Source: Pontederia crassipes
Lineage: Eukaryota; Streptophyta; Magnoliopsida; Commelinales; Pontederiaceae
Reading direction: 5' to 3'
NCBI GenBank assembly: GCA_030549335.1
Contig: CM060191.1
Span: forward strand, 58,291,947-58,355,946
DNA length: 64,000 bases
Part shown: one piece after another, positions 1 to 64,000 of the stretch
How the letters are laid out: every line of letters begins with the position of its first letter
Numbering within the stretch: position 1 is the first letter of the stretch
Program-made: the position numbers and the translations under genes
Notes under the pieces: model-generated
Seen by the model: only the letters and a program-made list of their open reading frames with translations
Databases searched by the model: none
What the model was told of the DNA's origin: nothing

Positions 1-231
1 TCGGGCTGATGGGACCTTCGGGCTAATTACGCCTTCGGGATGATAGGGCTTTCGAGCTAATATTGCGCCTTCGGGCTGATAGGGCCTTCGGGCTAATATT
101 GCGCCTTCGGACTGATAGGGCATTCGGGCTGATATTGCGCCTTCGGGTTGATAGGGCCTTCGGGCTAATTGCGCCTTCGGGTTGATAGGGCCTTCGGGCT
201 AACTATTTTGGTGTGATCCTTCGTCCCCTAT
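1..231. repeat. CCTTCGGG minisatellite
   Basis: Tandem array of short units built around CCTTCGGG followed by CTGATAGGG or CTAATATTGCG. The CCTTCGGG cores start near 15, 32, 49, 68, 85, 104, 121, 140, 157, 174 and 191, so spacing alternates between 17 and 19 bp, a 36-bp higher-order unit in places. The array is cut by the left window edge. It is probably part of a larger repeat whose identity I cannot see. Confidence 0.85.
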
Positions 232-299
232 TATACCCAAACTTATTGATTAAAGTGGCATGGTGTCTCTTAATAATAGGAAGCTCTCTTATTGCGTCC

Positions 300-1060
300 G
301 AAAGGGCTGATCGTAAATTCAAAGATTGAATTGATAATCGAATTGAACTGAATTGATAATTGAATTGCACCATAGTGGCTGATGGACAATTGATTTCGTC
401 CTAGTGGTTGATAGATTATCGATTTTGCCCTTGTGACTATTGGATAATTGAATTGCGTCCTTATGGCTGATGGATAATAAATTGCAGGTTTTGTGCCTGA
501 TAAATGAATTGATAAATTATTAATAGTATCGAATTGATAATTATTATTGTGGCCTTCATTAACCTTTGGCCAATTGAAAATTGATCAATTATTAATTGTC
601 AAATTGTGGTCTTAACTGATCTATGGCCAATGGATGATTGATTAAAGGTAATTGATATTGAGCTAACAATTATTATTGAATATAAATGAGATAATCGAAT
701 TTGCACCCTAGTGGTGGATAGATAATTGATTTCGCTCTAACGATTGATTGATAATTGAATCACTCCATAGTAGATGATGAATAATTGAATCGATAAATTG
801 TTCATAGAATTTATAATTGATAATTGTTGATTATGACCTTCACTGAGTTATGACTAATTGATAATTGATTTAAGATAACTGAATAGAATTGAATGGATAC
901 TGGTCATCAATAATTAATGGTATAGATATTTAGTTTGATTGCTCAATTGATTATTGTTAATTGATATATAGTTGTCCTGATCAATCATAGATTGTTTATA
1001 CATAATTGTTTAATGATAGAATTGATACTAATGTTGATATTGTTCCATGGTTCATATTGG
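300..1060. repeat. Degenerate GATTGATAATTGAAT repeat block
   Basis: Very AT-rich sequence with many imperfect copies of a roughly 12-20 bp motif such as GATAATTGAATTG and GATGGATAATTGA. Unit length is irregular. No coding potential is visible. It adjoins the minisatellite and may belong to the same larger repeat. Confidence 0.6.
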
Positions 1061-2310
1061 TAATTGTTATGGGTAACCCTACGTACTGAGTTATTTTATT
1101 GGGCTTTGCACCTGTATTTGGATCCATACATGTGATGGTGATGGCGATGGTGAGAGTTGGTGGCTCCTCTGACGGATGATATGCACATGGATATAGGGTC
1201 CATTATTGTATAGATGTGGGCCCTAACTCACAGGGTATTAGATATGGTATAATAGCTTTCGCATATTGTAATAAAATATTATAAATTAGTCTTCCGCTTA
1301 TGTAAACAAGTTTGGTCAAAGTCAAGGTATAGAATTGAGTGACGTCGCCGAGATAGCTTTCTGGGCAGGCAAAAGAAAAAAAATCTCGGAGCGTTACAGC
1401 TAGATCACAAACTTGGCCACGGAGCACCGACAGATTACACGCATGCCTCATCAGATGCATGCATATCATCTCAGCCAGGGTCACTTTGCATCATTCCTGC
1501 CATCACCACCTCCATAAGACTATCATTTCTTCTCTTTTATTTTACATTTTCCCACTTATGTATTTTCCTTTTCTCTTAGTGGTTCAAGCCCAATACTGAG
1601 GGCAGTGTTAGTTTCTATCTTGGGGGAACTTTTTGCATAGCATGTTTAGTTTAATAATTGAGTCATAGTCTTGTATTAGTTCTATGATAGAGTCTTGTGT
1701 TAGTTCTATGACAGAGTCAGTTTTTATGCAAAAACTCAAAATTCGAAAAAAACATTGTCATTTTTTTCTCATGTTACATATTTTATTGTCTTAAAAGTTC
1801 ATTACCAGGACATTGTTTATCCTATGAAATTCGATATATTGCTCTTTTTATCAGGTCGCACCAGAATATTGGAAAATGGTAAGATTTTGTTGTCGAGCAA
1901 AAGAATATGCTCTTTAATTATGCAATTATGAAATTATCTATTGTGATATGAGTCCTGATTATATTTGTATCCTTCTTGAAAACATTAACTCTTTTTGGAG
2001 CTTATAATTATGCTATATAATTTTAATATTAAAGTGAAAATGGAAAGAGGGCTAGTTGAGCCCCAACAAGTCAGTGAAAAGTATAAAGTGCCCTCTGAAC
2101 CTTGGTGTGTCCGAGTGATTAGACCCATAGGGGATTCTTGCCTGGCGACCTAAGGGCAACTACTCTGAGTTCCGTCGGTCGAAAACCCATTACATGGACC
2201 ATTCAAGAAAATTCTTCTGAGATTTATTACTACCTAAGCTTGGTTAAATTTATGACAAGAATGGAAATACGTTGAATTTTGGTGAAAAAAGTCAAGGAAA
2301 AATGACTTTC
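1061..2310. other. Intergenic, no gene seen
   Basis: No coherent reading frame or RNA gene is visible. The stretch at about 2100-2200 (around TCCGAGTGATTAGACCCATA) is slightly richer in GC and looks like noncoding retrotransposon sequence, but I found no boundaries. Confidence 0.4.
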
Positions 2311-2318
2311 AGCACTGT

Positions 2319-2629
2319 CACGGCCGTAAACCACTTTGTCATGCCCGTGAAACATGTAGGCCATCTAGAAGCTCTATCACGACTGTAACGTCTACCATCA
2401 CGCCCGTGAACAAGTTCAGCCCCAAATTGAAGCTTCTGTCACGGTTGTGAGATATTACTTTCACACTTGTGTCGCGTATGACGAGCAGGCTATCTTTTGT
2501 CACGATCGTGCGACGAAGAATCACGATCGTGTCTCTTTGTGACAAATCATGTTGTGTCACGGCCGTGTGTGGGAGAATCACGGCGTGCGATACAAAGCAC
2601 GGTTGTGAAATTTGAATGTCACGGTCGTG
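2319..2629. repeat. Helically phased palindrome array, TCACGRYCGTGA type
   Basis: Twelve copies of a CACGRYCGTG-like decamer (perfect palindromes include CACGGCCGTG and CACGATCGTG) begin at 2319, 2340, 2378, 2399, 2440, 2462, 2501, 2522, 2558, 2579, 2598 and 2620. Gaps are 21, 38, 21, 41, 22, 39, 21, 36, 21, 19 and 22 bp, so the copies come in pairs two helical turns apart and the pairs repeat about every 60 bp. The sequence between copies is not conserved. This could be an array of binding sites for a dimeric protein, or noncoding retroelement sequence. Function is inferred, not shown. Confidence 0.75.
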
Positions 2630-2639
2630 TCCAGAGACT

Positions 2640-4084
2640 ACAACGAAGTTTTGCCGAAAACTCGAGAGAGGACGGTAGAACATAAAACATAATTTAGATT
2701 GATGTACTCTAGATTGATGGAATAGTTCTTTAGAATTTTCTTGATTGAACCCTAGTGTGAGTTCTTCGTGCATTTAGTTGATGAGTTAATAACATGTTTG
2801 ACGATTTTCTCAATTATGCCTGAGATTTGTTCCTTTGAATCCTTTTAGTATCTGAAAATAAGTTTAGAGATTCTTTAGAATTTTCTTAAATCTTTCTCTT
2901 GCATGCCATCACTGAAAAAATCGTCAGACACCCAATTGTATTGTTGTTGATGTGACTTGAAAAAGCCATTAACTTTATACTTCAGTTGAATGCATTTTGA
3001 GATTTAACAAACTAAATTAAAAACTAAAAGGGTCAATGTCTTTTGTTGATTTCAAAATAGGATTTAAAGTCTAAATATTGGTTAAAACAATTTGAGAAAT
3101 TTACTTTATTAATTCACCATCTTTTATCTAAGAATTCATACATAAATAGTGGTATTAATCAAGAGAAATCCTATTAATCAATTTTATTCTTCTAAACCCC
3201 ATTAATCATTTATTTATATTGTTTATCCTTCATATTTTCATAAAACACAAAGTTATTATCTTTTCTCAATTTATAAGTAAGAGAAATTATCAATTATTTC
3301 TCGTCCTAGTGGGAACTATACTTATACTCATTATTTTATTACTTGAATGATTAATGTGTTTGCTAGTGTTTCTAAATTCGCATCATCCCCGCCATGATCA
3401 TTGTAGATAGAAGAGAGGAGGTGCCAAAGGGAGAGGGGGAGGGTGTGGGCGCGGACACTCCTCTTTTTTTTAAAATTATGTATTATATTAGTATTTTAAA
3501 TTTTAAATTTATTGCATTATTATATTAGAATGATAGAAAGGAGGTGTTCTGCCATGTCAGATAACAACATTGGTGAAGGAGAGATAGCGTGGCGGGTGAC
3601 ATCCACGTAGGCACGGTGATCAAGAAAGTGAATTATTGAAGATAAAAAGGGCAGTTATGAAATAAGTCATATTTAAATGATAGTACCATTACAAAGTAAA
3701 GTTGAAAAAAATAATAGAAAATGATGATAAAATTGGAGGGCATTGACCCACTTTTAACCTAAGAGTTAGGCTAACTATATTACTTTTTGCTTGTTATTTC
3801 TATTTGAGTGTCTATCTCCCTTTATTCACAAAAAAAAACATAGCTTACTTTTTAAAATTAACAATTCAAACATTGGAAAGGCGAACTTACTCACGAGTTT
3901 ATCTACTTTTTTTGTTTTCAGGTTTGATGTTGTTAGCAAAATTCCCAAAGAAAAGTCTTCCTAGCAAAAGGAAAGAAAGTATTAATTTGATTCCTTATGA
4001 ATATTTTAATCAATTAATCTTAATGTGGCATGAAAGAAATATCGAACATCACTCGTCTTCTGTAACCGGAGAAAAGGGGATCTT
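2640..4084. other. Intergenic, AT-rich, no gene seen
   Basis: No credible coding sequence. A short GC-rich block at 3412-3465, followed by a T-run, resembles the interior of the Mutator-like family found at 12701-13248, but its ends are not visible. The small open frame at 3804-4127 has no recognisable content. Confidence 0.35.
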
Positions 4085-4310
4085 TCATCGACGGCTCGAC
4101 GCCCAGGCTGTCCCTCCTTTTTTTTAAATATTTTTAATTTTTATATTATTTATTATTATATATTGTTATATTATTTTAAACATTAAAAAGCCGAGGAGAG
4201 TAATTTAATAATTAAATAAATAGAAAAATAACAAAAAAAATTAATAGAATCAAATGGATGGACTAAAATAAAAATTCCTTTAGGAACGTGCTAAGAATTT
4301 CTTCAGAACA
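4085..4310. mobile_element. Right-half fragment of the MULE-MITE family
   Basis: The order here matches the right half of the intact element at 12701-13248: a GC-rich core end (CCCTCCTTTTTTTT), an AT-rich stretch, a GAGGAGAGTAATTTAATAAT-like block, then GGATGGACTAAAATAAAAAT and CTTTAGGAACGTGCTA. No matching left half or target duplication was found, so this is probably a truncated or heavily diverged copy. Confidence 0.5.
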
Positions 4311-4591
4311 TAACATTGACAATTAAATCTCTTCAACTTTTAAATATTATTATTTAATGTTTTGCATATCGAATTTTACATTTTATAAGATTATAGTTGT
4401 CCCGTGTCTCCGATGTAATGAAATAAAAATAGAAATATATACGAGTCATATGATGAAATTATAATTCCAACATTTTCTTTTTAAAAAATAATCATTTAGG
4501 TAAGAGGTCCACTGAAATAACAACTTATTAATTGTGCTTGATGTACATTATTTTTATTGCGGAGTGCATACATCATACTCATTACGCAATA

Positions 4592-4693
<102 letters not shown>

Positions 4694-4702
4694 GAGGAAT
4701 AT

Positions 4703-7700
4703 TAGTGGATACCTACATCTTTGTGGTAGCACTATACGCCCACACCTTCAAGGCATCTGGATATGAGATGGACGGATGAGATGAAGACGTGCTGGTTCGT
4801 AGCAATTCAAGCGTCCGATTCATAGGGGTTCTTCATCTGGTTTGCGAACACCACATGCCTCCTCATCCAATATGTGGGTTCGCCCCTAGTGGCGACCGAC
4901 GTCGAACCCTTGCTCAAAGTCGCTCCCTCCGTATTAAAATATGAATTTTGGAGTAAAAAGCTATTTGTTGCCCCCTTAAATAAAATTTATATACCATTCG
5001 GACTAAAAAGTCTTTCTATTCTAGTGGTAACCATGCTTGCAACCCTTGGTAGAGGTCACCATTTGGAACATGGCCCTCCCTCCTTTTTTTTTATTATGGT
5101 CCGCCCTTGGTTGCCACGAATATGACGTCAACTAGAGAGATCGGTGACTGTTCACATCTCCTCCATTCTTTCGCCGAAGTTAGATTGACAAGAGGTCTCC
5201 CTCTGCTCCCTCTTGTTCATGATTGACGTTCGCGCCTCCTCGCTCCCCAAATATCCTATTGCCGCTTGTGAATCCTCGGCAATATCTAGCACTACGACTC
5301 CTCCATCGACACCGTCGAGCGCTACTCCTCCATCCACAAGTTCCGACCACTGCGCTTGATCCCTTGGCAAGATCTGAGTCTGCTATCTGTTGTTGCTCGA
5401 TCATGGGGGAGCAGAGGTCATGGAACGACCCAAAATCTACTCTAAAGTTTTGATCATTTAAGAGAATTTCACGCCGTTGAAAAAAAGCCCGTTAGCCGTA
5501 CATCAATTAACAACGGAATGCTTAACAATTTAGATAAAGTCACAATAAATAAAAACTTTCTATTACTCATAAAGACTAATATTCCATAAGACGTCAAATG
5601 GCTACAACCTTCCATACGACTTATTTGACTCTAAGCATGTTCAACACTTCGTCATGAGTTTGAGCTATCATCCGTCACTAAATCTTAGTTACCTACACGG
5701 ATTCAGAGTGCAGAGTTTCTCAATTAGAGTATATAAAGGTCATACATACAATGATATCATATCACATGATACTACATACGATGCATCATCATCATCATAA
5801 TAACAATAACATATGAACATGCATACCATGAACTATATCATGAACCTTACATAACAACACATCATGCTTACATTCATTTTTCATACACATTCATGAAAAA
5901 TAAACATCATAACATACCTACTTAACATCCATTATTTGCAAGTATCATGCAATAGAAACATACATTCATATCATTCATCACGTACATGACATAACATATC
6001 ATTTCATTTCACTTTCATTATTATGTACCTTCTAAGAGTTTCTTCATAACTCCTTAATCCTTATTTATTATTTAACATCTTTTTTTCTTTAAATTTCCTC
6101 AAGATTTCTTTATAACATTTTGGATCTTCTTTCATTCTTCTTTTTTTCTTTATTAAGTGATCCTTCACGTGTCATCTTCATCCTTCATCTTTACCACATA
6201 ATATCATCTTGTCTTTCATTCTATATTATAAGTCATACTTAGGAACACACATTATAATAGTGAGAGAATTTATTCCTAGTCATCTTCAAGAATACACACA
6301 CTTTATGATGAGGGACATTGTTCTTTGAAAAGTACATATGCAAACGCATGACTTTATTTCTCAAACTTAAGTCTCCTTGAAGTACATATATAAGTGTAGG
6401 ATTTTACTTTCACCTTTATTTCATCATCATCTTAACTTTCTTTATTATAATATACTTTGAAGTTAAACTTCATTTTTATTCTTACTTTATCTTATAACAT
6501 CTTTGATCTTAACAATAGTTGGAGAATCATGTCAACATTGGATAGCTAGGATACATAATTGAGAACACACGTATCATAATAGTGAGGGACTTTATTTCAA
6601 GAAATACACATACCATGATAATGAGAGACTTTATTCCAAGAAATACACACACTTTCTGATGAGGGACTTTGTTCTCTGAGAAGCACATACACAAATGCAA
6701 GACTTTACTTTGCGGGCTTCCCCTTAAAGTACATACATAGGTGCAAGACTTTGGTTCTCACCATTGATGAGTGACAATGACATTTTTCAATTTTAGGTGC
6801 ATTATTCTTTGCAATACATCAATCATTCTTCATCTTTTAGTCTAATTACGACTGAGCATGTCTAAACGTGTATCTAGATGATTGTCAATACATCAAGTAA
6901 TGTTTCATTAAAAGTATCATATGCAAAATGATGAAATGTCATGAAGCATTATACATCAACAAATAAATGTATTTGGAATGTATATAAACATTTAAAAAAT
7001 GCATAATATTAACATAACAATTGCCGTCGTAAATAATAATGTCAACTTTCCTTATTTGACAATTCTGACACATTATCAATAAAAAATTATAACTCAATAA
7101 ATTGACGTTCATTTTGATTGATTGTAATTTTTCTACAAACTATGTTTTCATAGGAATCACATATAAAATTCATGAATTTTATCTTTTTGGTATTTAATCC
7201 TAGAAATTCATACAACTATCATGATCTAATCTTTGTATAGTATTCTGGCAGCAGACACTAAAATATTAATAATTTAATCTATACTTATTCTTTTCAGATG
7301 ATTTCAATTGCCATATAATAATACAAACTCTTAACTTGTGCATAAATTTCAAACCCTAATTCAATATTTTTAAAATGATTTTACAAACTCGTCTTGCTAT
7401 TACATGAGACAACATGATAGTAGTCCGACATTTGGATCATAACTATTTTTATACATCTTCAAGTTGGATGAGACAAATTTCTCTAGAAACTAGACTTTGA
7501 GAGTTTTCCGTCCATATATTATTTTTAATTGTTGGATAAGTAAAATCTACCCAAATAATTATTGAAAGACAATAACGAATTTAATAGATTATCCAACATA
7601 AATCTTCATTCATGAAATCTTTATTTATGCAACCCTCAATCAAAATCACTATCAAGAACAATGTGTTCTTGAAACTCTCAATCCAAACAAAAACATCATT

Positions 7701-8111
7701 GAGAGGGAGGGGCTTGGATCTCCTTTATATAACTATGATATTGTTCTTCAATGTTAATACCCTTTCTCTTATCCATGTCCTCTTCCTTGTTGCCCTCTTC
7801 TTCTTCCTTGTTTCCTTCTTTTTCCTCTTCTTAGGTTGCATCCGTTGTGTGGGGGAAAATAAAAAAAGAGAGGAGAGGGAGGGTTTGGCGATTTTTATAG
7901 AGTTTAGCACAGGGTCCAAATGACTTAAATATTCCTATTTAAAAATTGGGGTTGTTACAAGTCGTCCGATGCCGCTAGCGTCGTTATGCAAAGAAATCGT
8001 TTGAGCCGGATGAGTGAACTAACATGTCTTTATATCGTTCACCCATCCCAAATCGGACTACCTTGGAGGTGTGGGCCCATAGTGCTACCACAAAGATGTG
8101 GTAGCACACTA
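4703..8111. mobile_element. Long-TIR DNA transposon split by a solo LTR
   Basis: The two ends form a long imperfect inverted repeat of about 95 bp. The core ACATCTTTGTGGTAGCACTA occurs on the + strand at the left and on the - strand at the right (about 8070-8105), followed on both sides by CCCACACCT. Without the nested LTR (5421-7959) the element would be about 870 bp. Its interior (about 5130-5420) is GC-rich and looks coding-like, as in gene-fragment-carrying elements, but I do not recognise the source. Flanks on both sides carry AAT repeats, which suggests insertion into an AAT tract. I cannot see a clean target duplication, so the superfamily is uncertain (Mutator-like is likeliest from the long TIRs). 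Confidence 0.65.
5421..7959. mobile_element. Solo LTR, Ty3/gypsy-like fossil
   Basis: Starts TGGAACGACCC and ends GGGTTGTTACA, the inverted-terminal signature shared by the other gypsy LTRs in this window. It is about 2.54 kb, with no internal gag-pol on either side. The flanking 5 bp are GGTCA and AGTCG, a plausible decayed target duplication. The right part (about 7690-7730) resembles the LTR at 42208-45251 (CATCAT, then GAGAGG, then GCTTGGATC). It is a fossil, apparently left by LTR-LTR recombination, nested inside the 4703-8111 element. Confidence 0.7.
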
Positions 8112-8194
8112 CTACTAATAATAATAATAGCAATATTTGTTCATAAAGATCTTACATATTAAATAACCTCTAAACTAGAGATGGAACCAAACAG

Positions 8195-8575
8195 TAGGGG
8201 TGTTCACCGGAGAACCCGAGTAGGTCAGATTGGGGGCCAAGTCGAACCCGACCGACCCACCAACCCAAATTTTTTATTTTTTTGAATTTTAAATGATTTT
8301 TTTATTTAATTTAAATATTTTATACCATTTAAAAGTAAAAAATATAAAAAATATATTTTAAATAGAGAATAATTTGTAGATATTTAAAATAATATTTTTT
8401 GCCTAAAAATACTTTATGTTGTATTTAAAATAAAATAGCAAATGCATTTTTGCATTAAAAAATAAAAAAATAAAAAAGGTGGTCAGGTAACTTGACCACC
8501 CGACCCGACCCAATCCGACAGCGTCAGGTTAGGTTTGTTCACGGGTCGGGTCAAACCCGACCATGAACACCCCTA
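8195..8575. mobile_element. hAT-type MITE
   Basis: A 381-bp element with terminal inverted repeats TAGGGGTGTTCA and TGAACACCCCTA. It is flanked by an 8-bp target duplication with one mismatch, CCAAACAG (8187-8194) and CCACACAG (8576-8583). The inner arms are rich in GGTCGGGT and ACCCGACC, and the core is AT-rich and noncoding. An 8-bp duplication fits the hAT superfamily. Confidence 0.85.
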
Positions 8576-8839
8576 CCACACAGGTCCGTTTCCACCCCGA
8601 CATAGTCCCATCATGGTCTGATCGGGTCGGGTCGTGCAGGGTCGGGCGGACCGTTTTTTCCTTTTTTGCCTTTCAATTTGAATTTTTCCAATTTTTCATT
8701 TACTTATATTATCATATAATATTAATATTATTAATTATTCTATAATATACATCTTATAATAATTATATTGTTAAAATTTCAAATACATTAAGACATTAAT
8801 TCATATTATTAAGTAAATAAATTTGAAAAATGAATAATT

Positions 8840-9250
8840 GAGGAATAACTAATAAGTTATAAGTTATAAACTTATACATAAATGTAATTGATAAGTATTT
8901 AATAAATATATATTAGTTATATACTAGTATGGATAGTTAAGTACTAATTTACTATATACTAAGTTTTAACTAAGTTCTACTAACTAAATTAGTATTTAAC
9001 TATCTTATAACTAAGTTACTATATAGTATATACTAAGTTATAACTAAACTAAATTATACTAAGTAAATTAGTACTTAACTATCTTATAACTTAGTTATAA
9101 CTTATATACTAATTTACTATATGCTAATTACTAAGTTATAACTAATTAATAGGTAAGTATAAGACTATAATATTAGTAGTATAATAGTATTGATACTTAG
9201 AAAGTTAAGTACTAATTTACTATATACTAAGTTATAAGATAGATTCCTGA
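8840..9250. repeat. Degenerate TACTAAGTTATAACTAA repeats
   Basis: AT-only stretch with many overlapping imperfect copies of TATACTAAGTTATAACTAA and its reverse complement, so it is also rich in inverted repeats. No gene content is visible. Confidence 0.7.
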
Positions 9251-9335
9251 CCTTATGTTCGAGTATCTACATCAAATCAAGTTATAAGATTCTATAATGA
9301 ATCATGACGGCTGAAATTAAGATTTTCAAACTCTC

Positions 9336-9462
9336 ATTAAGTAATGTGATAACATTCTCACAGCAACATCTTTTTAAATCCATTTCGAATGAAAATGCGG
9401 TATCACTCGAAGTGGGTCTAAAGTAGTCAGTCGCTGTGAGAATGTTATCTCAATTACTTAAT
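9336..9462. repeat. Near-perfect 29-bp inverted repeat with 68-bp loop
   Basis: Left arm 9336-9364 (centred on GATAACATTCTCACAGC) and right arm 9433-9462 (GCTGTGAGAATGTTATC and onward) pair along almost their whole length with one small discrepancy. The loop is 9365-9432. A transcript would form a stable hairpin of microRNA-precursor size, but a fold-back transposon fragment is equally possible. Confidence 0.7.
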
Positions 9463-10080
9463 AAGAAGAGAGGAGATTGAGAAAAGAGCGAGAGAGAGGG
9501 ATGGAGGGAAAAAGAGTGAAATTGAGAGAAGGGGGAGGGAGTCCGGATGTGTTTTATAGGCGACGTAGTGGAATAAAAATAATCAAACACGGCCCACGTT
9601 ATTTTAAACACAACCCGCGTTGTACTATTTTAACACGTCCATGAATCGTCCGTGTTCGTGTTGTCAAATCGCGGTATGTGTTGGTGCGTGAAAAAATAAT
9701 TTGTGTCAAAATAAGCCATGTCGTGTCGTGTCGGGTCCGTGTTCACCGTGCCCATGCCATGCCAACACGACTTTTGGTCGGGCCGACGACGCGTTGGGTG
9801 TATGACCCGTTCGAAATTCCATCTTTACTATAAACTTATATTTTTAAAATAAAATGCCCAAATGAAAAGAAAGAAAATGATATAATAGAATTATTTAACA
9901 CTACTGGTAGTTCAGCATTTATCTTTTCAATCGTCAATTCCTTTGTTACTATCATTATACTAAAAAAAATGTGTGTTTTCTCATGAAATTTCTTATTTCT
10001 AAGTTGTTATGCTTTTAATTAATATATATATATATATATATTGTCAATTTGTTTACCTAACGTATACAAGTCATCAAACC
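9463..10080. other. Intergenic; upstream region of chorismate mutase
   Basis: A purine-rich block (about 9465-9540) is followed by a segment with repeated CGTGT, GTGTCG and CACGAC motifs (about 9590-9800) that resembles a hAT-like terminus, although I could not pair it with a second end. A (TA)n run lies at about 10020-10040. No gene is seen. Confidence 0.4.
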
Positions 10081-10183
10081 ATTTGATTTGAAGACTCACC
10101 TACCACTTTTGCTACCTACTACTCCTGTCACAGACGCCACCAATGAGAGGTCCGCTTCCGCCCCCTTTCCCAGGTGTCCGCTT

Positions 10184-10283
10184 CCTTTAAAAACCCTCGG
10201 CTCTTTAGACCACTCTTCCCCGCCCCCCGCCCCCCGCCCCCCGCCCCCTCTCTCTCTTTCTCTCTCTCTCCATCCGTCGCCAA
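10184..10283 (+). promoter_or_regulatory. Probable core promoter and pyrimidine-rich leader of the chorismate mutase gene
   Basis: A TATA-like CCTTTAAAAACC lies at about 10184-10195. Four C-tracts of five to six bases (about 10218-10248) follow, then (CT)n runs up to the start codon at 10284. Such C- and CT-rich patches near the transcription start are common in plant promoters. The start site itself is inferred. A 15-codon upstream open frame (10143-10190) would lie outside the transcript if this TATA-like box is used. Confidence 0.45.
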
Positions 10284-13200
10284 ATGGCGCTGAGGCTGTC
10301 GAGACCGACCCCTTCACCGGCGATCCCGCCAAGGGTCTTCGTCTCCCCGACGGCCATCCTTCGGCTTCCGAATACGGCAGGCCAAAGTCAGGGTTTTGGT
10401 TTTACGGTTCCCTCCGCAGCGTCCAAGGCGGGCAGAAGTCTCTGTTTCGCTATTTCCCCCGCGAGGTAGGGCAAAATTCGCATCATCTTATTTGCGCTTC
10501 TCATCAAAGTTGTTTCGGGTTTTAGGTCAATTTGGCGCTCGTTGGCGCCTGGGATCGATCACCTGGTGGATCTGCGGGGAAGTTGAAACCTTGCCTTGTC
10601 GAGAGGGTCTAGGAGTGAAAATTGTTCGTTTTTTTTTTGTATAGATTCCTTAGTGCGAATGTGTAAATCTTCGTTTAGGAGTTATTCGTCCTTTTAGTAT
10701 CTTCCGTTGCCATTGCCATTTATCGAATTCTTTAGGTTTTTTTCCTCTTACCTTCTGCGCGTGGTTTGATTTGTTTTCGTTTTTCTTCAAGGAGATCATG
10801 CCAACAAATTATGGAAAAATATTAATTGGTAATGTAGTTGATGAAGTTCTTTCTTTTGCATGCTCATGAACGCTTTGTTCTGATAATGGTCTCTGTATTT
10901 CTTATCTCACGATGTTTGGTTATTGTACCCATTTTTTTGAGCCTACAAAATTGTCGGTATTTGTAGTATTCTTATTCAATTGTGCTAGCATTGTTGGGAA
11001 TAATGATTGATCAGGTAGGAACTTTCTTGATGATATGAATTTTGAGTTGCATTGTTTGTGTTGGTATGTTTTAGATTGGACAAGGAAAGGGTTGATCAAA
11101 GTGATAGCCTTACGTTGGATAGCATCAGACACTCATTAATCAGGCAAGAAGATACTATTATATTCAACCTTTTAGAGAGGGCACAATATTGTTACAATGC
11201 TGACACCTACGATCCAAATGAGTTCGACATGGAAAGCTCACAGTGTTCTTTGGTCGAGTTCATGGTTAAAGAAACTGAGAAGCTACATGCACAGGTTATT
11301 TGAATAAAAATGATAGAACTTTAATTTTATGGATTTAAGCTTTATGTCGTTTTTTTCTTTCTGACCTCTTATTACTTGCTCCATGCTGTAGGTTGGAAGA
11401 TACAAAAGCCCAGATGAGCACCCATTCTTTCCAGATAGTTTACCTGATCCGATGTTGCCACCTATGAAGTATCCCAATGTAATACAAACAATACTGAACA
11501 AACATGCTTCCAGATTGTTTCTCATTAGATCTGATAATGGTCTAATAGTGTAATTCAAACTGACGCATCTCAGAATTTTTACAATGTTTAATGAAATGTA
11601 AAGAAGCATAGATTAGGCTTTCCCATGATTTTCTTTAAGGAATATAATGCTTATCCTGGGAATATTATAGGCATTTATGTAACATTAGTAGTAATAAGGA
11701 AATGCTATGTATTTTAGCTTGCTAGCACTAAAGATATTGGGTTGACTTTTGGAGATAACAAATCAACAATACATGGACGCAATCTTACAAGAATTACACT
11801 GCAGGATCTTGTCTTTAGACTTCTGGACTTATTCAACTTGACATATTTCAATCTGCTTCTAGAATTCGCATGTCTTGTCTTTAGACTTTGGCTTATTCAA
11901 CTTGACATAATTCAATCTGCTTTCTAGAATTTGCATATTTTAATCCACACTAGTAGGGCGGTCACTTTCACAACACGAACATTGATGAAGCACGGAAATG
12001 TTTCTTTTCTCTTTTTCACTCGTGATGCATGAACTTACTCTACTCTAGCTTAATTTGAGCAAGACTGGATATAGTGTAATCCATGTGTTGGCCACTCTTC
12101 TATTTACGTCCATTTTGAGACCTAGAATTAGTGAAGAATTTTCTTTTGGCTTAATATGGTAGTTGATCTTGTTACTTCCTTTTGCCAAAATATTATTGAA
12201 TCTATCACTAGTACCAGTTTCCAGCAGAACTCTGCTAAAAGTGCCATTATAATTTTTTTTGTTCTATGTTTTATCAGGTTCTTCATCCGATTGCTGATTC
12301 CATCAATATAAACAAGAAAATATGGGACATGTATTTCAGTAGACTGCTTCCTAGATTGGTTAGGGAAGGTAATGATGGCAATTGTGGTTCAACTGCTGTT
12401 TGTGATACAATCTGCTTACAGGTACAAAAAGTGTTTTTTTTTTCTGATTTTCATTGAGAATGCATATTTCTCGATATACATATGTTGTCATTTTTAAACT
12501 CCATGAATTTTCAGATGTTTTAATCAGATGACCTTTGAAGAAACTTAAATTGGGTAAATTTTTGTGAAAGGGAAAAAAGATGATCACGATTGAAGATGGT
12601 CGTCCATCCTAAATTGAGTAAAATGTCTAATTGCTAAGGCTTTATTTGCCTGTATAGAATTCAGTATTTCTGTGCTATCCCAGTTCATTAATAAAATATG
12701 GGGTTATTTCCTTAGACCTCCCTAAACTATCGCGATTTTTTGCATGTATGAACTCACCATAGCGCCTCGCTAAATTATTCCGGAATTTCCCCTTTAGTCC
12801 ATCCGTCTAGTTCTATTAATTTTCCCATTATTTTTTTTTTCCGATTTGTTAAATGACTGAACTACCCTTCTTTCATCTCTTTTAACATTTAAAGGGGGCA
12901 GTCCCCTCTACGCCTTCAGCAAGGGGGGCGGTGCCTCCCCCCTCGCCCGTCGTCGAAACTGGGGGGCGTTGCCACCCCTCTGCGATCTCGTCGGCAGCGA
13001 CGCGGAGCAAAACGGGGGGGCGCCCCCTCCTTTTTTTAAAATATTTATTATTAAAACTTTTAAATATGAAAAGAGATGAGAGAAGAGTAGTTTAGTCATT
13101 TAATAAATAGAAAATAATGTAAAATTTAACAAAACTAGATGATGGATTAAAATGAAAATCACGGAATAATTTAGGGAGGTGCTACGGTGAGTTTAGGAAT

Positions 13201-14124
13201 AGATGCGAAAAATCACGATAATTTAGGGGAGGTCTAAGGAAATAATTCTAAAATATGTCTGCGATTTGTTACTTCAGGAATGCGAGAATGTGTTTTGGTT
13301 TAGAGGTGAAATCTAGGCTCTATTGCGGAGCTACATTATGCACTTTGGTTGTTTTTCTTTTTTGAGAGGTACCTTGGTTGTTTTATATTTTTGAAGGCCA
13401 ACATATATATCTGTATGATGACACGCAGTTCCATCCCAAGCCATATATTAATAACTCTCTTGCAGATGGTTGAACCATTTTTTTAGTCTTGTACAATTGT
13501 TGTAACTATGCAATTTAGAAACTGACACTAAATTTTCTCAGTAAAAAAAACTGAACTTTTTTCTTGGAAAAAAGGTGGCACTAAATGATAAAGCCTTGTG
13601 TCTGAGCAGTATATTTGCCCCTACGAATTCTTAAAATTAAAAATACCTACTATTCCTGGACTGTTTTCTTCATCGATTTCTTGAAATCTATGTGCAGGCT
13701 CTCTCGAAGAGAATTCACTATGGTAAATTTGTTGCTGAAGCGAAATTCAGGGAAGCACCAAATGTCTATGAACCTGCAATAAAAGCACAAGTACGATATT
13801 CTTTTGGTCTGCTGAACATTTATGTCGATCAAATAACGTTGTATCTAACTTTTCATTTACGTTTTTCTCATTTTATGTGTCTGTTTCCAGGACGGCGAGC
13901 GGTTAATGCGTCTCTTAACATATGAGTCCGTTGAAACAGCAATCAAACAAAGAGTAGAAGCAAAGGCCAAAATCTTTGGACAGGAGGTAACAATTGGTGA
14001 GACAGATGGTGCGCCAATACTGTACAAAATAAATCCAAGAATAGTTGCAGACCTATATGGCAAATGGATAATGCCATTAACAAAGGAAGTGCAAGTAGAA
14101 TACCTACTACGAAGGCTAGATTAG
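10284..14124 (+). CDS. CM1: Chorismate mutase, plastid type (six coding exons)
   Basis: Converts chorismate to prephenate, the committed step to phenylalanine and tyrosine. Coding exons are 10284-10465, 11075-11294, 11392-11478, 12278-12421, 13698-13790 and 13891-14124 (960 nt, 319 aa). All introns are GT-AG and all phases close. Residues 1 to about 61 are Ser-, Pro- and Arg-rich and low in acidic residues, like a plastid transit peptide. The rest is the plant AroQ-type enzyme from LDSIRHSLIRQED (from about residue 75) to the C-terminal TKEVQVEYLLRRLD. By analogy with the yeast enzyme, Arg79, Arg216, Lys227, Glu257 and Thr306 fall at active-site positions. The position equivalent to yeast Glu246 is Gln310, as in other plant enzymes. 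Length is close to Arabidopsis CM1. The allosteric state (Trp-activated, Tyr/Phe-inhibited) cannot be read from sequence, so a CM3-type paralogue is possible. Intron 4 carries a 548-bp MULE-MITE. Confidence 0.95.
12701..13248. mobile_element. Mutator-like MITE in chorismate mutase intron 4
   Basis: A 548-bp element flanked by a perfect 9-bp target duplication, TAAAATATG (12692-12700 and 13249-13257), diagnostic of Mutator-like elements. Ends are GGGTTATTTCCTTAGACCTC and its near-complement. The inverted repeats run for about 200 bp per side, with matched blocks such as CTCACCATAGCGCCTCGCTA on the left. The short core (about 12895-13030) is GC-rich. It sits about 280 bp downstream of exon 4 and leaves the splice sites intact. 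Related sequence lies at 4085-4310 and 14620-16330. Confidence 0.92.
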
Positions 14125-14619
14125 CCAAACAAAACATCCTGTTGCTTAAAGTATTCACATGCTATATTTTGGTTGTTTCCTTAAGAAAAATTACCGAGTC
14201 CCTTTTGTAAAAAATTAAAGCGTTATTCACAAGGAAGAAAATATCCTTTCTGCAAACAGTTTCCAAGATATGGATTGAATAGTGGAGTCAGAGATTGTGG
14301 CGCAATATTACAAACATTCCATTAATGGATAGTTTTATTTCACCCGTCCTCAAATGAGCTTTGACTTGTTTGCTTGAAGTTTATTTATGTGAACTGTGTT
14401 ATGAACATTCTTTTTCAACGAAGGCATGAACTTCGAATTAATAAATCATTTCAAAGTTCAAATTCGATTCTTAAAGTTCTAATGTTTTCAAAGTGAACAT
14501 ATTATTCTTTTCTAAAAGCAAAGAGATGTAATATTTCATGTTGAAATTTGAGATGTTAGAACCAGGATACATGAGACCTACTGTCCTCGCTGGCTTCTAA
14601 TACTACTGTACGAAAGAAA
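14125..14619. other. 3' flank of chorismate mutase, no further gene
   Basis: Probable 3' UTR and downstream spacer. An AATAAA-containing sequence (ATTAATAAATCA, about 14438) could serve polyadenylation. No other feature is seen. Confidence 0.4.
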
Positions 14620-16330
14620 AAATAATTTATTCTTTAAATTTAAATTTCTCTTATAGCGATTTTTCCGTTAGCGCTGTCGCTAAATTATATTACGATTTTT
14701 ATTTTATTTCATTCGTTTAAAATTAAACAACTGTATTCTCTCCTTTAATCTAAATAAAAAATTTTAAAATAACATATATATATATAATAAAAAAAGGGGC
14801 GTTGCCCCAGAGGGGGGACGCCCTGTCCTATTGCCACTGCCGCAGCTCTTGTTCTCCGTCCTGGAGATCACTGGCGAGTTCGACTTGAATCTGATGCGTG
14901 ATCGAGCTCTGGCAGCTGCAGTGGGCGTGTTCTCGGAGCGAATGGATTTTGCACGGCACTGTTTCTCCTTCTTCCCCCTCGCTTTCAGTTCCGACTGTTC
15001 ATTCGGTAGCCTGTTGATCCAGTGGACGGCTGCCGGAGTTTTGGAATCGACGGCGGTGGCGAGGTCAGAAAGCGCGGCTGCAGCCGTGACTACTTCCTTA
15101 GGCGAATTGACTGGCCTGGAGGATCTCCACCATGGTCTCGCCTAGCAGCATCGACATACGCCTCCATTCCCCTGCATCGATTGCCTGCATTGCATCAGCG
15201 ACGATTCGAGCTAACAGCGCAGAGTTGTTTTGCAGAAAAGAAGGGCCGTACCTTTCGTGCTCACTGGGAACTTGCCACTTGGAGATTTTCGAGCCGCGTT
15301 GTTTCTCATCCTCCAAGATTTTAGCAGGAAACGAACAAAACCTTTCAGCAGAAGGACGAGGAGAGAAGAAAAGCGGTCGAGCCAAAATGCGGACCTCAAT
15401 GATTCCTGCTTGCACCTGAGACTGGTCTTCAGATACGTCTGGTGCTCCTGGTGCCGAGCCACGCACTCGTCCTTCTTGGACAGCGTCTCTCTCACGAGAT
15501 TGGGGTTCAGAGCCGCCGCCGCGGCTACGGCTGTACCGGAGGTCTTCGTTCTCCTCACGGCTGGAGGAGTCTTGGCCACCATCTCTGGTTTGGTTTCCTC
15601 GCTGGGACGCACAGGACGAAAAGTTAGGGCCTAGGGGGGACCGAAGAATGCGGAGAAAAAATGACCTGTGTGTATAAATACATGTATAAACATATAATTA
15701 TAAAAATAAAAAAATTAAGAAAATAAATTTACTCTATAAAAAATATATGTTAAAAATAACTTATAATTATAAATTTTATTTTTTTAATTGAAATATATCT
15801 TTTTATTATTCATCCATGCATTTTTTATTTGTCATGTTCATCTTGCAAATTAAATTTTATGATAAAATAATATAATTATATTTAACATTATATATATGAA
15901 ATAATTAACTTCAAAAGGTTAGATGAAGATATATGTAACTAATTTTTTAAATACTTAATTAATTACTTTGATTTGTTATAGAAAAAAAAATCAAACTTAT
16001 TGCTATATATATATTTCATAAATGCATATATTACACTATATGTTTTTTCATATATCTCATAAATATAATATAATATCTTTATGTAGATTTCATAAGAGGG
16101 GAGGGGGGAAGCCGCTTTTTTAGAATTTAATTTATTATTATATATTATTTAAAAAATTTCAAGATTAGGGGGGTGGGGGGATGGTAGTTTAATAATTTAA
16201 TAAATATAAAAAAATTAAAAATAAGGAAAAAGTTAACGAAATTAGAAGAATAGAGTAAAGAATGGATTAAACGTGAAAAATCGTAAAAGATTTGAATAAT
16301 TAATCGAAGGAAAAAAATGATTTAGGATAC
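14620..16330. mobile_element. Pack-MULE-like element carrying gene fragments
   Basis: AT-rich arms flank a sharply GC-rich core. The left arm (about 14620-14790) contains TTATAGCGATTTTTCCG and TAGCGCTGTCGCTAAATTAT, which match the left TIR of the 12701-13248 element. The right arm (about 16090-16330) contains the matching complement (ATGGATTAAACGTGAAAAATCG, then GAAGGAAAAAAATGA). The core (about 14800-15650) has exon-like composition, and the - strand carries open stretches with protein-like content: one beginning MVAKTPPAVRRTKTSG near 15580 and one containing IVADAMQAIDAGEWRRMSML near 15200. I cannot name the donor gene. No clean target duplication was found, so the outer limits are approximate. 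Confidence 0.6.
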
Positions 16331-16710
16331 CACTAATTAATTTTATTCTCGTCAAATAAAATAAAAGGACAACGTGTTTTGAAGCGGCCTAATCCATAAT
16401 TTAAACCTGCATTATGTACATTGAGACAATTGCGTAACAATTGAAGTCCCTGTTACCCGCTCAAGCCGAATCATAAAATTCTTAAGGATCTACTGACAAA
16501 GCTGAAGAATTTATCCACATCCTCAAATGCTTATGCGGGTAAGTTTATAAACAGTAGACAAATTAAAAGGGAATCATCCTGATGCTTAGACGTATCAGGG
16601 AAGGATATAACAAAAATGAAAATGAGCATAGGCCTTCCTTCGATGGCATGCAGCTGATTGTCAGAACGAATCATCCAGAAAATAATGTTCATACATTCAA
16701 TTTTCCGAGT

Positions 16711-19700
16711 AACTTCGCCTATATTTTATAGCCGGTCCCAAGCCCAGATAAAAAAGGAGGGTTATGTTAGGCCCCGACAGCCAGCATAAAATCTTGTCGA
16801 ATCTTATAAACATGGATCAACGAATATATTGTGTTAATGCTAAGTCGTTATCCGTAAGTAACGCGCTGTACAGCTCGGGTACAGTGATAAAAGAGAAAGA
16901 GCCGCTGCATCTTCACCTGAATGCAGTGTTAAATGAGAAAGGTAGCAATGCAGTGTTAAATGAGAAAGGGCTACCGCACTCTAATGGACTAAGGTCAGAT
17001 TAGGTTCTTGGAACATTGGGATGTTGAATGGGAAGCGCCTCGAGGTGACACAAGTAATGGACCAGCGTAAGATTAGTATCTTATGCTTGCAAGAAATTAG
17101 ATGGGTAGGAGAGAGAAGTAAAAAGATTAAGTTAAATGGTTCCAAACTTTGGTACACAGATAAGATAAATGGAAAGAATGGTGTTGGTATTATCGCGGAT
17201 GCAGAATGAAGGAAGAATGTTGTGGAAGTTAAAAGGATTGAAGATCGAATCATATCCGTGAAAGTAATTGTTGGAAAGGAAACTATGAACATTATTAGTG
17301 CATATGCATCCCAAGTAGGAGCAGAATCACATCTTAAGGAGAAGTTTTGGACAGATATAGAGGGTTTGATTGAAAGTATACCAACAACCGAGAAAGTTTA
17401 TATTGGGGGAGACCTTAATAGACATGTTGGTAAAGAGGCAGGACCACATGCAAGGGTTCATGGTGGTTTTAGTTTTAGGGAGTTGAATGAGGAAGGACAA
17501 ACTATTATTGATTTTTCTTTAGCATACGACCTTAAGATTATCAACACTTGTTTTAGGAAGAGAGAGGAACATTTAATCACATACAAAAGTGGAACTCATA
17601 GGTCTCAAATCGATTTTTTCTTGACAAGAAATACTGATAAAAGACGTTGTACTAAAATTCTTGGGCATGGGGTGACTACACAACATAGATTGTTAGTTCT
17701 TGATATGCAAATGAAATGTATAAAACCAAAATCTCGAACAATTTTTGATCGAAAGATCAAGTGGTGGCAGTTAAAGGGGGAGAAGCGAGAGACTTTTAGA
17801 AGTAAGTTATTAGAGGAAAGTGTGTGAGAGTTAGAAGAAGATGCTAGTATCATGTGGGAGAATGTGGCAAAAAAGGTTGAAATTGTTGCTAAAGTCATTT
17901 TAGGAGAATCAAAAGGTTTTGGACCACGAGATAAGGAGACTTGGTGGTGAAATGAGGAGGTCCAAGAAAAGATGCGTAATAAGAAGAATTATTTCAAGGC
18001 GATACACTTGGACAATAGTTCTGACAATTGGAAAAAGTATCGTTTGATGAAAAGAAAGGCTAAGAAGACAGTTAGTGATGCTCGTGCTAAAGCATATGAG
18101 GGATTTTATAAGGACTTAGGGACAAAGGCTGGTGAACAAAGGATTTACAAGATTGCAAGAAATAAAGAGAATGAGTCGAAAGATTTGGATCAAGTAAGAT
18201 GCATAAAAAATGAAGTTAGCAAGATTTTAGTTACTGAAGGAGATATTAAGAACAGATGGGAAGAATATTTCTATAAGCTATTTAATGATGGATGTGAAGG
18301 TTCCCGTTATGATTTGGAAGACTTGACAATTAGCGAATGTAAGCTTAATAGGTCATTTTATCGTAGAATTAGAGTCTCGGAGATTAGCGAAGCTCTTAAG
18401 AAAATGGAAAATGGTAAAGCCGTTAGACCGGATGGTATACCGATTGAAATTTGAAAATATTTAGGAGAAAAATGTGTGTTGTGGTTATGTAAACTATTTA
18501 ATGAGATTTTACGGTCGAAAAAAATGCCTGATGATTGGAGATTAAGTACATTAGTTCCTATTTACAAAAATAACGGAAATATTCAAAATTGTGCAAATTA
18601 TAGAGGGATTAAACTTATGAGTCACACAATGAAATTATGGGAAAAAGTGATTGAGCATAGATTAAGAATGGAGACTAGTATTTCTGAGAGATAATTTGGG
18701 TTCATGCCAGGAAGATCTACTACAGAGACGATTTATTTACTAAGGAGGATGATGGAGAAGTATTAAAGTAGAAGAAGAGACTTACATATGACTTTCATTG
18801 ACTTAGAGAAGGCGTATGATCGAATACTAAGGGATGTACTTTGGAAAGCCTTGCAAAAGAAGAGGATGAGTGTTGCCTACATTAAGATAATACAAGATAT
18901 GTACGATGAGGCATTGACTAGAGTTATGACACCCGGATGTGAGACAAATGAATTTCCTATAAGAATTGGCTTACATCAAGAATCAACTTTAAGCTCGTAT
19001 CTATTTAACTTAGTTATCGATGCTATAACCGAGAGTATCACAGATGAGGTACCTAAGTGCATGCTATTTGCGGATGATATAGTGCTTTTAGCAGATTCAA
19101 GAGAAGAGATTAATACAAAATTGAAAATATGAAGAAATACGTTGGAGTCAAAGCGTTTTCGTTTAAGTAGAAATAAAACAGAATATATGCATAGCAATTT
19201 CACAAATAAACAACTTAGAGACGTTTTGAAAGTTAAGCTAGAGGAGAATATAATTCCTCAAGTGACATTTAAATATTTAGGATCAATTGTAAGACAAGAT
19301 GGTGAGATTGATGACGATGTTAATCATAGAATTCAAGCTGGTTGGTGTAAGTGAAGGAAAGCCACTAGAGTTCTTTGTGATAGAAAAGTACCCAATAAAG
19401 TTAAAGAAAAATTCTATCGTACTGCTATAAGGCCAACAGTGTTATATGGTAGTGAATGTTGGACTATGAAGGGACAACATGAACGTAAAGTGAGGGTAAC
19501 CAAAATGAGGATGTTGAGATGAATGTGTGGTCATACAAGATTAGATAAGATTATGAATGATCATATACGTGAACGAGTCGGAGTGGCTCCTATTAGTGAG
19601 AAAATGGTAGAGAATCGTTTGAGATGATTTGATCATGTTCATAGAAGACCGTTAGATGCGCCAGTAAGAAGAATAGATCAAATAATCTGAAGTCCGATTA

Positions 19701-19863
19701 AAAGAGGGAGAGGGAGGCCAAGGCGGACACTTGACGAACTAATAGATCAAGATCTATTGGTGAATAATATACCGAAAGATTTGATTACTAATAGAGCGGA
19801 ATGACGTCGTATGATCCATGTAGCGGACCCCACCTAGTGGGATAAGGCTTTGTTGTTGTTGTT
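16711..19863 (+). mobile_element. Full-length RTE-clade LINE
   Basis: A 3153-bp non-LTR retrotransposon flanked by a perfect 16-bp target duplication, ATTCAATTTTCCGAGT (16695-16710 and 19864-19879). The 5' part has the plant RTE leader (GCCGGTCCCAAGCCCAGATA). The 3' end is the typical RTE tail, GATAAGGC then (TTG)n. One frame from about 16990 to 19860 encodes an APE-type endonuclease (LQEIRW about 17080, GGDLNRH about 17405, SQIDFF about 17605) and a reverse transcriptase (GFMPGRST about 18700, FIDLEKAYD about 18795, LFADDIVLLA about 19065). The frame never shifts but is interrupted by about 13 stops. It ends about 440 bp beyond the stop codon of the convergent RRG-like gene, so it may lie in or just past that gene's 3' UTR. 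Confidence 0.95.
17021..19860 (+). pseudogene. RTE endonuclease/reverse transcriptase ORF, stop-riddled
   Basis: Continuous single-frame ORF remnant of the LINE. In-frame stops lie at 17207-17209, 17825-17827, 17948-17950, 18452-18454, 18692-18694, 18764-18766, 19130-19132, 19352-19354 and later sites. Nearly all replace expected Trp (TGG to TGA, for example in the WWW of the ETWW motif) or Gln (CAA/CAG to TAA/TAG, for example before FGFMPGRST). No frameshift was noticed. This pattern fits cytosine deamination of a methylated, silenced copy rather than indel decay. No separate ORF1 is apparent, as is usual for plant RTE elements. Confidence 0.85.
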
Positions 19864-19879
19864 ATTCAATTTTCCGAGT

Positions 19880-20304
19880 GGAATCAAAACAAAATGAAAA
19901 ATATACCAAACTGTGTAAACCATCAATTAAAAGATGGAATTGGGTATATAAATAACCACACCTCCTGAGAAAAAAATGTTTAAGCAGGTCCCTGTAAAAA
20001 TATCACAGTTCAAGCTTTAGCCGCCATGAGAAAAGTCTGGAGCGAGGATGTCTTCAAGGTCGGGATTCAGATCTCCTGCGTATACATAGGAATAGTGGTC
20101 TAACAAGATCAAGATATTGGAAGTTGAGGATGGGTAGGTGGATGCAAAGCTCTATGTCGAAAGGCACAGAGGGTAAAGAACTAAAATGACAAGAATTTGT
20201 GCGAATGATTATCATGTGGCATTGGGTGCTTTGGTCAGAACGCAGAATCACTGTGCGACCGAAAACTGTCTGTAGGCATGAGGTACTTGAGAGACGGGAC
20301 TATA
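19880..20304 (-). other. Probable 3' UTR of the RRG-like gene
   Basis: Unique-looking sequence between the LINE target duplication and the RRG-like stop codon. No coding content is visible. The polyadenylation site cannot be fixed by eye. Confidence 0.4.
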
Positions 20305-23300
20305 CTAGAACTCTTTGACAAGATCATACAACATCAAAACTGTCTCAAATGTTAACAATACCACAATCACCCGATCCATGGCATAACTCTTCCTGTTCTG
20401 GAGGACCTCTTGAAGGAAGTGGATATTATGCTGTAAAGGAAATCATGAAACATTAAAAAAAATCACAAGATAGATAGATAAATAAATGCGGAATAAACAA
20501 TGTCCCATATTTTTTCATAACGAATTCAATCAGCTTGCCTGTCCTATATCTTGGGCATTCGAACAAACAAACACTAGAATAGATGCACAAGTATGAAAAT
20601 GGGAAAAGTAGTACCTCCACAAATTTCAACTTGTAATCAAGACTTCCAAACCGCTGATTAAGCTCATACTCCTCTCGAAGGTACTCCAATATTTCAGCAT
20701 AATTTGCATTTCTCCACGCAATTTCAGACCTGATTATGTATGAGGCACAATAAAATGCATATTTGGTGACAAGATGATCTTCATGTAAAAACTTAAAATT
20801 GTCAGCAATTAACATCTAAACAAGATAATACAACTTAATCTACATTACCCTTAGGCTGTGTTTGGTACCGGAACTTGGGCCAAGTTCTGGCCCAAGTTCC
20901 GGTATCTTTTGCCAAATGCCATACGTGACCAACGTGATGGTTGTTCTCCTTTTTGGAGAACTTTAAGTGCAAGTTCTCGCCTCCAGCGAGAACGCACTAT
21001 TTTTTTTTTGTTTTTCTTTTTTCTTTTTTTTGTTTTTTCTTTCAATTCTTTATTATATTTTTTATTACTATAATATTATTTAGTTTATAAAATAAACTTT
21101 TTAACTTAATATGAATATTTTTAAAAAAATTATAATATTAAAAACACATGAAAATAAAAAATTATAATATTCTTATTTTTCGTAAATTATAAATTATAAT
21201 ATATACATAATTTTTTTATAAATATAAATTATAATATTAATATAAGTATTTTCGTAAATAATTATTTAACTAAATAAAAAATAATATTTTATTTTATTTT
21301 AAATTTATACATAATAAATTAATAAATTATATTTTTAGTTCTTACTTTTTATCCAAACACCTACTAAAATTTATCTATCAAATTAACTTTTCAAATTCTC
21401 ATCATTACACTTTTCAACCAAACACCACACATGAACTATTCTATCAAATCAGTTACTTTTTTAGAACCAACGAGAACTACAAATTCTCAATCCAAACACA
21501 GCCTTACAAAAAAGAAATCCTGGAAATAGTGCAGAACATACCTATCAAAAAGACCTAGTTTTATAATAACATCAGCAAGATTTGAATTTGCCTTCCCAAC
21601 AAGTTGAAACAACTTCTTCCTATCCATGGTAAAGGTTCCACTCTTCTCCATACCACGATTTATGTCCGTAAATTCTTCAACCATATCATCAACCTGTAAA
21701 AAGATACAGCAGCAGCAATTCCAAGAGAAAGTTGTGGTCAATTCTTTATTCTCTAAATGCTGAATTACCTATGTATGCTGGTAACAGACTCTTCTCAATG
21801 CCAAGGAGTAAGACGAATATACAACATCTGCTTTCTTGAGATGGAAATATATGACATGTAAACTGTATTTGGGGTACGGAATAAAAATTTGGGACGCAAT
21901 TATAGTGCTGAAAAGTGGTATATGTCTGACAATTACCTGTCTAATATAATGATCAAGAGCAATGCTTTGGCCTAGCACGCTCCCGATGATACGTATCCCA
22001 TCAAGATCTAAACACTTAAGAACTATATAATCCAGGCCACTTTCCATCCATGCAGCTAATAGTGGCTTCTCAACAACAGCATAGTCTGACACCATAGCAT
22101 AATAACAAGAGTTACTTTTCCCAGAAACTAATATATGCAAACTTGCCAAAAGATTTATGCAACTTAGGTGAATAAATTTTCTCCACAAAACAAGACCATT
22201 GATACAAGCTAGACATAGTAGAGACAAGTCACTAGGAAAAAATGAATAAAGAAACTGGTTTTGTACTTTGTATTCATCTGTTCTCTCAAAACAAAACAAA
22301 CAAGAATAGTGTCCATAGCTGTATCAACCCCTTATACAACATCTTACTTTACAGTCCATCTCTTATTTGGAAAAGGATTAGAACTCATGCATCATGACAT
22401 CTGGACTCTCATTTTCTGAAGTAAATTATCAAATAAGTGAATAAAGGGAATAATCAGCCACTTCTGCAAGATCATGTGATCATGTCAAAAAAAATTGCAA
22501 AATCAAATTATTGCTTACCATCCTTCCTCACTTCTGCCACCAATCCACAAGCATGTTTCCGAATTCTATCTAGGTATTCCTCAGCTTCATGATCCGCAAT
22601 GTTGAACAAGACAGCAGACCCATATTGGAAGACAACCACATGGCGTGAACAATGCGCATTTTCCTTTACAATGTCCTAGAACCAAACAACTCCATCATGA
22701 GAAATGATGAAGTGCTATAAAATATGGAATCTTTTTTCATAGCATTTCTGCAGATCATAGTATTAAAGAAGAAACAAAAAATCAAAATTTAATAAATCCA
22801 GCAAATTATGCAGGAGAAAAAGAGACTATATCAAATGTTAAAAACAAAGAGAACAACTACACTCAGCATGTACTACAAGGATTCCAACTTTCCAAGCCTC
22901 CGATATTCTACCAATTTAATTATACATTCTCACATCAAATGCCAACATTTTAATAATGGGAAATATTGAAGATTCTCCAAATCAGATAGAGATTCTGGAA
23001 ATAAATAATTAGGTCAACAAATATTTAAATTGCTAAGAGAAATTGTTGGAGATAATTGAAGCCAACAATTTCTCCATACCAGCAATAATTCTTGTGCAAC
23101 AACCAACCATTTCTTTCCTTTTGTAGTGAACTTCTATTTCTGATATTTCCATGTAGTCTTCTATATATACGAGGACACATTGTTATCAATAAAGACATGA
23201 AAAACAATATTTTCTTCTACATAGTATCAGAGTAGCGATCCTAGATTGTGGTTCTGTACCTTCGTGATTTCTCTCCTTTGTTTCTCTTCTCCACCTTTTG

Positions 23301-26300
23301 CTTTCCAGGGACTCTCTGTCCCAACAGGGGCATCTTTGCAGCTTTGCTGTCACTTTTGTATGATGTCCTAAGTCCTTGAGGCATCCTGCACTCCATAAGG
23401 AGTGTCCTAAGATTTTGCTTGTAGTAGTTTCTGATATTTTTCTTTTATCCCAATGGATTTTTCTCTCGTTTCTTCTAGCATTCTTTCTGCTGCTGAAGTC
23501 AAGTCTCCTACCCCCTCTTCTCATGCTGTTCAGGGTACCACCATCAAACTCAATGGTACCCCGAATTATACACTTTGGTCCCAAGCTTTTCAAATTTTTC
23601 TCAGTGGACGGAAGAAGTTATATATCATTAAAAGGGCTGTTTTGAAATCCACTAATGAAGGATTTGAGAAGTGGGAACAAGACAATTACCATGTCATGAA
23701 TTGGTTGATGAATAGCATTGGGCAACGAATATCTGCCAACCCACTTTACAAAAAGAATGCCAAGGAAAAGAAATATTCACAACGATCATATGTTTCACTA
23801 CAACCGCATTGATTGGTTGAGTCCTGAATTGCATAGTTTTTTCTTTGGCTCTAATGAGTACTATTACTCTCGAGCACTATCTTGAAGCCTTATAGAATCC
23901 AACATGGAAGCAAGCTATGGATGATGAAATGAATGCGCTTCTCTCTCGGGATACATGGGATTTAGTTCCACGACCTGCAAATGGTTGTCGATGGGTATAC
24001 ACCGTCAAATATCATCCTGACGGCACAACAGATTCAAAGCTCGTTTTGTTGTCAAAGGTTTCACTCAAACTTACGGAGTGGACTATTTTGAGACTTTTTT
24101 CTCCTGTTGCTCATCTCAGTTTAGTTCGGATTTTTATTTCCATTGTTGTTAACAAAAATTGGCCCCTACATCAGCTTGATATCAAAAATGCATTTCTATA
24201 TGGTGATTTCACAGAAGATGTATTCATGTCACAACCTTCTGGCTATGAGGTTGAGGGGGAGTATGTGTGCAAACTCAAAAAAGCCATTTATGGTCTTAAG
24301 CAAAGTTCTAGAGCATGGTTTGCTAAATTCAGCAGGGAGATAACGAAAATTGGTTTTTTCTGTTGTACTGCTGATCACTCTATTTTCGTAAGAAAGAAAG
24401 AGCACGGGTGTGTGGTACTTGCTGTTAATGTGGATGACATGATTCTGCCTGGTGATGACAATGATGGAATTTAGGAAACTAAAAACTTCTTACAAAAGAT
24501 CTTGGAAAACTCCGCTACTTCCTTGGAATTGAGGTTGCGAGAACTCACAAGGGTTGGTCCTCTCTTAAAGAAAATATGTGATGGATATTCTAGATGATCC
24601 AGGTATGTTGGGTACTAAGTCATCATCTATTCCTATTAATGGGCCTACCAAATCAAGATCTAGTGATGATCCTCTTTTTTATGATACTAAAACATATAAG
24701 AGCATTGTTGAGAAATTTTTATACTTGACAGTCACCAGACAATATTAGTTTTACTGCTAGTCGTGCTAGACAATTTATTGAGTAGCCGGCTAGTCGCATT
24801 ATAGTCACTGGAATGATGTTTGTCTTATTCTAAAATATCTTAAAAGCTCTCCTGGGAAAGGTTTATATTTCAAAAACAATGGACATTTGGACTTTTTGGC
24901 TTACTCGGACGTTGACTATGCTAATTCTATTGAAGATGAACGTTCCACTACAGGTTTTACTACTTTCTTGGGAGGCAATTTAGTTACGTGGCACAACAAG
25001 AAACAATCAATTGTTTCTGGATCAAGTGCGGAAGCTGAATACCGAGCCCTCATGCATACTTGCATACTGCTTGTGAAGAGATGGATTACGTTGTTACTTG
25101 CTGATTTGGGTTTTCCTACTGCACTTCCAATTCCAATGTACTGTGACAAGCGCTCTGCAACCTATATAGCATCCAATCCTGTATTCCATGAGAGGATGAA
25201 GCACATTGAGGTTGATTGCCACTTCGTACGTGATGTTGTTACTAAAGGGAAGATTGCTACTCCCTACATCTCTTTTGAATTGCAATTGGCTGATGTTTTC
25301 AGGAAAGGGTTACCTAAGAAACACCACAACTTTCTATGCGACAAGCTAGGCATGATTAATATCTATGCTCCAGCTTGAGGGGGAGTGTTGAAGATTCTCC
25401 AAATTAGATAGAGATTCTGGAAATAAATATTTAGGTCAACAAATATTTGAATTGGTAAGAGAAATTGTTGGAGATAATTGAGGTCGACAATTTCTCCATA
25501 TCAGCAATAATTCATGTGCAATAGTGTAGTGAACTTCTATTTCTGATATTTCTATGTAGTCTTCTATATATCAGGACACATTGTTATAATAGCAACATGA
25601 AAAACAATATTTTCTTCTACAGATTCCGATATACAAAAGAATGTTCAAATTATCAACTAAATAGTAGTTAATATTTTGGAAATGCAAAATACCTGCAAGG
25701 AATCTGAACAAAGAGATCTTACCGAGATTTCAGGTGGGTAATCTGTGTACCGAAGGGCAACACAGTTTGATGACCTAGAAGTTGGAGGGATCACATTGCT
25801 TGAGTACTCAGCCTGTAGACCCTTCAAATCGATACTGCAAAAAGAAAAGTTTAAAATATATCTTCAGCATTCATAGAATGAAAGCAAAAATGCTCGAAAC
25901 TAAATCATAGCTTATTTCAAGGAAAGAAGTTAAAAACTGAAAATAAATAGAAATTACACGATCAAATGGAAAGACAAAGGAAAAGATCAAGGCTATATAA
26001 AAATTTTCAAATACATAAAATCGTATATGCAGGCAGCAACACGACTAACGATTCTATGAGAGCCAGCATAGTAGCTAAGAAAGTAATCATCCATTATAAA
26101 ATCAAAGGATTCAAATAAATAGACGCATTATATAAAGACAGGGGATGTACCTAGTAGACAAGTAATAAGCCTTGACGGGTATGTATCTGACCTCCTCCTC
26201 ATCCGGTGACTCCCGTCCGCTGCTCTCGCCGTGCTGCCGATGCTCACGGGAGAAGCTCGTCTCATAGGCATCCGATACCGCAGGAAACGTGGAAAAAACT

Positions 26301-26437
26301 CTGGAGAGGAGCGGCAAGGGCCGGGCCGACCGGCGAAGAGGCGGCGGCGTGGGCAACAACGAACCGGTGAGTCGCGGCGGCGGCGTCGGCGCTTCGAGCA
26401 GGCGTTTAAGGCGAAGCAGCGCCCGCCTCCTCCACAT
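20305..26437 (-). CDS. RRG: DUF155/RMD1-family protein, RETARDED ROOT GROWTH-like (seven coding exons)
   Basis: Coding exons in transcript order are 26151-26437, 25723-25834, 22519-22675, 21937-22085, 21542-21693, 20615-20729 and 20305-20430 (1098 nt, 365 aa). All introns are GT-AG and phases close. The start at 26437 (MWRRRALLRLKR) is chosen because it begins an Arg/Leu-rich presequence like Arabidopsis RRG. An in-frame upstream ATG at 26590 would add 51 residues. DUF155 hallmarks are YIPVKAYYLSTSIDLKGLQA (about 87-106), VVVFQYGSAVLFNI, RIIGSVLGQSIALDHYI, TFTMDRKKLFQLVGKANSN and LDYKLKFVEHNIHFLQEVLQ. A hydrophobic C-terminal segment (about 344-361) suggests a membrane anchor. The Arabidopsis relatives RRG and RRL are mitochondrial and affect root growth or stress response; the function here is by homology and the paralogue choice is uncertain. 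An alternative in-phase donor for exon 2 at 25692 would add 10 residues. Introns hold a copia fossil and a PIF MITE. Confidence 0.92.
20854..21503. mobile_element. PIF/Harbinger (Tourist-like) MITE in RRG-like intron 5
   Basis: A 650-bp element with ends GGCTGTGTTTGG and CCAAACACAGCC and a 3-bp TTA target duplication (20851-20853 and 21504-21506). The left arm holds an inverted motif (GGAACTTGGGCC, then GGCCCAAGTTCC). The interior is AT-rich with a T-run at 21000-21060 and has no transposase. It sits between coding exons 5 and 6. Confidence 0.9.
22964..23221 (+). repeat. Left LTR of the copia fossil
   Basis: 258 bp from TATTGAAGATTCTCC to CTTCTACA, followed directly by the primer-binding site. 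It matches the LTR at 25386-25621. Confidence 0.9.
25386..25621 (+). repeat. Right LTR of the copia fossil
   Basis: 236 bp from TGTTGAAGATTCTCC to CTTCTACA, preceded by a G-rich polypurine tract. Confidence 0.9.
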
Positions 26438-26590
26438 GAAAAATCCAATCTTTGAGCAAAATTCCAGTTTTTTTTCCTCTACGCCTCCTCTTGTGAGTCC
26501 CCCCTTGCGAGTATCGCCTACGCGTAACACGGCAAATGAGGAAGAAGGGCGAAAAGGGCAGAAAGGAGACCGGGGGAATGTGAACCACAA

Positions 26591-27357
26591 AGTGTGGTGG
26601 GTCCATGACGGCCGCGGTGCACTCAGGGTTCTTTTACAGGTCTCTTGTACAAGTTTGTAGCACGCATTTGGTGGATTTTATAATAACGGGTCTTTTCGTG
26701 TCCAAATTTACGTCCGCATGAGTGAATCCGAATCAACATTGGTTGGCCAATGCTTTATTCATATCATTTTCGTTGATATTAATCAAGTCATAATAATTTT
26801 AAAAACTAATCGAATTAATTAAATATTAATAATTTCGAAAAGTGACGAGTCACGACCAAAAAAAGAAAAGTGAATCTCATATCTGAAATGCCCAAGTGCT
26901 ATTTCGTGAACACATTTGTTTCTCTCAATAATAAATAGTTTATTTTTTTTCATGTACTGTTTATTTGTTCTTTCTTTTTTCTTCCAAAAACATGTTAGTA
27001 CATAAACTGTGTCGTAATACATTTACAGTGTTTTGGGGTTACTTAACCTGAATCTGAATAATTTTGAGTATTTAATATTTGAGTATGTAGTATTCGACTC
27101 CGCAATAGCAATTTATGTTGCTCATTTCCATCGAATATTTCTGTCACATCCATGGGAAAATACAATATCATTCTTTTGAAACAATTTAATAAATCACGAT
27201 CATTTGTTCAAGCGAAACATTATTTTGATTAAGGCCTGGTGATAGTATGAAAGTCGGTTGCCTGGTGCATATCAGATACCACATCGAGTTCCCAAATTCA
27301 CTAGTTGATAATTGCGCAGGAAGCTCTTTTGATACCTTGAAATATTTCCGAGTATAA
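26591..27357. other. Intergenic, upstream of the RRG-like gene
   Basis: Contains the presumed promoter of the - strand RRG-like gene near 26500-26700. The rest is AT-rich with no gene. No clear TATA element was identified. Confidence 0.4.
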
Positions 27358-27979
27358 GCCCGTTTGGCGATAGAAAATTTTCAAAGCTTTAAAATTTTCC
27401 AATGGAAGTCACTTTTCTTTTTCATTTTGATGTGTTTGGGTTTAGGCGTGCTCCACCGGCGAACCAACCCTTGAAGACGTCTGCATGATGCCCTCCACCG
27501 GCGCCCGCAATTCCAGTCAGCAAGGCAGCGACGAGGATGGCCGCGACACTCAGAATCAGGCCAAGGACCATGACGGCTGCCGGGAGCACCATGATAGCAG
27601 CCCCGGAGATAAGAGAAGTGGGAGACATTGCAGAATGGAAAAAAAAAAAAGAGAGGATGGAGGAGACGATGCAGAACAAAAAAAAAATGGAGAAAGATAT
27701 TTGCAAACTCCAGCAGATTGGAAAGAAAAATGAAAGAAAGGAAGACTTTTGTGTGCACGTGAGAAAGAAAGTGCAGGAGAAGGTGTGACAGAGAGAGACA
27801 ACAGTGGAAATGCTCGAGCAAAAGAGAAAAAAACAGAGATGGGAGCTAAGTTTCTTTTCTATTGGTTTTGGCCATTTTCCTCTAGTTAATAAACAGAATC
27901 CTTTGTACCTAAACACTAATTTTGACAAACTTTCGATGGCAGGAACATAACCAGCGGAAAGGTGTATCCAAATAGGCCC
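27358..27979. mobile_element. PIF/Harbinger-like element carrying an ORF
   Basis: A 622-bp element flanked by TAA target duplications (27355-27357 and 27980-27982). Imperfect terminal inverted repeats are GCCCGTTTGGCGATA on the left and, read inward from the right, GGGCCTATTTGGATAC. It contains a GC-rich coding-like segment on the - strand (27422-27628) with a long purine-rich stretch upstream, and no transposase. Gene-carrying PIF elements are less often reported than Pack-MULEs. Confidence 0.65.
27422..27628 (-). CDS. Small hydrophobic membrane protein ORF, unknown
   Basis: 68 codons starting MSPTSLISGAAIMVLPAAVM. Residues about 8-44 form one or two strongly hydrophobic Ala/Leu/Val/Ile segments, followed by a Gly-rich turn (GAGGGHH) and a short polar tail ending NPNTSK. 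The codons are GC-rich against AT-rich flanks. I do not recognise a family. The ORF lies wholly inside the PIF-like element, so it may be a captured gene or fragment. In-frame sequence runs upstream of this Met, but with low-complexity content. Expression is unknown. Confidence 0.4.
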   Translation of the reverse strand: MSPTSLISGAAIMVLPAAVMVLGLILSVAAILVAALLTGIAGAGGGHHADVFKGWFAGGARLNPNTSK

Positions 27980-28110
27980 TAAAACTTGCATTTTTTTATC
28001 ATTACCATTTCAGATCATCCGTGGTTATCTGACCAGCAAAACAAGAAGGAAAAGTGCCCAAAATTTCTGCAGTTCCTTCCACTACCAAAAAACATTGCAG
28101 TTCCAGCCAT

Positions 28111-31079
28111 CTATTTTTCAAGCATTGCTTTGGCTGCATCAATCAATACCTTTCTGAAGTCGCCCGATGCTAGACCTAAAACAGTGTATCCTTCCTTGTC
28201 CTCCACGTCAACATCAGCCTCATGTCGTATCAGAAGAAGCGCAACCTACAGATAATGCATAAGATAGAAGAAAATGAACATTTTGTACACAACTAGAGAA
28301 ATAATCAAGCATTCTCGTCCGTACGTGTTTAGAGTTACATTGGTCACGTCTAAACCCGAAATATAATGGGATCATTCAGCTCTCATTAATATTTTGAAAA
28401 TGTCTGAAAAAAACATCACCTAAAGAGTTGTAGCACTTATTGAGGAAAACAACATGCAAAATGTAATGGCCAGATTAGCAGTTCGACGGGCAACCTTGGT
28501 TTCAGATGGTTTCAAGATGCAGAATCTGAATGTAAACTACTAAATTCAGGAATCAGGGTTATTAACAATTATGCAGGCGAGTGTTGCGATTTATTGGGGT
28601 CCTTGCAAATAAAAGGAAAGGTGGGGGTGGGGGGTGGGGTGGGGTGGGACAGTTGTTAAAAATCAACTTGTTATACTTTCATAACATAGTATTCCTATAG
28701 ATTATTCACAGCAAGATATTCACTAATTACCTGTTGATTCTCACATATAACAGCATGCATAAGTGGAGTTTGGCCTGCTTTATCAGTAACATCGACCTCA
28801 GCCCCTTCCTCAATCAAGAGCTCACATAACTCGGTCTTCCCAGTACTTGCAGCCCTATGCAGTGGGGTGCAACCCACCTGAACCAAATTAATTTAGAACT
28901 TCAAATCACTACGAAGGGAAAATATTAGCTAACATGGAAGTACAACTGCGGCGTGAGTTATCAAAATAGAGCTGACATCAGAGCATACCTTATCTTTCTT
29001 ATTGACCCTTGCACCATGACAAATCAGAATTTCAGCTACTTTTAACCACCCCTTACTGGCAGCATAATGGAGAGCCGTGCGTCCTCCATCATTAGTCAAA
29101 TTCACATCAGCGCCTGTTTCAGTAGAAAAACTCTAATGCTACCAAGATCCACATGAACATGCAAATACATTGAAGTTAAAGATACACGAATATACAGTAT
29201 AACAGTGTCTAGGAATATGCTAACCATTTTATATTTCAGTCCAAGGTTTCAATTTCAACCACGTATCACATTATTGGTAAGACAAAATGGCTAATTAATC
29301 TCCAGTTTCTTGCCAATAGCTTGGACTTTTTTAAAGCTTGCCAGTTGAAGGTTGACTTTTTTAGGGTAAAAGTTGAAGGCTGACTTTAGATATAGAATGC
29401 AGCACTAAGTAATTAAATCTGTACTGTCTTCCATTAAATATTAAGGTTTATGACATCTTTCTTGATGTTCATACATCTGAATAGATGAAGACGAATATGG
29501 GCTGCATCAAGAGTCATAGAGGGGAGGTTGATAACCCAGTCACCAACTTTTACCCTCATATCACATTTAGGTCAATCAACTCTCATATCATGCATATTAT
29601 CATATATACCCAAAGCAGAATACAGTTGGAAAAATCGCCGAAAGGAAAGAAAGTTCATAAAAATAAAAAAAGACATCCTCTGCAGAATTAGCAGTATGAG
29701 GGACACCATTGATGCTGAGAATAAAATGCTCATTACCCCAAGCTTGATGTCTTAAGACCTGTTTGGTTTAAGCACTTGATGGCAGGTCTTCAAGGTAAGT
29801 CTAGAAATAAGTTCCTCAGGTTCTTGGGGGTTGGATGGCCGCGGCGGCAGCGGGGATGTGTTTTAGATCATTTTGAGACGCTGAATAAGGATACATAAAT
29901 TTCACTAGTGAAAATAGAACTTGAAAAATATTGGTATATAGTCGATTGGTGTGCCACCCACCAAGCCTTTGTTCTCAATGTATTTTGGATCTTAGTTGTC
30001 AGTTGCAATTACTTTGTTATGCTTGGCCACTTTGTTCCTTCTGTATACATATTTGTTGTGCTTAATGTCCATGTGCATACCTAAGCATTGCTTCGCCTTA
30101 CAGCTAAGTTATTAGAGATGAATAAACTTAGAGGATGTACATATTACATAACTAAGTTATTGAGCACATATTTGTGGTGCTGAACAAAGGGAGGGACAAC
30201 AGAAAGCTTCAATTCAAATATGACACAAAAAGGAAGACACATCTAGCATTGGGGATGAATCTTCCTCGCAATATCTAGTCCAAAACAAACTGGATCTCGT
30301 TGGCTGTACACTTCATACGTGGACATGAATCAGATTACGAATAAGTTAAGATTTTATCCATAAGTTTTATGAACATTTTTAACAACACAACTGATGACCT
30401 ATTTTTCTTCAATTATGAATCCCCATTGATTCAGGAAATCAAAATTAAATAGGTTTTGCTGTCGGCCACAATGCTAGTTCTACTGCAGCAATCACCACTT
30501 CCAATACCAATCGTTTCAACAGATTCCTAGGCTAGAATCAGTTTCCCACATCAATAACATAACAATGGAACCAAACTTGCGAGCCTGATATCGAATGGCA
30601 CCATGAAGCAGACTTCAGAATTAGAAAAAAGAACCCATCAATCAAGTTTCGTTTACGAATCAGTTTCAAGTTAATAGTCACCTTTATCGATCAGGATCTG
30701 GACAACATCCAAGTTTCCGATGCTGGCAGCGGAGTGAATCGGCGCCCAACCCTCTTCGTCCCTGCTGTTGACTCCGCTAACAGACGGGTCAGCGGACGAT
30801 AGTAGCTCAACAACCTACTCAAGAACCCCAAACATTGCCACATAAGAAGGAATCGAAGGGAAAAATGTGAATTCTAAGGATGACGATAGGTCGACTTGCC
30901 TCGGCGCGGCCGGAGGCAGCGGCAACGTGGAGGAGGGACCTGCCGTCGTCGTTCTGCAGCGACCGCGCCTTCGCCAGGGATTCCTCGGAAAGAGAGGCAA
31001 ACACGACGACATCACCGCCCTCAGCTGCCCGGAAGAGGACCTCGGGTTTCGGGCAGTCGTCCTCCATCGCCATCGCCAT
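28111..31079 (-). CDS. PSMD10: Ankyrin-repeat protein, PSMD10/gankyrin-like (five coding exons)
   Basis: Coding exons in transcript order are 30900-31079, 30682-30814, 28989-29113, 28731-28877 and 28245-28111 (720 nt, 239 aa). Phases close. It begins MAMAMEDDCPKPEVLFRAAE and continues as about six ankyrin repeats with canonical GxTPLHxAA-type cores (DDGRSLLHVAAASGRAE, EGWAPIHSAASIGN, GGRTALHYAASKGW, VGCTPLHRAASTGK, AGQTPLMHAV), ending KAMLEK. Length equals the Arabidopsis homologue annotated as 26S proteasome non-ATPase subunit 10. In animals and yeast this protein is a chaperone for assembling the proteasome regulatory particle; the same role in plants is inferred. Intron 1 (30815-30899) has a GC donor (GAG|GCAAGT). 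No GT donor at this position keeps the frame. Confidence 0.94.
28621..28648 (+). repeat. G-run tract with G-quadruplex potential
   Basis: Five consecutive runs of three to six G separated by single T (GTGGGGGTGGGGGG and onward). It lies in the last part of intron 4 of the PSMD10-like gene, on its template strand, about 85 bp downstream (in + coordinates upstream) of coding exon 4. It satisfies the usual four-run G-quadruplex pattern with minimal loops. Confidence 0.85.
29114..30681 (-). other. Large intron 2 of the PSMD10-like gene
   Basis: 1.57-kb intron. A segment near 29750-29850 (AAGACCTGTTTGGTTTAAGC and onward) resembles one end of a PIF-type element but no partner end was found. Nothing else is recognised. 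Confidence 0.4.
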
Positions 31080-31403
31080 TTGCTTGATGCCTTCGTCCTC
31101 CAGACTCCAGTAGTACAGAATGCGGTCATAATGGGGAAAATGGACGACTGTATAGAGCGGGCGCTTTACATCGCACCATCCTCACCGTCCAAAACCAATA
31201 CAACGAACAGATTTCATCCAACTTCAAGTCTAAGTTGGACAGGCCATATCACGGCCATTCATTTTAAATGGACGGATCAGATTAAATACAAGAAAAAGAA
31301 AGGCAAATAAAAACCTTATGAGTCGGTGTGGTTCAAAATTCATTAAGCGTAGGGAAAAATAAACAATGAAAAGGAAATAAAATAAGCTACTTTGGTTGAC
31401 ATA
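31080..31403. other. Upstream flank of the PSMD10-like gene
   Basis: Presumed promoter and 5' UTR of the - strand gene, bounded on the right by a solo LTR. No clear TATA box was seen. Confidence 0.4.
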
Positions 31404-32599
31404 TGTAATATCCCTAAGTTAATCATGCATGATTAATTATATGAATATGATGTTATATTATCTTATTGATAATCTCTATGAATGCGATGTTAAGACTTAC
31501 ACTTCAATACCAACTAAAGTGCGAAAGCGATGAAAATTTATTTAAGGTATAAAAATGTGATTTTTAGAAAAGTGAAAATTTAAAAAATTAAAGTCTCAGT
31601 AATTATTCCTATATACGAAATGATTGTAAAAGTGATTTTTAAGAATTTTTAGGAGGTGTGTGACTTAGGAAAAATGTAGACACAAAATCGAAAAATATGT
31701 GAAATCGCGATTTTTATTCTTCGAACAAAAATTTAAATTTAAATTACTTGATTATTTATTTTTTAAAATATTTTATTTAAATCCAAATGGAAGGTAGTTC
31801 TTTATTTACATGTAATGTCTTAAGTAAATGAATAAATAAATAAATGAAAAATACAAAGTAAATAAGACAAATATTAAGGACAATTTGGTCTCACTTTTTG
31901 GCCGACTTAGTAAGTCTTCATTTCCTTCTTATCCTTCACCTTCTACCTTTTACCACCACTTTCTGCCCCTTTCACGATCCTTGGTTGTGGTGAGTTGATA
32001 CTTAACTTTATTTTAATTTTAATTACGTACCTTTCTAATTAGGGTTTCTGTGAACCTTTCTCATCTCATTCATTTTCGAATTTTACTTGAACATGGGGCA
32101 AAACTCATATTGTTCATGAGTAAGATTAATCCTAGTCATGTTCAATTGGTTCCCGAATCTTTCGCAACATAATTTCATACCTTCGAGTGATTCAAAAATT
32201 ATGAAATTTATTCTGATTAATCCCCTATAAGTCTACTTTCATTGAGCTTTGGAATCAAGTTAATATGATTTCTGTAGATAAAATTATGCTCTTATCTTTA
32301 AGGTACTATCATTCTATCCGCCGAAATTACTATCTGAATTTGTAAATTATGTATTAAATCTAATATGTCGTGTAATTATTTTATAATTTATGTTGTTATA
32401 GAAATTTATGCTAGATTTCATTGACAATTGGAATGACTAGAAAATGATATGTGTAGCGAAAGTTATAAATAATTTACCGAGCCTTACTCAGTCTGTCATG
32501 AGAGAATTTTGGGCAGATTATGTTAGTATTGGTTAAATTTATTGTGCTCGGTACAAATAGATATAAATTTAAGTAATTTTATGAGTTGCATCTTAGGAT

Positions 32600-33670
32600 C
32601 AATATTGTCCGAACCGGACCGGACAATGACCCGGACAAATGTCCGTTTCAGATTGGACCGGTCAGACCGGTTGAACCGTCTGGTAGGACCGGATAAGAAT
32701 AAAATAATATATTTAATATGATATATTTAACTACGTTATCATATTAATGATGTTAAAAATTAATTATATAAAAATAACAATAATAAATCATTAAAAACTA
32801 ATGTTAAAATCATTACACATTTAATAAATTAAAATCTTATGAAATTAAAATTATATATATATATATTCTTTTTATTAATTTTTTGGATTACATATCTTTT
32901 TCTTTTATGTTAGAAGTAATATTATGATTATATGTAACTAGATATACAATATAATTGGTGGTTAACTATTTAATGTGAACTTATTAATTATTAGATACTA
33001 AATAAAAGAAAATTAAAATTTGTGTATTTATAATATTATATATAACTATACTATACTAACTATTATAATATTATTGTATGTTATACATATGACAAAGAAG
33101 TTTGTATCCTTCATTCATTAAAAATTTACTTAATATGATAAATATTATATATAATACAATAATATAAAATTAATTTATATTATAATATACATGTATGATA
33201 TTAAAATATTGAATAAGATCATAATGTATAAGATATAGTTGAAAGTATAACAAATACTAACTAAATAAAAGAATAAAAGAACAAGTATGTATAGAAACAT
33301 AGTCCCACATTTATTATATTAGGAGGATGTGAGAGCAAAGTATTAATAGAGTAGGAGACTAATGGATCAATATAAAATTTTATGGAGAAGGTCCATTTTG
33401 AATCTTTTCCAAATTTAAAATAATAATTTTATCAGATTATTTTATAACAATTTTTTTAATTTGGTCGGTTCATATGAAACGCGGTCTAATTTGGTTCAAT
33501 CCAATTTTGGCCGGTTTTATCCAATTTTAACCGGTTTTTTACCGGTCGGAACCGGTTCAATCTGGTCCAATTACAAGCCTGGTTTTGGGGCTTGTAATAG
33601 ACCGGTGTGAGGGTCAGTCGATGGTCGGATTGGTTCGATCGGCCGGTCCGGTCCGGCTCTCACAACATTG
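32600..33670. mobile_element. hAT-type non-autonomous element nested in the LTR
   Basis: A 1071-bp element with ends CAATATTGTCCG and CAACATTG (right end read inward: CAATGTTGTGAG) and a perfect 8-bp target duplication, CTTAGGAT (32592-32599 and 33671-33678). Both arms are rich in CCGGACCGG and AACCGGTT motifs, able to pair with each other. The core is AT-rich and noncoding. The 8-bp duplication supports hAT. Confidence 0.85.
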
Positions 33671-34447
33671 CTTAGGATGTATACTATTTGGAAAAATTAA
33701 AAGAACCAGAACAGAGTGTTTATTATTTTATATAAATCATAAAAGTAAGGTACTCGGTCTGTCAGAACATAGAAACAACATAAAATTAGGCTGAATGTTG
33801 ATTTTCATGAGAACAAATCATAATGGAATAAGATTTGAAACTTTTACAGATTAATGTCTCTGTAATATGGAACTAAAAAAAATTGGATTGATTCCATTTG
33901 GTTATGTATATCAGAAGATATGAATTTTCTTTACTATGTGTACAATCTGTCACAATATTAAGTCAATCCTTATGTTAAATAGTTACTTGAGTTATAAGAG
34001 TAATTACTTAAGGTTCATATACCTATGCAATTAATTATGTTTCATGTGTGATAGGATTGTGTTCGTATCATAGTAGTAATATATTTCTTACTATTATTAT
34101 TATATGAGTAGAAGAGTAAAGTAGTGAACAAGGAAAGGGAAACATTTTATTAGTCCTTATATGTAAGTTGATTTCTCCTACTCTATGTATTCACCTCTTT
34201 TGAATTCGATGTGACATCGATTATTAAATGTATTGAATATATTTTGGAATGATATGAATTAATTTCGAGAAATGTGATTATGAAAAGTATATCTGAATGA
34301 TTATATGATTGCACATTTGAAAAGTATATGTGCAATCTTGTTTCTTTTGAGATGGTATTGGATATGATTCATCTTCTGATATTCAGGAGATGTTTGTTAT
34401 GTGATGAATCATGCATCGACATCCATTTGCATTTGCGTATATGATAG

Positions 34448-34722
34448 TTGGAGTTAAGTGCTACATCGCTAATCACGATGGGAGCCACCTCTAGAGTCCA
34501 ATCCATCATTTTGGATGAGATAGGTTGGAGCTAAGTGTCATGCGAAGTTAAGTGTCACATCGTGAGTAGTCACGATGGGGGGCACCTCTAGAATCCGTAG
34601 GGTCCACCTCTAGAGTCCGCCTATCGTTATATGATTTGTTCCCCGAAAGGGATGAGGAGAATGGAGCTAAGTGCTACATCGCTGATCACGATGGGAGTCA
34701 CCTCTAGAGTCCACCTACCGAT
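34448..34722. repeat. Short tandem array within the LTR
   Basis: About three diverged copies of a unit running GGAGCTAAGTGCTACATCGC, then TCACGATGGGAG, then CACCTCTAGAGTCC, starting near 34449, 34526 and 34661. The middle copy has the CACCTCTAGA motif twice about 22 bp apart. Confidence 0.75.
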
Positions 34723-35226
34723 CACTGGTCAGTTGGTGATTCGTGCATACATATGAGAGTGTTGCATTGCATACTCATGTTTGATATGTTTAAGTGACAA
34801 TGAATGTAAATTGAGTGTGATGATTTTGATTGGAATGTTATATATGTATTTATTAAATATGTGAAGATATTGACTTTGATATTATGATTAATGCATGTAT
34901 TTTTATGTTTTTCTGAATTTATTAGATGGTAACACATAGCTTATGAGTTATCAACTTACTGAGCTATTATTTGCTCACAGTGTTGTTGTACACTTTTTCA
35001 GATCAGTAGGACTTTTGGGAGCGCGAGAGACAGCCTTAGCAGGGTGTGTGTATTGAGAAGTTATGTGACCCACCGCGCGTGTTAGATAGAAGACTTGTAG
35101 CTCTCATATTCCTCTGTTGGGATATGGAGAGTTTGATATGCGCTATGTATAAACAATAATTTTTGTATCTTGTAAAATGCAAATATTTTATTATTATGTG
35201 ATGGTGTAAACCCTAGGGTTGTTACA

Positions 35227-36550
35227 TACTCTGAATGAACAATATAAAATGTATGATTTGCTTATATGTGTTATCATTTTCTTGTAATATCTAGGAGAGT
35301 TATGCACATTTTTTCTCTACAAAAATAAAAAAGTTGATCGTATGTAATCAGTCGCGAGCTCTTATTTAAATCACCGTTTAAATCGGAGTCGTGACAACAT
35401 AATTAAAGGAAAGAGAAGAAAATAAATATTAAATCATAATTTTATTTAGATAATTTTATTCTTTACATTTATACTTATATATTTAATTTATATATATGGT
35501 TAAGGATGGAAACATGAATATGAATATGCATTTCTTCTACTTTGCAACTCGGTTTGGGGATGAATAAAATTAATATTAAAAGGGAATAGAAGGAATCCAA
35601 CTTAAATTCAAACAAATAGAGATAATCAGTTCCCCTTCTTTCTCTTCCCATATATTTTCCTCCCTCCCTCTCCAACGAGCAATTGAAAACAATTGAAAAC
35701 AAGGAAACATGTGTTCGTTATAGTCCAAGAGGACTTTTGCTCAGAGTTCTCTCAACTGAGAGAGGTGGAGCTCGATGGAGCAATCTTTCATATCGACCTT
35801 GCAAGGGAAGAGGAGGGAGTGCACCTTGAGATACGACGATTGATTCCTTATTTTAACCACATATTATTTACATTCATCTTTAACTTGTCTTGGTCATGAG
35901 AAGCTACCTTATATGATCTTCTTAGAGGATAGAATTCCTCCACCTTTACTCACTTTTTCAACTTTATTCTTCAACTTTTCTTTATAATTAAACTACTCTC
36001 CAATTATTAACTTATTTCACTAGCTGTCCTTTTTTACCTACGGTCGTCCATTTCTCGATTGCACGATCTATATAACATGTTTCTCTCTCATCAACGCGTA
36101 CATGTATTCGACATGTCATATTAAGTTAATATTAAAAAAATAATATAAAAAATAAAAAAAATTCTAAAAATAAAAAATGAAGAGATGCGCCCGCTCCTCT
36201 TCTTCCTTCGGTCGTTGGTCACCGCTCAAGAGGCCGGAGGAAGAAGAGGAGGGGACGACCATCCCTAGTAGAGTGGGAGGGGGTGTCACCCCACTTCCCC
36301 TCTCTTTTCCAACGTTGGAGAAGGAAGAGGGAGGGGGTGGCTGCCCCTCCCGCTCTATGTGCAATCACGCGCTTAGAGGGGGAGCATATTTTTGTTTCTA
36401 ATGAAATAATATAAATATTCCTTAGACGAATTTTTTATTTCTTGATGATTTTGTTTTCTGAATCGATTCAATGCAACAATCGATAATCTTTCTTTAGTTA
36501 TGTTATTGTTTTATTGCATTGTCTCTATGTGGGTGCACAGTTTCGTAATG
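35227..36550. other. Intergenic, no gene recognised
   Basis: AT-rich spacer. A GC-rich block (about 36180-36380) with CCTCTTCTTCC and GGAAGAAGAGG motifs resembles the core of the MULE-like family but without visible arms. The open frame at 35693-35899 shows no recognised domain. Confidence 0.35.
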
Positions 36551-36559
36551 TCAGTTATT

Positions 36560-37430
36560 TCTTTTATCTTTTGGTCTCATGAGCCTTAAGCTGAGAGGAT
36601 AAACTCTTCCTCTACACAAATCTCAAGACCGAGATGTTGGATTTGTGATCAGCTTAATTAGAAAGACGCATTGAGATTAAAAGTCATTTTCAATTTTATT
36701 TGTTTTTCCAATGACATTCCCCCTTATTTGCATTTTTCATGCATCAATGATTCTCGCCCGAGAGGTAATTTATTCCTTAGTTAAGACATGCAACCCGAGA
36801 AGTTGGGTCGGGCTAGAATATGTCTAAGGAACTATTGATGACTTCAGGTTCAACAAAAAGGTGTATTCTTTGTTTCTCTTTTCTGTGACGCGATTTTTTT
36901 TATTCGAACAATGCACATTTAGAAACGTTGGTGTTTGTCATCCAATATGGTAGTTCATTCCTTAACTACCACATGAGAGTCGAGAGATTGAGTGGCAGTC
37001 GAGTTACAGCCAAGAATCACTAATTTCAATGCTAAGTGAAGTCAAAAGGTCATCTCGGAGTATTTTTTTATCCTCTTCATCGGTGTTCGTTTTTTATCTA
37101 AACTACCCTTGTTTTTAGATATCTGTGTCCTTCGTCCGAGAAGGTTCTCTATTTTCCCACTGTCTCTTGAAGTCGAGAGGCTGGGTGGCAGTTAGGTTAT
37201 ATCAAAGAGGTTGTTGATGATCCGTGCTAAGTACAACTGAGAGACATGTTGTAACATTTTTTAGTTATTCGCCATTTTTGCTCAAACTCAACTTAGGCGA
37301 TTCCACCAAAGAGGGAGTATTGCACTACTAAGACTCAATTCAAGTCGAGAGATTAGCTAAGCCCCGACTTACAACTTAGGAATCCCCTATGGTTGGAAGT
37401 GGGGGCATCTCGGGAGGTGCTCCTACCTAG
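36560..37430. repeat. Diverged ~190-bp tandem repeat, about five units
   Basis: A motif like AGTCGAGAGATTGAGTGGCAG or GAAGTCGAGAGGCTGGGTGG recurs at about 36593, 36793, 36977, 37171 and 37339. Each is followed by similar text (GGTTATATCAAAGAGG / GTTACAGCCAAGAATC, then TTGATGA) and a TCATCTCGG-like motif in some units. Units are strongly diverged, so copy limits are approximate. Confidence 0.5.
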
Positions 37431-37938
37431 ATACTTGATGTTTGAACGTGATGGATACATTCTGGATGATGACCCGTTCATATATACCCTATATATAGCC
37501 AATGAGCATGATAGTGATTTGACCGCTGGATGATGTTTATCACCAGAGTGGGAACATGTTCATGAGAGGGGAAATGTTTCTACACTATTACTTTTCTCCA
37601 ATTTATGAAATAGTATTTTAAAACTACCCTTAAGCCATAATGTGTTATTTTTCTTGAACTTTGTCCATGCTCTATTTTCGTTTCTCTATCTAGTCATGCG
37701 TTCTATGTTAAAAAGCCATAAAATATAATGTAGCTTTACATTTTGTGATCTTTAGTATAATAGCATTTTATCTCTACGTTTTCATCTCTTCTTAATTTAG
37801 TTCTTCTCCTTTTCGACAATTTTTTGCATTGGATTTTTACTCGATTCCCTTCGAAGAACTTAAGCACTACATTGACGTTGTGCACTTACAACCTCATTGT
37901 GTGTGCTGAGGATCTCTATAAATTTTAAAGTTGATTCA

Positions 37939-39681
37939 TGTAACGCTCCCAGATTTCATCCTCTTGTCACGTGGCAATTGGGCTAGTCAGGACCGGGGTT
38001 ACTTATACACATATCACTTCATGAGCTTTCATAATCCAATAAGACAAAAAGAGAAGAATAATAACTCCTTTCATAAAAATGCGGAAGTTAACCAATTCAT
38101 AATAATTAATAATGACCAAAGTAAGAATGTAATGTGGAAGCTAACAATTCTTCTGTTCCAAGGAGTCCTTTACTATCACATACTATATATAAAGCATCTA
38201 TTACATCAAAAATAAACTAGGGGAGCTCTAATAGCAAAATCTAAGACTGGCTCTCATGTGCAGCTGCATCACCACGAACTATGATGTTGCACGCGCCTCC
38301 ATCTATAACATTAATTATCTGTGGGGTTCAGATACAGGAACATGGAATATCCGTGAGCAAAATATGCTCAGTACATGGAATAATACAAATGGATGCAATA
38401 ACTTAAATAGAGCAAGATTAACAATTAAGTCATATACATCGAAGAACATATAATAACAATGCCAAACTTTAACTTTCATTTCCATTCTTTTCTTTTCTGT
38501 TCTTTCTATACTTTTCTTTTCATAACAGTTCTTCTTTAGTGTGTTTCACTACATCTTTTACTTTAGACATTTCTTAAGGACTTCCATGTTTGTTGTCTTA
38601 AGCGATCTCGACTTCTTTTATTATGAATCAACATGACACTTTCATGTGACTATAAAAATAGGTCAAGGTAGATCACACCAGGACCCGGTGAGTGTTTACT
38701 TATTCACAAAAATAGACTTGGACTTCTCAAAGTTACCCAAGTAGGACCGCAGAGATCACCCTTTCTTTAACTTTAACTATAACAATCAGTGCACAGGATC
38801 CCATCTTTCAGCTTTTATCTTTTCCTATTTATCTATATATTTTGTTCAGTTCATCTATATCATAACAAGGGCAAAATAGACTTTTCACATCACTACGAGT
38901 CGATATAAAATTCAATTATGCAATCAATGTAGAATCCGGTCTGGACACAATTAAACCCTGACCATGTTTGTGCGGGTCGGGTCATGGGAGACTCGATCCG
39001 GATCGGTTTCGCATCAATACTGTCTCAATCATCCTCCAAAACCCGAGTCGGGTGTCTCTGGAGTTTGGGCTAGGTCTCACATTGTGGAAACTGAGCCGTG
39101 CACATCGACGACCATGAAACTCGGGCCGGGTCCTTGAAAACTCGGGCCGAGCATAACTGAATTCGGGTCGAGAAGACGAAGATGTTCCCGACAAAAAGTC
39201 TGACATTCTTTAACAGAGGGTTGACCGGAGATTAGATGGCACAGAGGGTTGACCGAAGATTAGATGGCCGGCCAGAGCTCTCGTGCACGCGCATTGAGGA
39301 GGGAGAAACAAGGGCTCAAAGTAGGGAGAAAAATCTATTTTCTGACGAAGGGAGGCCGAGAGCTGAAAGGGGGTTTATTTATAGATAAGATGACATTGAC
39401 TTTTGATGAGTTAAAAACTAAATCCGGAATTTAATATTAAATTTCTCTCAAATCTAATTCAAAACCTTATCTATAATCTTAACTAATCACCTAATTTAAT
39501 TACTTTATCTATTCCTTTTCTTTTCCTTTCTTTTCTTCTTCTCAAAGTCTTATCTATACACAAATTCCCTCTTTAACTTATCAACTTTTATCTTTTCCTT
39601 TAAACTGAATTTTAGGAAATAAATAAATAAATATTTTATTTATCTAATTATTTAATTCAAGAAAAATCTTGGGGTGTTACA
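37939..39681 (-). repeat. LTR of the gypsy fossil
   Basis: 1.74 kb with TG...CA ends. It contains copies of a CTCGGGYCGG motif at 38971, 38992, 39042, 39120, 39141 and 39162, several exactly 21 bp apart. The adjoining TTACCTC...TTTAC text on the right fits a polypurine tract read on the - strand. Confidence 0.75.
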
Positions 39682-40640
39682 TTATTACCTCATTAAAGAA
39701 AATTGGTCCCCAAATTTTACTCATTGAACAAATGGGGACACTGTTGGCACATCTCTTCCTCTAGTTTCCATGTGGCATCATTCCCCTGATGATGTCTCCA
39801 CGAAACTTTTACCAATGCCACTTCCTTGTTTCCTTATTTTTGTGGTTGAAACTCTAATATCTGAATTGGTTGTTTCTCATAGGTGAAATTCTCCCTGAGA
39901 TTGGGCTCCTCGATTCGGATCATATTTGCCTCATCATGCTTATACTTCCTCAAAAGAGACACATGAAAGATATTATGCAAATATGATGGAGGTAAGGCTG
40001 ACCATGCCCCTTCTCTTACTAAGTCCAATATTTCGAAAGGCCCACATATTTTGGACTTAATTTTTCTTTCTTGCTAAATCGCATGACCCCTTTAGAAGAA
40101 GAAACTTTCAAGAGTACTTTATCATCATATGCCTTTTGCCTATTATGAGCTGCTTTCATCTTCTTTTTTATTTTCACCTTATCTGCATACTCCATAGTTT
40201 ACTTTAATTATTTAGCAGTCAAAATCTTCTTTTCTCGTACTTCATTCCAATATGTGTGCTCGACATGGTCTGCTATATAAGACTTCAAATGGAGCCATGC
40301 CAATAATGAAGTGGTAGCGATTATTATAAGCAAATTCTATAAGGATGGAAGACAGTATTATAATTAAGCCTTGTGCCAAAAGTTTTTTGTAAACTTTTCC
40401 AAAATCTTGAGGTGAATCTAGGATCCTGTCTAACATGATACTAGTAGGGATGTCATATCCTTTTTCATTATCATAAGAATTTGTGTCATATGGAGTAAAT
40501 AATTCATCAGAGTCATAAGCATTTGAATCTTGCAATTATCATCAGCAACTTGAGCATTAACATAAGAGTCATCCCACTTCGTATTTTCTTTGCCATATTA
40601 ATTGTCTCCTCCAACTCTTTATCGTGAAGTTGTAATCAAC
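37939..40640 (-). mobile_element. Ty3/gypsy fossil, 3' part with LTR
   Basis: LTR at 37939-39681 (TGTAACGCTCCC to GGGGTGTTACA), followed on the right by sequence typical of the 3' end of pol read on the - strand. 39834-40028 encodes the tail of the polyprotein (HNIFHVSLLRKYKHDE, as in chromovirus integrase C-termini), and about 40240-40330 encodes an integrase piece (GMAPFEVLYSRPCR). The opposite LTR and most of the body are not present in recognisable form. The element is broken and old. The right limit is approximate. Confidence 0.75.
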
Positions 40641-41500
40641 ATCACCTATTACATCTGCATCCTTATTATCACTAATAATAGGAAGATCTTGATGTTGTAC
40701 TTGTGATGTAACATTTCTCCTTTGAATCATCCTTCTTGTATGACAATATTCTCTTGCTCATTCTCTTTTATTATTTCTTCAATCACCACATTTCCGAGTG
40801 TTGAGAATGACATGGGTGTTGAGAATGACATGGTTGGACTAAATAATAAATATTTCTTTTATTATTTCTTCAATTACCACACATAAATTCATGTAATCAC
40901 ACTTACTAGCTGCATTACACATATTTAATTATCTAAGGTTCGTAGGCCATTCTGCCAATCTTGGCTCAATCCAAACATGTGTGACAATCTCTTTTACTCC
41001 AATTATTGTTTATTTACATAAGGTCATCATCATAGCCCATAAATATTTCCACATCACTATTTGTGATATCCCCCATTCAACATTTTCCCCATTAAAATTC
41101 ATGTGCAAATCAAAGCTACTAGAATCTAAGGAACAAAAAGAATAGATAAATGATCCATTCTACATTTAAATACAAATTAAGTACAAAAAAAAAGACACCA
41201 GTGTAATTACTAATCATCTCAGCATTATTCTCACTGTGCACAAATGTATTCCATGTTACAAAGTAATATTTATCAATTAGTACAATAGAAAGACAAATAG
41301 GGTTTGGGACAGACAAAATAAAAATAAGGTTTTGAGAGGGCCACAACTATTTAGGATAGGGATATATATAAAAAGGGAAAAGCTTGGAAGTTGGAGTTGG
41401 AAAAAAAATTAAGGGTTTGTGGGATGCAAATACTTAAAATCATGGACATTGTGTGCTGCCTTTCACCTAGCCTCGAGCACAAACTACGTCATTACTCTTT
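40641..41500. other. Intergenic or highly decayed retroelement
   Basis: AT-rich sequence without recognisable coding content. It may be further decayed gypsy internal sequence. A probable unique segment precedes the MITE at 41501. Confidence 0.35.
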
Positions 41501-42179
41501 GGCCCCATTTGTTTGCGGAACCGGGCAGAAATCGTGCCCTTGTTCCGTCCGGTTCCACCAAACACGGACTCAGAATTGGATTTCGATGCGGGAACAAATG
41601 TGGTGAAACTGAAGTAACGGGACTCCAATTTCACTCTCCATCAACTTTTTTATTTTTTTTTATTTTTTTTGTCTTTTGGGTTTGACGTGACGGTTTCTTT
41701 TTTTTTCAAAATTCATTTTCTTTTTCTTTCTCTCATACCATATCATTTATAAAATAAATTATTTAATAAATATAAAATATTCATAATAATGGATTAATAT
41801 AATATTATTTATTACTTATTATTTCATTAAAAAATTTAATATTTGATTAAATATAATTAATTTAAAAATATTTTTATATTTAAATAATATATTTTTTAAC
41901 AAATTTTTTCCCATACTTTTTTTTATTTTATAATTTTATTTTAATTAATAATAAAATTATACTTCATAATAATAATAATTTTTAATTTAAAATTCACTAA
42001 AAAATCATCCATCATATTTACTTTTTTTTATCACATCAACCATCTTATTCCTTATCATAAAATTTCATTCCAACTAAACAAAACTCAAACTAATCTGTCA
42101 ATTCAATTATGCATCAAAAACTTATGAGGAATGCACCGAAAACTTAGAGGAACCGCGATTCCGTTTCCAAACAACCCCT
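41501..42179. mobile_element. PIF/hAT-like MITE related to the 61.2-kb element
   Basis: Left end GGCCCCATTTGTTTGCGG, right end (read inward) CAGGGGTTGTTTGGAAACGG, with an AT-rich noncoding core. The left 60 bp (GCGGAACCGGGC, then CCTTGTTCCGTCCGGTTCC) closely match the left end of the element at about 61194. No clear target duplication, so PIF versus hAT is undecided. Confidence 0.6.
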
Positions 42180-42207
42180 GACAGTTGTCATCGGAGAAGA
42201 TTGCCAT

Positions 42208-45200
42208 TGTAACGCCCCCAAAATTTGGTCCCAATTTAAATTTGCCGAACCCTAGGCGACGTTACTTTATACAAACCTAATTACATAAAACTTTTGCAGC
42301 GAAAATATAGTCATAAATATAAATATAAAATATCAAGATCGTAACAGCGGAAGACTTTAGCATATAAAAATCCCAAGATACATAAACTGGCCCATGGGCC
42401 TAATGGACTCTAACGTATACCCAATAGAGGGTTCATCATACATAAATGAGTTCAAGTGTAGTACATGACTCAATAAAAGACCCATAAGCCATACATACTT
42501 AACCCTTATAAGGGTTCATCATCATGACATAACAAGAGTAAACAACTTGGGTTGCAGCCCGACAGACCCATGTGCAATGTCGCCGTCATGAGGCTCTCAC
42601 CGCCGAACATAAGCCTCCTCCATACCTGCACGGATCCATGGAGTGCATGAGATTTCTCCTGTTAGAATATGTTGAAGCCCATGCATGCTATGATCTTATA
42701 ACATAATTTCTACATGGTATGGCCTATGCATTTCATCATTATGGAACATAAATCATATGCATGCTATGAGCTACTTATGCACACTATATGGCATGTGAGC
42801 ATATCATCATCGCAAGATATAATAACATGTAACATCATAATCTTTAGGTCATGCATATTATAACTTATCATTATGCTATTGTATATTATGATATTGTCTT
42901 ACTTTACTTTGTCATCTTTGTTCATGACATCATATGATGTGACAAATGGACATTCATAATGCATCATCATAGGTGCCTTCTTCATCTTTATCATCTTTGT
43001 CTTTATGTCCCATTTCATTCATCATTCATCTTTTCATCTTTCATCTTTACTTAGATACTTTCTTATCTTGTCGATTGAGAAATGTAGTGACTCATAGGTC
43101 ATAATCCTCCCCATAGGTAAGGTCTTTATCCTCATCTTTGGATGATGTCTTTATCCTCTCCCGAAAGCGAGGTCTTTATCCTTCCCCGAAGGTAAGATCT
43201 TTATCCTCCCTAAAAGTGAGTTCTTTTCCTACACGTCGGTGGGGTCTTAGGTAGGGTACCGATTGGTCCCAAGTCATAAAAATGTCATTCCTTCATCAAT
43301 ATATACAATCATTCAATACATGTTGCATCTTTTAACCTTATTTAAGGTCATACAAACTTCAAATCATGCAAGGTGTGGACATTCAATCATAACCAATCAT
43401 CTTCCAGAATGGACGACCATTTTAGGTCACGGTCGACCGCTAGACTAGTATCGGGCGACTAATCATATTATCGATCGACCGTTATGATCCTTTCGGACGA
43501 CCAAAACTGAGCTTCGATTCGATCGCTAATCACAGAATGTGATGACTCTCTGAAATGGACGACCGCTGGATATCGATCGACCGATATAGATCAATTGGAC
43601 GATCGAAATTGAGTTTCGGTTCATCCGCTAATCATAGAATGTGACGACTCCTCAAATCGGACGATCGTTGATATATCGATCGACCGTTACATGGCTTTCG
43701 GTCGACCGAAATAGGGCGTTCGATCGACCGCTAATCACGAAATGTAACGACTCCTCTAAAATGGACGACCGATGGGGTATTGGTTGACCGTTGGATAGAG
43801 TTCAACAATACATATGTCTCCATAACGGTCGACCGATAATGTATCGATCGTCCGTTCTTGGACGGCAGACACGATTTTTATATGTTTTCTTTTCAATCTT
43901 GTATACATTGACATATTGAACATATATTGACTTCCAAATATCATATGAGGCATTTCTTAACATTCTTAACACTCTAATCATGACCCACATAAAGTCCTCT
44001 AACATGCTAATCAAGATCATAAATGTACATGAGCTTTAAACATTTTCATAATAAACTAACATAACAACAATAAGCATTCCAATATTAAGCATAATGAGTA
44101 ATAGAGCATGAAGTTATGAAACACATGTATTCTAATCATGGATAGCAATAGAATAGTAATCTAAAGAAACATGAAGCATCAAATGCACATTCCTTAAATC
44201 TTCATCTAAGAACAAAGGGTTTGTTCTTTAATCCCTAATCCACACAATCAAACATCATTAAGAGGAAGATTAAGAAGGCTTGGATCCCCTCAAACATTCA
44301 TCATTCACTAATCATCATATAGGTTATACATGAACATTTCTGCTATCTTAATTTTAAACATGAGAAGGGATTTGCCTAAAGAATATTAAGAGTTACTAAT
44401 CATATTAATACGAACAATACAAGTCATCATAATGAATTAAACATGGATAGTCATAAACATTCTAATACTAAATATGATTAGCAATGAAATAATCACTTTA
44501 ATTAATCATTCAAATATGCAAATAAATCATACTTATCTCCAATCATATAACCTAAGAAGATCCAAGTTGATTTTCAAATCCTTAATCATTCATTTATGCA
44601 TCATTCAAGATTGAGATTAGGACTTTGAATCCCCTCAAATATATCTTTAAGTTTACTTTAGAACCCTAATCCTATTTTTTTTTTTTTCTTCTCTCTTTCT
44701 TCTTTCTTAGCAGCTGACCTCTCCTTGGTGCTCCTCGTTGTTGTCCGTGAGATGGAGGGAGGGAAGCTTAGAGAGAGCGGAGAGTGATGCTATGAGAGGG
44801 GGTGAGTGCTGCTGTAGCTTAGAGTGAGAGAGAGAAGGAGAATGAGATGGTTCTTAGTGTTGCATGATGTGTGCTGGCCGTGAGTGAAGGCAAGAGTGGA
44901 GAGAGAGAATGAGAGACTAGGGAGCTTGGGTGGCTTCTGCTCGTGAGTGGACAAGAGGGAGTTGAGTGAGAGAGAAGAGAACACGAGAGGAGGGTGAGAG
45001 ATTGGGGGTGCTGCCTTGTTGCTTTGGGGGGAGCTCCTGCAGGGTGGAGAGTTTGAGGGAGGAGAGAGAGGAGAGTGTGAGGAAATGGGAGGGGTTAGTT
45101 GTGCTTTAGAGCATTTTAGAGTTATTTATATCTTATTTTATGGGCTTATTATGTTAATGGATTTTTCAAGTGGGTTTTAAATGACTAGTATTTTTTAATC

Positions 45201-45251
45201 TATTTTATTTTATTTTATTTTTATTTTATTTATTTCTTTGAGGATATTATA
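42208..45251 (-). repeat. Long LTR of the 42.2-47.4 kb gypsy fossil
   Basis: About 3.04 kb, + strand start TGTAACGCCCCC and end GAGGATATTATA. It contains the phased palindrome array at 43410-43854 and a GA-rich region at about 44740-45090. Confidence 0.8.
43410..43854. repeat. Helically phased palindrome array, CGATCGACCG type
   Basis: About 17 copies of a CGRTCGACCG / TGGACGACCG decamer start near 43410, 43430, 43472, 43494, 43514, 43556, 43574, 43596, 43615, 43658, 43677, 43699, 43721, 43762, 43781, 43826 and 43845. Gaps are 18-22 bp or 41-45 bp throughout. A higher-order unit of about 103 bp is visible between TGGACGACCG copies (43556, 43658, 43762). The decamer differs from the one at 2319-2629 but the spacing rule is the same. 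Confidence 0.8.
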
Positions 45252-46099
45252 ATATACCTCCTTTAAAATAAAATTCGTTTTCGAATTTTGTAGAATCTTA
45301 TACAATAGGTCTCCTCATCCACGTTGTTCCATTTATCTTTCGCTCCTCGTATACATTGATATGATTTCTCCCTTTTGTGACATCGAATATGTATCCCTCG
45401 ATGGTCCCACTTTAACATCCTTTGTATTTCGTGTCCACTTAGTAGATATTCCGATATTTCAGCGAGAATCTCATATCTCTAATCAATCTCGAGAGATTGA
45501 GTTCGTTCTTGAATGTCGTTTTTGCTATGCATCTCCAATTATTAACTTACCTTACATGGAAATCCTCCCATTCTCATCTCTTCATCTATCTTCCATCCGC
45601 ACCCACGTGACCTTCCTCATGCGTCTTTAATAGCAGTACATAATAGTATAGTGTTCCTCATGCGTCTTTAATAGCAGTACATAATAGTATAGTGTTAACG
45701 GCTCTTGGCAATGGTTCTAACTATGCCATCATATCATTTTGAATTTTCAAGATTCTTATGTGAATTCTTAGATCATTAATTAACTCCACGAAAATGGAGA
45801 CCGTTCATACGCCATGCTCCCGTTGCGCTACTGTGATCCTCAACATGGTCCACTCAAGTGACAAGTTACCTAACTTGATCCTTGATCCTTTCATGTCATT
45901 ATTAAGGTCACATAGGCCTAAGTAGAGCAATTCTAATTTTTCTCCACACCTTAATCATCATTCTTATGATTTTGGTAGCCTTTCTTAACTTTCTTTATTT
46001 TATGATTTATGATTATATGTCTTATACTTAGAATATTCCTTTTAACATTTCAAGTGATCATTATGTCTATCATGCACACACACATTATAATTGGTATGA

Positions 46100-46938
46100 T
46101 CACTTAAATGTTACGCGACGATTACCTTCGATCGTATGTGAAACTTGGTGAACTTCTTCAACTTGCATGGTGTGATCTTGTTCCAACATTCTTGAGAAAT
46201 TGACATCTCGTTTCTCTGGGCAATTCTTCTTGTAATGACCGATCCTTCCACATTGCAAACATACTCCAATATTGAAGCGACATTCGCCTATATGAAACCT
46301 TCCGCAATGGAGGCATTGACTTTTGCTCCTATGCGATTCTCCCATCTTAGAACCCATATAGGGTCCATTCCTTTGCTCCATCCATTTTCCTTGCTTGGCG
46401 TCTTTTTTGATGTGTTACTATTAGAAATTACAACTCCATCTTCGAGCTTCCTTTCTAGTTCAACAACTAATTCCATTGCTTCTTTCATTGTCTTAGGAGC
46501 TTGACACAGTATCCTAGCCTTTAGTTCGGACTTGAGTCCCTTTACAAAGCGATTCACTCACATATATTCCGTCTTTACAAGAGTACAAAACTTTTCTAGT
46601 TGGAAGTACTTAATTGTGTAATCGTCCATTGACATGTCACCTTGTTGGAGGTTAAGAAACTCCTCTTGTATTTGCTCACTCATACTTTGTGGAAAGTATT
46701 GATTCATCATGAATTTCCACCATGTCAAATTTTCTTCATTGGCATACTTAGACCTAAGGATAGAATCCCACCATTGCTTTGCTTTTCCTATCAAGCTATG
46801 AGTGGCACATGCCATTTTGCTTTCTTTCGAACATTTCATCCCTCTGAAGATATCCATGATGACATCCAACCATGCTTCATTTTCCTTCGGATCATCAATG
46901 CCATTGAACATAGGAGGATTGAAGTTTAAAAACCTCAT
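46100..46938 (-). pseudogene. gypsy gag remnant
   Basis: The - strand encodes a retrotransposon gag core (KQWWDSILRSKY, then FMMNQYFPQSMSEQIQEEF) and a CCHC zinc knuckle (CLQCGRIGHYKKNC, about 46185-46230) preceded by a second Cys/His-rich motif. Part of the 42.2-47.4 kb fossil; broken. Confidence 0.85.
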
Positions 46939-47260
46939 AAAATATTCTTGGTGTGAACCTCAATCACATTCTATAGCTTGAGCCGTGCCTTCGTTCGTTG
47001 GATATTTCACATTCATCTATCATCATACAATAACCATGCATCAATGTCTAACATTACACTATTAAAGTAAAACACATACCTCTAGATTCGGTGGCACCTC
47101 ATAACGATTACACATGGACTTTACACTTAGACATTTCACTTAAACACTTTAGTCAACTTATGGCTTACACATCCTAAAACCTAACACATACGAGCCAAAA
47201 CTATGACTTGCACATACTAAAATCCTATACACAAGCCAAACTATGACTCTGATATCATAC

Positions 47261-47435
47261 TATAACGCTCTCAAAATTCGACCACAATTTAAATTTAGGG
47301 CATCTTAGGGTTATTTATATCTTATCTTATGGACTTATTATGCCAATGAGCTCTCCAAGTGGGCTTTAAATGACTAGCATTCTTTTACCTATTTTATTTT
47401 CTTTTTATTTTATTTATTTCTTTGAGGATATTACA
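47261..47435 (-). repeat. Short partner LTR of the gypsy fossil
   Basis: The left part matches the start of the long LTR (TATAACGCTCTCAAAATTCG against TGTAACGCCCCCAAAATTTG) and the right part matches its end (CAAGTGGGCTTTAAATGACTAG, then GAGGATATTACA). Confidence 0.85.
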
Positions 47436-47440
47436 ACCAT

Positions 47441-48343
47441 ATACGATTTGGGGGAGAAGATTGCAGTGGAATGTGCTTAGGTTAGACGATGAAACGGTAA
47501 AGGTAAAAAAGTTAAAAAGGTGAATTAACAAAACATGTAACGGGTGTTGGAATAATTGTTTTCTAATTAATCATTAAATCAGATGGAGGAATGAGAAAAA
47601 ATGGGAGGTGATAAACAGCAAGGAAATAAAAAGAAAATCGACTATTGACGTTGAGGACAAAACGTGCAAACTGTGAAAACTTAAAACGGTCTACTTACAA
47701 AATAAAATTAAGTTGAGAACCATATAAGTATTGGCGTAATTGATCCATAAAACTAACGTTGGTTCGAAAAAGTAACCCCGGACCTTATTTTACTATCAAG
47801 TTATAGTCATACTTTTTCGGTAAAGAAGTTGTTACCATGTTCTACGATTTGTTTTTTTGGTTGTATACAATTATTTTTTAAGTTGATATTTACTTATAAA
47901 TTATAGGAGATTTGGTTCTTTTCAAGCCAATGAGCTAAATTATCAATATAAAAAATCTTATGATGAAATAAAGCATCATATACAAGTTAGTGTCTGCCTG
48001 AATCAACATTCATCCTAAATTCTCTAATCAAGTTTTAATGTTCTTGATTTTTTTGAATTGTGTTTTTTCTTCCACTCCGAATATATTACTACTGCCATGA
48101 AATAACTAGACGCAATAATTCCATGAACAAATATCGGGGAAAACTAACATTCGAGCAAATATGTCGGGGTTCATATACAAGTAATATACATCAAATTCAT
48201 GGTATTCAGATCTACACAATGACCAAATATCAAAAGGTAGAGATTGTTTTATCCACCGGTACTTGCATCTGAATCACATTAGCAAATACCATTTGGTGAG
48301 TACAAGCATGAATTTGTCAACCTGGATCAGAATCTTGCAAGGA
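47441..48343. other. Intergenic; 3' flank of the RING gene
   Basis: No other gene. The right part (about 48040-48343) is the likely 3' UTR of the - strand RING gene. Confidence 0.4.
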
Positions 48344-49204
48344 TCATGTGATGATTTCCCTGACAAGCCAATCTAGACAAGGGTATGAAAAGTACAACAT
48401 CAGGAAAGCCGGCACACCAAAGAGGATGGTTAAGAGGAAAAACAGGGCTAAAACAGTAGCACTAGCAGGTATAGCATATATGACAATGAGAAGGCAAAGA
48501 AGAACCAGTGGGAATTTTGCCGTGAGGTGAACAAACAAGAACAAACAATTACGGAGGAAAGAATTAATGGTCTCCAAGTTCATGGAGTTGGTTCTTGGAC
48601 TTGCTTGACTTGTGTTGCTGGCTGAATCATCTGGATGTACATAGTGAGGGGTTCGTCTTATGTTGTGTTGATGATTCTGACCATTGTTTCTCATGTTCAA
48701 GCCACCATTAGAAGACTGGCTGTGACCATTGTTTCTCATGTTTAAGCTACTGCTAGAAGTCAAAGGTGATTGTCGTTCTGCCGCTGCTGATGAAGAACAT
48801 TTTGAGTGCTCACCATTCATGCTCTCTATCATCCAAAGCAAGAAAAAGTTTTTACATGGAAACCTTAAATTGCCCTTGTAAACCAATCGTAATGACAATG
48901 AGTGACACCATGGACATGAAATGAAGAGAGGCAATTGGACAGGTAGAGTAGGAAATTTCATAACAGCCCACTCGAGTCCCAAAACACAGTTCTTGCAGAG
49001 TGTGTGACCACACCACAAAACATATGGCACATTTTCTACAATGTTAAAATATTCCAAACAGATTGGGCATTCCAGTCCTTCCTCATGGCTAGCACAAGAA
49101 GAAACCTCATCATCTGAGCAGTCAACATTACCCTGACATGGTTTTAGAAAGCTGTTTCTTAGTCCCAAATTTCCACCAATTGCATGTGATGCAAATTTCC
49201 ACAT
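48344..49204 (-). CDS. Membrane-anchored C3HC4 RING-finger protein
   Basis: 286 aa in a single coding exon, MWKFASHAIGGNLGLRN to LVREIIT. The RING ligands are Cys46, Cys49, Cys65, His67, Cys70, Cys73, Cys97 and Cys100, with a longer-than-usual gap between the sixth and seventh ligands, as in a plant subfamily of uncharacterised RING/U-box proteins. Residues about 136-215 are Ser/Asn-rich and low complexity, with a duplicated LNMRNNG motif. Two hydrophobic segments (about 217-247 and 250-275) indicate C-terminal membrane anchoring. Probable role: E3 ubiquitin ligase at an endomembrane; substrate unknown. A good acceptor (TTTCAG, exon from 49324) about 120 bp upstream of the ATG suggests an intron in the 5' UTR. 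Confidence 0.9.
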   Translation of the reverse strand: MWKFASHAIGGNLGLRNSFLKPCQGNVDCSDDEVSSCASHEEGLECPICLEYFNIVENVPYVLWCGHTLCKNCVLGLEWAVMKFPTLPVQLPLFISCPWCHSLSLRLVYKGNLRFPCKNFFLLWMIESMNGEHSKCSSSAAAERQSPLTSSSSLNMRNNGHSQSSNGGLNMRNNGQNHQHNIRRTPHYVHPDDSASNTSQASPRTNSMNLETINSFLRNCLFLFVHLTAKFPLVLLCLLIVIYAIPASATVLALFFLLTILFGVPAFLMLYFSYPCLDWLVREIIT

Positions 49205-50560
49205 TTTGCTTTTGGAAAGGTTTTCAAAAGTAGTAACGCATCAGAGGGCAATTCAATATTTCAACATGCGTATGATATGTAATAGTCATCCATTGTCTAT
49301 TCAGTTTTCTCCTCAAAATCACACCTGAAATAGAAAAAAACTAGAAACATGTTAAAAATTTGTACTTCGGAATTTACTTTGCTTTCATTGATACAGATCA
49401 ACAGATTCAACACGAAACCAGCAGCTGCATATAGAAAAAAAAAATTGATAGCGACAAATATTGAACAGATGTTCAGATGTGTATGTATTGGTGAAGAATA
49501 AGTGACAAAGAACAGAAGGAGACCTTTTGATTAAATTTCGCAGCTAACCAGCATCTTTATAATGCAAATCAGGTCATATATACCTTTCAATCAGCAAATG
49601 CTTACAATCCCCAATAGAATCTCTTGCATACAGAAAAATGCTTCATCACTAACATAAGGGCAATTAAAAGTAACATTAATGTCAGCTATACTGATATATT
49701 ATCTACCAGAGCCAGAAGAAGACCTAAAGTCCCTTCATGCTAGACTCAACAATCAATTCACAAAACACAGACCTTTCTTTCTCAACACAATGATTTCCCT
49801 AGTTCGAATATCATGGTCAATTTATATCTCAGATCCCTTCCCTAAACTGTCCTATGGCACCTTATCCAAAAGTGCACAAATCAAACTACACTTGATCTTG
49901 CCACACAAACAACAAAAATATGGAACATAAACCTGCCGAACAACAGAATCCAAGGCCCTAAAATTGGATAATCAAAATTATCATGGACAAACATGCACCA
50001 GTCAGAGGCATCTGCGTGTGAAATGAATGCAGTTATCCTGAAAATCCAAACTTCAACACAAATTCGAAACAATCCGCGCCAGAAGAAAACAATTTCTAAG
50101 GACGGTAACCAAGAAAACAATATAAAAGCTAGGTTTTTCCCATGGACGCAATCAAAGAGGAAAGCAGGAATAACCGTGCCGAAGAGCAACCGTAACACTT
50201 CAGATTGGGGGGAGGAATAATCGAATCGAATTCGATCAAAATGGTATCATTCTCTTCTTCCCCCTTTTTTCTCTATTCGGCTCAAATCTAAGACAAATAC
50301 AGTGGGCGATGCTTCCTAACGAAACGAGAAAAAAAAACATATATAGGAAAGTAAAAAAAAAAAAAAGATTTATGCGCACCATGTCCACACACGTTGCTTG
50401 ATCCCGACAGTTCATTCCTCTTACTTCGTGATCCAACACTTGACACGGAGTTGCTCGTCGCCATCGGGGCTCACGTGGTTGACTCGCACACAAGTTTATA
50501 AGCCCAGCCCAATAAAGCTCATAACAACTGACCCTAAAATTAAGGTTAGCGCTAATATGC
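49205..50560 (-). promoter_or_regulatory. 5' UTR, likely leader intron and promoter region of the RING gene
   Basis: 49205-49324 is the likely last leader segment, bounded upstream by an intron acceptor (TTTCAG). The intron probably extends to about 50100-50190. A palindromic G-box core CACGTG lies at 50472-50477 and could be a promoter element. Transcript start and donor are not fixed by the sequence. Confidence 0.4.
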
Positions 50561-51014
50561 TAGATTCAAGGTCCCACTGATTCAATCAAATTATAACTAA
50601 TTGAATCAAACTTTTATATAATAATATTATTTATGATTATTTAAGAGTAATATAATATATAAATTAATTTAATAATTATTATATATTATGAGATGTTAGA
50701 TTCAATAGTAACTTTATTTTATTAGATATATTATTACTAATGTAATACTTTAAATTTATTTTTAACCTAAAATCATAATAATATGTTATTCTCTTTTTAT
50801 TTATAATTTCCTTTTATTTATTTTCTTCACTGACATCTTTCCTTTTATTCTCTTATTTTAAATTCTTTTTTTTCCTTTCCCTTCATCAATATTCTATTTA
50901 TACTTCTTCCCCTCCCCCCCTCTCTCTCTCCTTAACCCCACCACTCTCCCTCTCTACGCGGCACTCTTTTTTCTCCCTCATAAGTCCTCTCTTCATATCC
51001 GAAATCTCTCTCTC
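50561..51014. other. AT- and CT-rich spacer
   Basis: Ends with pyrimidine runs (CCCCCCTCTCTCTCTCC and onward). No gene is seen. Confidence 0.4.
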
Positions 51015-51022
51015 TCTAAGTC

Positions 51023-51995
51023 TAGGTATGAGCACAGTCTGGATCGCCTCGGACCACATCACACCGAAAAATCGGATAAATAACCTGCCTCGGACTAGAT
51101 TAAGGAAAAACTCGTCGGGTTCGGGGAAAAGATCAGGTGTGCAGGGTAGATACCCGGACCCGGCCCGGTTATTAATATATAAATCCGAGTCGACCGCGTC
51201 CGCGACCCGTTAACCCTTCTCTATCTCGCCATCTCCCTTCTCTCTTACATCTCTCTCTCGCCCTCTCCCTCTCTCTCACGGCGGCGATAGAGACTCCTAC
51301 GACTCTGACGATCCTGCTCCGGCCGCCCTCCCCCTCTTCCTCTCTCTCTACTCCGATCGTCAAGCGTCAAATCAACGGCCAAAGTCAGATCGCGACCGCC
51401 AATGGCTGCCAAGCACCGGATCAGCCACCAAGCGGGCAGATCCAATTGCCAGGCACCGGCTCGTGGCAGTTAGCGGCCGGATCAGGCGCCTGCGACCAGA
51501 TCGAGCGCTGCGGCCGGATTCGATGTCTAGGGGCTAGATCCGGCGCCTGGCGGCCGGCTCCGACGCCTACAGCCGAATCGGGCGCTTGACGGTAGGATCG
51601 GGTCCTAGTGCCCGGATTGGATCGTGGCCGTCGGCATCGGATCGGAAGGCCTCGTACTCGACATTGATCGGAAGGCCCTCATGTCGCCTATCTAGGCTCA
51701 TGAGCTGGCCAAATGTGAGTGCCACCCTCTCCGGTGGCACATCTGTCAATTGTTGTCCGCCCTATAAGGGCAAGCCCCCGAGCAGTGCTTCCCCGCGCGT
51801 GCGCAAGGAGGCGCACCTGTGGACACAGATTCCCGACTGCAAATCCGGTCAAATTCCTGAATTATCGGGTTTGACCCGATCCCAGATCCGGTCGGATCTA
51901 AGTCCGTTACCGAGTCAAAAATTTTTTGACTCGGCATAATTCGGGTTAGGACCGGATCCGCTTAGACTCGGACCACCTGGGTTTGCTCAGGCCTA
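51023..51995. mobile_element. hAT-like element with GC-rich core
   Basis: Terminal repeats TAGGTATGAGCACAGTCTGG on the left and, read inward from the right, TAGGCCTGAGCAAACCCAGG. Flanking 8-bp sequences TCTAAGTC and CTCAAGTC are a plausible decayed duplication. Both arms contain GGACC, CGGGTC and GGATCCG motifs. The core (about 51190-51830) is GC-rich and holds a short tandem array plus a coding-like stretch on the - strand (about 51620-51760, VPPERVALTFGQLMSLDRRH) that may be captured host sequence. The source is not recognised. Confidence 0.65.
51436..51605. repeat. ~19.5-bp GC-rich tandem array
   Basis: Diverged copies of CGGCCGGATCGGGCGCCTG, with the GATC-equivalent at 51480, 51499, 51517, 51537, 51557, 51576 and 51596 (gaps of 18-20 bp). 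It is inside the hAT-like element. Confidence 0.7.
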
Positions 51996-52003
51996 CTCAA
52001 GTC

Positions 52004-52320
52004 CTCTCTCTCCATATCCTTTATAAAATCCTCTCTCTCCATATCATATATTATCTTTTTAAAAAGGTAAAAAAATCGAGTTCAACCCGATTTACTGATT
52101 CAATCCGATTTTTCCAATTTTTTTAGTCAACTCAATTTTTTTACTATTTTTCAATTTTCATGATGAACCGAATCGAATATGTAATTAGTTCGCGATTGGA
52201 CTGATTTAACCGACCAATCCGAACTGACTTTTAATACATTGCCTAGAAGGGCACCGTCCATCCTAGCCCCACATTCGCTTTTCTCATCCTTATTGAACTT
52301 GTCACTATATGATCTCATAT
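52004..52320. other. AT-rich spacer, no gene seen
   Basis: CT-rich then AT-rich, with AACCCGATT- and AATCCGATT-like motifs near 52080-52210 that may be the end of another repeat. Confidence 0.35.
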
Positions 52321-53226
52321 CTTGATGGCATTACTCTTGTTTTGGTGTTAATAATCTGACCTACTTCTGTGTGATTTGAACTTCTCTCTCCCATTATGAT
52401 TCTTGTTCGAAGGCTTTGGTGGTATGACGCTCATCTTATAATGCTCCATGCGTGATTCGGCGGCTATGATTATAGAGTGGAGGTTGGGGCAATCTCGTCG
52501 CTCCAACTTCGTCCTACTCCAAGACTTCAAACACTTGACTAAGTCTGCCAACAATGTGTCTTCGTCCACCTATAAGTTCTATAGGCAAACTCGGTGAACT
52601 CTTTAACGTACCCCTTCAATGTACCATTCTGGATAATGTTAAACAAGGTGATCTTAGTCTCCAATCCTGGCATAGTAGGACAAAAATAATTGATAAGCTA
52701 TCGTATGAATTCTTCCCATAATTTCAATGGGATCAACGTAGCCACATTCCACGCCATCGCAGTGACATCGCCACCGTAGATTCACCACATCTTGTAAGTA
52801 GAAAACACGGTCTTCACCATTCTTACTTCTAAAGTCATGTCCAAGTCATTCAAGTACCATCGAACATTCCCAAAAAAAAACATTAATTTCTTTTACCGAT
52901 CTCTCACCCTTATATGACCTCAGGTTTGGCACGTCGATTCTTTGTTCATTCGAGATGAATGTTTCTTATCGCCTGATCTATTTTCGAAAGGCTTTAAGAT
53001 CATGGTTCATAACCTGCCTCATGTTCAATAGTTTGTTGGTCATGGACTCTTTCATGTGAACATCACCTCCATAGACTCAAGTCACGCATACACCGGTGAG
53101 AACTCATCCCGCACCACCATGATATCCACTAACTTCTCCAGCTCTAGCTCATACATCCTGAGCTGGTCTTGTATCTCACCAATGTCTAGTTGGAACTGAA
53201 GCATTGCTCGAAAGTAGGACCATGGA
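52321..53226 (-). mobile_element. Ty3/gypsy gag-region fossil fragment
   Basis: The - strand at about 52348-52569 encodes gag sequence (LVKCLKSWSRTKLERRDCPN, then MEHYKMSVIPPKP) similar to that at 58463-58780. The adjoining sequence to 53220 continues as decayed gag. No LTR is recognised. Broken. Confidence 0.6.
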
Positions 53227-53882
53227 TGTCAGGATCCCAATCTGGGTAGTAAGATTTTACGATCTTACAATTATCCCAAAAAGAAAATGATCCCGATCCT
53301 ATCTAGAGAATTTTAAATATAGGATCTATATCGGATTTATAGCAAAGTCTTAAGATTGGTAGGATCTTCGATCATACGATATTAATGCAAATTTATTTAT
53401 TTGAATAAAAAAATAAAAGTAAACATAAAGGATATTGAGAAAATTTAATTTAGATACTTTATTTTTACATATTATACTTATTATCACTTTCGTGAATACT
53501 ATCTTTTAACAATTCAATATTATGTTATGAATCTAATTCTATATTATACTTCATCAAAATTAAATTTTATTATTGCATGCATACTAAGAATTATACTGCA
53601 TTTTAATAAAATACCATACTTCATTAAGATCAATTATTATGTGCTATTATTTGTGTTTTTAAGGATATATCATTTCACAAGACATAAAAATATATATGTT
53701 AGATTTGAAAAAAATTAATACAATATTAATGGTCAATGTGTATTTAACTTAGATATAAACATAACATTTGTGAATGAATAAATTATTTTATATTAAATTT
53801 TTTTTACTCATGAGGTAGAATCTTACGATTTTTCGATCTGATCCTATGATCCTCGAAGCCCCTTCGAAAAGCGATCCTGACA
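53227..53882. mobile_element. MITE, TGTCAGGATC family, copy A
   Basis: Perfect 10-bp terminal inverted repeats TGTCAGGATC and GATCCTGACA, with an AT-rich core. Inner arms share AAGATTTTACGATCTTA and CTATGATCCTCGAAGCC with copy B. Flanks ACCATGGA and ACATTGGT may be a decayed 8-bp duplication. It lies within gypsy-derived sequence. Confidence 0.75.
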
Positions 53883-54770
53883 ACATTGGTCAAGACATCA
53901 TTTGACCTAGCACACACTCGCTCTTAGCAGTCTTTCTCTAGTGAGGCATGCTTCTGAGTCATTTCTCCTGACCTTTGAACGTGCCAAATGAGTGGTCTAA
54001 AAAAAGTTGCTTTGGTACTAACTTATCACGAGATCATTTTTACTCGCGATCAAATCATGCGGCCTCTAGACGTTCCAATTGTATAGACAAGCTCTTTTGA
54101 TTGTGTTTTGCATAAGCTTGCTTTGTTGCTTGCCAAATGCCATGATTTATATTGCGCTTATTCCGAGTGAGCACTTGTCAGAATGCATTGTTAGCAAAAA
54201 GGCGCATTGGCAGAACAATTGAATAAAATGCTCTTTTGTGTGGGTTGTCACACCACACTTGAGGCTAGATGGTAGGTTCACAGAAGCTTTTTAATCTTTG
54301 TTGTGAGTAAAATGCTTAATTACAAAGGCTTCAGGGGTATACTAGCTGCTCTTTCCTAATATAACGTAAATTTGGTGGTAGCTTGGCGACACGTTATATG
54401 GAGTATAACCTCCGGGAGTGCACTTTTAAGTGCAGAATTACAAGATTGACATCATTGTGTCATGCTAACTTAACTTATAAATGTGGGCTAAAAGAAGGAA
54501 AAACTACAAGTTAAGATAATTTGACGGTAACAAGGCACATTGTAAGGCACCTATGACATTCTCCTTCACTAAAGTCGACGTTCATTGGCGTTGCAACTTT
54601 AAAATTTTTGATTTTATGTTTGAACTGGCATAGTGCTTTTGCAAACTCTCAACTTATGTCATCGTTCGATCTTTTGCTCTGTCGAGCAAGGTACTCTTCT
54701 TCTGCTTTGATCCTTGAATGGCGAGCACTTTTTTGACTTGATCAGTGAATTGTTGATGGATTATCGATGG
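53883..54770. other. Probable gypsy LTR or spacer
   Basis: No coding content. Its position left of a - strand gypsy body, and a CATTCTCCTTC tract near 54555 that reads as a polypurine tract on the - strand, suggest a 3' LTR, but I could not define its ends. Confidence 0.3.
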
Positions 54771-57700
54771 AGCGTAGTTTGAAAACATACGCTCAGGATC
54801 TTTAGGGTCTTTAATGTGTGGTTTGAGCGAGTTGACATGAAAGACGAAATGTTATTGCAATTGATGCAAAAGTTCTAACTTGTAGGACAACTTGCTTAAA
54901 TTCTTCATGATTTTTAATGGACCCTCATAATGCCTAACGAGACCCTTGTGCAGATTATTTCGACTCAGCCAAAGATGTTAGACCAACATTAAAAGAATCA
55001 GATCTCTAACATCAAAATTGATGTCCTATCGAGCACAATTTGCTCATGCCATTCTCTACCTTTGAGGTGAGCGACATAGACCTTGACACCATATGAAGTG
55101 CAACGACCTGTGGAATGAGGTACTGCTAACTCATCATTATCTTGAAGGGACTCCGATTGTTGGACTTGATCCTTTGCTGGTTGTAAGAGAATTGTGCGAT
55201 GTAGAGTAGCTTCGTACAATCCTTTTGATTGACACTGACATAATACTGCAAGTAATTTTCCAAGACACAATTCATCCGTTCTATCTATGTCAGTTTGAGC
55301 ATGAAGTTTCGTGGAGAAATGCATATTATAATCCATCATTTGAAATAACTCTTTCCAGAAGTTGCCAACGAATTTTCAATCTCGATAATTGATTATGCTT
55401 TGGGGAAGGCCTCAATATTTCACCACATGCTTAATGAATAACTTCACAACTTCAGTGCAGGACAACTCATGAGTCTACGACAAAAAATAACATACTTGGA
55501 AAACTGATCCATGATGGTACTTGCCCCTTTAGATTTGAGCATGCAAGTGATAAAGTCTGTGATGAAGTCCATGGAAACATCTTTCCATGGATGCTCTGTA
55601 ATATGAAGAGGTTTCATAAGTCTGTCATGCACTTGATGAATGCCCTAATATTGTTGGTAAACAAGGCGTGTCTTTATAAAAGATTCAACATCATAATCCA
55701 TCCTTGTCGAGATCACTTTTTGAGGTATGATCATAAGAGGCTTTGAGGATCATAGAATCATATCAAGGAATGTAAGGTCCTACTCTATGAATAAAAAAAT
55801 ATTTTTATATTAAATAATTAACATAATATATTAATTCACAAATATTATGTTTATATCTAAGTTAATTAAACGTTGACCATTAATATTTTATTCAAATTTT
55901 CAAATCTAATATATATTTTTATATCATGTAAAATATCATGTGAAAAACAATAAAATAATAAAATATAATACATTGATCTTGATGATGTGTAATATTGTAT
56001 TAAATGTGATATAATTCTCAGTATAGCTGTAATAATGAAATTTAATTTTGATGAAAGACAATATAGAATCAAATTCATAACGTTAAATTTGTACAATATC
56101 GTAGGATCCAAATCCTACGTATCTTAAGACTTACGATCCTACTAATTTTAAGATAGCTATATATTTGGTATAGATCCTAGGTTTAAGATTTTCTAGATAG
56201 GATTGGTATTGCTTTCCCTTCAGAGGATCGTAAGATCTAACTATCCGCATCGGGATCTTGACAACCATGCTCCAATGAGTGCCCCATCCATTGGAGTCAT
56301 AGTACTCCTGTATGATAATACACCGTAGGTTGTTGAACAACGAAATGTAGATATGAGGTTTGTTGGTGAATACCAGCCCATCTTCCACCCAAAATTACCA
56401 TGTCTCTTCATCTTTTGCTTGCTCCAGCAAATTCTTAGCGTGGGCTCTGACTCCAACCCCTTCTTGATCCTGTTGAGTAGGACAGCTTGAGAGGAGCTCA
56501 TAGTCGTCAATTCCATGCGTCGGCTGGGGCGTCGGAATGACATTCGTCTTATCGGGCCTGCACTCAAGGACATAGTCAAACTCTGTCATAAAGGCTTGCT
56601 ACCGTGGAAGCTTTGGCGAGAGTTTCTTATGCATCTCGAAGTATTTGGTCACGACATAATCTGTCTTGATGTGGAACCATGACATGAGAATGTAATGTTA
56701 TCATGTCTATAGGCAGTGGGTCACCGAGGTTTTCTTGTTCTCCTCAACGACATAGCGTCGTTTCATGTCGTTGATTTTGCAACTCTCGAATGCAACAGGA
56801 TGCCTCTCATGCATAAGAACTCCTCTTATAACATAATTATAAGCATCTATATATATATTTGTAAGGCTGAGTGTAGTTTGACAAGATGAACACTACATCA
56901 TGACCTACTTTAGGGTGTCGAGCAAGTAGGCATCCATTCACACTTCACATCCTTGTGAAGAAGTTTCATCAAAGGGGTCATCATATGAAAATACCCCTTG
57001 ACAAACCATTTGTATTAGTTCGTCAAGTCAAAGAACAAACATAGATAAAAAATCCACTTGGGTGGCTCACGCTCCATGATGGCTCAAATCTTCACTCCAT
57101 CTATCTTGAGCTTTATACTTCTGATGACATGTCCCAAGAAGTGCACTTCCACTTGATCAAAGACACTTTTTTCATTTCACATAGAGTAGGTTTTGTCGCA
57201 ACACCTCAAACACTTACTATATGTGCTCAACAATTATAGATAATAATGTCATTGAGGTAAACAACCATGAACCTGTCAAGTCAGGATTGCAATACCTTGT
57301 TAATGAAGGTGCATAAGGTTGTCAAAGCATTAATGATGATGAAATGCATCACATAAAATTGAAAGAACCATATCTTGTAACACACGCCATCTTCTACACA
57401 TTTTTGTCAACAACTCGGACTTTCTAGTAGGTCTAACGAAGATCCAACTTGCTAAACTATCTTTCTTTGTCAAGAACCTCCACGAGAGGGATGGGGTAAT
57501 TTTTTTCATCATAAGCTTATTTAACGCCCAATAATCAATGCACATCCGTAGGGATCCATCATGCTTTCTATAAAAGAGGACTAGCTAGAGCTCCTTATGA
57601 AGACTTTGATGGTCGAACATATCTTATATCTACTTCTTATGGAGACTTTGATGGTCGAACATATCCTACATCCAATAGTTCTGTCAGTTCCTTACGTAGT

Positions 57701-58800
57701 TTGACGAGTTTCTAAGGGGCCATTTGATAGAAAATTCCATATGGTGGCTTCGATCCTAGAACTAAGTCGATGACATGGTCTACTTCATATTTTAGAGGCA
57801 ACCGCTTTGGCAGCTTTGGGGGTATGACATCCGCAAAGTTCTCAAGAGTCTCAAGAACTTTGGGAGGCTCTAGGGTGTAGAGCCTCGGATCTTCCAAGAC
57901 GATGATCGTCAGCAAGGTGTGATCCTATATTCCTAACCCTTTCACCACGTGTATGAGAGTGTCTTCTACTTTAGGTCTCTGCTTGACATCACAAGAATAT
58001 TGTAAAGTTCCTTGGGGTCAAATATGACCATCGAGTTTGTGAGCGGGATATCACATGTTGTAATATATCGTAAGAAAAAAGGTATATGCCACCACGTCAT
58101 AGTCATCCACAGTGCGACCGTCGTGTCGAAGCTTATCAACCACTTGTCGATGTGAGCTTTCACTTCATGAGAGATTCTCGTGGTCGAAATAGACTTCTTA
58201 TTAATAGTCTTGAACGTTGACAAAGTCTTTTGTACTGGTAGGTTTAGCTTCTTAATAGTCACTTTTGACACAAACAACTTCAATGCCTCCTATTTAGAGA
58301 ATGACGTTGAAGATTTTTCCATTCATCTCGATGCTCGCATAGAGTCGAGCGGCTAATGTTGACCCCATTGAAGCATTATGGCATTGAGGAGTGCATCGAG
58401 CTGAGACATGTCTCCTCATTCTCCATCTCCTCGGAGTAATACATGACATTGATCATCATCTTCTATAGGCAATCTCTTGTCCAATGAGTACCCTTGCAAA
58501 TGTATCTAAGGCTTTGGTGACTTCTCGTGCTTCTTGAATTTTCTACTATCCAGTCTCCTATCTTGATGGCCTTTGGTTTTTGGTGTTGATAATTTGGCTT
58601 GCCTGCTTGTGACTTAGACTTATCTCTCCAACCATGGCCATTTCCCAAGGACTTTGGTGTTGTGGCACTCATCATGGAATACTCTACATGCAATTCGGCG
58701 ACAATGACTACCAAACAAAAGTTGAGACAATCTCATCATTTCAACTCCGTCCTAATCGAAGGCTTCAAACCTGCCAATAATATATCCTAATCTAATGCTT
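54771..58800 (-). mobile_element. Ty3/gypsy internal region fossil, with nested MITE
   Basis: From right to left on the - strand: gag zinc-knuckle region (58463-58714, CKGTHWTRDC), protease-like region (about 57966-58300), reverse transcriptase (about 57330-57915, DYWALNK), RNase H region (about 56390-57000) and integrase (about 54998-55640, HITEHPWKDVSMDFITDF). This is the usual gypsy gene order. It is heavily broken and old, and is interrupted by MITE copy B (55705-56263). Confidence 0.75.
55705..56263. mobile_element. MITE, TGTCAGGATC family, copy B
   Basis: Ends TGTCGAGATC and GATCTTGACA. It is the reverse-orientation relative of copy A: read on the - strand it gives GATCTTACGATCCTCTGAAG at the start and CTATGATCCTCAAAGCC near the end. 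The core is AT-rich. Flanks TCCATCCT and ACCATGCT match at six of eight positions. It is nested in the gypsy fossil. Confidence 0.75.
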
Positions 58801-59245
58801 GTTTGTCTCCAATATATTTACCATAAACTTCATCTCTTTTATCCAATCTAACTAATTTGATAAATTTTAACTATTCTACATTGTTTTTCCACTTCTGTCT
58901 TGAAACTTTTAAAAACATCTAATGCTTCTTATTTTGTTTTGAAGCAAGTGGAGACAAATATGTCTTGAATAATCATCCATGAAAAGGGATGGAATATTTT
59001 TCATTACACAAGTCTAAACTTATGATACTATCAATTTTTTTAGGGGATATTATCAAATTTTTTTGTTGGATAAGATCTATTATATTCATATGAGTAATGA
59101 TATCGATGTCATTTTGCTATAGATATACATGACTTCAATTAATCCATATAATTAAAATGATGATTACAAAAGTTGCGATCTTTATTTATCCAGAAGTTCT
59201 TTCAGGTTAAAGACTGGATGGATGGGATAGCTAAAGTTTGGCCAT
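58801..59245. other. Spacer, no gene recognised
   Basis: AT-rich sequence with no recognisable domain. It may include more decayed retroelement sequence. Confidence 0.35.
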
Positions 59246-59563
59246 TTGCTGCCCCCACAAATGCAAGCAGATGAGACTTCATGGCGTCCTTTTTGGTTTT
59301 GTGGACAAGCTCATAGGCGAGTTACCTTCACTGTCCCTTATCTTTTTGCATCAATTTTGGGGAAAATATACAGTTATTTGCCACCAGATGATATGAATAC
59401 ATTGTCATCCCTTGATGAGTTCTTGGTCTCAGTTGGAGCTGTGAAGAATGCAGTTTCAAGAAGACAGTCAAAGGAACCTAAACAATTAGGCCATTCCAGT
59501 GTATTTAGCTTAGAAAGTAGTACAATTTTACTCAAGAGTAAAGGTGAAAGCAAAGAAACCTAG
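59246..59563 (+). pseudogene. Exon-like ORF, unknown
   Basis: 105-codon open frame with host-gene-like composition (VTFTVPYLFASILGKIYSYL, then SLDEFLVSVGAVKNAVS, ending KSKGESKET). A CTGCCCCCACAAATGCAAGCAG stretch just upstream could be an intron acceptor, so this may be the last exon of a gene whose other exons are not seen, or a relic left by a rearrangement. I do not recognise the family. Confidence 0.35.
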
Positions 59564-60111
59564 GTTCAAGTTCTCTGTTGAATGTTTTATTATCTGTTAT
59601 TATGATTATGTTTATACATGCTGTACATTCAAGGCTACTCAAGCAAATTAATTGGTTTTGGGATTCACTATGTAACACATAAATTTGATAACAGACCCAA
59701 ATATGTAAGTACTCGTACTGTTGCATGAGGACTAATATGTTATGGGATTCCAGACATCCCTGACTGACTGCTCAATGCATTTGGTACTTCCGACCAAGCA
59801 ATCTGAAAAACCAAGGGCATCAGAAATCGAACGCACGGAATCGAAGCTTTTCCTGTAATTTCCAGGGATCCAATGCTCATTGCTGGTTCCATTTGGTAAA
59901 TGCATGGCCCATTGCAATATTTGTCACAGAAACTTCAAATGGACACCCCAAGAGAAGGGAGAGAAAGAGGACATTAAAGATTGAATGAGAACATTTTTGA
60001 TAAATTATAATATTCATTTCCTTTGGTCGGTGCCTCAACATCATCACCTAATTTCCCTTGGTCACAGTAGATGAGATGTCGCTATGTAAGTCATATTAGA
60101 CTAAAATCAGG

Positions 60112-60194
<83 letters not shown>

Positions 60195-61190
60195 ATCTTT
60201 AATTTGCCTTTCTATCCAAGGTGAATCGTTTGGCAATTACCACTTTTCTGACAGCACGTCAATCAATACGCTACTTATGATCATGTGAGCACTTTGTAAG
60301 TTTACAGCAGCAGAAGAACATTCAGAGAAAACTCACAGCAGAATCGAACTTGTAGCAATTATTTGTTTCAGAAAATTCTGACTTGTGGAATTTCCTGCAG
60401 ATATAAACAATCTTAATAGGGATTCATATTTCAATATCAAATAACTTAAGCGAAGAGATCAACTTACCCTGGATGTTTATCAGTACACCGTTGCATTAAT
60501 ATGAAAGATCTAGCTAGGAAAAGAGCTGGCATCAGTGGTTGATGGAGTGGGGGTCCTACTCTTATCATTCATTGTTCACCAATCACCAATTGGACTAGTC
60601 CACCACTTTAGGGGCCAACCATTTTGTTGTCAAAACAAAACTTAGGTTTCGATTTCCAAATTAAATTAGTATTTGATCCCATCAAGCTTATCAATCCCAG
60701 AGCAAAAAGATGTGTTCTTGAATAGTATAGCAAGTTAATTGTTTTAACATTAATCACATTTATTATTGTTGTTTCGCTTCATGTTCTTGAAAAACTTGAT
60801 TCGATTAATAATTTTCTCTGTAGCCGATTAGCAACAATCAGCAGATAGTTCAATTGATTTGCAACATATCTCAAACTTTTGTTATAAATTAAGTTATATT
60901 CGTATACATTTATTTATTTATTTCTCAAACGTTTTGGCCTGACATGCCAACTCATGGATTCATCCCTATGGTTGTTACTTGTTAGACGTCAGCTAAACGA
61001 GTTGTCGGACCCGGGCATGCTCTGCATGTTGAATTGGTGTTCGAGACTTAAAACGATCACGAGTTGATTGAATTTTGGAGAAGAATTTGACCTTGTCAAA
61101 ATTGATGACCTGACGAATTTGATCGACCCCACCAAGCCAATTTCTAAAACAAAAAATTGAGACATAAAAAAATTATTAAAACACTTAGAA
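59564..61190. other. Intergenic with (GA)n
   Basis: No supported gene. The - strand frame at 59732-59917 has protein-like composition but no recognised content. The region contains the (AG)n microsatellite at 60114-60185. Confidence 0.4.
60114..60185. repeat. (AG)n microsatellite
   Basis: About 35 uninterrupted AG units. Confidence 0.97.
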
Positions 61191-61420
61191 CCCGTTTGGT
61201 TGCGGAACCGGACGGCAACCGCGGCCTTGTTCCGCCCGGTTCCGCCAAATGGGAGGTGGAATCACAGTTCGTAACCGAGAACCGAAGCACGGAACAAGAG
61301 CGTCACGTGACTATATTCGCCCGCTTTTGTTCCATCAAAAAACATGGAACCGTGGTTCGCCACATCGGCCCGCGTGGTATTTTTTCTTTTCGCTTGCCCT
61401 TCGCACTGTAGTCGTCTCTT

Positions 61421-62085
61421 ATCCACCGAAACCCTCTCAACTTCGCCCCTTTTTCCTCTTCGTCATCGCGTTTTCCGTCGGTCGCCCGCGTCCGCGCTGT
61501 CGTCGGAGTTCCTTTCAGCCTCATCGGATTCGTCGTCCCCGTCGACAAAACCCCCCAGGCCTTCGCCTTCCCACTGCCGCTTTCGCCTTCCCACTGCCGC
61601 TTTCGCCTTCGACACATCCGAGCGCCAACTCACATCGGCCGAATCTCAGGTGCGTCAAATTCATTCTCATCGATTCATGCTTCTACAAAGTCTTCTTGTC
61701 GATGTCCAAACATCAGGCATAGATCTGATTTAGTCCTTCATGTTAGTTTTCTCCCTTCTGCTATCCGCCGAAACCCTCTCAACTTCGCCCCTTTTTCCTC
61801 TTCGTCATCGCGTTTTCCTTCGGTTTCCTGCGTCCGTGCTATCGTCGGAGTTCCTTTCGGCCTCATCGGATTTGTCGTCCGCGATAACAAAACCCCCCAG
61901 GCCTTCGCCTTCCCACTGCCGCTTTCCACTTCGACACATCCCAGCGCCAACTCACATTGGCCGAATCTCAGGTGCGTCAAATTCATTCTCATCGATTCAT
62001 GCTTCTACAAAGTCTTCTTGTCGATGTCCAACCACCAGGCATGGATCTGATTTAGTCCTTCATATTAGTTTTCCCCCTACTGCTG
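61421..62085 (+). repeat. Tandem duplication of a ~340-bp leader
   Basis: Unit 1 starts at 61421 and unit 2 at 61763 (342-bp shift). Both run from CCGAAACCCTCTCAACTTCG through GGCCTTCGCCTTCCCACTGC and CTCAGGTGCGTCAAATTC to GATCTGATTTAGTCCTTCAT. Both carry the same candidate splice donor (CAG|GTGCGT). Unit 1 has an extra 21-bp inner repeat (CTTCCCACTGCCGCTTTCGC). Confidence 0.9.
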
Positions 62086-62801
62086 AAACCTAATTTGCGC
62101 TTCAAGGGCGTCGTCCGTCTTGCGTGGTGCTTTCGGGTAATGCCAGGTATCTTATTCCGAACTTACGCGTTTCATTCATCCCATTACATTTTACTTTCTA
62201 ACTGGAGTCGCGTCCTCAAGGTTTTGGTCGAGTGGAGAAACCATCCGGGATAGTTGTTGTGTGTGGACGTAGTAGGACTTCTGAATTGAGCTGCCAACAT
62301 CGATTTCAGGTACTATTTGAAATTGGCTTCTTGTATGTGAATGCAGAAATGTTATCCTTCTCGTAATCCCCAATTGAGCTTAGATTTTTTCAATACACAC
62401 GTACGGTATGCGTACGTAATTGTAATTCTGTCACTACCATAACAACACTACTGATCGGCTTCCCTAGGACTGGAAGCTGATAAATATTAGCCTTGCTGAT
62501 TGCTAAGCATTATGTTTGTTTTGTCTATGATATAGCGAAAGAATTGTAAGTTCTAAGAAGATAGAACACTGTGAGGAAATCACATTTCTCAAGTACCCGA
62601 CTACACACTCAATACAATATATCACAGCTAAATTCAGTGCATCTACTTATATCATTATAATCAATCTGGTCAAATACATAGAACTCTCTCCAATTTATGA
62701 CGATAATTTTAGTTCTTAAATGTTGTACATTGCATTCCATTTTGTGTGGCATGCATAATTTCCATACAATCTAAGGCAGGGAACACTACTTGTCGAATTA
62801 C

Positions 62802-64000
62802 ATGGAAAGGGAGAAGGGGAAAGCAGTCGCGAAGTCGTCGGGCCGCAGAAAAAGATGTGCGGAATATTTGCCTAGATCTGACATATGGAGTACCCCAATG
62901 TCAACCCCTTAGTTGGACTGCTCATGCAAGAATATGTCGACGGACACATGCTAAGTGGGTCATTCCGTCCTGAAGTGTGGTTAAGGATTAGGTCTAATTT
63001 TAACAAGATGACAGGGAAGGAGATGGAAGTGACGCATTTAAAGAACCATGTCAAAGTCCTAAGAAGGTACTACAATTTAATCCGACAATTGACGAACAAG
63101 AGTGGGTGGGGTTAGGATAGTGTGAAGAGTATCCCTACGCCACTTGAGAATTCTATGTGGGATGAGGTTATCACGGTGAGTTGTGTCTACTACCAACACT
63201 GATTCGAAATTAATTTTAGCAACTCCAGTCTTAAATCACTCACCTTATGCCATATTTGTATGAACAGGAGAATCCAGATTTTACGAAAATCAGAAACAAG
63301 ACTTTTCCATACTATGAGACATTCGATATCTTGTATAGGGACACTGTTGCAATGGGAAAGAATGCATGCCACTCAGGGAATCCATTACAGGAGGGATCAG
63401 GAAGTTCGCATGATGACATAGTGGACATGACGACTGGGGAACACGCGCAAGAGGAAGTTCCCCAGGTTCCGCTGAACGAGGGCTTCGAAAACATTGACCT
63501 TGATGAAGGCAGCCAAAGCCCCCTACAAACAATGGAACCAATGAAACTTGTCGAACTGTGTCAACCGGCAAGAGGACTCGTTCAAATTCAACACCAGAAA
63601 GTGGTAGGTCCAAGAAGGAGAGGATGCAAGACTTCTTAGAAGACTTCATAGTCACTACGAAGGAGAGGCTGCAGCTTATGAAAAGTAAAGTTGAGCGGAA
63701 AGAAACAAAAGACCGAGAGAACATTACCGAGGCTGCCTCCTAGATGGCGAAGCTAGACGAATGAGTTCCAAACATAGTGGAGGAAGCACGATTGGCATGT
63801 GCAACCGCACTCCTCAATCCCATCAATCAGTACCTTTTTACTCAATGTCAAGATGATGTCTCCTTGCGTGCTTGGATAGGTAGGTCAATTGCAGAATATA
63901 GTGGCAACGCTTGCGAATCTGGTCCCTCCGTTAGTGCTTTTAATTATGCATCCCCGGGCAGCACTTCAGGATTACCCACTCCAAACCCCCCCTCCTTATA
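62802..64000 (+). pseudogene. Myb/SANT-like (L10-interacting MYB type) ORF1, decayed
   Basis: Starts MEREKGKAVAKSSGRRKRC. The Myb/SANT-like domain (LVGLLMQEYVDGHMLSGSF, then LKNHVKVLRRYYNLIRQL) runs to a GT donor after 63175; the exon resumes at 63268 (ENPDFTKIRNKTFPYYETFD). Downstream are a polar linker, TGKRTRSNSTPESGRSKK, a coiled region (TKERLQLMKSKVERKETKD) and a conserved tail (IVEEARLACATALLNPINQ) near 63780. Disruptions are a frame change between about 62870 and 62900, a stop replacing Trp at 63114-63116, a frame change near 63530, and stops near 63741 and 63762. Related intact proteins occur both in PIF/Harbinger elements and as host LIMYB-like genes. Here the context favours a transposon gene. 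It continues past the window edge. Confidence 0.75.

Follow-up and report, generated by a model that had tools for sequence, protein, structure and literature searches.

The window analysed here, a 64,000-nucleotide stretch of Pontederia crassipes DNA, contained two clusters of CG palindromes, array A and array B. Array A was found inside a Ty3/gypsy long terminal repeat (LTR), with the following features:

42208 to 44760, minus strand: Ty3/gypsy LTR containing array A; its 3' end lies near 42208 and its 5' end is approximate
43096 to 43230, minus strand: 25-bp tandem array of the GGATAAAGACCT type, adjoining array A in the same LTR
43410 to 43854, unstranded: palindrome array A, 16 CGGTCGACCG-related sites on a ~20.7-bp lattice
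43469 to 43775, unstranded: 102/103-bp higher-order unit present three times, each copy spanning five lattice steps

Array A contained 17 matches to CGGTCGACCG at three or fewer mismatches, with starts from 43410 to 43845; merging one overlapping pair left 16 sites. The start-to-start gaps were 20, 22, 20, 22, 62, 18, 22, 62, 19, 22, 22, 41, 19, 45 and 19 bp. At two or fewer mismatches there were 14 matches, compared with a mean of 0.63 (maximum 4 in 1000 trials) under a first-order Markov null with the composition of the array, and a mean of 0.04 (maximum 2) with the composition of the LTR. The best lattice had a period of ~20.6-20.8 bp over 21 steps (R = 0.95, reached by 0 of 2000 random placements), and on direct reading of the sequence certain vacant nodes contained further decayed words. 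Copies of the 102/103-bp unit were 72-75% alike. The palindrome core was CGG-TCGA-CCG, and the 16 sites (14 matches within two mismatches) exceed the eight repeats from which a Sirevirus repeated-motif (RM) cluster is counted. The neighbouring 25-bp tandem array (43096-43230) is made up of units containing GGATAAAGA words.

A whole-genome DNA search, in which 40 of 3496 candidates were scored, returned at least 67 matches to the window LTR. Its identification as an LTR is based on relatives retaining both LTRs: on contig C5 (L039/L040), a pair of ~2.6 kb each, 83% and 89% alike in two parts, encloses an internal region of ~4.5 kb, and on contig C7 (L041/L042) one LTR of the pair is interrupted. 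A third array suspected in L041 proved to be a GTC-rich simple repeat. The sequence-only reading had placed about 17 decamers in a 3-kb LTR; the count held, while the LTR is shorter (~2.6 kb in relatives) and lies on the minus strand.

Five ORFs of window-family copies matched Retrotrans_gag, RVP_2, RVT_1, RT_RNaseH and SH3_Tf2-1, with rve below the cut-off; these were the five searched of 28 listed ORFs (at least 70 aa, from two broken copies), and all were gag-pol parts. The pol order between two LTRs, protease-reverse transcriptase (RT)-RNase H-integrase, is of the Ty3 type (rve itself below the cut-off), and the closest PDB structure to the RT was that of Ty3 (E 6.6e-62). The carrier is not of the Ty1/copia type that a Sirevirus would have, the relative with the window's LTR having a Ty3-like RT. 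A chromodomain-like stretch at the expected C-terminal place scored 13.6 bits (E 0.063), below the cut-off. We tentatively call the element Tekay/Del-like.

Array B and its repeat were located near the left end of the window:

2319 to 2629, unstranded: palindrome array B, 10 CACGGCCGTG-related sites
2491 to 3005, plus strand: part of the repeat containing array B; L052 has a partner copy that matches it at 76% and 91%

Array B comprised 10 sites within three mismatches of CACGGCCGTG, with gaps of 21, 38, 21, 41, 61, 21, 36, 40 and 22 bp. Its autocorrelation at lag 21 was 0.347, against 0.252 (sd 0.022) for shuffles, and the array is thereby confirmed. The sequence-only reading that the two motifs share no sequence was true only in part: motif identity differs, but both are CG palindromes, and each array has sites containing CGGTCG and CGATCG.

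The partner repeat lies ~10 kb upstream (L052 572-1258), and the repeat containing array B is taken as an LTR. A search for its copies elsewhere, with 40 of 719 candidates given a score, yielded at least 87 matches. The partner repeat is followed by a gag-like ORF (L052 3800-4168) containing a zinc-knuckle-like run; a Pfam search of this ORF gave no match. The element is tentatively termed Athila/Tat-like, and the carrier of array B is probably a gypsy lineage other than that of array A. A 36-bp GC-rich tandem repeat was observed at window positions 1-207, crossing the left window edge, and likewise at L052 8684-8947.

Spacing of the palindromes across the genome

Genome-wide, exact CGGTCGACCG pairs 11-41 bp apart (1-31 bp between) numbered 6439, compared with 3 for the reversed word; the reversed words used as controls are themselves palindromes of equal composition. 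Among the 50 matches listed of these 6439, all on contig C1, the spacings were 20 (7), 21 (13), 22 (19), 23 (5), 25 (1), 31 (2), 32 (1) and 36 (2) bp, placing 44 of 50 at 20-23 bp. Exact CACGGCCGTG pairs numbered 669 against 0 for the reversed word, and the 50 matches listed (contigs C1-C3) had spacings of 21 (22), 22 (17) and 36-41 (11) bp, i.e., 21-22 bp in 39 of 50. For CGATCGACCG, with spacings of 15-30 allowed, there were 895 pairs against 0 reversed, at 20-23 bp in 94 of 100 among the matches listed. Another palindrome, CGGACGTCCG, gave 3 pairs genome-wide and its reverse 1. A general tendency of palindromes to pair was ruled out, four other palindromes (three of them reversed words) giving 0-3 pairs.

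Eight loci caught by the pair pattern (L001-L008) contained sites of the same kind, largely 20-23 bp apart, with different spacers. None of the eight matched the window LTR by BLAST at 1e-5. From the genome-wide pair counts and spacings of CGGTCGACCG and CACGGCCGTG, one homotypic pitch is common to two palindromes, in sequences that show no detectable resemblance to the window LTR. Certain of the eight loci are distantly related to one another, so they may have inherited their sites from a common ancestor while the surrounding sequence drifted strongly, or have gained them independently. A 103-bp tandem duplication with no 21-bp phasing in other families had been named in advance as the outcome that would speak against a spacing rule. 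The unit was present, but an absence of phasing elsewhere was not borne out, and simple duplication as the full cause of the pattern was ruled out by the loci lacking a BLAST match to the window LTR (0 of 8 matching) and the genome-wide pairs.

Array carriers with an identified pol were Ty3/gypsy. The LTR partner of L003 lies in L047, with Ty3/gypsy pol alongside. In the L001/L006 group, an array piece with an identical spacer was found at C1:6506457 and C1:6514912 in one orientation, and the sequence between them (L051) encodes gypsy gag and RT. In L050 (C1:1212300-1216800), two array pieces with the same spacer lie ~5.9 kb apart, and inspection by eye of the interval revealed no pol-like ORF of 90 aa or more; this may be a non-autonomous element that shares these sites. 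The one copia element examined (L073) has LTRs of ~280 bp without an array. A few palindrome-A-like sites lie outside it on both sides (L073 3424-3445 and 8192-8346), and the element appears to have inserted into a stretch with such sites. Three copia RT matches on contig C13 (61286633, 61291215 and 61295797), with 1431-aa open frames and an exact 4582-bp period, suggest that LTR recombination produced a tandem array; many further matches of similar score in the copia RT search also had long open frames.

Mixed CGGTCGACCG-CACGGCCGTG pairs numbered 60 against 0 for the control. They were mainly 24 bp (27/60) or 41 bp (23/60) apart, so the two words can share an array, mostly at another pitch than 21. 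Arrays mixing both palindromes were observed in L065 (C1:1196700-1197550) and L067. To the left of its array, L065 resembles L054 at 79%; at the array start this similarity ends and does not resume. A motif switch in L054-type sequence was therefore given up as the account of L065, since nesting or chimerism is equally likely.

Gaps and sites were analysed base by base in 14 motif-A and 7 motif-B arrays; L002, L004, L006, L007, L055, L057, L063, L066, L072 and other window-family copies were set aside as related or too small. For word A, 65 of the 131 gaps were 20-22 bp long, against 8% under random placement; several of the 14 arrays are mutually related, so the pooled gaps are not all independent. 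For word B the same class made up 30 of the 50 gaps (10% expected). With the genome-wide pairs of both palindromes, these counts bear out the sequence-only proposal of one spacing rule obeyed by differing motifs. Gaps of 10-17 bp were depleted (word A 3%, null 30%; word B 0%, null 27%), as were gaps of 25-35 bp (word A 7%, word B 0%, null 22% for each). A second gap mode lay at 44-48 bp for word A and 36-43 bp for word B and, being unlike between the words, falls outside the common rule. Of the two gap classes originally proposed, 18-22 and 41-45 bp, the first therefore survives as the ~21-bp class and the second does not.

Symmetric flanking bases (GAY...RTC for A, TGK...MCA for B) lengthen both sites to ~16-bp palindromes, GAYCGGTCGACCGRTC in one group and TGKCACGGCCGTGMCA in the other, and each position beyond the ~16-bp site carried 0.00-0.22 bits. 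Spacer identity within arrays was 0.43 (A) and 0.52 (B), compared with 0.36 between arrays and 0.30 and 0.28 in shuffles. This likeness fits duplication followed by drift, as expected.

Retention of the sites and their possible function

Over six pairs of copies, CG was kept at 297 of 355 positions (84%) in the motifs and at 168 of 342 (49%) elsewhere in the same aligned loci, where "elsewhere" includes flanks of poorer alignment and the pooled figure covers six of the nine between-copy pairs run singly. Four window-family pairs, taken as whole loci, kept 243 of 300 in motifs and 133 of 269 elsewhere. Each pair was counted in both directions, which makes p-values too small. The two LTRs of one element differ only by post-insertion change, and here one pair kept 48 of 53 motif CGs and 39 of 50 others (p 0.10) and a second pair 72 of 86 and 48 of 70 (p 0.035). 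Because the advantage of motif CGs is smaller in LTR pairs than between copies, the pattern leans towards selection on active lineages; hypomethylation is a possible cause of CG survival in the sites. In a pile-up of 32 window-family loci, conservation within the LTR was lowest in the array, where non-CG identity was 0.75 in motifs and 0.78 in spacers, against 0.87 elsewhere, and CG retention differed little between motifs (0.77) and the rest of the LTR (0.70).

We propose, with a probability of about one half, that the arrays are clustered sites for host dimeric DNA-binding proteins, serving as an enhancer or anti-silencing platform. Sequence-specific host proteins would bind the ~16-bp palindromes as homodimers. 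At 20-22 bp, approximately two helix turns, neighbouring dimers would sit side by side on one face of the DNA and could bind cooperatively. The clusters would most likely be cis-regulatory platforms of the LTR, either an enhancer or a CpG-rich zone resisting silencing. Tandem duplication would multiply array copies and supply the raw lattice, and selection on transposing elements would retain site and spacing while the spacers drift.

Binding by host proteins is favoured by the pair excess of CGGTCGACCG, CACGGCCGTG and CGATCGACCG, the 20-23-bp spacing and the presence of the same sites in loci of which 0 of 8 match the window LTR. The depletion of gaps of 10-17 and 25-35 bp, the ~16-bp symmetry, the CG survival and the occurrence of the same decamer in a Vitis Sirevirus point the same way. 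Several results count against it: the weak conservation of the array in the 32-locus pile-up, the small advantage in LTR pairs, the placement of mixed pairs at 24 or 41 bp instead of 21, and the promoter evidence. A TATA-like box follows the array, in the assumed sense, in L001, L002 and L008 and not in L003, L006 or L007, and no consistent promoter position relative to the arrays was found in the array loci. A candidate TATA box situated 29-31 bp ahead of the window array was dropped, one of its bases matching in only 10-19% of family copies.

Neutral growth of a minisatellite, in which ~21-bp units are duplicated by slippage or template switching, would make the lattice a by-product and the motif a relic of the founding unit. 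The three-copy 103-bp unit in the window, identical neighbouring spacers in some arrays (e.g., L058 and L070), the higher spacer identity within than between arrays and the poor conservation of the array among window-family copies all agree with such growth. We nevertheless consider it unlikely: the same decamer recurs in loci that share no detectable similarity with the window LTR, CGGTCGACCG pairs outnumber reversed ones 6439 to 3, the ~16-bp site is kept while the spacers are almost without information, and CGs survive in the sites. RNA structure is likewise an improbable explanation. Palindrome hairpins might be diced to 21-22-nt siRNAs, the spacing echoing Dicer lengths, or genomic RNAs might pair in packaging. 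On either strand, none of 100 dinucleotide shuffles folded as well as array A (z -4.2 and -5.8), and palindrome clusters of maize Sireviruses attract small RNAs (PMC10760457). Array B folded weakly (z -1.6, with 4 of 100 shuffles as good), any cluster of one palindrome folds well anyway, and hairpins would require symmetry but would not call for a constant pitch combined with free spacers.

By analogy with VANC of Arabidopsis VANDAL elements, a protein of the element itself might bind its own motif array and remove silencing. The signature of VANC targets is a clustered short motif in tandem repeats that differs between related elements (PMC5735166, PMC10398659), and the arrays resemble it. 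Such a protein is distinctly unlikely here: the internal region is ~4.5 kb, the five ORFs searched (out of 28, among which an extra gene could still occur) correspond to gag, protease, RT, RNase H, integrase and integrase SH3, and one motif is common to several groups and not family-specific. Rotational positioning, with CG-rich words and AT-rich spacers every two turns guiding or excluding nucleosomes and no specific protein involved, would explain a pitch close to two helical turns. It appears highly improbable, the sequence demand looking far too specific (CGGTCGACCG 6439 pairs, CGGACGTCCG 3).

Clustered binding of host dimers might extend beyond the Ty3/gypsy elements, and a wider form of that proposal is tentatively put forward: a spacing code across LTR retrotransposon superfamilies. 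Unrelated elements, and the grapevine copia Sirevirus if its pitch is as presumed, would have been selected for ~16-bp CG palindromes at a two-turn pitch read by conserved host proteins as stacked dimers, the word being changeable and the pitch kept. The arrays bear on which host proteins read plant LTRs and on how elements remain active under methylation, and a site family with thousands of copies, an exact sequence and a fixed pitch offers a direct handle on such proteins. If a single host factor recognises one word in both gypsy and copia elements, unrelated retrotransposons would share a host entry point, and arrays adjacent to genes could rewire host expression.

Comparison with known systems

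In the Drosophila gypsy insulator, sites for the host protein Su(Hw) are clustered inside a Ty3/gypsy-type element. Unlike the arrays described here, the insulator belongs to an animal element, lies in the 5' untranslated region and consists of non-palindromic sites.

The closest plant system is that of the Sireviruses, whose RMs are palindromic, mostly with a CGG-CCG core, and clustered in LTRs, where they form CpG islands (Bousios et al., 2010; PMC2829016); a position of the cluster ahead of the TATA box is a further mark of an RM cluster. The RM of the Vitis Sirevirus is exactly CGGTCGACCG, in 12 copies of which 10 are in the 3' LTR (PMC2829016). The remark in the sequence-only reading that no described system of this form was known to it is thus partly incorrect, an identical word having been in print since 2010. 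Sirevirus carriers are Ty1/copia, and the RMs were called Sirevirus-specific relative to the classic retrotransposons of that set (PMC2829016), whereas the array carriers here with an identified pol are Ty3/gypsy. The available text of PMC2829016 gives no spacing rule for the RMs, and CACGGCCGTG is absent from its Table 3.

In maize Sireviruses, palindrome clusters in the cis-region of the LTR have the motif CACCGGAC-NNN-GTCCGGTG (a 2016 study, as cited in PMC10760457); maize copia elements and Helitrons share a palindrome, and palindrome clusters are linked to small RNAs (PMC10760457). These clusters are like the present arrays in the clustering of palindromes in LTRs and unlike them in motif and in their small-RNA hotspot context; no two-turn spacing is given in the available text of that paper. 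The VANC targets of VANDAL elements are short motifs accumulated in tandem repeats of noncoding regions of the transposon and differ between related elements; these elements have their own VANC gene, and the motif, YAGTATTAY, is not a CG palindrome (PMC5735166, PMC10398659). LTRs of the Del lineage contain a CpG-rich, length-variable and poorly conserved zone (Cruz et al., 2014; PMC4029996). In the available text, LTR CpG islands are predominantly absent from the cluster with all eudicot Del elements, and the term "palindrome" is absent from the main text (PMC4029996).

A full-text literature search covering few subscription papers found nothing on a 21-bp pitch of LTR palindromes, which is weak evidence of absence, and no record of CACGGCCGTG together with a retrotransposon. 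Overall, CGGTCGACCG as a repeated LTR motif of the Vitis Sirevirus has been known since 2010. As far as the literature search shows, the new elements are: the occurrence of CGGTCGACCG in LTRs of Ty3/gypsy elements, the pitch of two helical turns, its observance by a second motif, and arrays in which the two motifs are mixed.
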